Below the pieces are notes generated by a model that saw only the letters and a list, made by a program, of their open reading frames with translations, was not told the DNA's origin and made no database searches. From Cryobacterium algoricola (lineage in GTDB: Bacteria; Actinomycetota; Actinomycetes; Actinomycetales; Microbacteriaceae): DNA of 64,000 bases. Positions 1 to 64,000 of this stretch are shown one piece after another (the stretch's first letter is position 1; every line of letters starts with the position of its first letter). The stretch spans positions 124,001 to 188,000 of the forward strand of contig NZ_SOFG01000023.1 in assembly GCF_004402485.1 (NCBI RefSeq), read 5' to 3'. Made by a program: the position numbers and the translations under genes.

Positions 1-346
1 CTTCCACGGCACCGGCCACCGGGGCCGACGAAGCGACGGCCCGCAGCCCGAGTTCTTCGATGCCGGCGAGCAGGTCGGAGTGACTCGACCAGCGTGCGGC
101 GGCGACCGTCTGGAGCAGGTCCAGTGCGGTCGGGGTCAGTTTCGCCGAGAAGACCGCGGCGACGAGTGTCGTCTTGGCCGCGGTATCCGCTGCGGTGTCG
201 ACCAGGGCAGACAGGAGCTGCGCCGAATCACCGATGACACGGCCGGAGTCGAGCAGGCCTTCGCCTGTTGCGAGATCGGTCGTGCGGCCATGGGCAGTGA
301 GTACCGCCCTCGACGAGGCCAAAGCTTCCCTGGTGGCGCTTCCCAT
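1..346 (-). CDS. atpH: ATP synthase F1 delta subunit (partial, C-terminal part off the window)
   Basis: About 115 N-terminal residues are visible, read on the minus strand from an ATG at 346-344 that overlaps the TAA stop of atpF. The translation begins MGSATREALASSRAVL and continues as an alanine-rich, all-helical protein, as expected for the delta subunit. This subunit is the peripheral-stalk cap that ties b to the alpha3beta3 head. The gene runs off the left edge; the actinobacterial protein is usually about 260-270 residues, so more than half is missing. Identity rests mainly on its place after atpB-atpE-atpF and on the helical composition. Confidence 0.88.
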   Translation of the reverse strand, partial: MGSATREALASSRAVLTAHGRTTDLATGEGLLDSGRVIGDSAQLLSALVDTAADTAAKTTLVAAVFSAKLTPTALDLLQTVAAARWSSHSDLLAGIEELGLRAVASSAPVAGAVE

Positions 347-897
347 TACTTAGCTGCTTTCTCCGAGGCCTCAAGGTCGGCCAGGAAACGGTCGACGATG
401 GCACTCGCCTTCGCGTCGTCCGTCAGGCTTTCGCCGATGACTCCGGACGCGAGGTCGATGGCCAGGGTGCCGACTTCGGCACGGAGGGACAGGACTGCCG
501 CCTGACGTTCCGCTTCGATCTGGGCCTTGGCACTCGCGGTGATGCGGGCCGCCTCAGCGCCGGCCTGCTCCTTGAGTTCGGAGATGATCTTCTGGCCGTC
601 CGCGCGGGCGACCTCGCGGATCTTGCCGGCTTCCGCACGGGCGTCGGCCAGCTGGGCCGTGTACCGCTCGAGTGCGGCCTCTGCCTTGCGCTGGGCGTCG
701 TCCGCCTTGGCGATGTTGCCCTCGATGGCCTCAGCGCGGTCGTCGAGCATCTTCTGCATTCTCGGAAGGATGAGCTTCCAGAAGAAGAAGAGAATCACGA
801 CGAAGCACACCGCGGACCAGATGATGTCCGGCAACTCGGGGATGAGCGGGTTCTTCGTCTCTTCCGCGGCAGCTGCAATTACTGCGTGAAGCATCAT
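346..897 (-). CDS. atpF: ATP synthase F0 subunit b
   Basis: A 183-residue protein with one membrane helix at about residues 24-43 (IIWSAVCFVVILFFFWKLIL), followed by a long charged Ala/Glu/Lys-rich coiled coil. This is the classic layout of the b subunit, which forms the peripheral stalk holding F1 to F0 at the inner face of the membrane. Two adjacent ATGs start the frame. The AGGAGG just upstream fits the second ATG (894) slightly better than the first. The stop overlaps the atpH start, which implies translational coupling in the atpBEFH operon. Confidence 0.96.
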   Translation of the reverse strand: MMLHAVIAAAAEETKNPLIPELPDIIWSAVCFVVILFFFWKLILPRMQKMLDDRAEAIEGNIAKADDAQRKAEAALERYTAQLADARAEAGKIREVARADGQKIISELKEQAGAEAARITASAKAQIEAERQAAVLSLRAEVGTLAIDLASGVIGESLTDDAKASAIVDRFLADLEASEKAAK

Positions 898-923
898 GCC
901 TCCTAACTAGAGAGAAAAGAGGA

Positions 924-1214
<291 letters not shown>

Positions 1215-2003
1215 TTAGTGTTCTTCAGCCACCGCGAGCTGGATGTAAACGGCGGTGAGCAGGGCAAAGATGTACGCCTGGAGCACGGCGATCAGGACCT
1301 CGAAGAGGGTGAACGCGAGCCCGAAGACGAGGGTGCCTGCACCGAAGAGCTTGAAGGCTCCGTCGGCCGTGAAGAAGAAGAACTGGGTCGCCGTGAAAAA
1401 GAGCACCAGCAGCAGGTGGCCGACGATCATGTTCATCAGCAGTCGCAGGGTCAGAGTGACCGGGCGGACGAGGAAGGTCGAGATGAACTCGATCGGCGTG
1501 ACGATGATGTAGAGCGCCTTCGGCACCCCGGGCGGGAAGAGCGAGTTGCGGACGAAGTTGCCCGGGTTCTTCTTGAGGCCGGCGTAGATGAAGGTGCAGT
1601 ACGAGATGACGGCGAGGAGCAGCGGAACGCCGATCACCGAGGTGCCCGCGATGTTGAGGAGCGGGATCGGTCCGGTCAGGTTCATGAACAGCACGAGGAA
1701 GAAGATCGTCGTGAGAAGGGGCAGGAAACGCTTGCCCTCCTTCTTGCCGAGGATGCTTTCCGCGATGCTGACCCTGGCGAAGTCGAGGCCCATCTCCACG
1801 AGGCTCTGCAGCCGGGTGGGGACGATCTTCATTCGGCGCGTTCCGAGCCAGAAGAGCAGCATCAGGGCGGCCATCGCAATGAAACGGATCAGCATGATCC
1901 GGTTGATCTCGAACGGCGTCCCCACGAAGAAGATGCCCTCGGGGAAGAACTCATTGATGGATGGGCCATGGAAGCTACCGTCGTCAGTAGCCAACGGGAG
2001 CAT
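1215..2003 (-). CDS. atpB: ATP synthase F0 subunit a
   Basis: A 262-residue multi-span membrane protein, the stator subunit that supplies the proton half-channels next to the c-ring. The essential helix is visible as VRPVTLTLRLLMNMIVGH, where the arginine in LRLLMN is the conserved one facing the c-ring glutamate. The C-terminal helices (VLIAVLQAYIFALLTAVYI) also match the family. First gene of the operon. The ATG at 2003 has no Shine-Dalgarno; an in-frame CTG 24 bases upstream (2027) sits 6 bases after AGGAG and may be the true start. Confidence 0.96.
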   Translation of the reverse strand: MLPLATDDGSFHGPSINEFFPEGIFFVGTPFEINRIMLIRFIAMAALMLLFWLGTRRMKIVPTRLQSLVEMGLDFARVSIAESILGKKEGKRFLPLLTTIFFLVLFMNLTGPIPLLNIAGTSVIGVPLLLAVISYCTFIYAGLKKNPGNFVRNSLFPPGVPKALYIIVTPIEFISTFLVRPVTLTLRLLMNMIVGHLLLVLFFTATQFFFFTADGAFKLFGAGTLVFGLAFTLFEVLIAVLQAYIFALLTAVYIQLAVAEEH

Positions 2004-2178
2004 CAGGTTTACGGCGGTTTCTAGCAGCGCTTTCTCCTGGTTCGGGGCGGGGAGCTCTGCTCTCGCGAGGACGAAAATTGGGTCGGAACGTCGAGCACGA
2101 CAAAAGCAGCGCTGCGGGGCGAACCGGTCATTACCCTACCAAGAAACGCACTCCGGGCCGAATCCTGAGGGTGAAAAT

Positions 2179-2655
2179 TCATCGCTTTTTCGGGTCTGGG
2201 TTCCGGGAAAGATCGCTCACGTAGGGAACGCGGCTTGTGCGGATGACCGCGACGTCGACGATCAGGGAACCGACGACACCGGCGATGATGCTCAGGAACA
2301 ACACGACCGGCTGCACCCAGGGCTGGCCCTTGAGCAGCACGACGAGCACGAGGAACACCACGAACTTGAGCAGCCAGCCGCCCAGCACGATCCCGAAGAA
2401 CGCGCCGATCGCTGCGGCCGTCCCGGCGAAGCGGTTCGCGATCAGGATGCTGCCCGCCGTGATCCCCATGAACACGACGGACATCCCGGTGCCGATCAGG
2501 GCGCTCAGCACCCCGATGCCGCCGGCGGCGAGCCCGCCGGCGATCATCCCGACCACGGCGATGCCGCCGGCGAGGTAGCCGCCGTAGACGAGGATGCTGC
2601 GGAACACCCGGTTGGACTGCGGCTGCAGGGATTCGGGCTGCTGGACGGCGCTCAT
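2179..2655 (-). CDS. AtpI-like small membrane protein upstream of the ATP synthase operon
   Basis: 158 residues with four predicted membrane helices and a charged, Lys-rich C-terminus (NPDPKKR). The ATG at 2655 overlaps the stop of the upstream wecA gene (ATGA), so the two are translationally coupled. Proteins in this position, between wecA and atpB in actinobacteria, are AtpI-like and are thought to help c-ring assembly or ion supply. The sequence itself shows only a hydrophobic four-helix protein, so the name is by position and architecture. A 175-base spacer separates it from atpB. Confidence 0.75.
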   Translation of the reverse strand: MSAVQQPESLQPQSNRVFRSILVYGGYLAGGIAVVGMIAGGLAAGGIGVLSALIGTGMSVVFMGITAGSILIANRFAGTAAAIGAFFGIVLGGWLLKFVVFLVLVVLLKGQPWVQPVVLFLSIIAGVVGSLIVDVAVIRTSRVPYVSDLSRNPDPKKR

Positions 2656-3875
2656 ACGTGCTCCTCGGCTTGCGTCGATGCCTCGTCGAGGCGATCGAGC
2701 TTCACGATGTCGTGGGGAAGGGTGGCTGGGTGGGCAAGCTGGGTGGCCGCTTCGACCTTCTTGGACCGGCTGAGCGGCGCAAGGGTCACGATCGTGCAGA
2801 CGAGCAGGGCGAAGACCAGGAACAGCGTCGCCCACCAGGTCTGCACGCCGAAGTAGACGGGCAACACGAAATAGAGCAGGCACCCCACGGATGCCGCCGC
2901 CGTCCACCCGTAGAAGATCAGCACGGCGTGCAGGTGCGAGTGTCCCATGTCGAGCAGCCGGTGGTGCAGGTGCTTCCGGTCTGCGCTGAACGGGGACTTG
3001 CCCGCGCGCACCCGACGGAACACGGCGAGTGCGAAGTCGAGCAGCGGGATGATCAGGATCGCGAACGGCATCAGGATCGGGATGAACGCGGGGAAGAGCT
3101 GAGACCGGTTCACCGCGGTCGGGTCGATCTGCCCGGTGATCGCGATCGCGGAGGTCGCCATCAGGAGGCCGACGAGCATGGAGCCGGAGTCTCCCATGAA
3201 GATCTTGGCGGGTCGCCAGTTGAGCGGCAGGAAGCCGATGCAGGCGCCGACCAGGATCGCGGCGATCACGGAGGCGAGGTTGAAGTAGTTGCTCGGCGAG
3301 GTGTCCCGCACGAGCAGATAGCTGTAGATAAAGAAGACGCCATTGGCGATGAGGGCGACCCCGGCGACGAGGCCGTCGAGGCCGTCGATGAAGTTGATCA
3401 TGTTCATCAGGAGCACGATCACGAAGACGGTGATCAGGATCGACATCCAGGAGGAGCCGACGGTGAGCCCGCCGATCGGGAGGGACAGCACCTGGACGCC
3501 CTGCCAGGCGACGAGGCCGGCCGCGATGAACTGGCCGGCGAGCTTGGTCATCCAGTCGAGGTCCCAGAGGTCGTCTGCGACGCCGAGCAGCACGATCATC
3601 AGGGCGGCGCCGACGATGGCGACGATCTGTTCCGGATCGGAGAAGACCAGCCGGAGCGGCGCGAACTGCGCCGAGATGAGGTAGGCGACCCCGAAGGCCG
3701 CGATCACGCCGAAGAAGATAGCGACCCCACCGAGGCGGGGAGTGGGCCGGGTGTGCACGTCCCGCAGGCGGATCTTCGGATAGATCTTGTACCGGTGGCT
3801 GACTTTGAGCACGACCCAGGAGAAGATGGCCGTGACAACGGCCGAGACGATGGCCAGCAGGATGAATACGGTCAT
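2652..3875 (-). CDS. wecA: MraY/WecA-family undecaprenyl-phosphate sugar-1-phosphate transferase
   Basis: 407 residues and about eleven membrane helices. The family signatures are present: the N-terminal RPTPRLGGVAIF, the Asp pair in GVADDLWDLDWMTK, MINFIDGLDGL, and the Mg-binding FMGDSGSMLVG. The cytoplasmic loop HLHHRLLDMGHS is typical of the WecA/TagO branch rather than MraY. It transfers a sugar-1-phosphate, usually GlcNAc-1-P, to undecaprenyl or decaprenyl phosphate at the start of cell-envelope glycan synthesis. The N-terminus lies 3 bases after sua5, and the stop overlaps the AtpI-like start. The exact sugar cannot be read from the sequence. Confidence 0.9.
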   Translation of the reverse strand: MTVFILLAIVSAVVTAIFSWVVLKVSHRYKIYPKIRLRDVHTRPTPRLGGVAIFFGVIAAFGVAYLISAQFAPLRLVFSDPEQIVAIVGAALMIVLLGVADDLWDLDWMTKLAGQFIAAGLVAWQGVQVLSLPIGGLTVGSSWMSILITVFVIVLLMNMINFIDGLDGLVAGVALIANGVFFIYSYLLVRDTSPSNYFNLASVIAAILVGACIGFLPLNWRPAKIFMGDSGSMLVGLLMATSAIAITGQIDPTAVNRSQLFPAFIPILMPFAILIIPLLDFALAVFRRVRAGKSPFSADRKHLHHRLLDMGHSHLHAVLIFYGWTAAASVGCLLYFVLPVYFGVQTWWATLFLVFALLVCTIVTLAPLSRSKKVEAATQLAHPATLPHDIVKLDRLDEASTQAEEHV

Positions 3876-3877
3876 GG

Positions 3878-4618
3878 CTAGCCCGCGACATCCGCTTCGG
3901 GGGTCGCGGCAACGGGAGCGACGAAGCCCTCCGGTGCGAGCGCGTCGCCGACGACGGCCGCGAGGGCTTCCCGGGAGATCACGCCGTTCCGCACGATCAC
4001 GAGCTTGCCGCCGTTGGTGTCGAAACCGGTCGCGTCGATGATCGTCGACGAGGTGTCGCCCGCCCGGTCGCCGATCGGTTCGTAGCCGGTGCCGACCGCT
4101 CCCCCGTCGAGGTAGACCTCGACGCTCTCGCCGAGCATCCCTTCTGCGGTCGCCGCGTCGACCGCGGAAGGCCGGCCGCTCGTGTTCGCACTCGAGACGG
4201 CGAGGGGGCCGGTGTCGGCGAGGAGGTCGAGCGCGATCGGGTTGCTCGGCATGCGGAGCGCGACGGTTCCGCGGGTGTCGCCGAGATCCCAGACCAGGGA
4301 GGGCTGCGCGTTGAGCACGACGGTGAGCCCGCCGGGCCAGAATTCCGCAACGAGGGCGCGCACGGGCTCAGGGATACCGACCGCGAGCGCGTCGAGTGTG
4401 CCGATGCCCGGGATCAGCACGGGCGGCGGCGACTGTCGGCCGCGGCCCTTCGCGTCGAGCAGTCGTTGCACGGCCTCCGGGCTGAACGCGTCGGCGGCAA
4501 GGCCGTAGACGGTGTCGGTGGGGATGACGACGAGCGCGCCGCGAGCGATCGCCGAGCGTGCCAGTCTCATGCCGGTTGCGTAGTCCGAGACAACCGTGCA
4601 GTCGTAGATGCGTGTCAT
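3878..4618 (-). CDS. sua5: L-threonylcarbamoyladenylate synthase (Sua5/YciO/YrdC family)
   Basis: 246 residues from the ATG at 4618; the longer reading to 4729 has no support because it would run into an inverted repeat. Makes threonylcarbamoyl-AMP from threonine, bicarbonate and ATP, the first step of the t6A37 modification of ANN-decoding tRNAs. Recognisable motifs are VVIPTDTVYGLAADAF near residue 31, the KGRGRQSPPP loop, FWPGGLTVVL, and AVSSANTSGRPS. No clear Sua5 C-terminal extension, so it could equally be called TsaC. Positioned between prmC and wecA as in many actinobacteria. Confidence 0.93.
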   Translation of the reverse strand: MTRIYDCTVVSDYATGMRLARSAIARGALVVIPTDTVYGLAADAFSPEAVQRLLDAKGRGRQSPPPVLIPGIGTLDALAVGIPEPVRALVAEFWPGGLTVVLNAQPSLVWDLGDTRGTVALRMPSNPIALDLLADTGPLAVSSANTSGRPSAVDAATAEGMLGESVEVYLDGGAVGTGYEPIGDRAGDTSSTIIDATGFDTNGGKLVIVRNGVISREALAAVVGDALAPEGFVAPVAATPEADVAG

Positions 4619-4675
4619 TGCGCCCAATTCTAGTGCAGGGGTGTTTCCCGAGGCTGGGAGCGTGTCCCGCCCTGG

Positions 4676-4734
4676 CTGAGGTGTCGCAGATCGAGGTTCG
4701 CAAGGCGTGGGAACGTCGATGTGCGACACCTCAG
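4676..4734 (-). repeat. Long imperfect inverted repeat between prmC and sua5
   Basis: Arms of 19 bases (4676-4694 and 4716-4734) pair with a single mismatch around a 21-base spacer; the outer 13 bases, CTGAGGTGTCGCA and its complement, are perfect. It lies 8 bases after the prmC stop and about 58 bases before the sua5 start. No T-run follows on the minus strand, so it is not a canonical intrinsic terminator. It could be a processing or stability hairpin, or a dispersed intergenic repeat. Confidence 0.8.
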
Positions 4735-4742
4735 CGCAGGGT

Positions 4743-5681
4743 TCAGGGGGTGGGGCGGATGGCGGTGGTCGCCCGGTCGCGGGTGGTGTAGTCGCGGTGG
4801 GTGGCGGTCGCGCGCCAACCGTCGCCGGTGAGCAGGGCGCGGATGTCGCCGCCCTGCAGCTCGCCGTGCTCGATCACGAGCACTCCGCCGGGGCGCAGCA
4901 GGCGCAGCGCCGTCTGCGACACCTGCCGGACGACGTCGAGGCCGTCCACACCGCCGAAGAGGGCGTGTGCCGGATCGAAGAGACGGACCTCGGGGTCGCG
5001 CGGCACGGCATCCTTGGGTATATAGGGAGGGTTCGAGATCAGGACGGCGACGGTGCCGTCGAGTTCGGAGAGGATGCCGGTGTCCGCGAGGTCGCCGAAG
5101 ACGAGCGTCGCGTTGGCCGCGTTCACCGCCGCGAAGTTGCGGGTCGTCCAGGCGAAAGCCTCCGGGGAGTTCTCGACGGCCCAGATCCGCGCGCTCGGCA
5201 CCTCGACGGCGAGGGAGAGCGCGATCGCGCCGCTGCCGGTGCCGAGGTCGACGCCGATCGGGTCCGGGTCCGGCATCGAAAGGAGGGCGTCGATCGCGAA
5301 CTGGGCGACCTGCTCCGTCTCGGGGCGGGGCACGAAGACGCCGGGCCCGACGAGGAGCTCGATCGAGCGGAACGGGGCGCGCCCGGTGATGTGCTGGAGG
5401 GGTTCGCGCCGGGCGCGGCGAGCGACGAGAAGGTCGATCGCGGCGGCATCCGCCAGAGTGACACCGGTGCGGAGGATGGCCGCGGCCTGCACCTCGCCGC
5501 GGCTCCGGCCCAGCACGTGGCCGATCAGGAGATCGGCGTCGACGCCGGGGTCCTGGATGCCGGCGTCGGCGAGGATGCCGATGGTGCGGTCCCGGATGGA
5601 GTCCACTGTGCCCGGAACGGCGCCGGGAACGGAACCCGGGAAAGTGGCGGGAATGGAATGGTCGTCGTCTTCAGTTGTCAC
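4743..5681 (-). CDS. prmC: Peptide chain release factor N5-glutamine methyltransferase
   Basis: 312 residues from the GTG at 5681. Methylates the glutamine of the GGQ motif in release factors, using S-adenosylmethionine. The SAM-binding motif [15 protein letters not shown] near residue 143 and the diagnostic NPPYIP near residue 214, which contacts the substrate glutamine, are both visible, as is the FxPRPETE element. Upstream in-frame codons to 5801 lack a ribosome site and run into the cysK promoter region, so the GTG is preferred. Its likely substrate prfA lies about 1.8 kb away, separated by the cysK-cysE insertion. Confidence 0.95.
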
Positions 5682-5787
5682 ACTTTGGAATGTAACGCAA
5701 TCAAGCGCGCGCGCCCAATGCCGGAGCCGTAGGCTGGGCGAGGTTCCTGACCCGATTGACCCGATGACCCGACTGAAAGGCACTGCG

Positions 5788-6726
5788 ATGACCGCACGCA
5801 TCTACTCCGACATCACCAAGGCAGTTGGAGGGACACCGCTGGTCAAGCTCAACCGCCTGACGGCCGGCCTCGACGCGACCGTGCTGGTCAAGCTCGAGTT
5901 CTACAACCCCTCCGCGAGCGTCAAGGACCGGATCGGCATCGCGATCGTCGACGCCGCAGAGGCCTCCGGCGAACTCCTCCCCGGCGGCACCATCGTCGAG
6001 GGCACGAGCGGCAACACCGGCATCGCGCTCGCGCTCGTCGGAGCGGCCCGCGGCTACAAGGTCATCCTCGCGATGCCCGAGACCATGAGCAAGGAACGCC
6101 GCGTCCTGCTCCGTGCGTACGGCGCCGAGATCGTGCTGACCCCGGGAGCCGCCGGCATGCGCGGCGCGGTCGAGAAGGCCGAAGAAATCGTCGCGAACAC
6201 CCCCGGCGCGATTCTCGCCCGCCAGTTCGACAACCCCGCGAACCCCGCCATCCACTTCGCGACGACCGGCGTCGAGATCTGGGACGACACCGAAGGCGCC
6301 GTCGACATCTTCGTCGCGGGCATCGGCACCGGCGGAACCATCACGGGCGCCGGACGGCTGCTCAAGGAGCGCAAGCCCTCCGTGCACATCGTCGGCGTCG
6401 AGCCGATCGATTCCCCGATCCTCACCGGCGGCAAGCCGGGTCCGCACAAGATCCAGGGCATCGGCGCCAACTTCGTCCCGTCTGTTCTCGACACCGACCT
6501 CTACGATGAGGTCACCGATGTCACCCTCGCTGATTCCCTCACCACCGCTCGCGCACTCGCGACCGACGAGGGAATCCTCTCCGGCATCTCGGGCGGCTCC
6601 GCCGTCTGGGCGGCCATCGAGCAGGCGAAGAAGCCGGAGAACGCCGGCAAGACCATCGTCGCCATCCTCCCGAGCTTCGGAGAGCGTTACATCTCGACCG
6701 TGCTGTACGAGGACCTGCTCGACTAA
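5788..6726 (+). CDS. cysK: Cysteine synthase A (O-acetylserine sulfhydrylase)
   Basis: 312 residues from the ATG at 5788 with the ribosome site GAAAGG 7 bases upstream. PLP-dependent synthesis of cysteine from O-acetylserine and sulfide. The PLP lysine lies in [10 protein letters not shown] (K46), the substrate loop is TSGNTG (73-78), and the phosphate-binding loop is [14 protein letters not shown]-terminal SGGSAVWAA also fits. It is followed 42 bases later by cysE, which makes its substrate, so the pair is a cysteine biosynthesis operon. Divergent from prmC, with about 106 bases between the two starts; a TAGGCT at 5730 is a possible -10. Confidence 0.97.
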
Positions 6727-6768
6727 GAACTGCTCGACTATCAAGAACGGGAACAACTGAAAACCGAC

Positions 6769-7350
6769 ATGGGAGTCATTTCACGCATCCGTGAGGACAT
6801 GGCGATGGCGCGCGCCCACGACCCGGCAGCCCGCAGCAACGTCGAGGTCTTCCTCGCGTACAGCGGGCTGCACGCCGTGTGGTCGTACCGGATCGCCCAC
6901 CGGATGTGGGTGGCCGGGTTGTACCTGCCCGCCCGGCTGGTCTCCCAGTTCACCCGGTTCCTCACCGGGATCGAAATCCACCCCGGCGCCCGGATCGGGC
7001 GCCGGTTGTTCATCGACCACGGCATGGGCGTCGTGATCGGGGAAACCGCCGATGTGGGAGACGACGTGATGCTGTATCACGGCGTCACCCTCGGCGGGAA
7101 GACCCGGCACGGCGTCGTCCGCGGTGAGAAACGGCATCCCACCCTCGGCGACGGCGTCACCATCGGCGCAGGCGCGAAGGTGCTCGGCCCGATCACGATC
7201 GGCGCCTGGAGCACGATCGGCGCGAACGCCGTCGTCACGAGGGACGCCCCGCCGAAGTCGCTGTTGCTCGGCATCCCGGCGACGATCCAGCCGGTGCGCA
7301 CCCAGACGATCGAGGGCGCGCGCGGCCTCCCGGTCTCCGACGAGGACTAG
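6769..7350 (+). CDS. cysE: Serine O-acetyltransferase
   Basis: 193 residues, the shorter form found in Gram-positives, lacking much of the enterobacterial N-terminal helical domain. It makes O-acetylserine from serine and acetyl-CoA for CysK. The left-handed beta-helix hexapeptides are plain ([40 protein letters not shown]), with the catalytic His and Asp in the DHGMG segment and a second His in YHGVTLGG. The C-terminus ends ...PVSDED. Its last residues lack the classical CysK-binding terminal isoleucine, so a stable cysteine synthase complex is not obvious. Confidence 0.95.
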
Positions 7351-7407
7351 CCGGCACGCGGCATCCGCTGCCGCCGCAGCCGCACCCATTACCTCCCAGA
7401 GTCACCA

Positions 7408-7451
7408 AAAATGCCCAGAATCGCCGTTCGACCGGCGATTCTGGGCATTTT
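7408..7451. terminator. Bidirectional terminator between convergent cysE and prfA
   Basis: A perfect 19-base inverted repeat (7408-7426 and 7433-7451) around the 6-base loop TTCGAC. The arms begin with AAAA and end with TTTT, so both strands present a stem followed by a U-run. It lies 57 bases after the cysE stop and 26 bases before the prfA stop, exactly where a terminator shared by two convergent genes is expected. Confidence 0.9.
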
Positions 7452-7476
7452 CTGCAATACTCGGGCGCGAAACGCG

Positions 7477-8555
7477 CTAGTCGTGGTCCCCGATTTCGGC
7501 GAGGCGGGTGGCCTCGTCCGCGAGGATGCACGACTCGATGACGGCGTCGAGCGCGCCGTTCATCACGGAGTCGAGGTTGTACGCCTTGTAGCCGGTGCGG
7601 TGGTCGGCGATGCGGTTCTCCGGGAAGTTGTACGTGCGGATGCGCTCCGACCGGTCCATCGTGCGGATCTGGCCCTTGCGGACCAGGGACGCGGCCGCGT
7701 CGATCTCCTCCTGCTGCCGGGCGAGGACCCGGGCGCGCAGCACGCGCATCCCGGCTTCCTTGTTCTGCAGCTGGCTCTTCTCGTTCTGCATCGCGACCAC
7801 GATCCCGGTGGGAAGGTGGGTGATGCGAACGGCGGAGTCGGTCGTGTTGACCGACTGGCCGCCGGGGCCGCTCGACCGGTAGACGTCGATCTTGAGGTCG
7901 TTGTGGTTGATCTCGACTTCTTCGGGCTCATCGACCTCGGGAAAGACGAGCACGCCGGCCGCGGAGGTGTGGATGCGTCCCTGTGACTCGGTCGCCGGCA
8001 CGCGCTGCACGCGGTGCACGCCGCCCTCGTACTTGAGGTGCGCCCAGACGCCCTCCGCGGGGTCGTTCGTGTTGCTCTTGATGGCGAGCTGGATGTCCTT
8101 GATGCCGCCGAGGTCGCTCGTGGTCTGCTCGATGATCTCGGTCTTCCACTTCTTCGACTCTGCGTAGTGGAGGTACATCCGGAGCAGGTCGGCGGCGAAC
8201 AGTGCGGACTCCGCACCGCCCTCCCCCATCTTGATCTCCATGATCACGTCGCGGGCGTCGAGCTCATCGCGCGGGATGAGCAGGCGGCGCAGCTTCGCGG
8301 AGGTGTCCTCGAGCTGCACCTCGAGCCCCGGGATCTCCTCGGCGAAGGACGAGTCCTCCTCCGCGAGCTCCCGGGCGGCGTCGAGGTTCTCGCCGATCTC
8401 TTTCCACTCGTTCCAGGCCGCGATGATGCGGCTCAGTTCGGCGTAGCGCCGGTTGACCTTCTTCGAACGGGCCGGGTTGGAGTGCAACTCCGGGTCGGCC
8501 AGTTCAGACTGCAGCTCGTCGAATTCGGCCTGCAGAGTCAGAACAGACTCGAACA

Positions 8556-8556
<1 letters not shown>
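7477..8556 (-). CDS. prfA: Peptide chain release factor 1
   Basis: 359 residues, the usual length. Recognises UAG and UAA and triggers peptide release at the ribosome. The catalytic GGQ motif lies in [16 protein letters not shown] and is the methylation target of PrmC. The anticodon-like tripeptide region [19 protein letters not shown] also matches RF1. The start ATG at 8556 overlaps the rho stop by one base, so prfA follows rho directly with no rpmE between them, unlike the order in mycobacteria. Confidence 0.97.
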
Positions 8557-11171
<2,615 letters not shown>

Positions 11172-11400
11172 GAAAATTTGTCCTTTCCCCCGGAACGAAC
11201 GTTTACGAAAACCGGGGAAGCTGTGGCAACGTCGGAGGCGCTGCGGGTGGTTCAATCCCACAGAAAGTGGATTGAAATGAACACACACAGCCACGCCAGA
11301 TGTCGCGATAGCAGTGAGTTACGGGAAATGCACCATCGAAAGGAACCGGTCGTTAGGCGGTTCCTTCGGGTACGCAGTCGACTCTAGCAGAGCATTCCGA

Positions 11401-11440
11401 GAACGGGGGCCGCGCTCTCCCAGCCGCGGCACCCCCGTTC
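11401..11440 (-). terminator. GC-rich hairpin after the thr operon
   Basis: GAACGGGGG at 11401-11409 pairs with CCCCCGTTC at 11432-11440, and CCGCG pairs with CGCGG inside, with a 2-base bulge. It lies 12 bases beyond the thrB stop, between the thr genes and rho. There is no U-run, as is common for actinobacterial hairpin terminators. Confidence 0.6.
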
Positions 11441-11452
11441 GCGGTCCTGAGA

Positions 11453-12418
11453 TCAGGCGGTCGCTGCCGTGTCCGTGCGGGTGACGGTCGCGCCCTGGAA
11501 GTCCACGGCGAGCATGAGCGCCTGCCAGGGGGTGGCCGAGTTCGCGGCGACGAGCTCCGCGGCGACGAGGCGCTGGCCGGGGTCGCTCGCGAGCACGAGG
11601 ATCGACGGGCCGGCGCCGGAGACGACGGCGGCGAAGCCGTGTTCCCTGAGCAGGGTGATCAGCCGGTTGGTCTCCGGCATCGCGGCGGCGCGATAGCTCT
11701 GGTGCAGCTTGTCCTCTGTCGCGGCGAGCAGCAGTTCCGGGCTCTGGATGAGCGCGGCGATGAGCAGCGCAGAGCGGGACAGGTTGAAGACGGCGTCCGA
11801 GTGCGGCACGGTCTCGGGCTGCAGGCTGCGGGCGAGAGCCGTGGACATGGCCTGCTCCGGAACGAACACGAGCGGCTTGACGCCGCGGTGCACCATCAGC
11901 TTCTTGTGCCGGGGGCCCTCCGGCGTGGTCCACGCGATCGTGAGACCGCCGAAGAGGGCAGGCGCGACGTTGTCCGGGTGCCCTTCCATCTCGGTGGCGA
12001 GAGTGAGCAGGGCTTCGGAGTCGATGTCGACGACGCCCTCGAGCAGGCCCTTGGCTGCCATGATCCCGGAGACGATCGCCGCCCCCGAGGATCCCATGCC
12101 GCGGCCGTGCGGGATCTTGTTGTGGGCGACGAGCGCGAGGCCCGGCATCCGCTGCCCGTAGGCGGCGAAGGTGTGCGCGATGGCCTGCACGACGAGGTTG
12201 GTCTCGTCGGTCGGCACCACGCCGGCACCGACGCCCTGGACGTCGACGAACACGCCGGGTTCGTCGCGCACACTCACGTCGAGGCGGTCGTAGTACGCGA
12301 GGGCCAGGCCGAGGGTGTCGAAGCCGGGGCCGAGGTTCGCCGTCGTGGCGGGAACCTGGACGGTCACCGAGCGACCGGCGAGAACGGAGGGACCTGACAC
12401 GGCTTCGGCCAGGGTCAC
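11453..12418 (-). CDS. thrB: Homoserine kinase
   Basis: 321 residues from the GTG at 12418, which overlaps the thrC stop (GTGA). GHMP-family kinase that phosphorylates homoserine for threonine synthesis. The ATP-binding loop is IPHGRGMGSSGAAIVSG, the N-terminal motif VQVPATTANLGPGFDTLG is diagnostic, and the C-terminal GHMP motif is VVSGAGPSILVLA. Last gene of the lysA-hom-thrC-thrB run and followed by a GC-rich hairpin. Confidence 0.96.
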   Translation of the reverse strand: MTLAEAVSGPSVLAGRSVTVQVPATTANLGPGFDTLGLALAYYDRLDVSVRDEPGVFVDVQGVGAGVVPTDETNLVVQAIAHTFAAYGQRMPGLALVAHNKIPHGRGMGSSGAAIVSGIMAAKGLLEGVVDIDSEALLTLATEMEGHPDNVAPALFGGLTIAWTTPEGPRHKKLMVHRGVKPLVFVPEQAMSTALARSLQPETVPHSDAVFNLSRSALLIAALIQSPELLLAATEDKLHQSYRAAAMPETNRLITLLREHGFAAVVSGAGPSILVLASDPGQRLVAAELVAANSATPWQALMLAVDFQGATVTRTDTAATA

Positions 12419-13530
12419 TTCTTGACCAGACCGAGCACGCTCGCGATTTCGGCGGTGTCCACGGGCACGACCGTCGGCGTGATCTCGGCGCCGTCCGCGG
12501 TGCGGAGCGCCCACTGCGGGTCCTTCAGGCCGTGGCCGGTGACCGTGAGCACGACCGTCGCGCCGGCCGGGATGAGTCCGGCCTCTGCACGCTCGAGCAG
12601 CCCGGCGACGCTGATCGCGGAGGCGGGCTCGACGAAGATGCCGACCTCTGCGGAGAGGATGCGGTAGGCCTCGAGGATCTTGGCGTCGCTGATCGCGCCG
12701 AAGTAGCCGTTCGTGAGTTTCTGCGCCGCGAGGGCGAGGTCCCAGGATGCCGGGTTGCCGATGCGGATGGCGCTCGCGATGGTCTCGGGGTGGTCGACGC
12801 GGTGGCCGAGCACGATCGGGGCGCTGCCTGCGGCCTGGAAGCCGAACATGCGCGGCAGCTTCGTGGTTGCGCCGCGTTCGAGTTCTTCGGTGTAGCCGCG
12901 GGTGTACGCGGTGTAGTTTCCGGCGTTGCCGACGGGGACGATGTGGATGTCCGGCGCGTCTTCGAGCACCTCGACGACCTCGAAGGCCGCCGTCTTCTGG
13001 CCCTCGATGCGGTCGGGGTTGACCGAGTTGACGAGGTGCACCGGGTAGTTCGCCGAGAGGTCGCGGGCGATGTCGAGGCAGTCGTCGAAGTTGCCCTGCA
13101 CCTGCAGGAGCTGCGCGTTGTGCGCGATCGCCTGGCTGAGCTTGCCGAGCGCGATCTTGCCTTCCGGCACGAGCACGACCGCGAGGATGCCGGCGTGGGT
13201 CGCGTATGCGGCGGCCGAGGCCGAGGTGTTGCCGGTCGAGGCGCAGATGACGGCCTTCGCGCCGTCTTCGACGGCCTTCGAGATCGCCATGGTCATGCCG
13301 CGGTCCTTGAAGGATCCGGTCGGGTTCATGCCCTCGTACTTGATCCAGACCTTCGCGCCGGTGCGCTTCGACAGCGCGGGGGCGGGAATCAGCGGCGTGC
13401 CGCCCTCGCCGAGCGTGATGATCGGCGTGGCGTCGGTGATGTTCAGACGGTCGGCGTATTCACGCAGCACACCCCGCCACTGACGGGACTGGGTCTTCAC
13501 GGCCTGCGTGGACTCTCGTTCGCTGGACAT
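12415..13530 (-). CDS. thrC: Threonine synthase
   Basis: 371 residues; PLP enzyme that converts O-phosphohomoserine to threonine. The PLP lysine is in MNPTGSFKDRGMT, the phosphate cradle is GNAGNYTAYTRGY, and the early substrate loop is STGNTSASAAAYA. The length and the lack of an N-terminal extension fit the short bacterial class. Its ATG at 13530 shares a base with the hom stop, and its stop overlaps the thrB start, so hom, thrC and thrB are tightly coupled. Confidence 0.96.
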   Translation of the reverse strand: MSSERESTQAVKTQSRQWRGVLREYADRLNITDATPIITLGEGGTPLIPAPALSKRTGAKVWIKYEGMNPTGSFKDRGMTMAISKAVEDGAKAVICASTGNTSASAAAYATHAGILAVVLVPEGKIALGKLSQAIAHNAQLLQVQGNFDDCLDIARDLSANYPVHLVNSVNPDRIEGQKTAAFEVVEVLEDAPDIHIVPVGNAGNYTAYTRGYTEELERGATTKLPRMFGFQAAGSAPIVLGHRVDHPETIASAIRIGNPASWDLALAAQKLTNGYFGAISDAKILEAYRILSAEVGIFVEPASAISVAGLLERAEAGLIPAGATVVLTVTGHGLKDPQWALRTADGAEITPTVVPVDTAEIASVLGLVKK

Positions 13531-14867
13531 CAGGCTCCTTCAACTCTCAAAACGGATGCGACGGTGGTGACAAATCTATTGGCGGCGAGGTCCGTCACGG
13601 TGGCGGCGAGTGCCGCTTCCGTTGCCTCGTGGGTTCCGATCACAAGGGTAGCCGTGGACGGGACGGCGGCGTGACTGGACGTGAGTGGCCGCGCGGGGGT
13701 CATCGACTGCTCGACGAGGGCCAGCGAGACGCCGTGATCGCTGAACACCCCGGCGAGGGTCGCGAGCACGCCCGGCTCGTCGGTGACCTCGAGGGTGACC
13801 GCGTAGCGGGTTGTGATGCTGCCGATGTCGAAGACGGGCAAGTCGGCGTGGATCGAGGCCGCAACTCCCGGGCCGCCGGCGATGTGGCGGCGGGCGAGGG
13901 AGACGAGGTCGCCGAGCACGGCGGATGCCGTTTCGACTCCCCCGGCGCCCGCCCCGTAGAACATCAGGCTGCCGGCGGATTCCGCCTCGACGAAGACGGC
14001 GTTGTTCGCGCCGTGCACGGCCGCGAGCGGGTGGTCGCGCGGCACCATCGCGGGGTAGACCCGGGCGGAGACGCCCGCCTGGCCGGTCGCGGCATCCGTG
14101 ATGCGTTCGCAGATGGCGAGGAGCTTCACGACGTAGCCGGCCTTGCGGGCCGACTCGATCTGCGCGGGCGTGACCTCGGTGATGCCTTCGCGGTAGACGG
14201 ATGCGAGCGGCACGTGGGTGTGGAAGGCGAGGCTCGCGAGAATGGCCGCCTTCTGTGCCGCGTCGTAGCCGCCGATGTCCGCGGTCGGGTCTGCTTCGGC
14301 GTAGCCGAGGTCGGTCGCGGCGGCGAGGGCTTCCTCGAGGGTGTCGCCCGCGGTGTCCATCCGGTCGAGGATGAAGTTCGTGGTGCCGTTGACGATGCCG
14401 AGGATGCGGTTGATCTGGTCGCCGCCGAGGCTGTCGCGCAGCGGGCGGAGGATCGGGATCGCTCCGGCGACGGCGGCCTCGTAGTTGAGCTGGGCGCCGA
14501 CCTGGTCTGCGACGGCGAAGAGTTCGGGCCCGTGGGTCGCGAGGAGCGCCTTGTTCGCGGTGACGACATCCGCCCCGGAGTTCATGGCCATCAGGATGTA
14601 GCTGCGGGCCGGTTCGATGCCGCCGAGCAGTTCGATGACGACGTCCGCGCCGAGGATGAGGGATTCGGCGTCGGTCGTGAAGAGTTCGTGCGGCAGGTCG
14701 ACGGTGCGTTCGGCGTTGACGTCGCGCACGAGGATGCCGACGAGTTCGAGGCCGGCGCCGACCCGGTTGGCGAATTCCTCGCTCTGCTCGAGCAGCAGCC
14801 GGGCGACCTGGGCGCCGACGTTGCCGCCGCCCAGCAGGGCGATGCGCAGGTTACGGTATTCGATCAA
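13530..14867 (-). CDS. hom: Homoserine dehydrogenase
   Basis: 445 residues beginning with a TTG codon at 14867 that overlaps the lysA stop (TTGA). NAD(P)-dependent reduction of aspartate semialdehyde to homoserine. The Rossmann motif is LLGGGNVGAQVARLL, and the catalytic region carries GIVNGTTNFILDRM and YAEADPTADIGGYDAAQKAA. The C-terminal ACT domain (VTLEVTDEPGVLATLAGVFS) suggests threonine feedback control. The ACT domain is interrupted by a short Thr/Ser/Ala-rich stretch near residue 390, also seen in actinobacterial homologues. Confidence 0.96.
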   Translation of the reverse strand: MIEYRNLRIALLGGGNVGAQVARLLLEQSEEFANRVGAGLELVGILVRDVNAERTVDLPHELFTTDAESLILGADVVIELLGGIEPARSYILMAMNSGADVVTANKALLATHGPELFAVADQVGAQLNYEAAVAGAIPILRPLRDSLGGDQINRILGIVNGTTNFILDRMDTAGDTLEEALAAATDLGYAEADPTADIGGYDAAQKAAILASLAFHTHVPLASVYREGITEVTPAQIESARKAGYVVKLLAICERITDAATGQAGVSARVYPAMVPRDHPLAAVHGANNAVFVEAESAGSLMFYGAGAGGVETASAVLGDLVSLARRHIAGGPGVAASIHADLPVFDIGSITTRYAVTLEVTDEPGVLATLAGVFSDHGVSLALVEQSMTPARPLTSSHAAVPSTATLVIGTHEATEAALAATVTDLAANRFVTTVASVLRVEGA

Positions 14868-16297
14868 CGGATGGCTTCCTTCGGTTGATCGGTGCCGGTG
14901 GGGGCCGCGACGGCTGCGGTGATCCCGGTGTCGCGGGAGAGCAGGTCTGCGATGGTCTCGCCGCGGACGAGCAGCCGGGCGGCGCCGTCCCGCACGGCGA
15001 CGACGGGCGGGCGGCCGAGGTAGTTGTAGTTGCTCGCGAGCGAGAAGCAGTATGCGCCGGTCGCGGCGACCGCGACGAGGTCGCCGGGGCCGACGTCGCC
15101 GGGCAGGTAGTCGGCGTCGACGACGATGTCGCCGCTCTCGCAGTGCTTGCCCGCGACGCGCACGAGCACGGGGTTCGCCGCGCTCGAGCGGCCCGCGAGC
15201 CGCACCGAGTAGTCCGCTCCGTAGAGGGCGGGCCGGGCGTTGTCGCTCATGCCGCCGTCGACGCTCACGTAGAGCCGGGTCGCGCCGGACAGGTCGACCG
15301 CCTTGGTGGTGCCCACCTCATACAGGGTGGTGCCCGCCGGGCCGATGATCGAGCGGCCGGGCTCGAAGGCGACGATGGGCACCGGGATGCCGCGCGCGGC
15401 ACACTCGGCCGCGACGATGTCGGCGAGGCGGGCGGCGAGTTCGTGGATCGGGGTGGGGGTGTCCGCGTCGGTGTATGCGATGCCGAAGCCGCCGCCGAGG
15501 TTGAGCTCGGGAACCGGGCCGCCGGCGAGGAGCGCGGCGTGCACGGCGAGCAGCCGGGAGGCGGATTCGGCGAAACCGTCCGCTCCGAAGATCTGCGAGC
15601 CGATGTGGCAGTGCAGGCCGATGAAGCGCAGGGTCGGCTCCGCCCGGATCAGGGCGACGAGGCGCGGGGCGTCCTCGAGGGTGATGCCGAACTTCTGGTC
15701 CTCGTGGGCGGTGGCCAGGAACTCGTGGGTGTGCGCGTGGACGCCGCTGTTCACCCGGAGCCGCACGTTCTGCACGATGCCGTGCCGGGCCGCTGCCGCC
15801 GCGACGCGGGAGATCTCGATCGTCGAGTCGATCACGATGGTGCCGACGCCGACGGCGCACGCCTCGTCGATCTCGGCGAGCGACTTGTTGTTGCCGTGGA
15901 AGCCGAGGCGGGCGCCAGGCGCGCCGGCCGCGAGGGCGACGGCGAGTTCCCCACCGCTGCAGACGTCGATGTTGAGGCCCTCGGCGAGCATCCAGCGGGC
16001 GACCTCGCTCGACAGGAAGGCCTTGCCCGCGTAGTAGACCTTGACCGTGGTGCCGATGCGGGAGAATTCCGCCTCGAAGGCGGACCGGAGGGCGGATGCG
16101 CGGGCACGGGCATCCGCTTCGTCGATGACGTAGAGCGGGGTGCCGAACCGGGCGGCGAGGTCAGGGGCGGAGACGCCGCCGATGACGAGGTCGCCGGCGG
16201 GAGCGCGGTGCATGGTCGCTGGCCAGAGGCCGGCGGAGAGCGCGTTGGCGTCTCCGGGCAGGACGAGCCAGTCGGGGGCGAGCGGGTTGGTGGCCAC
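14864..16297 (-). CDS. lysA: Diaminopimelate decarboxylase
   Basis: 477 residues from the GTG at 16297. PLP fold-III enzyme giving lysine from meso-diaminopimelate. The PLP lysine is in VKVYYAGKAFLS, and the glycine-rich phosphate loop is ELNLGGGFGIAY. The conserved HIGSQI, EPGRSIIGPAG and the active-site cysteine in GKHCESGD are present. The GTG is chosen because upstream residues to 16408 resemble non-coding sequence. First gene of the lysA-hom-thrC-thrB cluster, which shares aspartate-family precursors. Confidence 0.96.
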   Translation of the reverse strand: MATNPLAPDWLVLPGDANALSAGLWPATMHRAPAGDLVIGGVSAPDLAARFGTPLYVIDEADARARASALRSAFEAEFSRIGTTVKVYYAGKAFLSSEVARWMLAEGLNIDVCSGGELAVALAAGAPGARLGFHGNNKSLAEIDEACAVGVGTIVIDSTIEISRVAAAAARHGIVQNVRLRVNSGVHAHTHEFLATAHEDQKFGITLEDAPRLVALIRAEPTLRFIGLHCHIGSQIFGADGFAESASRLLAVHAALLAGGPVPELNLGGGFGIAYTDADTPTPIHELAARLADIVAAECAARGIPVPIVAFEPGRSIIGPAGTTLYEVGTTKAVDLSGATRLYVSVDGGMSDNARPALYGADYSVRLAGRSSAANPVLVRVAGKHCESGDIVVDADYLPGDVGPGDLVAVAATGAYCFSLASNYNYLGRPPVVAVRDGAARLLVRGETIADLLSRDTGITAAVAAPTGTDQPKEAIR

Positions 16298-16441
16298 GGG
16301 TGAAAACCTCACGGGAAAGTCGAGTGGGTGTCTCACTGAGTGGCGAGCGAACCCGGATTGGTCCCTGAAGCCAGTGAAGATTCCGCCGGTATGACAGCGA
16401 ACCTGCACCGATTCTAGCGAGCAAGGGGTGCGCGCGCCGAA

Positions 16442-17263
16442 TCAGCCGGCGGAGCAGGTGCCGAGGGTGGTCAGCGACTGCGCGGTGAGCATCAGGGTGC
16501 TCGACTCCAGCGTAATGCGCGCCCGCCCCGGAGTGACCTCGACGCCGGCGAGGTTGACGCCCTCGGGGAGGTACCCGGCCACGCACACCCGGACCGGCTG
16601 CTGGCCGAGCACGAGCGGGAGGATCGCGGTCGCGTCGATGCTGCCGGCCCCGGTGGTGATCTGTGCGCTGCTCGGGGTGAAGAGTAGCGAATCGGCCGCC
16701 GCGGTCGGGGTGGCGGTGGCCTGGTAGCCGATGTTCAGGCCGAAGACGCTCACGCTGCCCGCGTACTGAACGGTTCCGTCACCGAGCACGAGGTCGGCGG
16801 CGGGCGCCCCCGTCGGCAGCGCTGCGGCGAGCAGGGTATTGAGCGCGGCCTGGTCGAGGTCGACCGTTCCGCGCACGTCGCCGACCTGTTTGGTCTGGTC
16901 GACGGGCACGTCGGTCGCGACGAGGTGCACGGATGCCGGCACGCCGTTGACCGTGAGGGCGGGAGCGACCAGGGTGACCCGGTCGAAGCTTCCCATCAGG
17001 TACTGCGCGATCACGGACAGGCCACCGATCGAGACGGAGACGTCTCCTGTGACCGAATCGGGCAGGTGCGCGGCGATCTCGGCCTTCGCCCGGTTCTCGG
17101 CATAGTTGCGCACGCCGGCATCGGCGATGAAGAAGGTGGCGACGAGGGCGAGCACCACGATCGTCGTGATGATGAACCCGCTCAGGCCGCGGCGCCTGCG
17201 CGTTGCGGCTCCCCTACCCGTTGCGGTGTCCCGATCCAGTGCCCCGTCCCGGTCCACGGTCAC
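16442..17263 (-). CDS. LmeA-like (DUF2993) phospholipid-binding protein
   Basis: 273 residues. A basic N-terminus followed by one membrane helix at about residues 30-48 ([20 protein letters not shown]), then an extracytoplasmic domain with DUF2993 features ([20 protein letters not shown], a repeated amphipathic beta pattern, and a C-terminal [12 protein letters not shown]). Mycobacterial LmeA binds phosphoinositides in the periplasm and supports lipoglycan synthesis; transfer of that role here is inference. The GTG start overlaps the argS stop, so it is probably co-translated with argS. Confidence 0.75.
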
Positions 17264-18951
17264 ATCCGTTCGGGAGCAGACACGCCGAGGAGGCCGAGGC
17301 CGTTGCGGATGACCTGGCCGGTCGCGTCGTTGAGCCAGAGGCGCGTACGGTGCAGTTCCGTGACCGGTTCGTCGCCGAGCGGGATCACCCGGCAGTTGTC
17401 GTACCAGCGGTGGTAGTAGCCGGCGACCTCTTCGATGTACCGGGCGATGCGGTGCGGCTCCCGCAGTTCGGCGGCGAGGGCGACCATGCGCGGGTATTCC
17501 TGCAGTACGCCGAGCAGGGCGGACTCGCTGTCGTGCACGAGCAGCTCCGGCGCGAAGTCGGTGCGCTCGACACCGGCCGCCGCCGCGTTGCGGGCGACGG
17601 AGCAGGTGCGCGCGTGGGCGTACTGCACGTAGAAGACCGGGTTCTCGTTGGTGTGTTTGCCGAGCAGGTCGAGGTCGATGTCGAGCGCGGTGTCGCTCGA
17701 GGAACGCACCAGGGAGTAGCGGCCGGCGTCGACGCCGACGGCGTCGACGAGGTCGTCGAGGGTCACGATCGTGCCGTTGCGCTTGGACATCCGCAGCGGC
17801 TCACCGTCCTTGAGCAGATTGACCATCTGGCCGATCAGGATCTGCAGGTTGACGCCGGGAACGTCGCCGAAGGCCTCGACCATGGCCATCATCCGGCCGA
17901 CGTAGCCGTGGTGGTCCGCGCCGAGCATGATCAGGTTCTGGTCGAAGCCGCGCTCGCGCTTGTCCAGGTAGTAGCCGAGGTCGCCCGAGATATAGGCCGG
18001 TTCACCGTTCGAGCGGATGATGACCCGGTCACGGTCATCACCGAAGGTCGTCGTCCGGAGCCAGATGGCGCCATCCGCTTCGAAGATGTGGCCGAGACCG
18101 CGCAGGCGCTCGATGGCCCGGTTGACCGCGCCGGACTCGTGCAGGGAATCCTCGTGGAAGTAGACGTCGAAGTCGACGCCGAAGCCGTGCAGCTTGTCCT
18201 TGATCTCGGTGAACATCAGGTCGACGCCGATCGAGCGGAAGACTTCCTGCTGCTCCTCGCGGGGCAGGTCCGTGATCGGCACGGCGCCGTCGTACTTCGC
18301 GACGACCTGGTCGGCGATGTCGCCGATGTACGCTCCGCCGTAGCCGTCCTCCGGTGTGTGCTCGCCGAGGTACGCAGCCAGGACGCTGCGAGCGAAGCGG
18401 TCGATCTGCGAGCCGTGGTCGTTGAAGTAATACTCGCGCGTGACATCCGCGCCCTCGGCCTGCAGCACACGGGCCAGGCTGTCGCCCACGGCCGCCCAGC
18501 GCACGCCGCCCATGTGGATGGGGCCGGTGGGGTTGGCGGAGACGAACTCGAGGTTGATCTTGATGCCGTCATAGAGGTGGCCGGTGCCGTATGCCGGGCC
18601 GGCCTCGACGATGGTCTTCGCGAGTGCGCCGGCGGATGCCGCTTCGAGGCGGATGTTGATGAAGCCGGGGCCGGCGATTTCGACGGAGGCGACGTCGGGG
18701 AGCGCCTCGAGCCCGGTCGCGAGCTCTGTGGCGACCTCGCGCGGCTTGTAGCCGAGCGGCTTGGCGATCTTCATCGCGATGCTCGAGGCCCAGTCGCCGT
18801 GGTCGCGGTTGCGCGGGCGTTCGAGGGTGACGTCGCCGGCGTTGGCGAGGACGACGGCCAGGCCGCTGGTGTCGATGCCTTCCGCGCGTCGGCGCTCACC
18901 CAACTGCTGGATCAGGGCGAACAGGGATTCGGAAAGCTCGGCGGGGGTCAC
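17260..18951 (-). CDS. argS: Arginyl-tRNA synthetase
   Basis: 563 residues if the GTG at 18951 is used; a TTG three codons upstream (18960) is an alternative and neither has a strong ribosome site. Class Ia synthetase. The HIGH-type motif reads [17 protein letters not shown], the KMSKS-type motif is LRMSKRNGT near the middle, and the N-terminal additional domain and C-terminal anticodon-binding DALR domain (ending in ...[10 protein letters not shown]) are intact. Upstream of lysA, as in mycobacteria. Confidence 0.96.
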
Positions 18952-19005
18952 GGAAACCAAGCTTACCGGCCCGGTTTCCCGGACCTCGCTTGGTAGGGTC
19001 GACCC

Positions 19006-19656
19006 GTGACTCTCTTCGGTTCGCCTGCCTCCCCGTCCGCCCGGCGCCTGCGCGCCGGAGCTTTCCTCTGCGTTGGCGCGCTGAGCCTCATCGGCCTGTC
19101 CGGCTGTGCTGCGGATGCAGCGCCCTCCGCCTCCGGTTCGGCGACGTCGTCCGCGCCCGGCGGTTCTTCCTCGTCAGCTGGCGCCTCGGCCGCCGCGACG
19201 GCAACGCCGACGCCCACGCCGACCCCGGCGGGTACCGCCGTCGCCCTGGCCTGCACGGACGTGCTCACTCTCGATGACGTCTACGCGTTCAACCCGAACT
19301 TCGGCACGGATCCCTCCTATAAGCCGGCCTCCGCCTCGGCGAAGACGGCCGCGTCCTTCCAGGGGCTCACCTGCGGCCTGTTGAACCAGTCGAGCGGCGA
19401 CAAGATCGAGTTCACGCTCACCCAGCCCAACACCGTGCTCATGACGCAGCAACAGGACAAGGCCGTCGCATCTTCGAAGATCGTGCCGACCTACGGCACT
19501 CCCCCGGCGGTGCAGGGTTTCTTCAGCGCGAACGCCGGTGTCGGTGAGGCGCAGGTCTTCACGGACAAGTACTGGCTCACCTTCAGCTCGTCCGACTTCG
19601 CGGAGCCCGGCGACGCCGAGGCCCTCGTCTCGGCCGCCCTCGGTCACCTGAAGTAG
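19006..19656 (+). CDS. Secreted lipoprotein of unknown function
   Basis: 216 residues from a GTG at 19006, with TAGGGT ending 6 bases upstream, so the mRNA is probably leaderless. Type II signal peptide with lipobox LSGC at about residues 30-33, then a Ser/Ala/Thr-Pro-rich linker ([10 protein letters not shown]) of about 35 residues, and a C-terminal domain of about 140 residues with two cysteines (ALACTD and LTCGLL) that could form a disulfide. The compact domain resembles small substrate- or lipid-binding lipoproteins, but no family is recognised. Divergent from argS. Confidence 0.82.
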
Positions 19657-19696
19657 CTCGTCCCACCCTGCCCCGACCGCTGGGCACCGTCGGCTA

Positions 19697-19824
19697 GCGA
19701 AACACCCGCGAATCGGCGTAACACCCGCGCTCGATTCCGCCACCGGTTGGAGCCGCGCCGAGCGCGGGTGTTCCGCCGCTGCGCGCCTGGTCCACCACCC
19801 GCGCACCGGCGAAACACCCGCGCT
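19697..19824. repeat. Cluster of GGCGAAACACCCGCG repeats upstream of tRNA-Arg
   Basis: The motif GCGnAACACCCGCG occurs at 19697-19710, 19715-19732 and 19808-19824 in direct orientation, and inverted at 19760-19777. The second and third units form an 18-base inverted repeat with one mismatch around a 27-base loop. It occupies most of the space between the lipoprotein gene and the tRNA. It may act as a terminator or hairpin for the lipoprotein gene, or be a dispersed repeat. Confidence 0.7.
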
Positions 19825-19901
19825 GGATGTCGGACGCGCGCTCGGGAGGATGCCGGTGCGAACAACGACTCCCCGATGCTGGTAACCTAGTGTTTTCCCT
19901 G

Positions 19902-19973
19902 GCCCCCATAGCTCAGGGGATAGAGCACTGCCCTCCGGAGGCAGGGGCGGCAGTTCGAATCTGCCTGGGGGCA
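19902..19973 (+). tRNA. tRNA-Arg (anticodon CCG)
   Basis: The cloverleaf folds completely: acceptor stem GCCCCCA with TGGGGGC, anticodon stem CTGCC/GGCAG around the loop CTCCGGA (anticodon CCG, reading CGG codons), and T stem GGCAG/CTGCC around TTCGAAT, with discriminator base A at 19973. CCA is not encoded. The 3' half from 19933 on is the attachment site of the integrated element and is supplied by the element's own copy, which keeps the tRNA functional. Confidence 0.96.
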
Positions 19974-19975
19974 CA
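19933..19975 (+). other. attL: left attachment site inside tRNA-Arg
   Basis: This 43-base segment spans the anticodon loop to the 3' end of the tRNA and recurs without mismatch at 26472-26514. Such tRNA 3'-end identity blocks are the usual crossover sites of tyrosine integrases. The integrase at 22217-23386 lies between the two copies. Confidence 0.92.
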
Positions 19976-20017
19976 TCAATGAATTCCTGATCGGAAGCTA
20001 GTTCGTTTCAGGAGATT

Positions 20018-20098
20018 TCAGCCCAGAACTGCTCGTGGCAACATTTTGGCAACACTTTTCTGACTGCCGACCTGATCGAGCGCCGTCAAAACGGCCCG
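20018..20098 (-). pseudogene. Remnant of an integrase C-terminus next to attL
   Basis: On the minus strand this reads ...AVLTALDQVGSQKSVAK and then MLPRAVLG before a stop at 20020-20018. It matches the tail of the intact integrase in this element (SSALDQLIIQKSIAS). No upstream integrase sequence is attached, so this is a fragment of an earlier integrase whose 3' end abutted the attachment site. It also contains two TGGCAACA direct repeats (20036 and 20047) spaced 11 bases apart. Confidence 0.7.
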
Positions 20099-20225
20099 AA
20101 ATGCGTCCCAGAATCTGCACGCACTCATATCGGCAACGGTCGCACTAAGGCAGTCGTCCTGATCCCGATGTGCGTTCACGTCAAGCGCGGGCTGGGTCGA
20201 TCGCCCTCGACAGTAGGCTCAAGCC

Positions 20226-20675
20226 ATGATTCGCCTGCGTAAGACGCGTTGGAAGGTCGCCTACATCCTTGTCGGGGTGATCGCGCTGGCCGCAATCGAA
20301 ATTGCGATCCAGCCGTTGATGATCTTGAATCCGATGTCGGCCGTGGTCGCAAACTCGCTGACTGTCCTGCTCTATTTCGGAGGGGTGCGATCCTTCCGCG
20401 GAGTGGGCGAACCGATAGAACCACCCCGCGCCTGGTGGAGGATGACTTCCCGGCCCCGAGCCGGATACATCATTGGATCGCTCCTCGTACTGAGCTCCGC
20501 CAATGGCGTGCTCGTTGCGATGACTGGGCCACCGGAATTGATACTCAACGTCGCGATCAGCGTAGCGGTCGATGCATCACTGGCGTTCCTTTACTTCAGG
20601 TCCTCTACCCGGCTCCGAAAAGCGCCACCGCGCACTGTGCAAGAAGTGCCGCGCTGGAAGCCCCTCAAGAGCTAG
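20226..20675 (+). CDS. Small integral membrane protein, function unknown
   Basis: 149 residues. Probably four membrane helices (VAYILVGVIALAAIEIAI, VVANSLTVLLYFGG, AGYIIGSLLVLSSA and VAISVAVDASLAFLYF) with a basic N-terminus and a proline/lysine-rich tail. TAGGCT at 20214-20219 lies 6 bases before the ATG, so it may be leaderless. No family recognised. First cargo gene inside attL; a TA-poor gap of about 70 bases separates it from the exonuclease gene. It could be a holin-like or accessory protein, but nothing specific supports this. Confidence 0.65.
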   Translation: MIRLRKTRWKVAYILVGVIALAAIEIAIQPLMILNPMSAVVANSLTVLLYFGGVRSFRGVGEPIEPPRAWWRMTSRPRAGYIIGSLLVLSSANGVLVAMTGPPELILNVAISVAVDASLAFLYFRSSTRLRKAPPRTVQEVPRWKPLKS

Positions 20676-20743
20676 CTCTATTGAGCCGATACCTCGATGC
20701 CGGTTTCCGAATCGAGCGGCTTTGGAAGTCATACGATCAACGT

Positions 20744-22123
20744 ATGGTCGACGAGCGCTCAACTTCTACGGTTCCTGCCGGTTGGTACAACGACGGCACT
20801 GGTACCGGCACGATCCGATGGTGGGATGGCTCAGCATGGACGAACAACGTCCAGCCCGCTCCCGACGCGCCGACACCGCGACCATCCACACCGCACGGTT
20901 TCGGTTTTGCCGTCATCGACTTCGAAACCACCGGCCTCTTCCCCGGCGGCCACGACCGCGTCGCGGAAGTAGCCGTCGTCCACGTCGCTCCAGACGGCAC
21001 GATTGAGGGCCGCTGGGACACCCTGATCAACCCCGAGCGCGACCTCGGCCCGCAACACATCCATGAAATCCAAGCCCGAGACGTGCTGTCGGCGCCCACC
21101 TTTCGGGACGCCGCGCCTGAGCTCATTGCACTGCTGTCCGGTCGTGTCCTCGTCGCGCACAACGCGAACTTCGACACCCGATTCCTGGACGCAGAACTGA
21201 CCCGGCTGGAGTATGACCCAGGCGTGACGATCTCTGCAATCTGCACCATGGTGCTTGCCACCGATATAATCCCCGGCGCCGGGCGGTCACTCGCGGATTG
21301 CTGCGACCACTTCGACATCGACCTGACCGGCGCCCACCGCGCTTCGGTCGACGCCCTCGCTACCGCTTCGTTGCTGTCCGCGTACATGCAGGCGACTCCG
21401 GACTGGGCCTTGTGGGCGGACGCTGTCGGCAAGGCGGCCACCGCACCCTGGCAGCCCATGGCCCCATCCGGTGTCCCGTGGAAACCTCGACCGGAAGCGG
21501 ATGCGCCCAGCATCCATTTCTTGGAACGCATCTCCAACCGTCTGCCAGCGCATGACGGACCTGTTGACGAGACCACCTACCTCGCTCTTCTCGATCGGTG
21601 TCTTCTCGACCGTCTCATCTCAGAACATGAATCTGAGGATCTAGTTCGTGCCGCTGTGCAACTTGGTCTCGGTCGCGACGACTGTGAGCGCCTGAACCTG
21701 CATTACTTCAGCAGCCTCGCCCAGGTGGCTTGGGCCGACAGCGTCATTACCGCTGAGGAGTCCGCCGACTTGCAGGCTGTCGCCCACCTGCTTCACCTTC
21801 CCGACTCGGTCCTCGATGACGCTCTCTGCGCACCACAGATAGCGACTGCACCGGGTCCGGCTGCCACCGGAACGATCAACGCAGAAGGATTCCATTTGCT
21901 CGCAGGCGATGTGATCGTCCTCACCGGCGATATGCGCCGATCCCGAGAGGCCTGGACCATCGACCTTCAAGCACGCGGGTACATTGCCGGAGGATGCATC
22001 TCCAAGAAGGTGAAGCTCGTCGCCGCCGCCGATCCCGACTCCCTGTCCGGCAAAGCACGGAAGGCTCGCGACTACGGCATCACCATCGTCAGCGAAGAGG
22101 GGCTCGCTCGCCTACTGGGCTGA
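20744..22123 (+). CDS. DUF2510 - DEDDh exonuclease - BRCT protein
   Basis: 459 residues from the ATG at 20744 (TACGAT 6 bases upstream); the longer open frame from 20249 overlaps the membrane gene. N-terminus carries a DUF2510-type motif (AGWYNDGTGTGTIRWWDGSA, residues 11-30), then a DnaQ-like exonuclease with the DEDDh residues visible in FAVIDFETTG, LVAHNANFDTRF and HRASVDALA. A helical middle section of about 130 residues resembles a TerB-like fold, and the C-terminus is a BRCT domain (GDVIVLTGDMRRSREAW ... GITIVSEEGLARLLG). Probably trims 3' ends in repair or in processing of the element's DNA. Confidence 0.85.
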   Translation: MVDERSTSTVPAGWYNDGTGTGTIRWWDGSAWTNNVQPAPDAPTPRPSTPHGFGFAVIDFETTGLFPGGHDRVAEVAVVHVAPDGTIEGRWDTLINPERDLGPQHIHEIQARDVLSAPTFRDAAPELIALLSGRVLVAHNANFDTRFLDAELTRLEYDPGVTISAICTMVLATDIIPGAGRSLADCCDHFDIDLTGAHRASVDALATASLLSAYMQATPDWALWADAVGKAATAPWQPMAPSGVPWKPRPEADAPSIHFLERISNRLPAHDGPVDETTYLALLDRCLLDRLISEHESEDLVRAAVQLGLGRDDCERLNLHYFSSLAQVAWADSVITAEESADLQAVAHLLHLPDSVLDDALCAPQIATAPGPAATGTINAEGFHLLAGDVIVLTGDMRRSREAWTIDLQARGYIAGGCISKKVKLVAAADPDSLSGKARKARDYGITIVSEEGLARLLG

Positions 22124-22216
22124 CCCGATCGTTGCAGTGAACGTGAGCTCGACGGTTTCTGTCACCTCAGTAAGCGATCGAGAGTCCGAGCTTCATGCCC
22201 GAGTTCAAGGACATGA

Positions 22217-23386
22217 TCAGAATTCTGTTCCGGCTGGCTGCCGTGGATCCCCGATCGCCTCGGTATTCAACGACGCGATGCTCTTCTGGATGATGAGTTG
22301 ATCGAGCGCCGACGAAACGGCATCCAGGTCGCTGTCGAAGAGATCTGAGTACACGTCGAGGGTCACCGCCGCGGAGGCGTGTCCGAGCATCCTCTGCACC
22401 GCCTTGACGTTCGCCCCCGCGCTAATGGCCAGGCTCGCTGCCGTGTGCCGCAGTTCGTGCGGGGTCAATCCGGCGATGCCGACCTGTTCCGCTGCGGCGT
22501 CGAGCCATCCTCGGCGGAACACCCTCCCACGCAGCCAACCACCGCGGGCCGCCGCGAACACCGGCTCCCCTCCCTGCCGACCGTCGACGAGTAAGCGCAG
22601 GTCCGCGAGGATCGACGCCGGCACAGGGATCGAGCGAGCCTCGTAGTCCTTGGGCTGGCCTTCGATCTGTAACCCGTCGATCTCGACCACGGTGTGCTGC
22701 ACCTCGAGCCGGCCACGCACGAAGTCGATGTCCTGCACCCGCAGCCCGGAGGCCTCGCCCCAGCGCAGCCCGCAGTAGGCGAGGACCTTCACGAGCAGCC
22801 CGTAGCCGTTGGAGTGCCCAAGGTACATGCCTCGCCCGATCGCGTCGACCGCCGCGGTCAGGTCCCGCACTTGCTCATGCGTCAAGTAGCGCTTGGATGC
22901 CTTGTGCATCTTCGGCAGGTTGAGGCCGTGCGCCGGATTGCTTGCGAGCCTGCCGTCTTTGACGGCCATCTGCAGGCTCCCGGACAGCACGTTGACGATC
23001 TTGCGCACGCTCGCCGGTCCCTGCGTTCTGGACAGTCCACTCGCCCAAGCCTGGACGGCCTGATGGTTGAGGGCGCCGAGCGGGTAGTTGCCCAGCTGCG
23101 GCCGGATGTGCCGAATGACGATGCCGCGCGCCCGCTCTCGGGACGTGGCCCGCCAGTCCGAGCGGCTATCCATCCAGAGGTCGAGCCACTCCCCCACGAG
23201 CACCCGTGCTTTCGAGGGATCGACGTAGGCTCCGCGGCTCTTGTTGACCTCGATGTTCGCGAGGAAGAGTTCCGCATCACGCTTGGTTCGGAATCCGCGC
23301 TTCTGCGTCTGGATATGGTCCGGCCGGCGATAGAGCACCCGATACCGTTTGCCCGAGGCCACTTGATAGGCGGTGATGCTTCCCAC
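22217..23386 (-). CDS. int: Tyrosine recombinase / integrase of the tRNA-Arg element
   Basis: 389 residues from a GTG at 23386 with AGGAG 7 bases upstream. N-terminal AP2-like arm-binding segment (YRVLYRRPDHIQTQKRGFRT), SAM-like core-binding domain, then the catalytic domain: first arginine in YCGLRWGEASGLRV, HELRHTAASLAISAGA, GHASAAVTLDVYSDLF with the nucleophile tyrosine in DVYSDL. All catalytic residues are present, so it should be active. It reads toward attL, but 2.2 kb of cargo lies between it and the att site. No excisionase gene is visible just upstream. Confidence 0.95.
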   Translation of the reverse strand: MGSITAYQVASGKRYRVLYRRPDHIQTQKRGFRTKRDAELFLANIEVNKSRGAYVDPSKARVLVGEWLDLWMDSRSDWRATSRERARGIVIRHIRPQLGNYPLGALNHQAVQAWASGLSRTQGPASVRKIVNVLSGSLQMAVKDGRLASNPAHGLNLPKMHKASKRYLTHEQVRDLTAAVDAIGRGMYLGHSNGYGLLVKVLAYCGLRWGEASGLRVQDIDFVRGRLEVQHTVVEIDGLQIEGQPKDYEARSIPVPASILADLRLLVDGRQGGEPVFAAARGGWLRGRVFRRGWLDAAAEQVGIAGLTPHELRHTAASLAISAGANVKAVQRMLGHASAAVTLDVYSDLFDSDLDAVSSALDQLIIQKSIASLNTEAIGDPRQPAGTEF

Positions 23387-23744
23387 GATCCAGCTCCTGT
23401 CCGAGTCGATGTCGAGGTCATCTTCCCCCGAACGACCGACACCCGACTGGTTCGATCAATCGCCGGAATGAGGTCGAATCATCAACCTGCTTGAGTCGTC
23501 GCAATGATCGTGAGCACAACTACCACGACGGTGAACACGGCACCAATCAGCCACACTGCCACGCGCGGACACCAGCTGTCCGGGCCGGCCTAGGAGCGCC
23601 GAAATTTCCCGCAGCTCTGGGCAACAGTTCCATCTGCTCCTCGGGCAAGCGGCAGCTACCGAACCATGGCCGCGCAAGAGCTAGCGGATGGTGAAGCACT
23701 GGACTTCAGCCCGTACGTAAACCGCGCTTTTGGGACAATGAGGT
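23387..23744. other. Intergenic stretch upstream of the integrase
   Basis: No convincing gene. On the minus strand near 23500-23575 a short hydrophobic reading (VAVWLIGAVFTVVVVVLTII, about 26 residues, GTG start) precedes a TGA; it could be a micro-peptide or chance. No excisionase-like helix-turn-helix was found. The right part is the promoter region of the gene at 23745. Confidence 0.4.
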
Positions 23745-24386
23745 ATGGGGATTCAAATTCCGGACAGGATCTGGCTGGGCATGGACGACGCGGGGATGGG
23801 AGGCGCTGAAGTTTTCGGCACGGTAACAGGCTGGGTCGACACCGGTCATCAACAGCCGAGCGCAGTAATCGTACTTGACGCCCCCATGTCCGCAAGGGGC
23901 CCGCTCGTCGGGACTGACGAGCTAACCGGACGCACGGGCTCTTTTCTCCTTTTATCGCAGCGTTATGTGAGTAGGACCTGGGATGAGGACGAGGGAGTCG
24001 TCCAGGTCACGCTTTTCAGCCGAGACCCGCACGTTCCAACCGAGGTTGGTGTCTGGATAGACCCTCGCGGTGTGTATAAACGCCGAACCGAGATCACACT
24101 CGAATGGTGGCCAGACTATGGGGCCGGGCCGTTGTGGCGAAGCTCGGGGCGAGGTGGAGCGCCTGCCGAACTTGAATCACTCGCCCTCTCCGATGGGCTC
24201 AAGAACAGGCTGAGGGACTGGAACGACGGATACGAAGAAGAAGCGCTTCCTATCGACGGTCCCGGCAAACCAGCCTGGCTTTCCGAGGGAATTACGCTGC
24301 TTGCTCTAGCCAGAAAAGAACTAGTCGGGGTGGCGGTCATCCTGACCACCGAGCCGTGGTGGGGCGAAACGCCCTCTGAGCCTTGA
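23745..24386 (+). CDS. Protein of unknown function in the tRNA-Arg element
   Basis: 213 residues, soluble and acidic, no signal peptide or membrane helix. Rich in tryptophan (WLGMDD, TGWVD, LEWWPDYG, EPWWGE). The first half is beta-rich and the second half helical (GLKNRLRDWNDGYEEE). It resembles immunity-like or small hypothetical proteins found alone in genomic islands, but I recognise no family and see no catalytic signature. Transcribed toward the repeat region; no promoter motif stands out. Confidence 0.6.
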   Translation: MGIQIPDRIWLGMDDAGMGGAEVFGTVTGWVDTGHQQPSAVIVLDAPMSARGPLVGTDELTGRTGSFLLLSQRYVSRTWDEDEGVVQVTLFSRDPHVPTEVGVWIDPRGVYKRRTEITLEWWPDYGAGPLWRSSGRGGAPAELESLALSDGLKNRLRDWNDGYEEEALPIDGPGKPAWLSEGITLLALARKELVGVAVILTTEPWWGETPSEP

Positions 24387-24530
24387 CGACGAACCTGTAG
24401 AACCCGATTCTTCAGAACAGGCTGTTGATTTCACTGAAGCACATGCCCAGTACATCCGTCTTGTTTGCAATTTCGACGAACTTCCGTCGGTCGCTTGCTA
24501 GCCTCCGCGTCTCACACCCCCAATCGTCGT

Positions 24531-24635
24531 AAGCCCCCATTCCCACTCTCCCCGTCCCCAGTCCTCCTTTCATTGTTCTTTCTTCATTTCTACTTACCTT
24601 TCCTCCAAACTTTCCATTTCTATTTCCCTGATCAG
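24531..24635 (+). other. Long pyrimidine tract
   Basis: About 100 bases of the plus strand are overwhelmingly C and T (for example CTCCCCGTCCCCAGTCCTCC and TTTCTTCATTTC), with strong strand asymmetry unlike the rest of the window. It runs straight into the nested inverted repeat. An open frame on the minus strand (24412-24672, TTG start) is a by-product of this composition. Such tracts can unwind, form triplexes or mark replication and transfer origins. Confidence 0.7.
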
Positions 24636-24740
24636 TCACCACACCTTTACTTCCCAACCCCCCCCCACACAATGCCGTTGGGTGTGGGGGGGGGTTGGGA
24701 AGCGAGCGCAGCGAGGGTGTGGCGGCTGATCAGGGAAATA
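24621..24740. repeat. Nested inverted repeat (120 bp) with C9/G9 arms
   Basis: Outer arms TATTTCCCTGATCAG (24621-24635) and its exact complement (24726-24740) enclose a perfect 21-base inner inverted repeat, 24650-24670 and 24682-24702, whose arms contain nine consecutive C and nine G around an 11-base loop. The outer arm ends in the palindrome CTGATCAG. Between the arms CACCACACC and GGTGTGG also pair partly. The whole segment can fold into one long cruciform. There is no coding sequence in it. It could be an origin (double- or single-strand), a transfer origin or a strong transcription insulator. Confidence 0.85.
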
Positions 24741-24752
24741 ACCTCTCAAACC

Positions 24753-24804
24753 ATTCGTTTGCCTATTCGCTCTCAACGAATAGCCAAACGAATACCCAAA
24801 CGAA
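24753..24804. repeat. Iteron-like CAAACGAA repeats
   Basis: ATTCGTTTGCCTATTCG (24753-24769) pairs with 24777-24793 with one mismatch. The unit (G/C)CAAACGAA appears three times: inverted at 24754-24762 and direct at 24784-24792 and 24796-24804, the last two spaced 12 bases. They lie between the large hairpin and the HTH-gene promoter, so they may bind the HTH protein or a replication protein. Confidence 0.65.
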
Positions 24805-24845
24805 CAGGTCTAGGGTGGGTAGCACGCCCGACCAGTTACGCTGGT

Positions 24846-24861
24846 ATATCTACTTAGATAT
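24846..24861 (+). promoter_or_regulatory. Palindromic operator over the HTH-gene promoter
   Basis: ATATCTA-CT-TAGATAT is a perfect inverted repeat 24 bases before the start of the HTH gene. TATATCT within it resembles a -10 element. This arrangement suits autorepression by the downstream HTH protein, as in toxin-antitoxin operons. Confidence 0.65.
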
Positions 24862-24884
24862 GTCGGGGAGAGGTCGGTGATTGA

Positions 24885-25460
24885 ATGAGCGCATCAGTTC
24901 TGCTCCGCGCCTCGCGACAGAGTCGCGGTATCAGCCAGGCCGATCTCGCTGCCCGCGCCCTCACGAGCCAGCCCGACGTCTCTTCAATCGAGAGCGGTCG
25001 CAGAGTCCCCACCGTCGACACTCTGGAACGTCTGCTGCAGCAGACGGGCCACCGTCTCGTCGCTGTCCCAGGCATCGGGCCGGATGCTGTCGACACCGCC
25101 GATCGGATCGCGAGCGCTCTCCGCGGGCCAGGACGAGATGCCGCTTTGCGTGCCTTCCTCGACTACTCCGACCAGCTCGCACGCGTGACCGGTGCCGACC
25201 GTGTCATCCTGACTTTCGTCGAGCCAGCCCCAACCGGGTCCGCCGCGTGGGATGCCGCCCTGGCCGCCGTCGCTGAGCACTGGCTCAGTAAGGGCAAACT
25301 ACCCAAGGCGCGCTGGATCAACGACCCGAGTCGGTTTCTTCCCAGCCCGCAGTCACCGCAGCTCGGCGAGTACGACCTCGAGCCCGACCCGACCAATGTG
25401 CCGCTTGCATTCCTACGTCGCAACGTCCTCCTCGAACAAGCGACCCTGGCGAGCATCTGA
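24885..25460 (+). CDS. XRE-type HTH protein (antitoxin-like regulator)
   Basis: 191 residues. N-terminal Cro/C1-type helix-turn-helix at about residues 4-56 (LLRASRQSRGISQADLAAR, ESGRRVPTVDTLERLLQQTG), then a linker and a conserved C-terminal domain of about 85 residues (LTFVEPAPTGSAAWDAALAA, PKARWINDPSRFLPSP). HTH proteins with this tail commonly precede a toxin gene. Here the stop (TGA) overlaps the ATG of the next gene, so the two are coupled. The palindrome at 24846-24861 is a likely self-operator. A second, headless copy of the C-terminal domain lies at 30165-30425, outside the element. Confidence 0.8.
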   Translation: MSASVLLRASRQSRGISQADLAARALTSQPDVSSIESGRRVPTVDTLERLLQQTGHRLVAVPGIGPDAVDTADRIASALRGPGRDAALRAFLDYSDQLARVTGADRVILTFVEPAPTGSAAWDAALAAVAEHWLSKGKLPKARWINDPSRFLPSPQSPQLGEYDLEPDPTNVPLAFLRRNVLLEQATLASI

Positions 25461-26293
25461 TGGTCGGACCAGTTGAAAGAAACGAGGTCGATCCTCTCGA
25501 GATCGCCGCGTGCCACTTAGTCGCGGGAGACCTTAGGTCGGAGGACTTGCCAGACCTGGCCTCAGACGCTCTGGTGAGGGGTGTGGACAGTCCATCCCTT
25601 CGAGTTCTCGCGGGTCAGGAGAGAGGCGATGTGCGAGAATCACGCGATCTCTTCATCAGGACGCTCACGGAACTGAATATCTCCCTTCCTGATACCGATG
25701 ACGCTCTCTGGGAGCTGACCCGATCAACGGCACGGGCGATCGTTGCAGGGACCCAGAGCCCGGCGTCTGGTGCCGAATACATTTGGCGAACGACTTCATA
25801 TGACGTGAACGAAGGTGGCGATTTACGCATCTTCATTGGGCTGGCATCCGAGTTGCAGGACCATCCCGAAGGGAGCGCCTCACTAGAACGCCTGATCGTA
25901 GCCGCTGCCGAGGAGCTACTCCTGCGGCCAACGCCGCGGCGTTGGATCAATGTCCGCGCATCCCTTACGGGTTCGCCCGTTGCCCGCTCTGGCCACACTG
26001 GCCACACTGGCCACACCGATGTGATGTTGACGGATGAGCCAATTTGCTCCCAACTTGTGGCTGACCTCGAAGCGTGGAATTCCGTTTATCGTGCCGTGCT
26101 CGAGGGTTGGCCGGACATGGGTGGCTTCCGCTCTGAGCTGGAAGCAAGAAGATTTGTAGCCGATGGCCTTCAGCTCGCTGCAAGACTCCAAGACGAATTG
26201 GGGCCGTCGCATCATGTTGAATATTCACCAGAACCGGTGCGCCTACCTGGTTTGAAGCTCTTGACCCGACAACGTGGTCGACGCAGGCGGTAA
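25460..26293 (+). CDS. Partner protein of the HTH operon, function unknown
   Basis: 277 residues. An N-terminal region (EIAACHLVAGDLRSEDLPDL, VDSPSLRVLAGQ) resembles a short conserved segment of uncharacterised actinobacterial proteins. A helical middle is followed by a C-terminal half that carries three tandem copies of a 9-base repeat (GGCCACACT, near 25990-26020) read as HTGHTGHTD, and it ends in basic residues (LLTRQRGRRRR). No nucleotidyltransferase or nuclease motif is visible. By position it is the effector or immunity partner of the HTH protein, but that is inference only. Confidence 0.65.
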   Translation: MVGPVERNEVDPLEIAACHLVAGDLRSEDLPDLASDALVRGVDSPSLRVLAGQERGDVRESRDLFIRTLTELNISLPDTDDALWELTRSTARAIVAGTQSPASGAEYIWRTTSYDVNEGGDLRIFIGLASELQDHPEGSASLERLIVAAAEELLLRPTPRRWINVRASLTGSPVARSGHTGHTGHTDVMLTDEPICSQLVADLEAWNSVYRAVLEGWPDMGGFRSELEARRFVADGLQLAARLQDELGPSHHVEYSPEPVRLPGLKLLTRQRGRRRR

Positions 26294-26471
26294 CAAGCCT
26301 CGCTGTCAGACGGGAGCGGGCGTCTCCGACTCACGACCTCATTCTGTGGCAACGAAATGGCAACACTTGAGCGAAAACCGGCCTGATTCAGACCGATACG
26401 GCGTGATCATAATGTCCTCTCAATCAGGACTTTCCCTAAATCGGCGAAGCGGCGAATGGGCCCAGTTCGCT
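26294..26471. other. Right inner end of the element
   Basis: No gene. Contains TGGCAACG at 26347 and TGGCAACA at 26358 in direct orientation, spaced 11 bases, the same arrangement found just inside attL (20036 and 20047). This suggests integrase arm-binding sites at both ends. Confidence 0.55.
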
Positions 26472-26514
26472 CTCCGGAGGCAGGGGCGGCAGTTCGAATC
26501 TGCCTGGGGGCACA
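26472..26514 (+). other. attR: right attachment site (partial tRNA-Arg)
   Basis: An exact 43-base copy of the tRNA-Arg 3' end, without the 5' half of the tRNA, so it is not a functional tRNA. It is followed by sequence similar to that right after the intact tRNA (AATTCCTGAT(C), then a GGCAACACTTTTCTGA block), implying that a related element lies or lay to the right. Confidence 0.92.
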
Positions 26515-26760
26515 CCAATAAATTCCTGATCAGAAGTCAGTTCTTTTTCAGGAAACTTCAGCCCGAAACCGCCAGTGGCAACACTTTTCTGAGCCACGAG
26601 CTGATCGAGCACAGTCGCAATGGCATTCAGGCGGTTGTCCGCTCTCTCCAGCGCACATTCTGCGCCATCCGGCGAACGTCTTTGGAGGCAATCGTGCCGC
26701 GGTCAATCTCTACTCTTCCGCTGATTACGTCGTCTCTACGCAGCAGATGCGAAAGCGCCT
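26515..26760 (-). pseudogene. Second integrase-tail remnant beyond attR
   Basis: On the minus strand, 26641-26572 reads ADNRLNAIATVLDQLVAQKS and then VAT, matching the end of the intact integrase (ALDQLIIQKSIAS) and the remnant beside attL. The flanking 70 bases after the att copy also resemble the left inner end of the element. No further integrase sequence is attached. The rest of the stretch up to 26760 has no gene. Confidence 0.65.
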
Positions 26761-27022
26761 GTGACAACTGGTCCTTGGCGTTGCTAGTTTCGTAGGCATG
26801 AACCCACTCGTCCCGACTGACCTTGACGTCGCGTTCACCACGATTGCGATCATTGTCGGTGTCGCCCTACTGGTGGCCGTGTTTGCCATCGCAACGTGGC
26901 TCCTGTCGACGGACCGGGTCACCTTTCGAGCCTCGAAGCGGCCACACGCGGGCGCGATCCGGTCACCTCGGGCCTGAGCCGCCGTAATGCACGAGGTGAT
27001 AGAGCGCTAGCGAAACAGTCCG
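26761..27022 (+). repeat. 262-bp direct repeat, copy 1
   Basis: Matches 39270-39531 closely over its entire length, including a -35 (GTGACA), an 18-base spacer, a -10 (TAGTTT), a 59-codon gene and about 45 bases after its stop (ending AGCGCTAGCGAAACA). Similarity stops abruptly on both sides. The two copies are in the same orientation 12.5 kb apart. Confidence 0.9.
26798..26977 (+). CDS. 59-residue single-pass membrane peptide, copy 1
   Basis: Starts MNPLVPTDLDVAF, has one membrane helix at about residues 14-36, and a basic Arg/Lys-rich tail ending RSPRA. A TAGTTT box 7 bases before the ATG, and GTGACA 18 bases further up, predict a leaderless transcript. The copy at 39307 differs at only five residues (8, 19, 46, 50, 51) and retains the promoter, so both are probably expressed. 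Comparable short membrane proteins occur in actinobacteria, but no function is known to me. Confidence 0.75.
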   Translation: MNPLVPTDLDVAFTTIAIIVGVALLVAVFAIATWLLSTDRVTFRASKRPHAGAIRSPRA

Positions 27023-27110
27023 ATAGACGTCGGAACGCACGACCTAATATCCTGGCTGAGGGCAGATTTCCCGCCCTCAGCCCAGCACTCTCAAGTTCGC
27101 AGGTGGGGAC

Positions 27111-27296
27111 ATGTCCAAGAAAGTGATCTACTTCGTCTTAGCAATCTTCACCGCACTGATCTCATTCGCCAGCCTCTACGCCGGACTCCTCGCTCGAGAC
27201 AGCCTGCAGATCGTGCTCGCGATCCTCGGCGTCGTGGCGATCGCTGCAGCGGGCGGGCTCATTGCCCTCGGAATGAGAGCGAATCGTGAGGGATGA
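27111..27296 (+). CDS. Small two-helix membrane protein
   Basis: 61 residues, two membrane helices (IYFVLAIFTALISFASLYAG and VLAILGVVAIAAAGGLIAL) and a short basic tail. The stop (27294-27296) is followed directly, in the same frame, by an ABC-ATPase fragment. It may once have been the first gene of an ABC-exporter operon. GGTGGGGAC precedes the ATG and could serve as ribosome site. Confidence 0.65.
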   Translation: MSKKVIYFVLAIFTALISFASLYAGLLARDSLQIVLAILGVVAIAAAGGLIALGMRANREG

Positions 27297-27299
27297 GCC

Positions 27300-27452
27300 G
27301 TCATCTCAATCCACGATTTGACCGCGCGCTACGGGGAACACGCCGCAGCGCGCGATGCCGCCTTCTCGATCGAACGCGGGCGTGCCGTCGGTCTTCTCGG
27401 TCGCAATGGCGGCAACAAAGGCCACAAACCTGCGGTGCTTTCCTGGGGCTGA
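27300..27452 (+). pseudogene. ABC transporter ATP-binding protein, N-terminal remnant
   Basis: Reads ISIHDLTARYGEHAAARDAA and SIERGRAVGLLGRNG, the A-loop and approach to Walker A of an exporter-type ABC ATPase, but the motif breaks down right at the P-loop (GNKGHKP instead of GAGKST) and a stop follows at 27450. Everything downstream of Walker A is missing. The 27453-27650 stretch that follows shows no ABC or other gene. Confidence 0.75.
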
Positions 27453-27650
27453 ACATTCGGACTTCGGGCGAGTGCCGAATTCTGGGTCGACGCATCCTCT
27501 TCTGCCTGAATGAAGTTCGGAGTTCCCCGAAGGAAGCTCAACCGAGCTCCGTTTGCCATCGAAAGGCTGATCTGCGGCCACCTTCGGTTTCAGCACGCCG
27601 TGCGCTGAGGGCGAACCGACCGTTCCTCGCCGCTCTGATGCACTTAGCTG

Positions 27651-28634
27651 TTGAGCGTGACGCAGACACTCATTCTCGGTGGGACGGCCTGGCTCGGCCG
27701 CGAGATCGCCCGGCAGTTGATTGAGGCGGGCGACGACGTGACCTGTCTGGCGCGCGGCGAGTCGGGGTCGGTGGCCGCGGGCGCAACGCTTGTTCGCTCT
27801 GACCGGCGAGCGTCAAACGCTTACGCGGCAGTCACGAATCGCAACTGGGACGACATCATCGAGCTCAGTTGTGAAGCATACCTCGTCGGCGGGGCTCTGG
27901 CGGCTCTAGCCGATACCACCCCGCATTGGACGTTGGTGTCTTCCGTCTCCGTGTACGCAAGCAATAGCGAAGCGGATGCCGATGAAGACGCCGCTCTCGT
28001 CGAGCCAACCGACATGGCCGAGTACGCCCACGCCAAGGTCGCCGCCGAACGGGCCACGGCCCGGGCCGTCGGCGACCGTCTACTCATCGCCAGACCCGGT
28101 CTCATTGCGGGGCCGGGCGACACCAGTGACAGGTTCAGCTACTGGGTGGCTCGCCTGGCCCTGGCCTGGCACGAGCCTGTCCTCGGACCCGACACTCAGG
28201 GCCGGGCCGCGCAGTTCATCGACGTCAGGGATCTTGCTGCCTGGATTATCGCTGCCGGTCACCGCGGTCTCACGGGCACTTACAACGCTGTCGGCACGAA
28301 ACGAGAGCTCGCAGTCGTTCTCGCTGCTGCACAACAGGTCGCAGGCCACGACGGCGCACTGATCTCGGCGGACGACGACTGGCTGATCGCACACGACGTC
28401 AATTATTGGGCTGGGCCTCATTCGTTGCCGCTCTGGCTCCCGCGCAGCGCGGATGCGTTCTTCCAACGCGGTCGCGAACGATTCATCGAATCCGGGGGTA
28501 CGGAACGAAGCCTCCACGAGACCTTGAGCGATGTACTTGCGGACGAACGGATTCGCGGCCTCAACCGAGAACGACGCGCAGGTCTCACCCGACAAGACGA
28601 ACTCCGCCTCCTCGACGAACTCCGCAACAGCTAG
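27651..28634 (+). CDS. NAD(P)-dependent epimerase/reductase-like protein
   Basis: 327 residues (TTG at 27651; a GTG at 27657 is equally possible). Extended short-chain dehydrogenase fold: glycine-rich LILGGTAWLGREIARQL at the N-terminus, TLVSSVSVYA with the catalytic serine region, and YAHAKVAAERA with the Tyr-x-x-x-Lys pair. The middle and C-terminal parts match the isoflavone-reductase/epimerase-like family used in sugar or cofactor chemistry. No neighbour indicates a substrate. Convergent with the sigma-factor operon that follows. Confidence 0.85.
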   Translation: MSVTQTLILGGTAWLGREIARQLIEAGDDVTCLARGESGSVAAGATLVRSDRRASNAYAAVTNRNWDDIIELSCEAYLVGGALAALADTTPHWTLVSSVSVYASNSEADADEDAALVEPTDMAEYAHAKVAAERATARAVGDRLLIARPGLIAGPGDTSDRFSYWVARLALAWHEPVLGPDTQGRAAQFIDVRDLAAWIIAAGHRGLTGTYNAVGTKRELAVVLAAAQQVAGHDGALISADDDWLIAHDVNYWAGPHSLPLWLPRSADAFFQRGRERFIESGGTERSLHETLSDVLADERIRGLNRERRAGLTRQDELRLLDELRNS

Positions 28635-28697
28635 CGCAACCGTCCAAGGGCACCTGTCGACCCTTTCGGCTCAAGCATCAGTCTGAGAGCGCCTCGT

Positions 28698-29225
28698 CTA
28701 GGTTCGAAGATCAAGACTCGGCGCAGCATCAGTCGTCAAGGCAGCGAGCAGGGCGAGTCGCGCCCGACGGTATCTTGCCCGCACTGTTGCGGCCGGAACG
28801 CCCTGCAACCGTCCGATTTCGGCCAGGTTGAAGCCTTCCCAATGTAGGAGAGTCACAACTTCCGCGAGATAAGGCTCGAGCTGATCGATGAGTTCCCGAA
28901 TCGCCACGACTTCCTCGGCATCGAGCTCAACTTCCGTCCCGACGAGTGTGGCTCGGAGCGCACTTCCGAGCTCTCCGCGTCGTCGCTCGCCTCTGGCGTA
29001 ATTTCGAAGGAGATTGCGGGCTATCCCGAAGCACCACATTCTCGCTTGTTCGTGATCGGCTGGGAGTTGCGCCTGTTTGCGCCAGACGGTCACCATGACC
29101 TCGGCGACCAGATCAGCTGCATCGGCGCCGACTCGCCGTTGAAAGTATCGCAACAGCTCAGGCCCGATTTCGCCGGCGACTGAGAGGAATTGTTGTTCAT
29201 AGTCGTCCTGCCCCCGACGTCTCAC
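28698..29225 (-). CDS. ECF-type RNA polymerase sigma factor
   Basis: 175 residues from the GTG at 29225, which overlaps the stop of the upstream gene (GTGA). Region 2: ELLRYFQRRVGADAADLVAE, TVWRKQ and ARMWCFGIARNLLRNYAR. Region 4: LAEVVTLLHWEGFNLAEIGR followed by VPAATVRARYRRARLALLAAL. Shorter than housekeeping sigma factors, as expected. It is the downstream partner in the operon, after a membrane protein that may be its anti-sigma factor, the reverse of the usual order. Confidence 0.9.
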   Translation of the reverse strand: MRRRGQDDYEQQFLSVAGEIGPELLRYFQRRVGADAADLVAEVMVTVWRKQAQLPADHEQARMWCFGIARNLLRNYARGERRRGELGSALRATLVGTEVELDAEEVVAIRELIDQLEPYLAEVVTLLHWEGFNLAEIGRLQGVPAATVRARYRRARLALLAALTTDAAPSLDLRT

Positions 29226-29929
29226 TGAGTGGCCCCGGTGCACTGCTCTTGACTTTGATAGCCGAACCCAGACTCTGGGATGCCCAAAGACTCGAAGTGC
29301 TCCTCCATGCCGACCTGAATGGCCTGCTTGACGGCCATGTTGTACTCGACGTCGGCGCTGTAGTTGTCTGTGCCGTATCCGAATGGCACCTCTGTTCCGT
29401 CGCCCGCTTGAGCCCAATTCTTGTCCTTGACCCGCATGGAGGTGATAGTGCCTGCGACGTCCACGAGCGTCAGCAAATTCGGTGTTTGCAGGAACTCTCG
29501 AGCCGTCTGCTCAGCCCTCGGATCAGCGGCAACCCCCGCCGGCCCGCCCGGGTACGCGCTGTCAGGAACGACGCCAAAGCGCATCTCGCACGTGCCCCCG
29601 CCGGGCAGACTGTAGGTCACTGTCGCGTCTGGGGCCTGTGCCCACTCGGCCCACTGAGGCGCGTTGTGCCACATCTGCGACCAATCGATGTTTGTCGCGG
29701 CGTACGCCGCACCCGCCGCGCCGAGCAACAAGAAGGGGGCAACGATCATCGCAACTAGGCCGAGCTTTCGGCGAGGGCGCGCCCCACGGGAGTCAACGAT
29801 CGTTTGGGCCATCGCCGCAAGCTGATGTCGGATCTCTGTCGTCGTCTCAGTCGTCGGACGGGCGGCACGAGATAGCAGTGCGACCAGTTCGTCGTCTGTC
29901 TCGACCGCATTGTCGTTGTCCTGAGTCAT
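29222..29929 (-). CDS. Single-pass membrane protein, probable anti-sigma partner
   Basis: 235 residues from the ATG at 29929 with GGAGG 5 bases upstream. Cytoplasmic acidic N-terminus of about 55 residues (ELVALLSRAARPTTETTTEI), basic stop-transfer side, one membrane helix at about residues 58-80 (LVAMIVAPFLLLGAAGAAYA) and an outer domain of about 150 residues with two cysteines (GGTCEMRFG, QEQCTGATQ). The cytoplasmic helix segment could bind the co-transcribed sigma factor. No zinc-binding ZAS motif is visible, so the anti-sigma role rests on context. Confidence 0.6.
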   Translation of the reverse strand: MTQDNDNAVETDDELVALLSRAARPTTETTTEIRHQLAAMAQTIVDSRGARPRRKLGLVAMIVAPFLLLGAAGAAYAATNIDWSQMWHNAPQWAEWAQAPDATVTYSLPGGGTCEMRFGVVPDSAYPGGPAGVAADPRAEQTAREFLQTPNLLTLVDVAGTITSMRVKDKNWAQAGDGTEVPFGYGTDNYSADVEYNMAVKQAIQVGMEEHFESLGIPESGFGYQSQEQCTGATQ

Positions 29930-30164
29930 GTGCGCCTCCGTTGCGTAAAACTGCATTCATCCAGTTCATGTCCGCACCAGGCCAAAGCGATGCCGCGAGC
30001 CGCTTCTTTCTTTAGTCTTCGGAAACTCGCGGGGTTTCGTCGGGCACAGCGAAGAACATTTCAACGCACGCTCATCTCATCTTGGCATCCAGCTGCTGCA
30101 CCGTCCTCCAGTTCGCCACGCTCGCTTTCCCGCTGCAAGCTCCTCGTCTCCCGCCTTTCTCCTC

Positions 30165-30425
30165 ATGGTCATCCTGACTTTCGTCGAGCCAGCCCCGTCT
30201 GGGTCCGCCGCGTGGGATGCCGCCCTGGCCGCCGTCGCCGGGCACTGGCTCAGCAAGGGCAAGCTGCCCAAGGCGCGCTGGATCAACGACCCGAGTCGGT
30301 TTCTTCCGAGCCCGCAGTCACCGCAGCTCGTCGAGTGCGACCTCGAACCCGACCCGACCAATGTGCCGCTGGCGTTCCTGCGTCGTAACGTGCTCCTTGA
30401 ACGAGAGACGCTGGCCAGCGTCTGA
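30165..30425 (+). pseudogene. Headless copy of the HTH-protein C-terminal domain
   Basis: 86 residues starting MVILTFVEPAPSGSAAWDAA, closely matching residues 107-191 of the protein at 24885-25460, including PKARWINDPSRFLPSP. The HTH is missing. Nucleotide similarity begins at 30169 and ends about 12 bases after the stop. The next reading, ATG at 30425, gives MAGPLDLHDLSS and a stop, the start of a different partner gene, then nothing more up to 30695. The 29930-30164 side is also without a gene. It is a broken second module rather than a working antitoxin. Confidence 0.8.
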
Positions 30426-30695
30426 TGGCCGGCCCACTCGATCTCCATGACCTGTCTTCGTGAGGTCGTGAAGCGAGCGCGAGAGAATTCCGGAGAACAC
30501 GAGTCAGACACCGGCAGTCGCGAAGTTGAATCCGACCCAGTGTTTCCGTATCCACGAAACGAATCGTCCGCGAGTCAGGGCGCCAATCTATCCCGAGGCT
30601 CCAAAGAATTTACGGTGAGCTACGGAGCCTCGTTCTCTGAGGCAAGTCGGCCGGCTTGCTCAGGGAACCAGTTCTCGCGGTCGGTGCAGCACCGA

Positions 30696-32096
30696 TCAGG
30701 CTCTGGCGAGCGCCGCGACCGGGGTGATGCGCGTGGCCCGGCGTGAGGGAGCTATCGAGGCCACGACCGTGAGGGTCGCTGCCGCGACGACGATCACGCC
30801 GATGAGGGCGAGCGGCATGGTCGGCAGCACGATGCCCGGGGACCCGGGGATACCGCCGATCAGGGACTGCGCACCTACCCATCCGTAGAACGTTCCGAGC
30901 ACGAGCCCCACGGCGACCGCGGCGCCGCTGAGCTGGGCGCTTTCGATCAGGATCATGCGTCGAATCTGGCGGGCGGTGAAGCCGAGTGCGCGGAGCAGTC
31001 CGAGTTCCCTGGTGCGCTGCAGCACGTTGAGCGAGAGGTTGTTGACCATCCCCACGGCCGCGATCAGGGCGCTGAATCCCATCAGCACCGAGAATACCGC
31101 CACCGTCACTGTCAATACCGGGCCAACACCCTCGTAAACCCCCGGCATCTCCTTCTGGGCCGTCTCGATGATGCTCTGGTAGCTCGCGGCGGTGACCGCA
31201 AAGGTCGTGATCAGGGTGACGCCGATGACCAGGCCGATCGTGGTGCGCGCGCTGCGTTCCGGATAGCGCACCGCGTTTTCGCGGGCGAGCCGGGCCGTAG
31301 GGCTCGATCCGAACACCCGGCCGATCCCCCGCAGGGCGCGCGGCATCACGACGGATGCCGCCATCACGACCCCCGAGAACGACAGGATTCCCCCGGCGAG
31401 CCCGATCAGAACAGCGAGCGGGCTCGTCTGGCCGATAGCCACGGCCACCCCGAGAATCACGTTGCCCCCGAGAAAGAGCAGCAACGCCACGCGGTTGCGG
31501 GTTCGTCGAGCGGTCTGCTCACCGATTGATTGCTCGCCGGCCGCACCGAGTGCATCCATCGGCGACACCGAGAGCACGCGGCGCGATCCCACCCAGGAGG
31601 CCGCAGTCGTGGTGAGGGCTACTGCCGCCACGGGCAGCAGCATCGTCGCCGTGGCGTAGGTATATGAGCCGTCCGGAATCATGCCGACGGCCACCCCGAC
31701 CCCCACGACGACAACGGGAAAGAGCACGCCGACAATCCCGCCCAGCAGCGCGCCGATGACTCCGACGGTCAGCCCTTCCCTGGCCACGGCACGCCGCTGC
31801 ATCGCAGCGCTTGAGCCGATCAGCCGCAGCAGCGCGATCGTGCGCACCCGGCCGGCGATGATCGTGGCGAATGTATTCGCCGTGACCAGCGCGCCCACGT
31901 AGAGAGCGATCACGATGAACACGACCGCAATGAACGACAGGATGAACGTGAGGGTCTCGCTGTTCAGGTCCGCGTCGGCGATGACCTCGGTCAGCACTCC
32001 GGTGATCGAGATCAGGCTGACGCCGAAGGCGCTCGACAGCGCCGCGACGAGGATGCTCGGCGCGTGCTCCCGCAGCGCGCGCAACATGAGGGTCAT
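30696..32096 (-). CDS. FtsX-type ABC transporter permease
   Basis: 466 residues with eight membrane helices and two FtsX/MacB-type blocks (RTIALLRLIGSSAAMQRR and RELGLLRALGFTARQIRR, the coupling-helix motifs). It lacks a large extracytoplasmic domain. With the ATPase at 32093, whose stop overlaps its ATG (ATGA), it forms a heteromeric exporter. The order kinase, regulator, ATPase, permease on one strand suggests a module that senses and removes an envelope-active compound such as a peptide antibiotic, as in Bce/Lia-type systems; the substrate is unknown. Confidence 0.88.
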   Translation of the reverse strand: MTLMLRALREHAPSILVAALSSAFGVSLISITGVLTEVIADADLNSETLTFILSFIAVVFIVIALYVGALVTANTFATIIAGRVRTIALLRLIGSSAAMQRRAVAREGLTVGVIGALLGGIVGVLFPVVVVGVGVAVGMIPDGSYTYATATMLLPVAAVALTTTAASWVGSRRVLSVSPMDALGAAGEQSIGEQTARRTRNRVALLLFLGGNVILGVAVAIGQTSPLAVLIGLAGGILSFSGVVMAASVVMPRALRGIGRVFGSSPTARLARENAVRYPERSARTTIGLVIGVTLITTFAVTAASYQSIIETAQKEMPGVYEGVGPVLTVTVAVFSVLMGFSALIAAVGMVNNLSLNVLQRTRELGLLRALGFTARQIRRMILIESAQLSGAAVAVGLVLGTFYGWVGAQSLIGGIPGSPGIVLPTMPLALIGVIVVAAATLTVVASIAPSRRATRITPVAALARA

Positions 32097-32854
32097 GACA
32101 GTGCCTCCATGCCGAGCATGATGCTGCTGATCTCTTCGGGAGTGCTGCGGCTTCGGTCGTCGACTACCCGGCCGTCGTTCAGCAGCACGATGCGGTCGGC
32201 GTAGCTGGCGGCGACCGGGTCGTGGGTGACCATCGCGATGCTCTGGCCGTACTCGCGGCTCGCGGTCTGCAGCAGGGTGAGGACCTCCCGCGAGGTGCGG
32301 GAGTCCAGGTTGCCGGTGGGCTCGTCGGCGAAAACGAGGTCGGGCCGGGTCGCAAGGGCACGGGCGATCGCTACCCGCTGCTGCTGCCCGCCGGAGAGCT
32401 CGTGGGGGCGGTGACGCAGCCGATCGGTGAGGCCGAGGACCGCGATCAGGCGGTCGATCCAGGCCTGTTCCTCGGCGGTCGGAGCCCGGCCGTCGAGCTC
32501 GAACGGCAGCAGGATGTTGCCGCTGATGTCCAGCGTCGGCACGAGGTTGAACGACTGGAAGATGAAACCGACCCGCCGCCGGCGCAGCACCGTCAGATTC
32601 GAGTCATCGAGCCCGGAAATGTCGGTATCGCCGAGCCACACCGATCCGCTGCTCGCCGTGTCGAGGCCGGCCATGATGTGCATCAGGGTCGACTTTCCCG
32701 ATCCGCTCGGGCCCATGATCGCCGTGAATTCACCGCGGCGGATGCCGACACTCACGTCGGTGAGCGCGTTCACCCGGGTGTTCGTGGTTCCGTAGGACTT
32801 GTGCAGGTGGGCCACCCGGGCGACGAGGCCGAGGTCGGTCGATGTTGGTTTCAT
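32093..32854 (-). CDS. ABC transporter ATP-binding protein
   Basis: 253 residues from the ATG at 32854 (the longer frame to 32911 is possible). MacB/LolD-type ATPase: Walker [11 protein letters not shown]-loop [13 protein letters not shown], signature [15 protein letters not shown], Walker [13 protein letters not shown] and H-loop MVTHDP. Powers the FtsX permease downstream. About 80 bases separate it from the response-regulator gene, so the four genes can be one transcription unit. Confidence 0.94.
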
Positions 32855-32936
32855 ACCTATCAGTCTGCTCAGCGCCGTCCCCCGCCGAATCGGACTCAGG
32901 GATGGTTTCAACTACACCGCAAGGATGACCGCTGGA

Positions 32937-33605
32937 TCACGCGATGAGGGAATTCTCGTAGGCGTAGACAACCAGTTGCACACGGTCGCGCAGTTCGAGC
33001 TTGGTCAGGATGCGACTGATGTGGGTCTTCACGGTCGCCTCGCTGAGAAACTCCGCCGCCGCGATCTCGGCATTGCTGAGTCCCCGGGCGGCCAGGGCGA
33101 AGACCTCCCGCTCCCGCGGCGTGAGCCGACTGAAGGAGGCAGGCGGGTCCGCGGGCATCCGCTTGGCATCGAAATTCTCGAACAGCTCGATGATCTGGGC
33201 CGCGGCGATGACGGACGCCCCGGCGTGCACCGTGCGGATGGCGGCGAGCAAAAACTCCGGGTCGGCGTCTTTGAGCACAAAGCCGCTCGCTCCCCCGCGA
33301 ATCGCACGCGCGGCGGCCTCGTCGAGGTCGAAGGTCGTCAGCACGATGATGCGCGGCCCGCCCCCGCCTGCGGCGATCGACGCGTCGACGATGCGGATGG
33401 TGGCCTCGATCCCGTCCATGACGGGCATGCGAATGTCCATCAGCACGACGTCGGGCCGCGCCGATTCGACCATGCGGATGCCGTCGGCCCCGTTCCCGGC
33501 CTCGCCCACGCACTCGAGGTCTGGCTGGGACGAGATCAACAGGCGGAGGCCGGCCCGAAAGAGGGCCTGGTCGTCCACGAGGGCGACGCGGATCGGGCTG
33601 GTCAT
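32937..33605 (-). CDS. NarL/LuxR-family response regulator (module A)
   Basis: 222 residues. Receiver domain with the acidic pair D11-D12, phospho-acceptor D57 (VVLMDIRMPVMDG), and conserved lysine in FVLKDADP, followed by a LuxR helix-turn-helix (LTPREREVFALAARGLSNAE, ATVKTHISRILTKL). Partner of the histidine kinase whose stop overlaps its start at 33602-33605. Likely activates the ABC transporter downstream. Confidence 0.94.
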   Translation of the reverse strand: MTSPIRVALVDDQALFRAGLRLLISSQPDLECVGEAGNGADGIRMVESARPDVVLMDIRMPVMDGIEATIRIVDASIAAGGGGPRIIVLTTFDLDEAAARAIRGGASGFVLKDADPEFLLAAIRTVHAGASVIAAAQIIELFENFDAKRMPADPPASFSRLTPREREVFALAARGLSNAEIAAAEFLSEATVKTHISRILTKLELRDRVQLVVYAYENSLIA

Positions 33606-34807
33606 GCGAGGGTTACTCCCCCCGCGAGAACCGGCAGCGACACGCGCACGACGAACCGATTGCCCTGCACTCCGGCGTCGAAGGTTCCTCCGGCGAGCAT
33701 CGCGCGTTCGCGCATCCCGTCGATGCCGTGACCGGGCGGTCCACTTACAGACGTGCGAGGGCTTCTGAGCCCGCTCGCGACGGTGAGCTCCAGCGCCGTT
33801 TCCGCCCAGGCAAAGCGGATGGTGACCAACTCGCTACGGTCGCCGTGACGCAGGACGTTGGTCAGCGATTCCTGGACGACGCGGTAGATCGCCAGTTGTT
33901 GCCCGGAGCCGAGTCGGACAGGCGGGCCCGTTTCCGCGCGTTCAATCGTGAGACCGGAGGTGCGGAGCTGGTCGACGAGGCGATCCAGGTCGTCCAGCGT
34001 CGGTTGCGGTCCGGCAGTTTCATGCGAACGCAACTGACGCAGCAGCACACGCACGTCGCCGAGGGCCTCTCGGGCCGTCGTCGCGATCGTACGGAAGGCC
34101 TCGTCCGCCGCCTCGGGATTGGTCGCACGGGCATACCGACCACCGTCGGCCTGGGCGATCACGACGGCGAGCGAGTGCGCAACGACATCGTGCATGTCAC
34201 GGGCGATGCGGGTGCGTTCCTGCTCCACCGCAACCTCCCGAAGAGCCGCAGCCTGCTCGGCCTCCGCTGCCAGCAGTGCCGCCCTGCTCGCCCGCGCGTT
34301 TCCCCAGGTCGAGGCGAGCAGGCCCAACGCCCAGCTCAACCCGAAGAGCGCGAGGGCGCTCGTGAAACCGACCACACCGGGAGCGCCGGCCTGGAAGGCC
34401 TCACCGGTGCGCACCTGCAACACCAGACCAGCGAGGTTATCCAATCCCCCCGACGCCATAACGAGCACGTAGACGGTCGCGACCGCCGCCCCCACCGGAA
34501 CTGATGCCAGGCCGAGCCAGCAGATGATGCGGGGCCCGTACGCCCCTGTGGCGTAGAGAACTGGGAGGATGGCCGCGTTCGCGATATCCGGAAGCGACAT
34601 CGAGGCGAGTTGAACCGCCACCGTGCACCAGGCAATCCCCAGTGCGAGAGCAGGGCTGAGCCGGCGCATGAAGAGGGCGACGGCCATGCCGACGGCCACC
34701 CAGAACACCACGACCGTATCGAACCCCAGCACGCTGCGTGCGAGGAACAAGACGACCGCGATCGCTGCATCCACCGTGAGCTGCTGGCGGGAGAGGTGGC
34801 GGATCAT
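33602..34807 (-). CDS. HisKA_3-family sensor histidine kinase (module A)
   Basis: 401 residues with about five N-terminal membrane helices, then the dimerisation helix with phospho-histidine in EQERTRIARDMHDVVAHSLAV and a HATPase domain (YRVVQESLTNVLRHG; GHGIDGMRERA). The G1 Asp box is degenerate (TVASGLRS), as in many actinobacterial kinases of this class. TACGGT lies 6 bases before the ATG, so it may be leaderless. Sensor of the exporter module at 30696-34807. Confidence 0.92.
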   Translation of the reverse strand: MIRHLSRQQLTVDAAIAVVLFLARSVLGFDTVVVFWVAVGMAVALFMRRLSPALALGIAWCTVAVQLASMSLPDIANAAILPVLYATGAYGPRIICWLGLASVPVGAAVATVYVLVMASGGLDNLAGLVLQVRTGEAFQAGAPGVVGFTSALALFGLSWALGLLASTWGNARASRAALLAAEAEQAAALREVAVEQERTRIARDMHDVVAHSLAVVIAQADGGRYARATNPEAADEAFRTIATTAREALGDVRVLLRQLRSHETAGPQPTLDDLDRLVDQLRTSGLTIERAETGPPVRLGSGQQLAIYRVVQESLTNVLRHGDRSELVTIRFAWAETALELTVASGLRSPRTSVSGPPGHGIDGMRERAMLAGGTFDAGVQGNRFVVRVSLPVLAGGVTLA

Positions 34808-34838
34808 GACTCAACCGTAGGCGCTGAACGACTCACAG

Positions 34839-35276
34839 TCATTTTGCCGGTGACACGGCCTTCTCGTCGGGATCATTGGGCGTCCATCCGTACCATCCGC
34901 CGTCGGTCTTGATGACGGCCCAGTCCCCACACGCGAAGATACGATCCACGTACACGTCTGTGGGCGACCACACGTCCGAGTACGCGGGCGCGGACTGCCG
35001 CTCAGTCTCGGCACACCGCGCAGGGTCAAGGTCGGTATCCGTGGTCGCCGCCAGAATGGCGGGGCCACCAGCCGACGCCTCGCGGATCTTGATCCGGCTC
35101 GAGTCGGCGGGCAGCCACTGCACGGTCTGGTCCCAGTCCCGCACGAGGTCCTGGGTTGAAGCGAATTCGTGTGTTTTCTCAGGCTGAATCTTGTCAACGA
35201 TGCTCGAGCACCCGGTTAGGGTGAGGCCGGCAAGAGCAACGGTGGCGAAGAGAGGGAGGAACTTTCGTGTGTTCAT
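34839..35276 (-). CDS. Small lipoprotein between two exporter modules
   Basis: 145 residues with a clear lipobox LTGC (about residues 20-23) after a hydrophobic signal. The mature part has a conserved-looking pair of cysteines (DPARCAET and IFACGDW), and ends ...DEKAVSPAK. No family recognised. It lies just upstream of kinase A and after module B's permease on the same strand, so it could belong to either module as a ligand-binding or sensing lipoprotein. Confidence 0.75.
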   Translation of the reverse strand: MNTRKFLPLFATVALAGLTLTGCSSIVDKIQPEKTHEFASTQDLVRDWDQTVQWLPADSSRIKIREASAGGPAILAATTDTDLDPARCAETERQSAPAYSDVWSPTDVYVDRIFACGDWAVIKTDGGWYGWTPNDPDEKAVSPAK

Positions 35277-35392
35277 GTTTTCAGCCTGAAGTACCGGCTC
35301 AGCGGGATCGTCCCTCCGAAGTCGTCATCTCCTACCTCGCAAGGATGACTCTGATATCTCGGCTAACGCTCTTGCCCTCGGCGTGGCGGCCG

Positions 35393-36751
35393 TCAATCGT
35401 TTCGCCGGCGTTGCTCCGTGAGTATTCCGGCTTGTAGCGGGCGGCATGCTTCGGCGGCTCCCAGGGAGAGGAGGAAACCGAGGATTACGGTTCCGGCGAG
35501 TAGGGAAACGCCGACAACGGGGAAACTGTCGAGCTGTACGGCCGCGACCGTTGAGAGAAGTAACCCCAGGGGCACCGATGTACCCAGTGCCACCGCGAGC
35601 GGGACCACAACCAGACGGCGACGCACTGAGAGATGAACGGTCGCGGGCACACCCATCCGGTCGAGGGCGATGGATTCCGCGGCGCGGTCGAATACCTGGG
35701 ACGCCTGGGTCATTAGGGTGGCGGTTGCCGCCAAGATCAGCCCGACGGCCAGCGTGATTGCGACTCCTGTCTGGATGTCGTGGACGAAGAAAGTGTCGGT
35801 GCCGCCTTCACCTGTGGCCGGCATGGTGACGACGAAACCGGCAATGAATCCGAGAAACGCCAGCGATGCCACGTTACGCCAGGCACCACGGGGATCGTCG
35901 AGGATGCGTCGGGCGGCCAGGAGCCGCGCGACGTTGCTGGTTCGCGCGCCCGGTCGGGCGACCAGTTGCATAAGCCACGGTCCGACGAGGTTGATCGAGC
36001 CGATGACCAGGGCCAGGAACACTACTGTCGTGACCAGCCCGATGAAGCTGGCGATGTTCGTGAACTGTGCGTACACAAGGAATGCGACGACCAGCGCCAC
36101 GACCACGACGAGTCGCCACGTTTTGAGGCGGCGAGGTGTGTGGTCGCGTGCGATACCGAGGGGGGAGATGGTCACGCGTCGCAGGCCCAGCACTGTTGAA
36201 GCCACGGCCAGGAGGAGCAACGCCCCGATGACCGCAAGCCAGAGCCACCACGGCAGCAGCAGCTCTCCGAAACCGATGGGCAGCATCTGAAAACTCAGCA
36301 GCTGCCAGAGGGGCAACGAAACAACGAATACGGCTGAACCCAGCACCGCGCCGGCGACCGCTTGTACGAGCGTCTCAATGACCGACATGCGGACCACTTC
36401 ACCGCTCGTCATCCCGATGAGGCGCAGCGAGGCGAGGCGGCGGACACGCCCTCGGGCCCCGAGACGGGCGGCACCGCCACCCAGCCCGAGAATCGGGATG
36501 ACGAGCAGGGCGCAGGCGAAGCAAGCGAGGGCGACGTACGTAATCGCGAGCCCGGTCTGCTGAGAGTCGGGGAGCGCACCCTCGGCCTGCCAGCGTTGAA
36601 AGAACATCCAGGTGCCTCCGGCGACGGTCAGCGCCAGCCACGAGGAAACCGTGAAGGCAAGGACTGCCATCGCATCCAAAACACCAGCGCCCTTGGTCGC
36701 GCGGATACGTTCGATGGCTAGACGGGGTGCGAGGGACACAGCAACGCTCAT
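35393..36751 (-). CDS. FtsX-type ABC transporter permease (module B)
   Basis: 452 residues from the ATG at 36751, which overlaps the stop of the ATPase gene (ATGA). About ten membrane helices. The coupling-loop motif is visible at VRRLASLRLIGMTSGEVVRM, with a weaker second copy later. Differs from the module A permease (no close identity). Probably exports an envelope-active compound together with the ATPase at 36748. The two-component genes that should control it lie divergently on the other side of the palindrome at 37512. Confidence 0.85.
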   Translation of the reverse strand: MSVAVSLAPRLAIERIRATKGAGVLDAMAVLAFTVSSWLALTVAGGTWMFFQRWQAEGALPDSQQTGLAITYVALACFACALLVIPILGLGGGAARLGARGRVRRLASLRLIGMTSGEVVRMSVIETLVQAVAGAVLGSAVFVVSLPLWQLLSFQMLPIGFGELLLPWWLWLAVIGALLLLAVASTVLGLRRVTISPLGIARDHTPRRLKTWRLVVVVALVVAFLVYAQFTNIASFIGLVTTVVFLALVIGSINLVGPWLMQLVARPGARTSNVARLLAARRILDDPRGAWRNVASLAFLGFIAGFVVTMPATGEGGTDTFFVHDIQTGVAITLAVGLILAATATLMTQASQVFDRAAESIALDRMGVPATVHLSVRRRLVVVPLAVALGTSVPLGLLLSTVAAVQLDSFPVVGVSLLAGTVILGFLLSLGAAEACRPLQAGILTEQRRRND

Positions 36752-37491
36752 CGGATGGTCCTGCTGATCTGCTGGTCGTCGTGAACCATGGCGTCGCGGA
36801 TCTCGATGAGACGCTCGCACCACCTGGCGACCTCGTCATCGTGGGTGACGACCACCAGGGATGCGCCAGAACGGGCAGTGGTCGCGGTGAGAAGTTGCAT
36901 CACTTCATGCCCGGTGGCCTGGTCCAGTGCGCCGGTCGGTTCGTCGGCAAAGACCACCTCGGGTTTGTGGATGAGTGCCCGAGCGATCGCGACCCGCTGG
37001 GCCTGACCCCCGGAGAGCTCGCCCGGCCGACGATTCTCCATGCCGGCTAGTCCGAGTTTGCCCAGCCAAACATCCGCTGCCTGCAAGGCCTGGGTCCGGG
37101 GAATACCCGTGAGCAGGAGAGGAAGAGCGACGTTCTCACGGGCGGGAAGTTCCGGTAACAGCTGGCCGTCCTGGAAGACAAAGCCAAACCGCCGCCGCCT
37201 CAACAGCGAACGTTGCTTGTCGCGCAAGGCCGACACCGAATCACCACCCAGCGACACCTCGCCGGCGTCGGGAACGAGTATCCCGGACAAGCAATGCAAC
37301 AGTGTCGATTTACCCGAACCGGATGGCCCCATGATGGCAACGGCCTGCCCCGGCGGAATTTCGAGGGTCACATCGGCCAATGCGCGTACGGCGCCATAGG
37401 ACTTCGAAATGTTGTGGGCGGAGAGCGTGTTGCGAGGTGGCTCGGGGATGATCATGTCCCTAGTCGACCATTGTTGGAAGGCGGATGCCAT
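36748..37491 (-). CDS. ABC transporter ATP-binding protein (module B)
   Basis: 247 residues if read from the ATG at 37491, which has GGGAGG 8 bases upstream; the ATG at 37455 is an alternative. Walker [10 protein letters not shown], signature [15 protein letters not shown], Walker [12 protein letters not shown] and VVVTHDDE. Forms the exporter with the permease downstream. Transcribed away from the kinase/regulator pair, with the 18-base palindrome in between. Confidence 0.93.
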   Translation of the reverse strand: MASAFQQWSTRDMIIPEPPRNTLSAHNISKSYGAVRALADVTLEIPPGQAVAIMGPSGSGKSTLLHCLSGILVPDAGEVSLGGDSVSALRDKQRSLLRRRRFGFVFQDGQLLPELPARENVALPLLLTGIPRTQALQAADVWLGKLGLAGMENRRPGELSGGQAQRVAIARALIHKPEVVFADEPTGALDQATGHEVMQLLTATTARSGASLVVVTHDDEVARWCERLIEIRDAMVHDDQQISRTIR

Positions 37492-37511
37492 GACGCCAGC
37501 CTCCCGGACAA

Positions 37512-37529
37512 GGTGGAGCTAGCTCCACC
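37512..37529. promoter_or_regulatory. 18-bp perfect palindrome between divergent module B operons
   Basis: GGTGGAGCT followed by its exact complement AGCTCCACC. It lies 21 bases above the ATPase start and about 60 bases before the kinase start, so it is well placed as the binding site of the response regulator at 38502-39191, or of another repressor. Confidence 0.65.
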
Positions 37530-37590
37530 CTTTGGCGCGGGAGGCCCTCTGGCGGGGCCGATCGCGTGCACCCCTTCTAGTGTTGTCCCT

Positions 37591-38505
37591 ATGCAAGACC
37601 TCACGCGACGCCGTCATCTTCTGTTCGTTGGCCAAACAGCAGTGGGCGCAGCGGGTGCTCTGATCATCGGATCCATGTTGGTCATCGCGGTGACGGCGCA
37701 CGTAGCCGGGCTCACCATGTTTGCCGCCTTCGCAATAACGGCGGTGGTGGCCATCACGTGGTGGGCGTTGCTGACATTCGAGCGGAAGAAATTCGTAGCC
37801 GTCACAGCGCAGCCTGTTGATTGGGCACGGGAGCTTCGGGAAGTACGTGATTCCCGTCGGGTCATCGTTGGGGCATTCGAGATCGAACGGCGCCGCATCG
37901 AGCGCGACCTGCACGACGGCGCCCAACAGTATTTGGTTTCGGCCAGCATGAAACTCGGCGAGGCCTCATCCCTGATGATTGACGGCACCAGTACTCCCGG
38001 AAGCGACACAGCGCTAGTGACGTCACTACTGGAGGGGGCGCACCGCGACGCGGAAGAGGCCATGCGCGCCCTGCGCTCTACCGTCTCGGGTATCCACCCG
38101 CAGGTGCTCGCTGATCTCGGGTTGCTGGCCGCGATCTCCGACATGGTCGAACGAAGCAGTGTCGACGTGGCGGTGCACTGCCCGCACCCGCTACCGAACA
38201 TGCCCGAGGAGGTGGCAGCGACCGCCTGGTTCTTCTGCTCCGAGGCGCTCACGAACGTCGCCAAGCACGCACCGGGAGCGACAGCAACACTCTTGCTGGC
38301 CGCCGATGCAGACCTGCACATTTCCGTCGTAGACAACGGGCCAGGTGCCGTCCGGTTGCGCAACGAAGGCGGACTCGTCGGCATGCGAGAACGACTGGCG
38401 GCCTTTGGCGGTTCCCTGGAACTCGTCTCGCCCGACGGTGGACCAACGGCCGTGTCGGCCCGAATTCCGCTACTTCTCACTCCAACCAACGAAACGAACC
38501 CATGA
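37591..38505 (+). CDS. HisKA_3-family sensor histidine kinase (module B)
   Basis: 304 residues from the ATG at 37591 (TAGTGT 7 bases upstream, so leaderless). Two membrane helices near the N-terminus, no sensory domain outside. Phospho-histidine in EIERRRIERDLHDGAQQYLV, N box FCSEALTNVAKHA, G1 VVDNGPG and G2 GLVGMRERL. Its short periplasmic part suggests it senses the membrane or the transporter itself, as in Bce-type kinases. The stop overlaps the start of the regulator. Confidence 0.93.
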   Translation: MQDLTRRRHLLFVGQTAVGAAGALIIGSMLVIAVTAHVAGLTMFAAFAITAVVAITWWALLTFERKKFVAVTAQPVDWARELREVRDSRRVIVGAFEIERRRIERDLHDGAQQYLVSASMKLGEASSLMIDGTSTPGSDTALVTSLLEGAHRDAEEAMRALRSTVSGIHPQVLADLGLLAAISDMVERSSVDVAVHCPHPLPNMPEEVAATAWFFCSEALTNVAKHAPGATATLLLAADADLHISVVDNGPGAVRLRNEGGLVGMRERLAAFGGSLELVSPDGGPTAVSARIPLLLTPTNETNP

Positions 38506-39191
38506 AACTGATCGTTGCCGATGACTCCGCACTCTTGCGTGAAGGATTGGTCTCCTTGCTCGAGCGCCAGGGCCACGAGGTCATTTTGCAGGCCGCCAGC
38601 GCGCCTGAGCTGATGAGCGCAATCGCAACGGCCGTGCGCGAAGGCAGGTGCCCAGATGTTGTCATCACTGACGTCAGAATGCCGCCCGGTATGGGTGATG
38701 ACGGCCTGGCCGCAGCGATCGCGATCCGCCGGGACCATCCCGGCATGGGAATCCTGGTGCTGTCCCAATACGTGGCCACCGCCCACGCGACGGACCTCTT
38801 CAGCGGGTGGGGTGATGGACTATCCACGGTGTCACCACACGATGCCGGAGGCCTCGGCTACCTTCTGAAGGACCGTATTTCACGTGTCGCGGACTTCATG
38901 AGGTCGCTGTCGATCATCGCGGCAGGCGGCGTTGTTGTTGATCCTGAAGTCGCCGCTCGTCTGATCCATGGCCGCCGTACAGCCCTGGACCTGCTGAGTG
39001 TCCGCGAGCTCGAAGTGCTGGAGTTGATGAGCGAGGGATCATCGAACCAGCAGATCGCCGAGCGGCTCTACCTCTCCGCCAGCGCCGTGTCCAAGCACGT
39101 CACCAATGTGTTCATGAAACTGGGGCTGCCAGCCGGTGAGGACAACCGCCGGGTACGCGCGGTGCTGGCCTATCTGACCGCCCACGATTAG
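38502..39191 (+). CDS. NarL/LuxR-family response regulator (module B)
   Basis: 229 residues. Acidic pair D7-D8, phospho-acceptor D57 (VVITDVRMPPGMGDDG), conserved lysine in YLLKDRIS, and LuxR helix-turn-helix (LSVRELEVLELMSEGSSNQQ and SAVSKHVTNVFMKLGL). Receives phosphate from the kinase at 37591 and is the best candidate ligand for the palindrome at 37512-37529. Followed after about 80 bases by the second copy of the 262-bp repeat. Confidence 0.94.
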   Translation: MKLIVADDSALLREGLVSLLERQGHEVILQAASAPELMSAIATAVREGRCPDVVITDVRMPPGMGDDGLAAAIAIRRDHPGMGILVLSQYVATAHATDLFSGWGDGLSTVSPHDAGGLGYLLKDRISRVADFMRSLSIIAAGGVVVDPEVAARLIHGRRTALDLLSVRELEVLELMSEGSSNQQIAERLYLSASAVSKHVTNVFMKLGLPAGEDNRRVRAVLAYLTAHD

Positions 39192-39269
39192 CTCTTGACG
39201 CAGCTCGCTGACGTGTGCCGAAGCCATGCGGCGGCAATCCGGCGATTTGGACGGTCCCGTACTGGGACC

Positions 39270-39531
39270 CTGACAACGGTTCCTTGTCGTTGCTAGTTTC
39301 GTAGGCATGAACCCACTTGTCCCGACTGGCCTTGACGTCGCGTTCACGACGATTGCGATTGTTGTCGGTGTCGCCCTGCTGGTGGCCGTGTTTGCCATCG
39401 CAACGTGGCTTCTGTCGACGGACCGGGTCACCTTTCGAGCAATGAAGCGGCCAGACTCGGGTGCGATCCGGTCACCTCGAGCCTGAGCCACCGTGATGTA
39501 CGAGCTGAAAGAGCGCTAGCGAAACAATCCG
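39270..39531 (+). repeat. 262-bp direct repeat, copy 2
   Basis: Closely matches 26761-27022. It keeps the promoter (CTGACA, 18 bases, TAGTTT) and the 59-codon gene, and ends with AGCGCTAGCGAAACAATCC. Ends sharply on both sides. The 12.2 kb between copies carries all of the broken genes and both exporter modules. Confidence 0.9.
39307..39486 (+). CDS. 59-residue single-pass membrane peptide, copy 2
   Basis: Starts MNPLVPTGLDVAF with one membrane helix and the tail GAIRSPRA. Five substitutions from copy 1 (D8G, I19V, S46M, H50D, A51S). Because most changes preserve the reading frame, the promoter and the helix, selection for function is likely. Immediately followed by an unrelated membrane gene at 39580. 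Confidence 0.75.
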   Translation: MNPLVPTGLDVAFTTIAIVVGVALLVAVFAIATWLLSTDRVTFRAMKRPDSGAIRSPRA

Positions 39532-39579
39532 GCCCGACTCTTTCGGTGGATAGGTCCCGCCACGCGCTATCGTGCACGA

Positions 39580-40059
39580 ATGGGGAATCGACTTTCGTTG
39601 CTGGTGGGACCGGTTATCGTGCTGCTGTACGCGACGGTGATGGTGCTGACGATCACGATATGGGACCCGGCAGCCGCCGTCCCGTGGCTGACATACCAGG
39701 AAATCATTGCGGGACTCAACGAGGCCGGCATAATCGTGGCTGCAGAAGTGATCGGGTTGATCGTGTGGGCCTATCTTGGCGTCGGGCTGGCGCTGGTGCT
39801 GAGCATCCTTGGATTCACCGGGCACGCCGGACTGGGTGCGGTTATCCTGGGGCAGCTCGCGTTGATCGCCGCCGGCGCACCTGCCTACTTCTGGGGTTCG
39901 TTCTCGCTCGGCATGGACGTTGCCGACACCTTCGGTGTCAGCGGTGGTAGCCACACACCGTTGAGTGGTCTCCTCTACGCCACCAGCGGGGTCGCGTTGC
40001 TGGCACTTGTCGCCGTCAGCATTCGAATGGTGGCGAATCGGCGATCGATGCGGTCGTGA
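39580..40059 (+). CDS. Integral membrane protein, function unknown
   Basis: 159 residues with four membrane helices. TATCGT 6 bases before the ATG fits a leaderless start. No motif beyond hydrophobic helices. Its stop overlaps the GTG of the hydrolase gene (GTGA), so it is co-translated with it. Could be a small transport or channel-like protein. Confidence 0.75.
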   Translation: MGNRLSLLVGPVIVLLYATVMVLTITIWDPAAAVPWLTYQEIIAGLNEAGIIVAAEVIGLIVWAYLGVGLALVLSILGFTGHAGLGAVILGQLALIAAGAPAYFWGSFSLGMDVADTFGVSGGSHTPLSGLLYATSGVALLALVAVSIRMVANRRSMRS

Positions 40060-40931
40060 AGCGCGCCGACCGGATCTCGACGGCGGTCAATTCGATCGAA
40101 ACCACGATCCAGGGTCCTCACGGTCCCATTCCCGTGCGCTGGTATTCACCGCCCGTCGGCGCTGCTCCCGTCCGATCCACACCGATCGTATGGGTTCACG
40201 GGGGCGGATTCTTCAGAGGTGGCCTCGACCTGCCGGAGTCGCATGACGTCGCCCTAATTTTGGCCGCGGCGGGATTCCAGGTCGTCACCGTTGCCTATCG
40301 TCTCGCGACTGTCTCGAGGCTTCGTCTGTCATCGAGTGGGTTTCGGCGGAGCCCGGCCGTCCACTATCCGGTACCGGTTGACGACGTCGTTGCCGTGGTG
40401 CGGGAAGTGCAGCGCAGCGCGCCCACCGGGGTGATTCTGGGTGGCGCAAGCGCTGGCGCGTGCCTATCCGCCGGCGCAGTACTTCGACTGGCGGACGACG
40501 GAGCAGACGCTCTCGCGGGGGTCTTCTTCGCGTACGGACTGTTCCACGCCGCGCTACCGAAACGATCGGCCCAATTACGCAGCCGCCTTCAGGGCAAACG
40601 CCGATTCGCCCATACGCCGACACTTCTCAACCTGACCAACCTCCACTACGCGGGCAATCGAACCGCGCTCGCTGAAGCCGACGCATTTCCCGGTGGCCAT
40701 CCCCTGCACCTCTTTCCGCCGACGCTCATGGTCGACGCAGATCGCGATTCAATGCGGGCGTCCGGCGGTCAGTTCGCCCGTGAACTTGTCGCCGCCGGGA
40801 TCGCCCTGGACTACCACGTGCTTCCCGGGGCTTTCCATGCTTTCCTCAACAGTCCACACGACCCGAGCTTTGCTGACGGCATCCGTCTCATCATCGATTG
40901 GGCGCTGCAACTATCGGTGAGGCACCCCTGA
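40056..40931 (+). CDS. Alpha/beta hydrolase (HSL/esterase-type)
   Basis: 291 residues from a GTG at 40056. The oxyanion-hole motif is WVHGGGFFRGG near residue 48, the nucleophile serine lies in LGGASAGACLSAGA, and the catalytic Asp/His are probably in MVDADRDSMR and GAFHAFLN. Layout of the hormone-sensitive-lipase subfamily. Acts on an unknown ester or acylated compound. Coupled with the membrane gene at 39580. Confidence 0.88.
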   Translation: MKRADRISTAVNSIETTIQGPHGPIPVRWYSPPVGAAPVRSTPIVWVHGGGFFRGGLDLPESHDVALILAAAGFQVVTVAYRLATVSRLRLSSSGFRRSPAVHYPVPVDDVVAVVREVQRSAPTGVILGGASAGACLSAGAVLRLADDGADALAGVFFAYGLFHAALPKRSAQLRSRLQGKRRFAHTPTLLNLTNLHYAGNRTALAEADAFPGGHPLHLFPPTLMVDADRDSMRASGGQFARELVAAGIALDYHVLPGAFHAFLNSPHDPSFADGIRLIIDWALQLSVRHP

Positions 40932-40980
40932 CCCGCGGCGAAGACGGCGAACTGGTGCGACCGTGAGAGTGTGGGGGCGC

Positions 40981-41472
40981 CTAGCTCGAACTGGCTGCGT
41001 CGTGAATCCGCTGAAGGAGCGCAGCGAGGTTCGACTGCTCCTCGACACTGAGCGCCGCGATGATCGCGTGCTCGGTTTCAAGGTGGTCGGGCAATGCCGC
41101 CTCGATGAGCTCTCGACCGGAATCGGTGAGCGTGACGAGTGTGCCGCGGCCGTCGTTCGGATTGGCCGCCCGCCTGACCAAGCCGCGCGTTTCGAGCTTG
41201 TTCAGCCGCTGGGCCACCGCGCTCGTCGAAATCATGGCGTCACGCGCGAGTTCCACCGGGGTGATTCGATAGGGGGCTCCGCTTCGCAGCAACGTGGCGA
41301 GCACATCGAATGACGCAGAGTCCAGGGCGTGCCGAGCGAAGGTGTCGGCGAGACGCGATTCGACGGCGATTGCAGCGCGATTCAATCGGCCGATGACCGC
41401 CATCGGTGAGACATCGAGATCGGGCTTCTCGGAGTGCCACTGCGTGAGGATTCGATCCACATGGTCTGCCAT
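40981..41472 (-). CDS. MarR-family transcriptional regulator
   Basis: 163 residues. Winged helix at about residues 55-120 (VLATLLRSGAPYRITPVELA, MISTSAVAQRLNKLETRGLV and the wing NDGRGTLVTLTDSG). Divergent from an EamA transporter gene. The inverted operator arms at 41488-41503 and 41513-41528 flank the shared -10 region, which predicts autorepression and control of the transporter. Confidence 0.93.
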   Translation of the reverse strand: MADHVDRILTQWHSEKPDLDVSPMAVIGRLNRAAIAVESRLADTFARHALDSASFDVLATLLRSGAPYRITPVELARDAMISTSAVAQRLNKLETRGLVRRAANPNDGRGTLVTLTDSGRELIEAALPDHLETEHAIIAALSVEEQSNLAALLQRIHDAASSS

Positions 41473-41487
41473 GCGTCCACACTAGCA

Positions 41488-41528
41488 ATTGCTAAGCACT
41501 TAGGTATTATGACTAAGTGCTTAGCAAT
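41488..41528. promoter_or_regulatory. MarR twin operator over overlapping divergent promoters
   Basis: ATTGCTAAGCACTTAG (41488-41503) and its perfect complement (41513-41528) flank a 9-base spacer that holds TATTAT (41505-41510) for the plus strand and CATAAT for the minus strand. Each arm is itself nearly palindromic (CTAAGCACTTAG). The plus-strand GTG start (41517) lies inside the right arm, so binding should block both promoters at once. Confidence 0.85.
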
Positions 41529-42437
41529 CGAATCCTCCTGCTGGCGACCACGGCCGTCGCTCCAGCCTTGTGGGGCACCACATACCTGACGACCACCCTG
41601 TATCTGCCGGTCGACCGGCCATTGCTCGCGGCAACCGCACGCGCACTTCCTGCCGGAGTTCTGCTCCTGCTGCTGTGCCGCCGGCTGCCGCGCGGCCACT
41701 GGTGGTGGAAGTCGTGGGTGCTCGGCATTCTCAACATCGGCGCGTTCTTTGCGTTGCTCTTCATTGCCGCCTATCGGCTCCCCGGCGGTGTGGCGGCCGT
41801 CATTGGCGGGCTTCAGCCTCTTATCGTCGCCCTCCTCGCGACACGGGTTCTCCACGAAAGGCTGACCGGACGCGTTGTCGCGGCCGGCTCGACTGGGGTG
41901 TTCGGCGTGTGCCTCATCGTGCTTCAGGCCCAGGCGCGCCTCGACGCGATCGGCATCCTGGCGGCCGTCGCGGGCACGCTGTCTATGGCATCCGGCATCG
42001 TGCTGTCCAAGAAGTGGGGGCAGCCGGCATCCCCGCTGACCACAACCGCCTGGCAGCTCATCACGGGTGGGCTCACCCTGCTGGTCATCCTGCTCACGTT
42101 CGAGGGCCTGCCTACTGCCCCGCTGACAGCACAGAACATCCTGGGATATGGCTATCTGGCCGGGGTCGGCACCGCGCTCGCCTATGTCCTGTGGTTTCGC
42201 GGCATCGCACGGCTTCCCACGAGCACCACGGCTTTCCTCGGCCTGCTCAGCCCCGTCATGGCAATCCTCCTCGGTTGGGTGATCGCCGGGGAGGCCCTCC
42301 TCCCGCTGCAGATTGCCGGAGTCGTTATCGTCCTGGGCTCGATCACTGCTGGCATCGTCCCCAAGGCCGCACAGCGTCCCGAGCTCCCCGCGAGCGGTGG
42401 TTCGCTGCGAGGACGCAGGATGGCTCGCTCAGAGTGA
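41517..42437 (+). CDS. EamA/DMT-family transporter
   Basis: 306 residues from the GTG at 41517. Ten membrane helices in two EamA repeats (VAPALWGTTYLTTTLYLP at the N-terminus; SPVMAILLGWVIAGEALLPL near the C-terminus). Typically exports metabolites or amino acids. The TATTAT box ends 6 bases before the GTG, so the transcript is predicted to be leaderless. Controlled by the MarR gene through the operator that covers its start. Confidence 0.9.
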   Translation: MLSNRILLLATTAVAPALWGTTYLTTTLYLPVDRPLLAATARALPAGVLLLLLCRRLPRGHWWWKSWVLGILNIGAFFALLFIAAYRLPGGVAAVIGGLQPLIVALLATRVLHERLTGRVVAAGSTGVFGVCLIVLQAQARLDAIGILAAVAGTLSMASGIVLSKKWGQPASPLTTTAWQLITGGLTLLVILLTFEGLPTAPLTAQNILGYGYLAGVGTALAYVLWFRGIARLPTSTTAFLGLLSPVMAILLGWVIAGEALLPLQIAGVVIVLGSITAGIVPKAAQRPELPASGGSLRGRRMARSE

Positions 42438-42504
42438 GTCCTACCCGGGAGAAGCGTCCGCACCGTCTCCCGGGTAAGCGTTATATCGACGATGGTGACA
42501 GGGC

Positions 42505-43521
42505 TCACCCGACCGGCCGGAGGCGAGGATGTGTGCCCAGGCCGCCGAACTTCCTCACACCCGATCCGTCGGCGTTGACGTAGGTGACCGAACGAGCCTG
42601 CCACTGCACGAAGAGAACTCCCTTGCCGTCCGGCGTCCAGGACGGTTGCTTCGATTGTTGAGCATCCGAACCGTCGTAAATCAGCGGCGCGAGATCGGTC
42701 CCGTCCGCACCCACCAGATAAAGGTCGACGGGGCCACCGGCCGGGTTGAATTCGTTGGTCGTGAATACGATCCTGTCGCACTCGGGATCCCAGTCCGGGT
42801 AGGTCGCAAAGAGCGAGAAATCGGTGATGGCCTTGGGCACGCCGCCGACCGCCGGAACGATTCCGATCGCTCCGCCAATCTCCTTTCCCGTCGCGTCGAA
42901 ATGCTCGACCTGCACGGCGAGCCGTGTGCCATCGTGCGACCACCTCGCCTGGTCTACGAGCTCGAGTGGTTCGGTCTGGGCGATGGTTTTCGCCTCGCCG
43001 GATTCAAGGTCGACGAGCGCGATCGCCGAGGTTGAGGGCGGCCCCATCGGGAGGTTCCGTCCGTTGTAGATCGTGAGCGCCATCGTCGTGCCGTCAGGTG
43101 ACCAGGCAGGATAATCGACGCCGTTGCAACCTGGGAAGGACGAGCATTCCGCGACCTTGGTGACCTCCGAGCCGTCGACTGCAGCGGTCCAGATCTCCTG
43201 GCCAGTGCTGAACGCGATGCGGGTCCCGTCCGGCGACCAGTCCGGATGGAGCAGCTCGCCATCCTGGTCAACCAGTTTGTGACGGCCAGAGCCATCGGGG
43301 CTCATGAGGCAGATGCTGCTGGGGTCCATTCCCGTGAGGCCGCAGTCTTGCGCCCCCTGAAAGACGAGCCACTCGTCGCCATCGCGGACGACGACGGATG
43401 CGGCCTGTGCTGTCATCGCGGAAGATGGCGCGCCCGGCGGAGCTGTTGCGCATCCGCTTACTGACACGGCGAGCAGAACTCCGGCCATCAGATACTTCGT
43501 CGTTGCGTGTTTGTTCATCAT
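42505..43521 (-). CDS. PD40/WD40-like beta-propeller lipoprotein
   Basis: 338 residues from the ATG at 43521. Lipobox VSGC after a hydrophobic signal. The mature part has repeated TolB-type blades with the pattern SPDGTxxA (HPDWSPDGTRIAFSTG, YPAWSPDGTTMALT, RWSHDGTRLAVQ), i.e. a surface-anchored beta-propeller. Ligand unknown. The AAAGGACTC upstream is a good ribosome site. Convergent with the EamA gene, with about 65 bases between stops. Confidence 0.85.
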   Translation of the reverse strand: MMNKHATTKYLMAGVLLAVSVSGCATAPPGAPSSAMTAQAASVVVRDGDEWLVFQGAQDCGLTGMDPSSICLMSPDGSGRHKLVDQDGELLHPDWSPDGTRIAFSTGQEIWTAAVDGSEVTKVAECSSFPGCNGVDYPAWSPDGTTMALTIYNGRNLPMGPPSTSAIALVDLESGEAKTIAQTEPLELVDQARWSHDGTRLAVQVEHFDATGKEIGGAIGIVPAVGGVPKAITDFSLFATYPDWDPECDRIVFTTNEFNPAGGPVDLYLVGADGTDLAPLIYDGSDAQQSKQPSWTPDGKGVLFVQWQARSVTYVNADGSGVRKFGGLGTHPRLRPVG

Positions 43522-43664
43522 GAGTCCTTTCGACGGGATGCGTCGAAAGGCACAGTAGACAAGGATCGGCCCCACCCGCATTCGTACCTGAGTACGTAGA
43601 TTCGTCGCGAGGGACGAGCCCGCCGGGATTTCTTCGCCCTGACGCGACTACGCCCGACAGGGAG

Positions 43665-46259
43665 TCATGCCTGCCGGGAACCGGTCAGGACCGACGCGAG
43701 CTCCGCGCGGCCCCTCACGCCGAGCTTGCCGTAGACGCGGAAGAGATGCGTTTCCACCGTGCGGACGGTGATGCTCAGGAAGGCAGCGATCTCCCTGTCT
43801 GAGTTGCCGAAGGAGGCTAGGCGGGCGATCTCTGACTCTCGAGCGGTGAGGGCGGGGCGATCAAGTTCGCGCACGAGGGGACTGTTGTAGTTCGGAAATT
43901 GCGCCTGCAGGAACCTCAGCCGCTCGAGCGCCCGGGTCGCGTCCGTCGAGTGTCGCGCTTTCAGAAGACGGACCGCCCCGGCCATCGCGTCAAGCGCGTA
44001 CCCGCCGAGGCCGGCGGCGAGCAATTCACCTGCTGCCGATTCGAGCACGCGTGGGTCTCGGGCGAGCACGGCCCGCGCGTGTGATCTCTGCGCGTCGCGT
44101 GCCGGCCCGGGCATGTCAGCGACGACCCCGAGGAAACCGGCCGGCGCGTCAGGGTGGTTGTATCGGACGCCCTCGTACCAGGCGACCGCGGCGATGCCCT
44201 GTAGGCCGTCCGGCACGGACCGGGCTGCGGCAACGGCACGTTCTCCGGCGCCGCGCAGATCTCCTCGCCCGGCGAGTAGAGAGGCAAGGGCCACCTCGGC
44301 TTCTGGGTACAGGTAGCGCGAACGTGGCTCGGCGGCGAGAAGCTCGCCCAACGTCTCTGCATCCTCCTGGCGCCCGGCGATCACGAGCGCCTGGACAAGG
44401 TACGAGCGTGTCAGGGGCAGGCTTGAGGTGCACCAGACTCCGCGCGCGCCCACCGCCTCGGACAGGAAACGCACGCCGTGATCCGTGTCGCCGGCGATCA
44501 GGGCCGCGCGCCCCAGAATCATGGCGTACTGCGCCCTCGTTCCGTCGTCGCCCGCGGCGAGCTCGTGAGCGTAGCCCGCGGCACAGAGCTGGCGTACCCG
44601 CGCCAGATCGAGAGTTGTGTACAGCGGGGCAATCGCGGCCAGGAGCAGCATCGCGTCTTCTCCCTCGGGAAGGGATGCTCGTTCGCGCGCGGTGAAGTGC
44701 TCGAGACGAGGGAGATGCTCGGCGAAGCCTTCCTCGTCGCCATCGTAGATCCGCAGCGTGGCCGAGGTGAGGAGCGCGTGCGCTACTGCGTCGGGTGGCG
44801 ACGCCGAGTGATCGACCACTTCACTCGCGATGTCTCCGGCCTCCTTGGGACGGCCACTCCTCCAGAGACCCGTCGAACTGAGTGCCTCCAGCATCGGGAA
44901 CGAACCGAATTGTTCGCGCAGGTCGTCGAGCAGTGCCAGACCGTCATCGGATCGCTGGGTGGGCATGATCAGGAGATAGGCGCGCGTCATCTGCACCGCC
45001 AGTACCTGCTTCGGGCTGAGAGCGTCGAGATCGATCGAGTCCAGCACGGAGAGACAATCCTCTGGGCGGTACTGATGAGCGAGGACCTCCGCGAGACGCA
45101 CCGCTCCGTCGGGCCCAGCGCCTCGGTCGATCGCCGCACGCAGAAAGAACTCACTCGTCCCGGGATCGCTGGCGAGCACCAACTCGGCCAGCTCACGCAA
45201 CCTCGCTGGCGGAATCTCGCGGCCAAGCTCAATAGACCACCGCGCGACGGCGACCTCGTGGACCAGGTCTCCGGATCGTTCGAGAGCCGCGATCAGTCGC
45301 ACAAGCTGGGTTCGGCGCCGCACCGTCGGCAGCATAGCGAGCACAGCGTCGCCAATCAGTGGATGCCCGACCCGGACCTCTCCGGGACCGCTGACGTCGA
45401 GCACACCCGCCAGTTCCGCCTCATCGATCGCACGGTCCTCAGCCACGTCGAGGAGAACGTGCAGCGGTAGCCCGTCGGCCAGTGCCACGAGTTCAACGGC
45501 GTCGAGGGCCGGGGACGACAACCTGTCCACGGGCATCCGCATCAACTCGACCAATTCGTCGACCATCGGCAGGAATCCGCGAAGACGCCAGATTCCTTCG
45601 GAGTAGACGACAGAATGTCGAGCCACGCTCTCGCGGATCAGGGCGCCTATCGCGAGAGGATTCCCTCTGCTGCGACCGTGCACCGCACGCACAAGCCCCG
45701 CATCGACTTCGCCGTCGAGTTGCCTCTGGGCAAATCGGGAGGCCTCATCGATGGTCAGCGGTTGGAGTTCGCAGCGCAACGCGCCACCATCCTTCACGAG
45801 AAGGATGAGGGCGTCGTGCACCCGAGACCCGGACCGGACAGCGAGAACGATCGTCACCCCCGAGGCCGCCAATTGGTGCACCACTCCCGCGGAGGCGCTG
45901 TCCAAGAGGTGGGCATCGTCGATCGCGAGCACGTCGAGTTGCCGGTCGATCACGCCGCGGTGCACCGCCAATGCACGTTCGACGGGGGTCGCAACATCCG
46001 CATCATCCTCGATCAGCGACATCAGTGCGCCAAGCGGAATCACCGCCATCGCCGAGGTCGCCGTCAACGCGGCAGTCCGTCGCCCGGACGCCGCGGCCTC
46101 GGTCAGTGCGGCGGCCAGAGTGACAGTCTTGCCAATTCCGGCAACGCCGGCGATGAGCACGCTACGACCCGCTCGAATCGCCTCGGCGATCTGCTGGATC
46201 TCAGCAGATCGAATGGGGGCGGGCACGAATCGTCCGGCCGGAGGCAGTTGCTCGGACAT
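43665..46259 (-). CDS. Large ATP-binding LuxR regulator (LAL/MalT type)
   Basis: 864 residues. N-terminal ATPase with Walker A GVAGIGKTVTLAAALTEA near residue 41 and Walker B VLAIDDAH, a long helical, TPR-like middle, and a C-terminal LuxR helix-turn-helix (LTARESEIARLASFGNSDRE, RTVETHLFRVYGKLGV). Such proteins switch on biosynthetic or catabolic operons when ATP and a signal are bound. No obvious target operon sits next to it, apart from the divergent acetyltransferase at 46451. Confidence 0.93.
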   Translation of the reverse strand: MSEQLPPAGRFVPAPIRSAEIQQIAEAIRAGRSVLIAGVAGIGKTVTLAAALTEAAASGRRTAALTATSAMAVIPLGALMSLIEDDADVATPVERALAVHRGVIDRQLDVLAIDDAHLLDSASAGVVHQLAASGVTIVLAVRSGSRVHDALILLVKDGGALRCELQPLTIDEASRFAQRQLDGEVDAGLVRAVHGRSRGNPLAIGALIRESVARHSVVYSEGIWRLRGFLPMVDELVELMRMPVDRLSSPALDAVELVALADGLPLHVLLDVAEDRAIDEAELAGVLDVSGPGEVRVGHPLIGDAVLAMLPTVRRRTQLVRLIAALERSGDLVHEVAVARWSIELGREIPPARLRELAELVLASDPGTSEFFLRAAIDRGAGPDGAVRLAEVLAHQYRPEDCLSVLDSIDLDALSPKQVLAVQMTRAYLLIMPTQRSDDGLALLDDLREQFGSFPMLEALSSTGLWRSGRPKEAGDIASEVVDHSASPPDAVAHALLTSATLRIYDGDEEGFAEHLPRLEHFTARERASLPEGEDAMLLLAAIAPLYTTLDLARVRQLCAAGYAHELAAGDDGTRAQYAMILGRAALIAGDTDHGVRFLSEAVGARGVWCTSSLPLTRSYLVQALVIAGRQEDAETLGELLAAEPRSRYLYPEAEVALASLLAGRGDLRGAGERAVAAARSVPDGLQGIAAVAWYEGVRYNHPDAPAGFLGVVADMPGPARDAQRSHARAVLARDPRVLESAAGELLAAGLGGYALDAMAGAVRLLKARHSTDATRALERLRFLQAQFPNYNSPLVRELDRPALTARESEIARLASFGNSDREIAAFLSITVRTVETHLFRVYGKLGVRGRAELASVLTGSRQA

Positions 46260-46450
46260 GCCCGCTCATCGCTGAATGGGCGGGTTCACGAAGGTCCGAC
46301 GGGATTTCATGGAAAACAGTGTAAATCAAGCGAGAATGCACGGCCCCGAAAACTCGCAATCCCGCACAGGGCCCGCGCGGAGGCCCGGCCCCGGCATCTC
46401 CGCAAGACGCATTCCTTCTCCCCGGGGCGGCTGCCTCGTAAGGTCGGAGC

Positions 46451-46951
46451 ATGTCATTCCCCCACTCGGACCGGTTGGTCTTTCGGAACATGACCGATGC
46501 TGACCTCGACGACATGGCCGCGATGCTGGCTGACGCGGACGTAATGGAGTACTACCCGCGGCCCAAGAACCGCGAGGAGGCCCAGCGGTGGATCGAGTGG
46601 AACAAGCGCAACTATCTCGAGCATGGCTATGGTCTGTGGCTCATCGAGACGACGGCGGGTGAGTTCGTCGGTGACTGTGGCCTCACCTGGCAGGCCGTCA
46701 ACGGCCGACCTGAACTCGAGGTCGGCTACCACGTGCGGGCGGAGCTTCAGGGCCGTGGTTACGCAACCGAGGCAGCCTCGGCGTGCCTCGACTTCGCCAG
46801 GGACATCGTGCAGGCAGCACACCTCGTGGCGATCATCCACCCCGACAACCGGGCTTCGAGACGCGTCGCGGAAAAGATCGGCCTCGAATTCGAAGAGGAT
46901 GACCTGGGCGGAGCCATCGACATCCGCTTGGTCTACGGGTCACTTCTGTAA
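46451..46951 (+). CDS. GNAT-family N-acetyltransferase (RimJ/RimL type)
   Basis: 166 residues. Acetyl-CoA binding motif GYHVRAELQGRGYATEAASA, with VAIIHPDNRASRRVAEKIGL as the following motif. Acetylates an amine, often an N-terminal residue or antibiotic; the substrate is not readable. TAAGGT 6 bases before the ATG gives a leaderless start. Divergent from the large LuxR gene. Confidence 0.9.
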   Translation: MSFPHSDRLVFRNMTDADLDDMAAMLADADVMEYYPRPKNREEAQRWIEWNKRNYLEHGYGLWLIETTAGEFVGDCGLTWQAVNGRPELEVGYHVRAELQGRGYATEAASACLDFARDIVQAAHLVAIIHPDNRASRRVAEKIGLEFEEDDLGGAIDIRLVYGSLL

Positions 46952-47009
46952 ACCGCCTCGGCTCAGCAGTTACGGAAGAATCCGTCAGTTGATGGCTAGC
47001 ATGAAGCGC

Positions 47010-47447
47010 ATGTCCATCAAGCTTGAGAATGTCGGCATCGCCGTTCGCGACCTCGAAGCGGCGATCTCCTTCTTCACGGACCTCGGCCTCACGGTCATCG
47101 GCCGTGACGAGGTCAGTGGCGAGTGGACCGACACGGCCGTCGGTCTGGATGGCAACCATTCCAGGATCGCGATGCTCCAGACGCCAGACGGCCACGGACG
47201 CCTCGAGCTCTTCGAGTACATCCACCCCGAAGCGATCGAGTCGGAGCCCACTCGTCCCAACGAGATCGGCATGCATCGCGTCGCCTTCTCGGTCGACAAC
47301 CTCGACGACGCCCTCGCGATCGCCGCGAAACACGGATGCTTTCCGCTTCGCGGGGTCGCGACCTATCAGGATGTCTACAAGCTCACCTATGTCCGTGGTC
47401 CCAGCGGCATTATCGTGATGCTCGCCGAAGAGCTGAAGCAGAACTAA
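47010..47447 (+). CDS. VOC-family (glyoxalase-fold) protein
   Basis: 145 residues from the ATG at 47010 (TAGCAT 7 bases upstream; earlier ATGs at 46992 and 47001 are possible). Single glyoxalase/bleomycin-resistance fold with two beta-alpha-beta-beta-beta modules (LENVGIAVRDLEAAISFFTD and GMHRVAFSVDNLDDALAIAA). The likely metal residues are His in GMHRVAF and Glu in RLELFEY. Substrate unknown. Follows the acetyltransferase by 58 bases. Confidence 0.85.
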   Translation: MSIKLENVGIAVRDLEAAISFFTDLGLTVIGRDEVSGEWTDTAVGLDGNHSRIAMLQTPDGHGRLELFEYIHPEAIESEPTRPNEIGMHRVAFSVDNLDDALAIAAKHGCFPLRGVATYQDVYKLTYVRGPSGIIVMLAEELKQN

Positions 47448-47463
47448 ACGAGAACTGACCGAC

Positions 47464-49602
47464 TCACAAGGTCACGGAATCGGTCACCACATTCGACGGC
47501 GCCGGTTCGTGCCGCAGGTAGGCGCGGCGGAACCGGCCACTCCCGGCGGTGAGGGCGCGCAGTTCGATCGCGTACCGCAGCAGCTCCGCGTCCGGAATCT
47601 CGACGGTGATCTCGCTCCGTGCGTCACCGACTGACGTGACACCGGTCAGGTGCCCCCGCCGGGTGGACAGGTCGTTCATCACCGTGCCCACGGAGCCGTC
47701 CGGCACGGTGATCGTCACCACGGAGACGGGTTCCAGCAGCTGAATCCGGCTCGCGGCGGCCGCCTCGCGCAACGCGAGCGCACCGGCGGCCTGAAACGCG
47801 GCATCCGAGGAGTCGACGCTGTGCGCCTTGCCGCCGACCACTGTCACCCGGATGTCGACGACCGGGAACCCCGCGGAAACGCCCTTCTGCATTTGCGCCC
47901 GGACGCCCTTTTCGACCGACCCGATGTACTGGCCGGGGACCACGCCGCCGACGACCTTGTCGACGAACTCGAACCCCGCTCCGCGTTCGAGTGGTTCGAC
48001 GTCGATGTCGCAGATGGCATATTGGCCGTGACCGCCGGACTGCTTGACGTACCGTCCGCGCGCGGAGACGGCCCGGGCGAACGTCTCCCGCAGCGGCGTG
48101 ATGACACCGACGGTCTGCACCTTCACGCCCTGGCCGCGCAGCCGGTCCAACACGACCTCGGCGTGCGCCTCCCCCATGCACCAGAGGATCAGTTGATGGG
48201 TTTCGGCGTTCCACTCCACGCGCAGGGTCGGGTCGACGGCAGCCACCTTCGCGAGGCTCCTGGCCAGTGCGTCCTCGTCACCGTGCGTTGCCGCCTGCAC
48301 GGCGACGGGCATCAGCGGCTCCGGCATCTCCCAGGGAGTGACCAGCATCGGCGTCTCGCGCGACGACACGGTGTCGCCGGTCTCGGCGCTGGACATCCGG
48401 GTGAGCGCGCAGATGTCGCCCGCAACACAATACGGCGCCGGGTGGAGGGCGGACCCCAGCGGGAACTGCAGGTGCGTCACGCGCTCCTCACTGTCGTGGT
48501 CCGTGCGGCCCCGCTCGGCGCTCGCGTGCCCGCCGATGTGCACGGTCGAGTCCTCCCGGATCGTGCCGGAGAAGACCCGCACCAGGCACACCCGGCCGAG
48601 GAAGGAGTCAATGGTCGTGCGCACCACTTCGCCGACGAGCGGCCCGGCGGGATCGCACGCCAGCGGCCCGACCGGCTGCCCGTCCCGTGCCGTCACCGAC
48701 GGCAGGCCGCGTTCCACCGGCGACGGGAATGCGCCGGTCACGACTTCGAGCAGCTCCGTCACGCCCACGCCGGTTTCAGCGGATGTCGCGAGCACCGGCA
48801 AGAAGGACCCGCGAGCGACGGCGATCTCGAGGTCGGCGATGAGGGTGTCGAGGCCGATCTCGTCGCCGCCGAGATAGCGGTCCATCAGCGTCTCGTCCTC
48901 GCTTTCGGCGATGATGCCCTCGATCAGGAGGGCCCGCGCCGACTCGGCGCCGCTGAGCTCGACCTCGGTCGCCGGCCGGCGGACGGGGCGAGGGACGCCC
49001 GCGGTGTAGTCCGATACCGTGCCGGAGAGCAGCCCCAGCAATCCGGTGATCGTCCCGGCCCGGCGAATCGGCAGGTAGAGCGGCAGGACCGAGGAACCGA
49101 AGGCGTCCTGGCACTCCGCCAGGACCGCCTCGTAGCGGGCCCGGGGATGATCGATCCGGCTGATCGCGACGGCGCGCGGCATCCCGATTCGCTCGCATTC
49201 CGCCCACAGCGCGGTCGTGGCGGCGTCGACGCCGTCAACGGCGGAGACGACGAACAGCGCAGCATCCGCGGCCCGGAGGCCGGCTCGCAGTTCGCCGACG
49301 AAATCGGCGTAGCCGGGGGTGTCGAGCAGGTTCACCTTCATGTCGTCGACGACGATGGGCAGGACCGAGAGCGTCACGGAGCGTTGCTGGTGGATCTCGG
49401 ACGGGTCGGAATCGCTCACCGTGGTGCCGTCGAGGATCGATCCCATTCGGTTGATGGCCCCGGTGGCGGCGAGCAGCGCTTCAGTGAGCATCGTCTTACC
49501 GGCCCCCGAGCGGCCGACCAGGGCAACGTTGCGGATCTTTTCCGGACGCTGCGCCGGTGTTGTCGTTCCGATGGACGAGCCGTGTGTGCCTTTTCCGGAC
49601 AT
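47464..49602 (-). CDS. fusA2: Elongation factor G-like protein (EF-G2)
   Basis: 712 residues from the ATG at 49602, close to the mycobacterial paralogue FusA2. EF-G domain order: GTP-binding (G1 GRSGAGKTMLTEALL, G3 DTPGYADF), domain II, III, IV and V. Unlike true EF-G, the G4 box is SRIDHPR rather than NKxD, and the G2 effector region reads QRSVTLSVLP. It probably binds GTP weakly and acts in a specialised translation role. No ribosomal protein genes are nearby, so it is an extra copy and not the main EF-G. Confidence 0.9.
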   Translation of the reverse strand: MSGKGTHGSSIGTTTPAQRPEKIRNVALVGRSGAGKTMLTEALLAATGAINRMGSILDGTTVSDSDPSEIHQQRSVTLSVLPIVVDDMKVNLLDTPGYADFVGELRAGLRAADAALFVVSAVDGVDAATTALWAECERIGMPRAVAISRIDHPRARYEAVLAECQDAFGSSVLPLYLPIRRAGTITGLLGLLSGTVSDYTAGVPRPVRRPATEVELSGAESARALLIEGIIAESEDETLMDRYLGGDEIGLDTLIADLEIAVARGSFLPVLATSAETGVGVTELLEVVTGAFPSPVERGLPSVTARDGQPVGPLACDPAGPLVGEVVRTTIDSFLGRVCLVRVFSGTIREDSTVHIGGHASAERGRTDHDSEERVTHLQFPLGSALHPAPYCVAGDICALTRMSSAETGDTVSSRETPMLVTPWEMPEPLMPVAVQAATHGDEDALARSLAKVAAVDPTLRVEWNAETHQLILWCMGEAHAEVVLDRLRGQGVKVQTVGVITPLRETFARAVSARGRYVKQSGGHGQYAICDIDVEPLERGAGFEFVDKVVGGVVPGQYIGSVEKGVRAQMQKGVSAGFPVVDIRVTVVGGKAHSVDSSDAAFQAAGALALREAAAASRIQLLEPVSVVTITVPDGSVGTVMNDLSTRRGHLTGVTSVGDARSEITVEIPDAELLRYAIELRALTAGSGRFRRAYLRHEPAPSNVVTDSVTL

Positions 49603-49721
49603 GAAGCTCCTGACGTCGTTGTCGCGGCCTTCCCGCACCGTTGTAGTCGATTTGACCCCGGGCCGGACCGGAGGGCAAGGGCAGGGTCGACGGCGGTCCC
49701 CTGCTGTGCGGTCGAACTGGC

Positions 49722-50000
49722 CTAGGCGCTCCGAACGGCCCGGACCGCGACGCCCGCCCACTGCGCTGCGAGATCGTCCAGGGAGAGGTCGAGGGCACCG
49801 GCCAGGGCCGCCACCACTCCGAATGCGGGGCTCGGCAACCGGCCGGTCTCGATCTTCCGCAGAGTTTCCGGGGAGATGCCGGCCCGCGCGGCGACCTCGT
49901 TCAGTGATCGCGTGCTGCGTGCGCTGCGCAGGGTCGCGCCCAGGCGCCGACCCGCCTCGATCTGTTCGGGGGTGAGCGGCAGGCGAACCATCATCATCAA
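49722..50000 (-). CDS. Short XRE-type HTH regulator
   Basis: 92 residues beginning MMMMVRLPLT, with GGAGGAAG as a strong ribosome site. Helix-turn-helix at about residues 14-70 (SLNEVAARAGISPETLRKIE, PSPAFGVVAALAGALDLSLD). No effector domain. Divergent from map; the palindrome at 50023-50038 is its likely operator, giving joint control of itself and map. Confidence 0.88.
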   Translation of the reverse strand: MMMMVRLPLTPEQIEAGRRLGATLRSARSTRSLNEVAARAGISPETLRKIETGRLPSPAFGVVAALAGALDLSLDDLAAQWAGVAVRAVRSA

Positions 50001-50022
50001 CTTCCTCCAGTAACGAGCAATG

Positions 50023-50038
50023 CGGTATTATTATACCG
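50023..50038. promoter_or_regulatory. Palindromic operator between XRE gene and map
   Basis: CGGTAT-TATT-ATACCG. It overlaps the plus-strand -10 candidate TATTAT (50029-50034), which ends 6 bases before the map ATG at 50041, and lies 22 bases upstream of the XRE start. A repressor here would shut off map. Confidence 0.7.
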
Positions 50039-50040
50039 AC

Positions 50041-50802
50041 ATGATCGAACTACACACCCCCTCCGAAATCGAGCAGATGCGCGCAGCGGGCGCCTTCGTT
50101 CGAGACACTCTATCCGCGCTGTCGGCTCAAGCAGCGGTCGGGGTGAACCTGCTCGACCTCGAACTCGCCGCGCGAAAGGCGGTCGCTGAACGCGGAGCAG
50201 TCTCGTGCTACTGGGACTATGCGCCGTCATTCGGCAACGGCCCGTTTCGAAACGTCATCTGCCTCTCCGTGAACGACGCCGCACAACACGGGCTCCCCCA
50301 CGACTACCGGCTGCGCGACGGCGATGTCCTGAGCCTGGACTTCGCCGTCTCGGTGGACGGCTGGGTGGCCGATGCCGCCGTCACCGTCATCGTCGGGCGA
50401 CCCGACCCCGACGACGTGATCCTGATTCGCTCGACCCAGGAGGCCCTCGCCGCCGGGATCGCCGCGGCCCACCCCGGTAACCGCATGGGGGACGTTTCCG
50501 CGGCGATCGGCGCCGTCGCGGCCCAGTACGGCTACCCCGTCAACCACGAATTCGGCGGGCATGGCGTCGGACGGACCATGCACGGGGACCTCTTCATCTG
50601 CAACGACGGCCGCCCCGGCCGCGGTTTCCCCATCCGCCCCGGGCTCGTCTTCGCACTCGAACCCTGGTGGGCGAAGACGACGTCGCGCATCCGCATGGAC
50701 CCCGACGGCTGGACCGTCCGATCCGCCGACGGCAGCCGAGCCGCACACACCGAGCACACCATCGCCATCACCGAGGATGGCCCACTCCTGTTGACCGCCT
50801 GA
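50041..50802 (+). CDS. map: Methionine aminopeptidase, type I
   Basis: 253 residues from the ATG at 50041, which fits a leaderless transcript (TATTAT 6 bases upstream) better than the ATG at 50020. Removes N-terminal methionine from new proteins. The five metal ligands are visible: Asp in LSLDFAV and VADAAVT, His in FGGHGVGR, Glu in ALEPWWA and in AHTEHTIAI. It is an accessory copy under an XRE regulator, away from the ribosomal cluster where the main map usually lies. Confidence 0.95.
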   Translation: MIELHTPSEIEQMRAAGAFVRDTLSALSAQAAVGVNLLDLELAARKAVAERGAVSCYWDYAPSFGNGPFRNVICLSVNDAAQHGLPHDYRLRDGDVLSLDFAVSVDGWVADAAVTVIVGRPDPDDVILIRSTQEALAAGIAAAHPGNRMGDVSAAIGAVAAQYGYPVNHEFGGHGVGRTMHGDLFICNDGRPGRGFPIRPGLVFALEPWWAKTTSRIRMDPDGWTVRSADGSRAAHTEHTIAITEDGPLLLTA

Positions 50803-50812
50803 CCCTGTTCCG

Positions 50813-51955
50813 TCAGTCGGTCGATGCCGCACCGGCGTTGTAGGTAATGGCGTCGAGGTTGTATTCGAGGTAGGCGAACTCGCCCTGGGGAGCGGCGGCA
50901 TGCCAGCGGCCTTCCCCGTGGGCAGGGAGCCGGCGGGTACCGAACACGCGATAGTCACCCACCGGCGTCGACCACGGTTGGGGCGTGAAGGTCGACCCGT
51001 CGGGTGAAGTACTCATCCGGTCGTCCGAGCGGAAGTCGACGAGGTCTCCGTTGCGGAAGGTCAGGTCGGCACTCACCGTCTGTGCACCGTTCGTGAACAC
51101 GCCCCGGACATGGGTGTCGTCGACCTCCTGCCAGACGATCGGGGCGTCGACGAGTGCCGCAGGGGCCAGGATACACAGGTCGTTGAACAGGGTCACGGTC
51201 TCGGCGCGGTCCATCTCGGGCCCCGCGGCGTTCACCATCCGCAGTACGGAGCACAGCTTGACGCGCATCGTGGCGGACCGGTCGACGAAGACGTGCAGCA
51301 CGTCGACCGGCAGGCCGAACATTGTGGCGTCCATCCAGAACAACCGGCTGGGCGTGCGGCCGTAGGTGTTGACCTGCTCGCCCGTGTACGTCATCCAGCG
51401 TGACGTCGCGCTGGCGCGAATCCGGCCGTGGATGGTTGCCCGCAGGGATGAGACCCGGGGCTGGCCGACGGCGCCGGAGCGGCGGACGTGCTCGGCGACC
51501 GGCGCCGGGAGTCGCGCCAGATCGGCCTCCGTCACCACCGCTCCTGCGCCGGGCACGGATGCACGCAGCGCGGTCGCGACCCGACGCCGGTACTCGGCAC
51601 GGTAGCTTCCCGGTCCCTGTGCGGCGAGCTCGTATCCCAGCGCCACGAGGAGCACGAGGTTGGCCAGCGTTCCCGCCCGGGCATCGCTCCACGACGTCAG
51701 GATCACGGTCTGGGAGATCAGGAGGCCGGCGATTCCGGCGACCCACCACATCCGTGCGCGGGCCGCGAACAGCGCTCCGGTCGTGACGAGCGCAATCGCG
51801 GCGGCCAGCCAGACCACACCGAGTTCCGGTTCGATCGGCTCGGTCAGCGTCGTCACCGGGGCCCAGTCCAGACCCTTGGCGGCGCCGAGCAGGTGGATCA
51901 ATCCGTGTGCGATCAGGATGACCACGACGAACCACCGAACAAGGGTCCTGGTCAT
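50813..51955 (-). CDS. Membrane protein with DUF6544-like domain
   Basis: 380 residues from the ATG at 51955 that overlaps the TetR stop (ATGA). Four N-terminal membrane helices (VRWFVVVILIAHGLIHLLGA, LGVVWLAAAIALVTTGALFA and others), then a soluble lipid-binding-like domain with AEHVRRSGAVGQPRV, RIRASATSRWMTYTGEQVNT and FNDLCILAPAALVDAP. I associate this pattern with DUF6544, but cannot verify it. Co-transcribed with TetR, so it may be the target of that regulator. Confidence 0.75.
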   Translation of the reverse strand: MTRTLVRWFVVVILIAHGLIHLLGAAKGLDWAPVTTLTEPIEPELGVVWLAAAIALVTTGALFAARARMWWVAGIAGLLISQTVILTSWSDARAGTLANLVLLVALGYELAAQGPGSYRAEYRRRVATALRASVPGAGAVVTEADLARLPAPVAEHVRRSGAVGQPRVSSLRATIHGRIRASATSRWMTYTGEQVNTYGRTPSRLFWMDATMFGLPVDVLHVFVDRSATMRVKLCSVLRMVNAAGPEMDRAETVTLFNDLCILAPAALVDAPIVWQEVDDTHVRGVFTNGAQTVSADLTFRNGDLVDFRSDDRMSTSPDGSTFTPQPWSTPVGDYRVFGTRRLPAHGEGRWHAAAPQGEFAYLEYNLDAITYNAGAASTD

Positions 51956-52578
51956 GCGCGGGCTGCCGTTCCGAAGCGGGCGAGGACAAGATCGACAGCC
52001 GACCGCGCGTAGCCGGCTTCGATCGGTGCGCCGGTGATCAGGAGGCTGAAATACACGGGCCCGGCGAGCGCGTTCAGAACGAAGTCGATATCGGTGTCGG
52101 CGGACAACTCGCCCGAGGCGATTCCGCGTCGGACGGCCGCACGCCACTCGAGTTGGTTGGGCCGGATGATCAACTCGCGATAGCTGGTCGCGAGCTCGGG
52201 ATCGGTGGCCATCTCGGCCACCAGGCCGGGCAGCACCCGGCCCAGCGGAGTCCGGGTCAGGATGTCGATCAGCTGTTCGGTCAGGAACAGCAGATCGCCG
52301 GCTGCACTGCCGGTCTCGCTGTTCCGTGCCGGACGCATCTGGGTCACCATCGCCTCGACGACGAGCTGGGACTTCTGCGCCCACCGCCGATAGAGGGCGG
52401 GCTTGCTCACGCCGGCCCTCCGGGCGACGTCTGTAACTGTCAGGCGGGCGTAGCCGACCTCGGCGAGCAATTCGATCGTGGCGGCCAGAATCGACCGATC
52501 CATGCCCGGATCGCGCGGGCGACCCACGTCGCTGCCGCGACCGCCTGGCCGGCGCGGCGCCACCAGTGAATCCGACAT
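51952..52578 (-). CDS. TetR-family transcriptional regulator
   Basis: 208 residues. N-terminal helix-turn-helix RLTVTDVARRAGVSKPALYR followed by RWAQKSQLVVEA; C-terminal ligand-binding helices. First gene of a two-gene operon with the DUF6544-like membrane protein. Upstream (52580-52650) there are several GTTAC/GTAAC elements, which may include its operator, but no clean palindrome could be singled out. Confidence 0.92.
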   Translation of the reverse strand: MSDSLVAPRRPGGRGSDVGRPRDPGMDRSILAATIELLAEVGYARLTVTDVARRAGVSKPALYRRWAQKSQLVVEAMVTQMRPARNSETGSAAGDLLFLTEQLIDILTRTPLGRVLPGLVAEMATDPELATSYRELIIRPNQLEWRAAVRRGIASGELSADTDIDFVLNALAGPVYFSLLITGAPIEAGYARSAVDLVLARFGTAARA

Positions 52579-52788
52579 CAGAACCGCCTCTCGATTACGT
52601 TCCGCTTAGTAACGTAACAGGAGTTATCGAGTTACGCAACGCTGCGTTACGGAAATCACCGGAACGTACACCGAGAGGCCCGAGCTGACCGTGTGGCGGC
52701 AAGCCCTCCGCGAGTTCTTGACACGGCGGCGATCGGCCAGCATATTGCTCTCTGAGGCGACAGCACGCCGCGACGATGGGAGATCCCG

Positions 52789-53409
52789 ATGACCGGCCGC
52801 GTCCATATCGACTTGTTCACCACGCTCGACGGGGTCTCCCAGGCCCCCGGGGGCCCCGACGAGGACACCGACGGCGGGTTCAGGTTCGGCGGCTGGCAGG
52901 CGCCCCTGATCGACGAAGCCGATGGCGCCCAGATAATCGCGGGAATCCAGGCCATGGATGCCCTGCTTCTGGGGCGGCGCACGTATGACATTTTCGCCGG
53001 GTATTGGCCGCACCAGCTCGACGGGCCTGAGTCCGAAATCGCGCGCAAATTCGACGCGATCCCCAAATACGTCGCATCCCGAGGCGCGCCGGACCTCTCC
53101 TGGCGCGACTCGCATCTGCTCGGTCGCGACCTCGCGGTGGAGCTGGCCGTGTTGCGCGAGCGGCACGAGGACATCCACGTGATCGGCAGCATCGACTTCG
53201 CCCGCACTCTTGTCGCCGGTGACCTGTTCGACCAGCTGAACCTCTGGGTGTACCCGATCGTGCTCGGTGCGGGCAAGCGCCTCTTCCCGCCGGAGGGGCC
53301 GCCCGCGTCCCTCGAGCTGATCGCCGCGGGGACTCCGTCCCCGGCGGGCACGATTCTGCTGCGGTACGGTCCTAAAGGCTCCACCCCGGATACGGGCGAC
53401 ATGACCTGA
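52789..53409 (+). CDS. Dihydrofolate reductase-family (RibD C-terminal-like) protein
   Basis: 206 residues with GGGAG 6 bases upstream of the ATG. RibD-C/DHFR fold: VHIDLFTTLDGVSQAPGGPD at the start, ALLLGRRTYDIFAGYWP, and DIHVIGSIDFARTLVAGDLF with VYPIVLGAGKRLFP. Usually NADPH-dependent reductase of small substrates; not the essential folate enzyme. Divergent from the TetR operon. Confidence 0.9.
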   Translation: MTGRVHIDLFTTLDGVSQAPGGPDEDTDGGFRFGGWQAPLIDEADGAQIIAGIQAMDALLLGRRTYDIFAGYWPHQLDGPESEIARKFDAIPKYVASRGAPDLSWRDSHLLGRDLAVELAVLRERHEDIHVIGSIDFARTLVAGDLFDQLNLWVYPIVLGAGKRLFPPEGPPASLELIAAGTPSPAGTILLRYGPKGSTPDTGDMT

Positions 53410-53433
53410 CGGGATCCCGGTATCGTCGACGAG

Positions 53434-54600
53434 ATGACGGAAGAGTCGACTCAGCCGCAACCCTTCACCTACCGCGCCTCGGATGAAGAACTCGAGGATC
53501 TCCGCGTGCGTTTGCGCGCCACGCGCTGGCCCGATGAGCCGCAGGGTGCCGGGTGGTCCCTCGGTGGGAATCTGGAATCGCTCCAGGAACTTGTCGCCTA
53601 CTGGCTCGACGACTTCGACTGGCGGGCGCAGGAGGCACAGCTCGCGCGGCTCCCCCGGTTCACGGCCTCGATCGGCGGGCTCGGCATCCACTTCGTGCAT
53701 GCCCGTGCGGCCGGTGAATCTCAGAACGTGCTGCCGCTGATCCTCAACCACGGCTGGCCCGACTCGTTCTGGCGCTATTCCCAGGTGATCCCGCTGCTCA
53801 CTGACCCGGGCGCACACGGGGCCGATCCGGCCGATGCCTTCGATGTCGTCGTTCCCGACATGCCCGGGTTCGGCTTCTCGGACCGGCCCGCAGGCCTGCC
53901 TCTCGACTCCCCCGCGGTGGCCGGGCTCTGGGCCGAACTCATGCGGACCCTAGGCTACGGTCGGTTCGGAACCGCCGGCGGGGACATCGGCAGTCACGTC
54001 AGCCGCTATCTCGCGCTCGACCATCCAGAAAACGTCGTCGCCGTGCACCGAATGGATGCCGGGCTTCCTGTTTTCGACGGAGACCCCGCGACCCTCTCCC
54101 CTGCGGAACGCACCTGGTTCGACAGCGTTGCCGCCTGGGGCGTGGATGAGGGTGCGTACGGGGCGATCCACAGATCGAAACCGCAAACGGCGGCCTTCGG
54201 CCTGACGGATTCCCCGGTCGGCCTCGCCGCGTGGATTGTGGAGAAGATGCGCTCGTGGAGTGACTCCGCCGATGGCGAGGCCTTCACGAAGGACGAGATC
54301 CTGACCAACGTCATGATCTTCTGGTTGACGGGCACCATCGGTTCCTCCATGCGGATGTATCACGCGAACGCCGACATCCCCCGCTCACGGGTGACCCGCC
54401 GGGTCGAGGTGCCCTCCGGGTTCTCCATCTTCGGCGGCGACATCGTGCGCCCGCCACGCGAGTGGATGGACCGCATGGCCAATGTCGTGTACCTCAGCGA
54501 ACCCGTCCGCGGCGGTCACTTCGCGCCGTTCGAGCAACCCGAGCAGTACGCGGAAGAATTGCGGACCTTCTTTCGACCGTTCCGTCCCTCGACGATGTGA
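53434..54600 (+). CDS. Epoxide hydrolase (alpha/beta fold, EHN-domain type)
   Basis: 388 residues, TATCGT 7 bases before the ATG. N-terminal epoxide-hydrolase domain (DEELEDLRVRLRATRWPDEP) followed by the alpha/beta core: HGWPDSFWRYSQVIPLL oxyanion loop, nucleophile Asp in TAGGDIGSHVSRYLAL, and catalytic His in RGGHFAPFEQPEQYA. Opens an epoxide to a diol, detoxifying or catabolising the substrate. Follows the reductase gene by about 25 bases and may be in one transcript. Confidence 0.92.
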   Translation: MTEESTQPQPFTYRASDEELEDLRVRLRATRWPDEPQGAGWSLGGNLESLQELVAYWLDDFDWRAQEAQLARLPRFTASIGGLGIHFVHARAAGESQNVLPLILNHGWPDSFWRYSQVIPLLTDPGAHGADPADAFDVVVPDMPGFGFSDRPAGLPLDSPAVAGLWAELMRTLGYGRFGTAGGDIGSHVSRYLALDHPENVVAVHRMDAGLPVFDGDPATLSPAERTWFDSVAAWGVDEGAYGAIHRSKPQTAAFGLTDSPVGLAAWIVEKMRSWSDSADGEAFTKDEILTNVMIFWLTGTIGSSMRMYHANADIPRSRVTRRVEVPSGFSIFGGDIVRPPREWMDRMANVVYLSEPVRGGHFAPFEQPEQYAEELRTFFRPFRPSTM

Positions 54601-54627
54601 TCCGGTCAGCGCATTGGCCGCTGTGAC

Positions 54628-55200
54628 TCACCGGGCCTGGTCCCCGCCCTGTGCCGGGGCGCCGGCCTCCTGGCGGTCCTCGATCGACCGGAGTATCCAG
54701 GCGCCGGCGATCAGGAGCACGCCCAGCGGAAGCACGAGGTCGCTCAACGGCCCGCCGAAGTAGACGACGAAGTCTCTCAGAAAGGTCGAATCACCCTGGA
54801 TCGTCTGGGTCCAGGTGGAGACATTCATCTGGAAGATGACACCGACTGCAGCGAACACGAGCCCGAGCACGAGGGCGGTCCGAGACGTGAACCGCAGCGG
54901 CCAGGTCGGCGTGTCTTCCGGGTCCTCGTGTCGATCGCTCCTGGTGACCACTGATGTGTCCGCCAAAGCGCGCACTATCAGGGACGCGACCATCAGGGCC
55001 ATTCCCAGTGGAAGCACGACGCCCTGGAAGAGCACTCCCGCGAACTGCACCAGGTCACTCGACAGCCAGCCCAGGTTCAGGGGTCCGTACAGCGTCGAGT
55101 ACAGCAGTCTCACCGTGACGAGCCCGAGAACGGTGAGAACCACGCTGATCCAGAATCCTCGGACGGGAGTCAGCGCGCGGACCAGCGTCGGTTCGCTCAC
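54628..55200 (-). CDS. Multi-pass membrane protein, function unknown
   Basis: 190 residues from a GTG at 55200 that overlaps the stop of the upstream gene. Four membrane helices (VLTVLGLVTVRLLYS, FQGVVLPLGMALMVASLIV, TALVLGLVFAAVGVIFQM, LSDLVLPLGVLLIAGAWIL), arranged in two similar pairs with a shared VLPLG motif. Partner of the small membrane gene at 55197, so probably a two-component membrane complex. Confidence 0.75.
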   Translation of the reverse strand: MSEPTLVRALTPVRGFWISVVLTVLGLVTVRLLYSTLYGPLNLGWLSSDLVQFAGVLFQGVVLPLGMALMVASLIVRALADTSVVTRSDRHEDPEDTPTWPLRFTSRTALVLGLVFAAVGVIFQMNVSTWTQTIQGDSTFLRDFVVYFGGPLSDLVLPLGVLLIAGAWILRSIEDRQEAGAPAQGGDQAR

Positions 55201-55400
55201 AGTCCGCGCTGCCCTTTTTCGACGTCCGCTTGAAACTGAGTGAACGCTCGGGCGAGCTCCGGGTTCGACCCGTTCAGATCGCGGGCCGCCGCATTCAAGC
55301 GCGTTCGCGACGACAAGAGATAGAAGGCGGCGAGGATCACAACCGCCAGGCCCAGTCCCCCACCCGCTATGAGCACAATCATCAAGCCACCTGCAGTCAT
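55197..55400 (-). CDS. Small single-pass membrane protein
   Basis: 67 residues from the ATG at 55400, with GGAAGG 7 bases upstream. One membrane helix (GGLGLAVVILAAFYLLSS) followed by a charged amphipathic segment. Co-translated with the four-helix protein at 54628. Confidence 0.7.
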   Translation of the reverse strand: MTAGGLMIVLIAGGGLGLAVVILAAFYLLSSRTRLNAAARDLNGSNPELARAFTQFQADVEKGQRGL

Positions 55401-55495
55401 GATGAATCCTTCCCCGATTCCCAAACCACTGTCTGTACAGCATCACACAAAAAGCCGGTCAAAACTGTTAAATTCTGAAGGTGAGGATGCGCGGG

Positions 55496-56794
55496 CTAGG
55501 CAAGTGCCGAAGGGGTCTCGGTCTGGCGGACGAGTGAGGCCAGCTCGGCGCGGTTCACGGCTCCCAGCTTGCGGAGCACGTTCGCGACATGGAACTTCAC
55601 CGTGTTCTCGCTGATCGACAGGGCATCCGCGATCGCGCGGTTGCGCGCCCCCGTGGCGACGAGGTCGAGCACGCCCTGCTCACGTGTCGTCAGCCCCCAT
55701 CCGGATGCGGGCGCAATGGCTGACGAGGGCGGGTCGAGGGGCAGGGAGACGGAGATGTCCGAGCCCCAGCCGGGCATGGCATCCACATGGAAGTCGCCGT
55801 CGAGGGACGCCACCCGGGCGACCAGCTGGCGCACGCTCGGCGTCTCAGCGGAGAGGTCGCCCGGGCCGTCGTCACGGATGTTGATCAGCAGGTTGTGGCC
55901 GTCGCAGTCCCACTGCACCCGCACGCGGGCGACCCCGGGCTGATCGACCAGGGCGAGCACCGCGCCGCGCACGATCGCGCGTCCGGCGTGGGCGACCTCG
56001 CCCGGCAACGCGCGGCCGTTCACGGGTGGCTCGATGAACTGCACGTCGAGGTCCCCGAAGCGGGCCAGGGGCCTCAGGTCGTTTCTGAGCCGTTCGAACG
56101 CGCGGGCGACCGGCTCCTCGGACAACAAGCGGTCGCGGTCGCTCACCGCGCGCAGCTGCACCATGGCGGCAACGGCCAGGTCGATCGCCGTCTGGCGTGC
56201 GGCCGCGTCACCGGTCTGCCGTGAACGCAGGACCGCGAGGAGCAGTTCGAGCGTTGTGGAGTGGGCATCGGTCAGTTCCGCAATGAGCGTGGCTCGGTCT
56301 CGCGATGCCATCCGCGAATCGCGCAGGTAGTCCGGCGCGGCCGCGACGACCTGGGTGCGGATGCCCGACGCGACCAGGTCCCAGAGTGCAGCGACGAGGT
56401 CCCGCGTTTCCCGGACTCCGGTCGGGGTCACCCCGGTCAGGTCGGGGTCGGTCAGGACCAGAAGGGCGCCCGTCGATGCGATCCAGGCCGACATCGCCCG
56501 GTCGGATCGGGCCAGCATCGCCGATTCGTTCCACACCGATCCGCCCCGCAGGGCAACGGCATCGCGGAGGACATCGAGCTCCGCGATCGTGACGTGGTCG
56601 ATGACCTCCGCCTGGCCCGCCTTCTTCTGGGGGCGCCCCGTGCAGTCCTCGGTGAAGATCACCAGGGCGCCGTGCGGAATGCGCCCCTGCAGCAGGTCGG
56701 AAAAGGCTCCCGCAATGCCGAGTAGCGGGCTCTCGAGCACCTGCCGGAGCTCGAGGAGCAACTCGACCGAGGGGGAAATACTCGCTTCTGCCAT
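55496..56794 (-). CDS. LuxR regulator fused to a degenerate kinase-like ATPase; divergent from hxlBA
   Basis: 432 residues. Helical N-terminal sensory part, then an HATPase-like domain with a good G1 box (INIRDDGPGDLS) and G2-like region but no clear N box or phospho-histidine, and a C-terminal LuxR helix-turn-helix (LTTREQGVLDLVATGARNRA, NTVKFHVANVLRKLGAVNRA). It is a one-protein ATP-binding switch rather than a normal sensor kinase. TAGGGT lies 6 bases before the ATG on the minus strand. Divergent from the formaldehyde-fixation genes, so it is their probable regulator. Confidence 0.85.
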   Translation of the reverse strand: MAEASISPSVELLLELRQVLESPLLGIAGAFSDLLQGRIPHGALVIFTEDCTGRPQKKAGQAEVIDHVTIAELDVLRDAVALRGGSVWNESAMLARSDRAMSAWIASTGALLVLTDPDLTGVTPTGVRETRDLVAALWDLVASGIRTQVVAAAPDYLRDSRMASRDRATLIAELTDAHSTTLELLLAVLRSRQTGDAAARQTAIDLAVAAMVQLRAVSDRDRLLSEEPVARAFERLRNDLRPLARFGDLDVQFIEPPVNGRALPGEVAHAGRAIVRGAVLALVDQPGVARVRVQWDCDGHNLLINIRDDGPGDLSAETPSVRQLVARVASLDGDFHVDAMPGWGSDISVSLPLDPPSSAIAPASGWGLTTREQGVLDLVATGARNRAIADALSISENTVKFHVANVLRKLGAVNRAELASLVRQTETPSALA

Positions 56795-56822
56795 ATCCCC
56801 ACCCTACTCAGAGTGCGGGACG

Positions 56823-56838
56823 CTACCCGAACGGGTAG
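56823..56838. promoter_or_regulatory. Palindrome in the hxl regulator/hxlB intergenic region
   Basis: CTACCCG-AA-CGGGTAG. It lies between the regulator start (56794) and hxlB start (56896). Best candidate site for the divergent LuxR-type regulator. Confidence 0.65.
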
Positions 56839-56895
56839 GCGCATCCGCTCGTTCGGGTGGCCTCGTCTGCGGCGGGTGGCGCGCACGATGGGGCA

Positions 56896-57480
56896 ATGAC
56901 CTATTCCACGACATCCGCTCGCACGGCAGACTCCCTCCGCAGCATTTCGGGCGAAGTCCAGGGCGTCGTGGACCGGCTGGCACGCGAATCAGGGGACGAT
57001 CTGGACCGTGCGGCCGACCGGGTTCGCGCCGCGGAACGCGTCTTCGTCCTCGGCGCGGGCCGATCTGGCCTGGCCCTGCGGATGACGGCGATGCGCCTTA
57101 TGCACCTGGGCCTTGCCGTGCACGTCGTGGGTGACGCGACCACCCCGGCGATCACCGAACACGACGTCCTCGTGGTCGCAAGCGGTTCGGGCACAACGAC
57201 TGGCATCGTCCGCGCCGCGTCCACCGCGGCAGGGGTCGGAGCGGGCGTCGTCGCGATCACCACCGACCGCACCTCTCCTCTCGGCGAGCTCGCCGATGTG
57301 GTCATCGTGATCCCGGCCGCAACCAAGCAGGACCATGCCGGGCTGATCTCGGCGCAGTACTCCGGCGGACTCTTCGAGCAGTCGCTGGTTCTCGTCGGCG
57401 ACGCCCTCTTCGACGCCCTCTGGAAAGACTCCGGTGCCACTGCGGAAGAGCTGTGGCCCCGGCACGCGAACCTCGAATAG
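56896..57480 (+). CDS. hxlB: 6-phospho-3-hexuloisomerase
   Basis: 194 residues from the ATG at 56896. SIS-fold isomerase that turns arabino-hexulose-6-phosphate into fructose-6-phosphate, the second step of formaldehyde fixation. Sugar-phosphate loops FVLGAGRSGLALRMTAMRLM and VASGSGTTTGIVRAA, and a typical C-terminal AQYSGGLFEQSLVLVGDALF. Lies just before hxlA, which makes its substrate. The order B then A is as in several other actinobacteria. Confidence 0.94.
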   Translation: MTYSTTSARTADSLRSISGEVQGVVDRLARESGDDLDRAADRVRAAERVFVLGAGRSGLALRMTAMRLMHLGLAVHVVGDATTPAITEHDVLVVASGSGTTTGIVRAASTAAGVGAGVVAITTDRTSPLGELADVVIVIPAATKQDHAGLISAQYSGGLFEQSLVLVGDALFDALWKDSGATAEELWPRHANLE

Positions 57481-57554
57481 ACCCCCTCATGCTTCCCTGC
57501 CCGCGACCGCGGCCAGCAGGGTGAAACCAGCACAACCGAAGTAAGGAATCAGCA

Positions 57555-58178
57555 ATGAAACTGCAGGTCGCCATGGACGTCATCACACTGGACGCCGCCC
57601 TCACTCTTGCCGCACAGGTCGCGCCGCACGTCGACATCATCGAACTCGGCACCCCGCTCATCAAGGCCGAAGGATTGCGTGCCGTCACCGCGATCAAGAA
57701 GGCGCACCCGGATAAGCTCGTGTTCGCCGACCTGAAGACGATGGATGCCGGCGAGCTCGAGGCCGACATCGCGTTCACCGCCGGGGCCGACTACGTTACC
57801 GTTCTGGGGACGGCCGGAGACAGCACGATCATCGGAGCCGTCAAGGCCGCCACCGCTCACGGCAAGGGAATCGTCGTCGACCTGATCGGCGTCGCCGACA
57901 AGGTGACCCGGGCACGTGAGGTCACCGCGATGGGTGCCGTGTTCGTCGAGATGCACGCGGGACTCGACGAGCAGGCCGAGCCCGGCTTCACTTTCCAGAC
58001 CCTTCTGGACGACGGCGAGGCCTCAAAGGTTCCCTTCTCAGTCGCCGGTGGGGTCAATCTCACTTCGATCAAGGGTGTGCAGCGCGCGGGTGCGACCGTG
58101 GCGGTTGCCGGTGGCGCCATCTACGGCGCCGCAGACCCTGCGGCAGCGGCCGAGGAACTGCGCGCCGCAATCATCTAG
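57555..58178 (+). CDS. hxlA: 3-hexulose-6-phosphate synthase
   Basis: 207 residues. Joins formaldehyde with ribulose-5-phosphate. OMPDC-like barrel: LQVAMDVITLDAALTLAAQV, IIELGTPLIKAEGL, KLVFADLKTMDAGELEADIA and VAGGVNLTSIKG. The active-site Asp/Lys pattern DxKTMDAG matches the family. Follows hxlB after 74 bases. Together they form a ribulose monophosphate cassette for detoxifying or assimilating formaldehyde. Confidence 0.95.
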   Translation: MKLQVAMDVITLDAALTLAAQVAPHVDIIELGTPLIKAEGLRAVTAIKKAHPDKLVFADLKTMDAGELEADIAFTAGADYVTVLGTAGDSTIIGAVKAATAHGKGIVVDLIGVADKVTRAREVTAMGAVFVEMHAGLDEQAEPGFTFQTLLDDGEASKVPFSVAGGVNLTSIKGVQRAGATVAVAGGAIYGAADPAAAAEELRAAII

Positions 58179-58291
58179 GACCCCGCGCCTCGTGAGGCCC
58201 CGCGCGAGCCACCGAGGGTTCATGCAGCCAGCGGTGGCAGCATGGGGCCAACGACGCGGTCACCACCGCGTTCACGACAGAAGGAAGCCCG

Positions 58292-58618
58292 ATGACGATC
58301 ATCAAGATCAACGCGATTACTGTCCCCGCCGACAACGGCGACGAGCTGGCTCGCCGGTTCGCCGCCCGAGCAGGGGCCGTCGACGACGCCCCGGGCTTCG
58401 AGGGCTTCGAGCTGCTGCAGCCCACCGACGACCGCAGCACCTGGCTGGTCATCACTCGCTGGGCCGATGAGGAGTCCTTCCAGGCCTGGTCCACGTCTCC
58501 CGCCTTCGCGCACGGCCACCGCAGCGAGGCACCGCAGGACGGGAAGCCCACTGCACGCCCGGTCGGCGTGAGCAGCGAGCTGTGGTCCTACGCCGTTGCC
58601 GGTGGTTCCAACAGCTGA
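58292..58618 (+). CDS. ABM-domain (antibiotic biosynthesis monooxygenase-like) protein
   Basis: 108 residues. Compact ferredoxin-like fold: IKINAITVPADNGDELARRF at the start, GFEGFELLQPTDDRSTWLVI and TRWADEESFQAWSTSPAF. Members act as small monooxygenases or heme-degrading proteins. It follows hxlA by about 110 bases and may be in the same operon, but its link to formaldehyde is only by position. Confidence 0.85.
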   Translation: MTIIKINAITVPADNGDELARRFAARAGAVDDAPGFEGFELLQPTDDRSTWLVITRWADEESFQAWSTSPAFAHGHRSEAPQDGKPTARPVGVSSELWSYAVAGGSNS

Positions 58619-58656
58619 GAGCACCTTTCGACTGCGAGCCTCGTTGCTCGTGTCCG

Positions 58657-59013
58657 CTAGTCCTGCGGCCAGGTCGCGCGAAGCGTGAGGATCGCCTCGT
58701 CGAGTTGAACGCCGTTGGCGACTGCCGCGCGCGCCAGTTCCCTCGCAGCTTTCATGACGGACGCGGGCGGGGTGGCAACGGAACCGCTGACCCGCGTGCC
58801 AGCACCCGCGCGCGAGACCACGAGACCATCCTCTTCGAGGAACTTGTAGGCCTTGGCGACCGTTCCCGATGCGACGCCCAGGTCCCTGGCGAGCTGCCGA
58901 ACGGAAGGCAGCCGCTCCCCGCCTGCGAGGGTACCCGCAAGAATTCGGCTGCGCATTTGTCGGTGAATCTGCTCTGAGGGCAGCCCGGGACCTTCAAAGC
59001 TCAGGAATGCCAC
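58657..59013 (-). CDS. GntR-family (YtrA-like) transcriptional regulator
   Basis: 118 residues from a GTG at 59013, overlapping the end of the upstream membrane gene by 13 bases. Winged helix LPSVRQLARDLGVASGTVAK near residues 37-56, short C-terminal dimerisation helices, no ligand domain, as in the YtrA subgroup that controls transport proteins. Likely controls the overlapping membrane gene. Confidence 0.92.
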   Translation of the reverse strand: MAFLSFEGPGLPSEQIHRQMRSRILAGTLAGGERLPSVRQLARDLGVASGTVAKAYKFLEEDGLVVSRAGAGTRVSGSVATPPASVMKAARELARAAVANGVQLDEAILTLRATWPQD

Positions 59014-60080
59014 TGCTCGGACCGCTCAGTGCCTGCACCCGCATTCGCATTCGCATTCGCATTCGCATTCGCATTCGCATTCGCATTCGCGGGAGCGGTG
59101 CTGGGCGTTTCGACGGCTGAGGAGACCCGGATACGCCGGGTGAATACGGGGAGCATGATCAGCGCGAGGCCGAGCCCCTCGACGACGAAGCCGGCCGCCC
59201 AGAGCGGCATCGCGATCGCCTCAAGGGGCGACCCGACTTTCACATCGCCGACACCGGGGAAGGTCGTCCCGATATACATCCGTCCCGCGAAACCAATGGA
59301 TGTCCACGCGAGCCCGAGGGTGACGAGGAGTGCACCGGAGCTCAAGCTCAGCACGGTTCGGGTCTGCAGCCGTCGAAGCTGGATGTCCACGGCGCGTGCA
59401 GCCCGCTTCGCCACCGTCGGGCGGACAATCGACCACAGGGCCAGGAGGGTGAGGACCATCAGTACCCCGAGTGCGCAGAGCAGCGGCACCCCGTAGAACC
59501 AGCCCAGGAAGTCGCCTCGGGCACTCGCCGACCCGAGGTTGATGATCAGGATGGAATAGCGGCCCTCGTCATCGGGACTGGAGACGAGCCCGGCGAGGAC
59601 CACCGTCAGAACGAGAGCGACCGCGAACACCAGCCAGGCCACGAGCCACCAGGGTGAGCCGAAGGATCCGAGATTGCGTGGTTGCAGGTCCATCTCGGCG
59701 GTAAGCACCCGGCCCGCGCCAACGGAGCGAGAGGGAAGCAGGACGAGGACGAGGATCGCCGCTGCGGCGATGGACACGGGAAGAATCCGAGGCAGCCAAT
59801 TCGGTGAATAGTCCGGTGCACCCCCGAACCATCCACTGAATGGGCCGACCCACAGAAGATCGACGAGGAAGAATCCGGCGACTGTCCCCGCCACGAGCCT
59901 CGCGCGGCGGACGTGCGTTGCAGCCGCAGGCTCCCAGCCGGACTGTCCAGCAGTCTCCAACGCGTGGGGGCTCTGGTCACGGACATCCGCCCGGACGCCG
60001 TGCAGCAGGATGCCGAGCGGCACGATGGTCGCCGTCACCAGCGGCAGAAGGGTGTAGAAGAACCACATGCGAAGAACCAT
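59001..60080 (-). CDS. Multi-pass membrane protein with (Asn-Ala)8 repeat tail
   Basis: 359 residues if read from the ATG at 60080 (60068 is an alternative). About seven membrane helices. No transport signature recognised. Near the C-terminus eight consecutive Asn-Ala pairs come from eight exact GCATTC hexamers on the plus strand, so length variation stays in frame. Its stop overlaps the start of the GntR gene, so the two are co-transcribed. Confidence 0.8.
   Translation of the reverse strand: MVLRMWFFYTLLPLVTATIVPLGILLHGVRADVRDQSPHALETAGQSGWEPAAATHVRRARLVAGTVAGFFLVDLLWVGPFSGWFGGAPDYSPNWLPRILPVSIAAAAILVLVLLPSRSVGAGRVLTAEMDLQPRNLGSFGSPWWLVAWLVFAVALVLTVVLAGLVSSPDDEGRYSILIINLGSASARGDFLGWFYGVPLLCALGVLMVLTLLALWSIVRPTVAKRAARAVDIQLRRLQTRTVLSLSSGALLVTLGLAWTSIGFAGRMYIGTTFPGVGDVKVGSPLEAIAMPLWAAGFVVEGLGLALIMLPVFTRRIRVSSAVETPSTAPANANANANANANANANAGAGTERSEQWHS
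59041..59088. repeat. Hexanucleotide microsatellite (GCATTC)8
   Basis: Eight perfect copies of GCATTC (48 bases) on the plus strand, read as Asn-Ala pairs in the minus-strand gene. This is a slippage-prone sequence, but multiples of six keep the frame, so it could vary tail length between strains without loss of the protein. Confidence 0.95.
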
Positions 60081-60216
60081 CTGACGCCCACCCCTGCCGT
60101 CGCCCACCAGACAAACTTGTATCAAAAATGACGATACATTCAACGGCCTGGCCGGTCAAGGGCTCGACTAGAACAGAACGAGACCGGCTGTACACCTTCG
60201 GGTGCAGAATGGCGGC

Positions 60217-60597
60217 ATGGGAAATTCCGTGGTGCATTTCGAGCTCATCGGCCCCGATCCGGCACGGTTGCGCAAATTCTATTCGGCGCTCTTCGGGTGG
60301 GATGCACCCGCAGGAGCCCCGGTCGCTCCCGCGATCTCGGCATCCGCTGACTATTCCTTCATCAACCCGGAACCCGGCTGGGGACCGGCGGCCGGCGGAA
60401 TCGGCGGGGGCGCAGGATTCACCCCGCACGCGATCTTCTACGTCGGCGTCGAGAGCGTGAGCGATGCGCTCCGGGCCGCGCAGGAACTGGGCGGAACCGT
60501 CGTTCTCGGACCGCAGCGCAACGAGGGCGGCGGAATCACCGTCGGGCATTTCCGGGACCCCGCAGGAAACCTGGTCGGCGTCGCCGGCCCCGTGTGA
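60217..60597 (+). CDS. VOC-family (glyoxalase-fold) protein
   Basis: 126 residues from the ATG at 60217 (CAGAAT 6 bases upstream). VVHFELIGPDPARLRKFYSA start, GWGPAAGGIGGG region and end GHFRDPAGNLVGVAGPV. One glyoxalase-like domain. Conserved His in VVHFE and Asp/Asn in RDPAGN fit metal or substrate contacts. Reaction unknown. Confidence 0.88.
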   Translation: MGNSVVHFELIGPDPARLRKFYSALFGWDAPAGAPVAPAISASADYSFINPEPGWGPAAGGIGGGAGFTPHAIFYVGVESVSDALRAAQELGGTVVLGPQRNEGGGITVGHFRDPAGNLVGVAGPV

Positions 60598-60649
60598 GTT
60601 CTCGCGGACGACTGCGAGTCTCCGGAGAGGCCATGGACCCCGGACCTGG

Positions 60650-61264
60650 TCAGTTGACCCGAAACCCCGGCATTCGCGCCCGACGTCTCCGCACGCTGAA
60701 GGTGATGGCGAGGGTCGGCAGCACGGTCACCACCAGGACCAGCCAGATCCAACCGAAGATGAGGAACCCCGTGTACACGGCCGCAGTGCTCTCCGCGGAC
60801 CGGACTGATGATTCGGTGACGGCACCGACGCGGCCGGGGTTTCCGAACCGTTCGACGACCACCTGGTCGCCGTCGTAGGTGACGAGGAAATCCTGCGACT
60901 GCGGGAATTCCTTGGAGGGCGGGAAGCCGATGTTCATCGGCCCTCCCAGCCTCTGCACGGACCCAGCGAGTGCACCAGGAGCATCGTCGGGGAGGACGGC
61001 CGTGTAGAAGCCGTTCATCTCGGGCAGTGCGCTGACGTTTTCGGCTTCCAGGAATGTTCCGGTCACGAGCGCCGAGCGCCCAAGGAGCCTGTGCTGGTCG
61101 TCGACGACGTGCGCACCCGCCGAGGCGATGCTCGTCCAGATGACCAGCCCGATCAGGGCGAGGGGTAGGAGCACACCGAACGCGAGCCAGAACGGCCAGC
61201 CGGGTGCCGGCCGCCGTGGTGGACGCTGGATGCGTTGAGCTGTCGGTCCTTGTGGCATGGCCAT
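60650..61264 (-). CDS. Two-helix membrane protein, function unknown (DUF3592-like?)
   Basis: 204 residues. Membrane helices at about residues 24-46 (WPFWLAFGVLLPLALIGLVI) and near the C-terminus (FLIFGWIWLVLVVTVLPTLA), with a beta-rich loop of about 105 residues outside. The layout resembles DUF3592 proteins, but this is uncertain. Convergent with the VOC gene. A basic Pro/Arg-rich N-terminus lies in the cytoplasm. Confidence 0.7.
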   Translation of the reverse strand: MAMPQGPTAQRIQRPPRRPAPGWPFWLAFGVLLPLALIGLVIWTSIASAGAHVVDDQHRLLGRSALVTGTFLEAENVSALPEMNGFYTAVLPDDAPGALAGSVQRLGGPMNIGFPPSKEFPQSQDFLVTYDGDQVVVERFGNPGRVGAVTESSVRSAESTAAVYTGFLIFGWIWLVLVVTVLPTLAITFSVRRRRARMPGFRVN

Positions 61265-61315
61265 CTAATTCCCCCGCCGGTCAGAAGGAGTTTAGCGGTG
61301 CACCGGGGAAGGCCG

Positions 61316-61951
61316 TCAGACCAGGGTCTCCGTCAGGAACCGCGACACGTCCGCGAGTTCTTCGGCCGAGATCGAGTGCGGCAGCCCGGCGTAGACCTTT
61401 TCGGTCAGGGCGGTGTGACCGGGGAGCCAGGCGCTGGCCCGTGCGGTCGTCTCCGCTGAGATGACCCGGTCGGCATCCCCGTGGCCGAAGAACACGGGCG
61501 TGTGGACGGCCGCAAGCGCCTCGTCACCCGGGAGCGTTGCATCGAGGGTGAATCCGGAAAGCACCACGCCGGCGGGGAACCGGCCAGGCGCCTGCCGGAG
61601 AAGCTGGGTGGCCATGAGGCCACCCTGGGAGAAACCGAGGGGAACGACCGGTGTGCCCGGGTGCACGTTGGCGTCCAGCCACGCGAGCACGGCATCCGCT
61701 GCCTCAATGACGGGCTCTGCGCTCGGCCGACCGGGAACGGTGATCGGGAACCAGGCGAAACCGCCGGTCGGCAGGCCGAGCGGCGCGCGCAGCGATACCC
61801 AGTCGAAGCCGTCGGGCAGGTAGGCGACGAGGCTCGGCAGGTCGCCCTCGTGCGAACCGTACCCGTGCAGGAGCAGCAGGAGCGGGCGGCCCGACGGGAG
61901 CGCGGGGTCGATACCGTCGCGGCGAGCCGTGATTTCGATGGCGGGGCTCAT
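61316..61951 (-). CDS. MhqD-like carboxylesterase/alpha-beta hydrolase
   Basis: 211 residues from the ATG at 61951, which overlaps the stop of the dioxygenase gene. Oxyanion-hole LLLLHGYGSHEGDLPSL, nucleophile serine in PLGFSQGGLMATQL, catalytic Asp in FFGHGDADRVIS and His in AGLPHSISAEEL. This is the same enzyme class as B. subtilis MhqD, a quinone-resistance hydrolase. Co-transcribed with a ring-cleavage dioxygenase-like VOC protein. Confidence 0.85.
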   Translation of the reverse strand: MSPAIEITARRDGIDPALPSGRPLLLLLHGYGSHEGDLPSLVAYLPDGFDWVSLRAPLGLPTGGFAWFPITVPGRPSAEPVIEAADAVLAWLDANVHPGTPVVPLGFSQGGLMATQLLRQAPGRFPAGVVLSGFTLDATLPGDEALAAVHTPVFFGHGDADRVISAETTARASAWLPGHTALTEKVYAGLPHSISAEELADVSRFLTETLV

Positions 61952-62850
61952 GCCGAGGCCTCGCCTACGGTCAGGGTGACGCGGGTCTTCCAGGGGTCGT
62001 CGACGCGGATGCTGCTGCCTGTGTCTTCGAGGGGAATCGCACGGTGACGGAGGCGTTCCGCCACGGCATCGAGATCGGCGCGGCCGGGCACGGTGATCGC
62101 CACGTCGGCGAGGCCGAGGGTCGCGGCACGCGGACCTGCGCCGCCGCTGTTCCAGACGTTCATCGCCATGTGGTGGTGGTAGCCGCCTGCGCTCACGAAC
62201 AGCGCCCCGGGGAGGTCGAGGGTCGTCTCGAAGCCGAGGGCGTCGACGTAGAAGCGCCGGGCCATCTCGAGGTCGCCGACCTGGAGGTGGACATGGCCGA
62301 CCGTGGCCGGACCGACGGCGGCCTCTCCCCCGTCGGCGGGCAGGTTCTGCTGCAGGAAAGCATTCGGATCGAGGGCAAGCGTGTCCATCTGGACCTGCCC
62401 GTTCGTGTAGACCCACTCCGACCGGTCCCTGTCGACGTAGAGCTCGATCCCATTGCCCTCGGGGTCGGTGAAGTAGAAGGCGTTGCTGACGATGTGGTCG
62501 GCGCTGCCGACGAAGCTCGAGCGCTGGTCACGGGCGGCCTGAAGCACGGTCGCGGCGAGGCCGGCGCTCGTGTCGAACAGGATGGCGGTGTGGAAGAGTC
62601 CGGCCTGGTTGCGGGCCGGAACCGGCAGTCCGGGGGTGTGCTCGAGCACCACGAGCGGGGTGGTGCCGCGGCCGAGCACGACCGACGTCCCGTGCGCACT
62701 GATTGGGTCGAGCGCCAGCGCCTCCCGGTAGTAGGAGGACATCAACGCGAGGTCGCCGACTCGCAGCGTGACGGCATCCATGCCGGTCGTCGCCGCGAGG
62801 AGGTCACCGGCGGCGGCCCGGGATCCGGTCAGGTCAGTGGTCAATGTCAT
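61948..62850 (-). CDS. Two-domain VOC extradiol dioxygenase-like protein (MhqO/CatE type)
   Basis: 300 residues from the ATG at 62850, with GGAG 7 bases upstream. Two glyoxalase-type domains: first DAVTLRVGDLALMSSYYREA and YFTDPEGNGIELYVDRDRSE, second VGHVHLQVGDLEMARRFYVD. Candidate Fe ligands His in GLFHTAI and GHVHLQV and Glu in GIELYVD are visible. CatE/MhqO family members cleave catechols or hydroquinones. Its operon with an MhqD-like hydrolase matches the quinone-resistance cluster of Bacillus. Confidence 0.88.
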   Translation of the reverse strand: MTLTTDLTGSRAAAGDLLAATTGMDAVTLRVGDLALMSSYYREALALDPISAHGTSVVLGRGTTPLVVLEHTPGLPVPARNQAGLFHTAILFDTSAGLAATVLQAARDQRSSFVGSADHIVSNAFYFTDPEGNGIELYVDRDRSEWVYTNGQVQMDTLALDPNAFLQQNLPADGGEAAVGPATVGHVHLQVGDLEMARRFYVDALGFETTLDLPGALFVSAGGYHHHMAMNVWNSGGAGPRAATLGLADVAITVPGRADLDAVAERLRHRAIPLEDTGSSIRVDDPWKTRVTLTVGEASA

Positions 62851-62927
62851 GTTCGTCTCCTGCAGTCGCGTCGGGCTCACTCGTCATGCTCAACCCGCTT
62901 AGTTGAACCGACAACCAATATCCTAGC

Positions 62928-62953
62928 AGATTACTTGAAGCGTCAAGTAATCT
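62928..62953. promoter_or_regulatory. Inverted repeat operator upstream of the MhqO-like operon
   Basis: AGATTACTTGA-AGCG-TCAAGTAATCT, perfect 11-base arms. On the minus strand TTGACG overlaps the inner arm and TAGGAT lies just beyond the outer arm, so the palindrome covers the likely promoter. MarR-family repressors bind sites of this type; no regulator gene lies in the window next to it. Confidence 0.75.
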
Positions 62954-63081
62954 TTCTTGACAACTCGAAGAATTGACGGGTGGCACTCAGCGTCACATTC
63001 ACGTGTGAAAGTCCGGGTCACATACACAAAATTAAGTGAGTAAGTCTCGCATTCATTTTCGATTCGGGGTAGAATCGGGGT

Positions 63082-64000
63082 ATGGCAGGAGCTACGGATC
63101 CACAGTCACATCCCCCGCAGTCAGACGATCTGATCGCGGGGAATCAGCCCACACCGATGGGCCTCGCCTCCACCGAGTCGTCGGCTGAGTCGTCGGTCGG
63201 ATCTTTGGATGGGCAGGTCGAGTCGGCTCATCCGGTTGCGATTGCTGAGGGTTTCGAGGGTGCTGAGGGGCTGGCCGGGGCGGTTGCGTCGGTGCATGCG
63301 GATGCTGTCGCCCGGCTCGCTGAAGCGCGTTCGGTTTTGGTGGAGGCGTTGGCGGCGATCCCGGTCGGGTTGCTCAGCGATGCGGAAGCGGTCACGGCGC
63401 TGAAGGAAGTCGAGGCGATTGGCCGGACGGTGGATGCGGCCCGGGTCAATACGGCGACGGATGTGGACCGGCGGGCGCGGGTGCTCGGCCGGGACGGGCT
63501 GGCCTGGAAGATGGGCTGCAAGGGCCCCTGGGACGTCCTGACCCGGGTGACCCGGGTCTCGGCCCGGGAAGTGAAACGGCGCACGAAACTCGGCGACGCG
63601 GTGCTTCCCCGCCGGGCAGGCCTGACTGTATTGCCGCCACTGTTCCCCGTGGTCGGGGCCGCCCTCACCGCGGGGGACATCGGTGTCGAAGCAGCGGAAC
63701 TGATCACGACGGGGCTCGGGTTGGTCAGCCACCGGGCAGTCCCGGCGGAGGTAGAGGTCGCCGAACGGGCCCTGGTCGCCATCGCGGCCGGATGGATCAC
63801 CCCGGAGACCGAGATCCTCGCCGGCGCCGGGGTCCCCGCGGCCGCGGATCTGATCCGCGGCATGGTGCTCCAGTGGCAGGCCTTCCTCGACCCCGACGGC
63901 GTCCTGCCACAGGAGGACCTGTTCGAGGCGAAATCGAACATCGGCTTCGGCCAACTCAAGAACGGGTTGTATCCGGTGAAGGGCGGCGTGACGCCGGAAC
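63082..64000 (+). CDS. DUF222 domain protein, likely HNH endonuclease (partial)
   Basis: 306 residues visible from the ATG at 63082; it runs off the right edge. After a Ser/Glu-rich N-terminus it carries a DUF222 core (SVLVEALAAIPVGLLSDAEA, VKRRTKLGDAVLPRRAG, VVGAALTAGDIGVEAAELIT). DUF222 proteins of actinobacteria usually end in an HNH nuclease, which would lie outside the window. TAGAAT ends 6 bases before the ATG, so the transcript is leaderless. A multi-copy family in Microbacteriaceae, often found at strain-variable sites. Confidence 0.85.
   Translation, partial: MAGATDPQSHPPQSDDLIAGNQPTPMGLASTESSAESSVGSLDGQVESAHPVAIAEGFEGAEGLAGAVASVHADAVARLAEARSVLVEALAAIPVGLLSDAEAVTALKEVEAIGRTVDAARVNTATDVDRRARVLGRDGLAWKMGCKGPWDVLTRVTRVSAREVKRRTKLGDAVLPRRAGLTVLPPLFPVVGAALTAGDIGVEAAELITTGLGLVSHRAVPAEVEVAERALVAIAAGWITPETEILAGAGVPAAADLIRGMVLQWQAFLDPDGVLPQEDLFEAKSNIGFGQLKNGLYPVKGGVTPE

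Follow-up and report, generated by a model that had tools for sequence, protein, structure and literature searches.

At this locus, within a 64,000-nucleotide stretch of DNA that we call the window, the cold-loving actinobacterium Cryobacterium algoricola carries an element of about 6.5 kb (19933-26514) that is bracketed by an exact 43-bp repeat (Table 1). An earlier note on this DNA had proposed exact att repeats in tRNA-Arg(CCG), an intact tyrosine integrase between them and a tRNA that stays whole, and all of this is borne out: the two copies of the core are exact and no such repeat arose in 100 shuffles, the integrase is a 389-aa open frame with Pfam domains, and ARAGORN calls the tRNA intact. 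Even with up to 3 mismatches allowed, the window has no third copy of the core. TGGCAAC repeats near both ends are putative arm sites of the integrase, and the 170-180 bp on the attR side are common to four sibling elements at 83-91%.

Table 1. Features of the element and its surroundings (positions in the window)
Feature	Position	Strand	Evidence or remark
tRNA-Arg(CCG), integration target, intact	19902..19974	+	ARAGORN
attL core, 43 bp (tRNA 3' half from the anticodon arm on)	19933..19975	+	exact repeat
Left-end TGGCAAC repeats, putative integrase arm sites	20035..20076	+	repeat family D7, shared with 26346-26387, 71%
Putative membrane protein (by eye), 149 aa, without family	20226..20675	+	DNA common to G005, G076, G061, G064
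DUF2510 - DEDDh (RNase_T) exonuclease - BRCT-like protein, 459 aa	20744..22123	+	Pfam (BRCT below cut-off)
Tyrosine integrase (int), 389 aa, reading towards the tRNA	22217..23386	-	Phage_integrase 2.1e-20, SAM-like and arm-binding domains
Protein of unknown family, 213 aa, between int and hairpin	23745..24386	+	absent from four siblings
Pyrimidine-rich tract adjoining the hairpin	24536..24620	+	sequence; alignment
Conserved structured module, predicted oriT	24619..24804	+	covariance model R1, 182.8 bits; 80-copy covariation
Hairpin I, long stem with asymmetric bulge	24621..24740	+	
Hairpin II, then CGAATA-type direct repeats, putative protein-binding site	24753..24793	+	
XRE/HTH_3 protein, 191 aa, antitoxin-like	24885..25460	+	Pfam; NCBIfam TIGR03070 below cut-off
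Protein without known family, 277 aa	25460..26293	+	slot holds a 190-aa DUF6036-type nucleotidyltransferase in four siblings
Right-end TGGCAAC repeats, putative integrase arm sites	26346..26387	+	repeat family D7
attR core, 43 bp	26472..26514	+	exact repeat
Left end of a second, decayed related element, right of attR	26512..26624	+	repeat families D2, D4; BLAST
Second-element relic: HTH gene 3' part and nucleotidyltransferase gene start	30168..30481	+	90% match; 91% protein match

Scanning six of the element's proteins against Pfam, PADLOC, NCBIfam and PHROGs gave no match to a relaxase, replication-initiator or phage structural family, just as the earlier note had it, and no coupling-protein or T4SS gene was recognised inside the element. 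Since transfer and replication genes are not recognised there, we judge its further claim, that a helper is needed, to be right. The cargo varies, and includes a candidate defence nuclease and the antitoxin-like XRE gene. The 459-aa exonuclease protein, 97% identical in sibling G005, matches the PADLOC candidate defence family PDC-S48 (E 3e-158), which none of the publications listed in literature searches names; it also matches polymerase-exonuclease families and, in its C-terminal part, NAD-ligase PHROGs (1.8e-5). The XRE protein, which matches phage-type repressors, is 94-96% identical in the four siblings, and its gene has a different neighbour in the window element from that in the siblings. 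Ten cargo proteins of other small elements gave HTH-type matches only in PADLOC, so that defence cargo as a general trait is unsupported.

In related Cryobacterium genomes, the comparison that the earlier note had proposed, for empty tRNA-Arg sites and other copies, proved positive by way of the siblings. Three of the four sibling elements lie at the same tRNA (G005, G033 and G076, whose right cores have 0, 0 and 2 mismatches, int being broken in G033), and the fourth, in G061, lies about 26 kb from it and has an unrecognisable left core. With the sequence after attR in G005 and, partly, in G061 as the reference flank, four element-free genomes (G034, G019, G026 and G063) have a clean junction, in which a single copy of the tRNA core directly abuts this flank. 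In the window itself the sequence right of attR is no ordinary chromosomal DNA, and the element's left end recurs at its very start; this second copy and the HTH relic further right mean that the site holds the element plus a decayed relative. A counter-result comes from G064 (C. breve), which has the tRNA-proximal end and the gene at 20226 without int or attR, and which we read as a decayed relative. The integrase region is 94.6, 90.5, 92.0 and 89.0% identical in G005, G033, G076 and G061, against 90.8, 79.7, 79.5 and 78.9% in the left flank. Other parts of the element are less alike: the hairpin-HTH stretch is 89.9% identical to that of G005, below the flank, and the left part is 82.5% identical to that of G061.

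The earlier note had counted a giant hairpin as cargo, and here our view differs from it, because relaxase-less loci keep this hairpin and because it sits beside transfer-type genes, evidence that makes it the likely mobility signal. In an alignment of 80 copies, compensatory changes occur in 50 of 60 pairs, and the composition beside other copies of the module is similarly pyrimidine-rich. The element holds one copy of this two-hairpin module; a covariance-model search of 398 Microbacteriaceae genomes recovers it in 43 of them, from 19 of 85 genera. Within Cryobacterium it occurs at 32 places in 18 of 57 genomes, with 1-6 copies per positive genome, and in the fetched stretches a related tyrosine integrase lies near 30 of these 32 copies, mostly beside a tRNA; in the genome of the window itself this is true of all six. 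For the other genera, 40 matched places were fetched, of which 30 have an integrase, and seven of the remaining ten are plasmid-type with a rep-like gene. At L227, a locus outside Cryobacterium, the module is accompanied by a second copy that scores more weakly.

Several more ordinary identities for the hairpin were considered and rejected. Known RNA families yielded only low-scoring microRNA look-alikes, below the Rfam cut-off. A terminator, judged by eye, was ruled out: the pyrimidine run precedes the stem on the + strand, which leaves neither strand with a T-run after the stem. The low copy number and the proximity of 30 of the 32 Cryobacterium copies to integrases speak against an insertion repeat (MITE), and a regulatory element of int or a part of attP was dismissed because orientation and distance relative to int vary and plasmids carry the module without int.

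On plasmids and larger integrated elements, the module adjoins a conserved pair of genes, which we call rlx (MOBC-relaxase-like, by a weak match) and t4cp (an FtsK/coupling-protein-like ATPase). No Pfam cut-off is reached by rlx, the best matches being Replic_Relax at 0.0021 (2 of 35 members) and Mrr_cat at 0.025 (1 of 35), and no relatives were found in the PDB. Its N-terminus, a putative winged helix, matches 12 Replic_Relax proteins moderately by profile (E 7e-5, probability 63), and its D...E-x-E/D motif falls in register with their PD..E.D at relaxed settings only; D127, E140, E142 and K146 are invariant. The t4cp profile matches FtsK (9e-4), DotL (0.003) and HerA (0.007), and the VirB4-like protein gave chance matches only, or none, against the PDB. 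MOB-suite assigns four of ten fetched plasmids with rlx to MOBC and calls six non-mobilizable; across all 19 plasmid records with rlx, 11 are mobilizable and eight are not. In a converse search, 10 of the 19 records reached via the rlx protein were scanned with the covariance model, and nine have the module near rlx, the single exception being cut by the record end. One of the nine, pMSF1, was known earlier from its hairpin, which leaves eight independent and makes this a partly independent test.

Arranged by gene content, 72 loci form a graded series: rep, rlx and t4cp are all present at seven, rlx and t4cp without rep at 18 (int being present at 16), rlx in one frame plus int and no t4cp at nine, rlx remnants with int at five, int and hairpin without a relaxase-like gene at 28, and the hairpin only at five. 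Every integrated stage of this series is present in the genome that carries our element, which itself has no significant remnant of rlx or t4cp (best 0.018). Watson-Crick pairing in hairpin I is 95.3% at the int loci with the hairpin only and 94.6% at ICE and plasmid loci, an equality which tells us that the hairpin is kept after rlx is lost.

The same genome also offers a candidate helper, an ICE-like region at tRNA-Arg(CCT) (C23:37664-54330) with relaxase-like, AAA_10-like (below cut-off) and M23-type genes; its rlx protein, of 245 aa, is encoded at C23:49055-49792. Seven of the 11 proteins of plasmid pNx66 that were compared have relatives there, five of them besides rlx and t4cp at 38-60%; the four without a relative include replication-type and ParA proteins. 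A scan of C23:1-59000 that allowed up to 9 mismatches did not locate the far att of this region. Among the five genomes with this element, a t4cp homologue occurs in this one only, and the hairpins of the window element and the putative helper share only 81% identity.

Taken as sequence evidence, these findings make us think it likely that the element is a relaxase-less integrative mobilizable element (IME) whose hairpin serves as an oriT used in trans by conjugative systems. The element has hardly any movement genes of its own and the hairpin also lies beside transfer genes of plasmids and larger elements, so that hitching on these is the most likely way for it to travel. It has the make-up of a relaxase-less, iOriT-type IME: an integrase, an att pair at a specific site and, via the siblings, an empty site, with no relaxase, coupling-protein or T4SS gene recognised inside. 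The integrase would excise a circle from tRNA-Arg(CCG), and the module would be recognised as an origin of transfer by a MOBC-like relaxase (winged-helix plus PD-(D/E)XK). The DNA would then be moved by the FtsK/coupling-protein-like ATPase and the T4SS of a plasmid or ICE of this family that shares the cell, and the circle would re-integrate in the tRNA after transfer, with the XRE gene and the exchangeable cargo, including the candidate defence nuclease, travelling along. It is also quite possible, although we hold this more tentatively, that the module represents an undescribed, family-wide conjugative origin of the Microbacteriaceae, a two-hairpin DNA that a divergent MOBC-like relaxase reads in its folded, single-stranded form and that is common to plasmids, ICEs and tiny integrase-plus-origin parasites, the last evolving by stepwise loss of t4cp and rlx.

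What else might the hairpin be? Long hairpins are typical of single-strand origins, and the element might be a replication parasite whose hairpin is a double- or single-strand origin for a plasmid Rep acting in trans. A rep-like gene does adjoin the module on seven plasmid-type contigs, the neighbour in pCM1, pCSL2 and pCT2 is annotated as a replication protein, and on plasmids the module lies between a replication gene and rlx, which is compatible with an oriV role there. However, a rep-like gene is found at none of the other 65 loci (an unrelated Rep elsewhere would escape detection), and rlx is kept at 32 of them (18 with t4cp and 14 without, nine of these in one frame and five as remnants); the module thus tracks rlx more than rep, and we consider a replication origin unlikely. 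Somewhat less probable still is a stranded genomic island, immobile today, with integrase and hairpin as leftovers. Relics are frequent at the site (26515-30481, G064, the broken int of G033), and yet the att pair is exact, the integrase is intact, loci of the rlx-less class retain the hairpin pairing, and identity with the G005 copy is 94.6% over the left 3.7 kb, compared with 90.8% for the flank.

An attenuator or regulatory RNA of the adjoining gene, rather than a DNA origin, has a lower probability again in our estimation. Hairpin I tolerates G-U over A-C (91 versus 17 cells, in an alignment fitted to a G-U-scoring model that leans the same way), apparently because one folded strand is selected, which suits RNA and single-stranded DNA alike; helix II has about equal numbers (73 versus 59), the expectation for double-stranded DNA. 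Against an RNA, the adjoining gene varies (rlx, cargo, XRE, int) in either orientation relative to int, the module persists at 28 of 72 loci with int and without rlx, and no Rfam family reaches its cut-off. Least probable of all, to our minds, is a phage satellite, with the hairpin serving a helper phage as a signal for packaging or replication. Small size, the tRNA site, the integrase and the absence of structural genes would fit, and one IMG/VR stretch contains the module (by an exact 23-nt pattern); but at 43.6-44.7 kb the 49.8-kb record to which it belongs also has an integrase relative (46%), so that the element probably abuts the predicted virus there. BLAST of the hairpin against 50,697 phage records gave no match, the module's neighbours are plasmid and ICE genes, and neither packaging or capsid-hijacking genes nor a helper-phage signal were found. 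The suggestion of a satellite-like element is thus unsupported in the phage sense.

Small islands with only an integrase are commonly unexplained, and here one structured DNA module links them to plasmids and ICEs in 19 of 85 sampled genera. It provides a candidate helper residing in the same genome and shows transfer genes being lost by degrees, so that the question of how relaxase-less actinobacterial islands move becomes directly testable, and its covariance model is a search tool for transfer origins in a bacterial group with few described.

How does the relaxase-less IME that we favour compare with known systems? Phage satellites of the PICI and P4 types are small, tRNA-integrated and helper-dependent, with possible defence cargo, and our element resembles them in all these respects; unlike them, it has no recognised capsid-remodelling, primase or packaging genes, and its module was not found in phage records. 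TraB/clt transfer in actinomycetes moves double-stranded DNA with one protein, whereas the helper here has relaxase-like, AAA_10-like and M23-type genes, and neither Rep nor TraB was found in the element (Pfam, NCBIfam), as an AICE would have. Actinobacterial hosts, tRNA sites and an FtsK-related ATPase are nonetheless shared with the TraB-moved, clt-bearing ICEs and plasmids, as outlined in parts of PMC5704250 and PMC12857230. The MOBC systems (TraX of pAD1 and MobC of CloDF13, in excerpts of PMC12857230) are closer: rlx has putative winged-helix and PD-(D/E)XK-like motifs, weakly supported, it adjoins a coupling-protein-like gene as in the MobC plasmids and IMEs described in part of PMC5704250, and direct repeats at one end of the module recall the TraX bind site (same excerpts of PMC12857230). 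It differs in falling below the Pfam Replic_Relax cut-off, in its length of mostly about 245 aa and in the long hairpin module, which has no counterpart in those excerpts. The earlier note had seen no match to any described class, and this stands in part, since literature searches, at the level of listings and passages, yielded no description of the origin type or helper system, whereas the element does fit the concept of a relaxase-less, oriT-only IME. Known examples are MGIVflInd1-type elements, mobilised by SXT-family ICEs (PMC5704250 and PMC11389934), which at 18-33 kb are larger than the 3.8-9.1 kb found here for elements with a measured att pair; ours differ further in being actinobacterial, in having a MOBC-like origin with two covarying hairpins and in a mobilisation that is deduced from sequence. 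Both share a tyrosine integrase, an att pair, the absence of relaxase and T4SS, a putative helper in trans and a module in cis with a homologue in conjugative elements.

What makes this element intelligible is a two-hairpin module, a predicted oriT, which recurs well beyond the window. It folds far better than shuffled sequence (24600-24890, z near -10.4 for DNA and -10.7 for RNA), and as a DNA query it is found, by our own count and with self-matches on the reverse complement dropped, at 32 places in 18 of 57 Cryobacterium genomes. At thirty of these the fetched stretch also encodes a relative of the window's tyrosine integrase; the exceptions are L189 and L186, which lies close to the end of a contig. 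The tRNA genes closest by are varied, among them those for Arg(CCT), Ser, Thr, Glu, Phe, Pro and Met, and a tRNA 3'-end repeat of at least 26 nt is present at 7 of 19 module loci examined; at one (L133) it lies between tRNA and integrase. Across the family, the covariance model R1 matches 43 of 398 family genomes (6 of them Cryobacterium) in 19 of 85 genera, and an Rfam scan gave no match reaching its cut-off. In 80 copies from 80 sources, 93.6% of cells are paired, versus 76.6% after shuffling and 44-52% after sliding, with both sides changed in 50 of 60 pairs, in an alignment fitted to the structure, which favours pairing; the unfitted alignment of 33 copies (the 32 of the genus plus L153) has compensatory changes in 17 of 60 pairs. 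Since G-U cells outnumber A-C cells in hairpin I (91 versus 17, the fitted alignment biasing the G-U count upwards), one folded strand seems to be under selection there, while hairpin II, without that excess (73 versus 59), may be a putative double-strand binding site.

We fetched 40 of the matched places in other genera, and 30 have an integrase, two of them as partial matches only in the classification of loci below. Of the ten others, seven are contigs of plasmid type, on which the module stands between a rep-like gene and two genes in succession, the first for rlx, a weakly MOBC-relaxase-like protein (234-335 aa), and the next for t4cp, a coupling-protein-like ATPase (616-785 aa). Searching with rlx reached 19 plasmid records, including Clavibacter, Microbacterium, Herbiconiux, Gryllotalpicola, Curtobacterium and one Nocardia plasmid, and the module lies near rlx in nine of ten fetched records, one of them (pMSF1) already reached through the hairpin; the tenth (L301) is truncated where its record stops. 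The Nocardia plasmid, outside the Microbacteriaceae, has a weaker module (L280 8498-8700, 52 bits) 1.2 kb from its rlx relative. Plasmid typing of these ten fetched records is mixed evidence, with four called mobilizable with a MOBC relaxase and six non-mobilizable.

The 35 rlx sequences are invariant at W, R, H, D, E, E and K positions and carry a motif D...E-V-E-L-T-x-K, and all their Pfam matches fall below cut-offs: Replic_Relax (best 0.0021, in two), Mrr_cat (0.025, in one) and Hjc (0.18, in one). A Replic_Relax profile built on 12 proteins, of which 11 come from the order and one from the own genome, aligns with rlx across the winged helix (E 7e-5, probability 63); the nuclease motifs are in register at relaxed settings, and the score is poor when the alignment is forced to be global. 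According to PMC12857230, MOBC relaxases are PD-(D/E)XK enzymes, and the pAD1 relaxase TraX, with a winged helix at its N-terminus, binds to a set of five direct repeats distant from nic. The nearest PDB relatives of the t4cp profile are FtsK, DotL and HerA.

Across 72 module loci (32 in Cryobacterium and 40 in other genera), seven have rep, 18 have rlx and t4cp without rep (16 with integrase), nine have rlx in one frame without t4cp, five have rlx remnants, 28 have integrase and module without rlx, and five have the module alone. Hairpin I is equally well paired in the two groups compared, three junction pairs excluded: 1038 of 1089 cells (95.3%) are Watson-Crick at the 28 rlx-less integrase loci and 1215 of 1284 (94.6%) at 33 rlx-plus-t4cp and plasmid loci. 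Hairpin I is thus kept up where rlx has gone, as would be expected of a cis site acted on in trans.

Features of the element, its relatives and its own genome (window positions unless a contig is named)
Feature	Position	Remark
Element	19933-26514	6,582 bp with both cores; 6,539 bp core to core
tRNA-Arg(CCG)	19902-19974	intact
att repeats	19933-19975, 26472-26514	43 bp
Exonuclease	20744-22123	
Integrase	22217-23386 (-)	
Module	24619-24804	hairpins 24621-24740, 24753-24793
XRE (HTH) gene	24885-25460	
Gene behind XRE	25460-26293	277 aa
Left-end copy of related element	26512-26624	right of attR
HTH/nucleotidyltransferase relic	30168-30481	HTH 3' part, then nucleotidyltransferase start
Sibling G005	at tRNA-Arg(CCG)	5.3 kb core to core
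Sibling G076	at tRNA-Arg(CCG)	3.8 kb
Sibling G033	at tRNA-Arg(CCG)	9.1 kb; integrase broken
Sibling G061	26 kb from tRNA	without left core
Own-genome rlx/t4cp pair	C23:47133-49792	adjoins module C23:49929-50114
C23 region integrase	C23:53112-54203	behind tRNA-Arg(CCT)
Exact second copy of tRNA-Arg(CCT) 3' end	C23:54291-54330	between integrase and tRNA
Module locus with rlx and t4cp	C23:49929	own genome
Module loci with rlx	C23:683723, C23:505341	own genome
Module locus with rlx remnant	C25	own genome
Module loci without rlx	C18, window	own genome

The element itself is bounded as had been proposed from the sequence: its att repeats are exact, with no third copy in the window, the tRNA is kept whole, and Pfam identifies the integrase as a tyrosine recombinase of full length, in whose translation we see by eye an Arg, His-x-x-Arg, His and Tyr that we take to be the catalytic set. 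Just 5' of the tRNA, at 19691-19828, are aaacacccgcg-like repeated units and inverted repeats. The empty site sought by the earlier note is seen through siblings, the tRNA core in G034, G019, G026 and G063 running directly into sequence behind the attR of G005 and partly of G061; these junctions were read by eye from 70-nt prints of 12 comparison genomes, and only G005-G019 (224 nt, 80.8%) passed the BLAST filter as well. With the tRNA as query, 12 of 57 Cryobacterium genomes hold, by our own count, a second copy of its 3' half (in G009 and G032 on a different contig from the tRNA), making this site a hot spot. Further short att-bracketed inserts of 1.4-7.6 kb occupy the same tRNA in G014, G068 and G078 (L087, L090, L091), those of G014 in tandem.

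All five related elements share a left end of about 100 bp, the integrase, the hairpin with the XRE gene and a right end of about 170 bp; what varies is the exonuclease (confined to the window and G005), the gene for a 213-aa protein and the one behind XRE. The integrase region is more like the window's than the left flank is in every sibling (94.6 versus 90.8% in G005, 90.5 versus 79.7% in G033, 92.0 versus 79.5% in G076, 89.0 versus 78.9% in G061), and the remaining shared parts are 82 to 91% identical; the hairpin-HTH stretch, at 89.9% to G005, is not higher than that left flank. One genome counts against a simple picture: in G064 the left end is present together with the gene at 20226, and the integrase is missing, which we read as decay. 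The left-end copy and the relic right of attR mark a decayed second related element. A similar left-end copy lies about 4.5 kb right of the attR of G005 (L073 12447).

The cargo is varied. In PADLOC the exonuclease hits PDC-S48 (3e-158), a candidate defence family, and homologues at 43-58% are widespread across the genus, at other loci in many genomes. The XRE gene is conserved at 94-96%, and its partner in the four siblings is a 190-aa protein, the G005 copy passing as a DUF6036 nucleotidyltransferase (26.5 bits, cut-off 23.6); we read this as a toxin-antitoxin-like pair. In the window, a family-less gene takes that place, the change falling precisely at the shared start codon, which we read as a partner swap. 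Other small elements supplied nine further cargo proteins for comparison: NERD domains occur in two and HTH_3 in one, and none of the remaining six reaches the cut-off of any family.

By sequence comparison, then, the element is integrated at a tRNA and its module is akin to plasmid and ICE loci; excision, nicking, strand transfer and the choice of a helper are what we infer. A candidate helper is the ICE-like region on C23, which carries, besides its rlx/t4cp pair, five further genes 38-60% identical to proteins of pNx66, including AAA_10-like and M23-type ones; relatives of 4 of 11 pNx66 proteins compared are absent from this region, and its far end was looked for and not found. No t4cp is present in the genomes of the four siblings, so their elements would depend on a plasmid or ICE that comes in from outside. 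The own genome also encodes, at another place, a genuine Replic_Relax protein (L289, C12:30207-30713, 73.5 bits), so it may hold another conjugative system of a different kind.

The earlier note knew of no described class that the element's cargo, hairpin included, would match, and that judgement stands only in part. Our literature searches returned nothing joining Microbacteriaceae, integrative and mobilizable elements and oriT, and nothing joining Cryobacterium, integrative elements and tRNA; the papers they gave on MOBC/TraX origins and Clavibacter plasmid transfer, judged by titles and abstract openings, do not describe the module. Integrative mobilizable elements (IMEs) that have no relaxase and use an origin taken over from a conjugative element are already known, as PMC5704250 and PMC11389934 set out for MGIVflInd1 and the iOriT elements, and the one actinobacterial IME known to the 2017 review has its own relaxase. 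The kind being known and the module undescribed in the literature searched, we regard the element as a variation on the relaxase-less IME.
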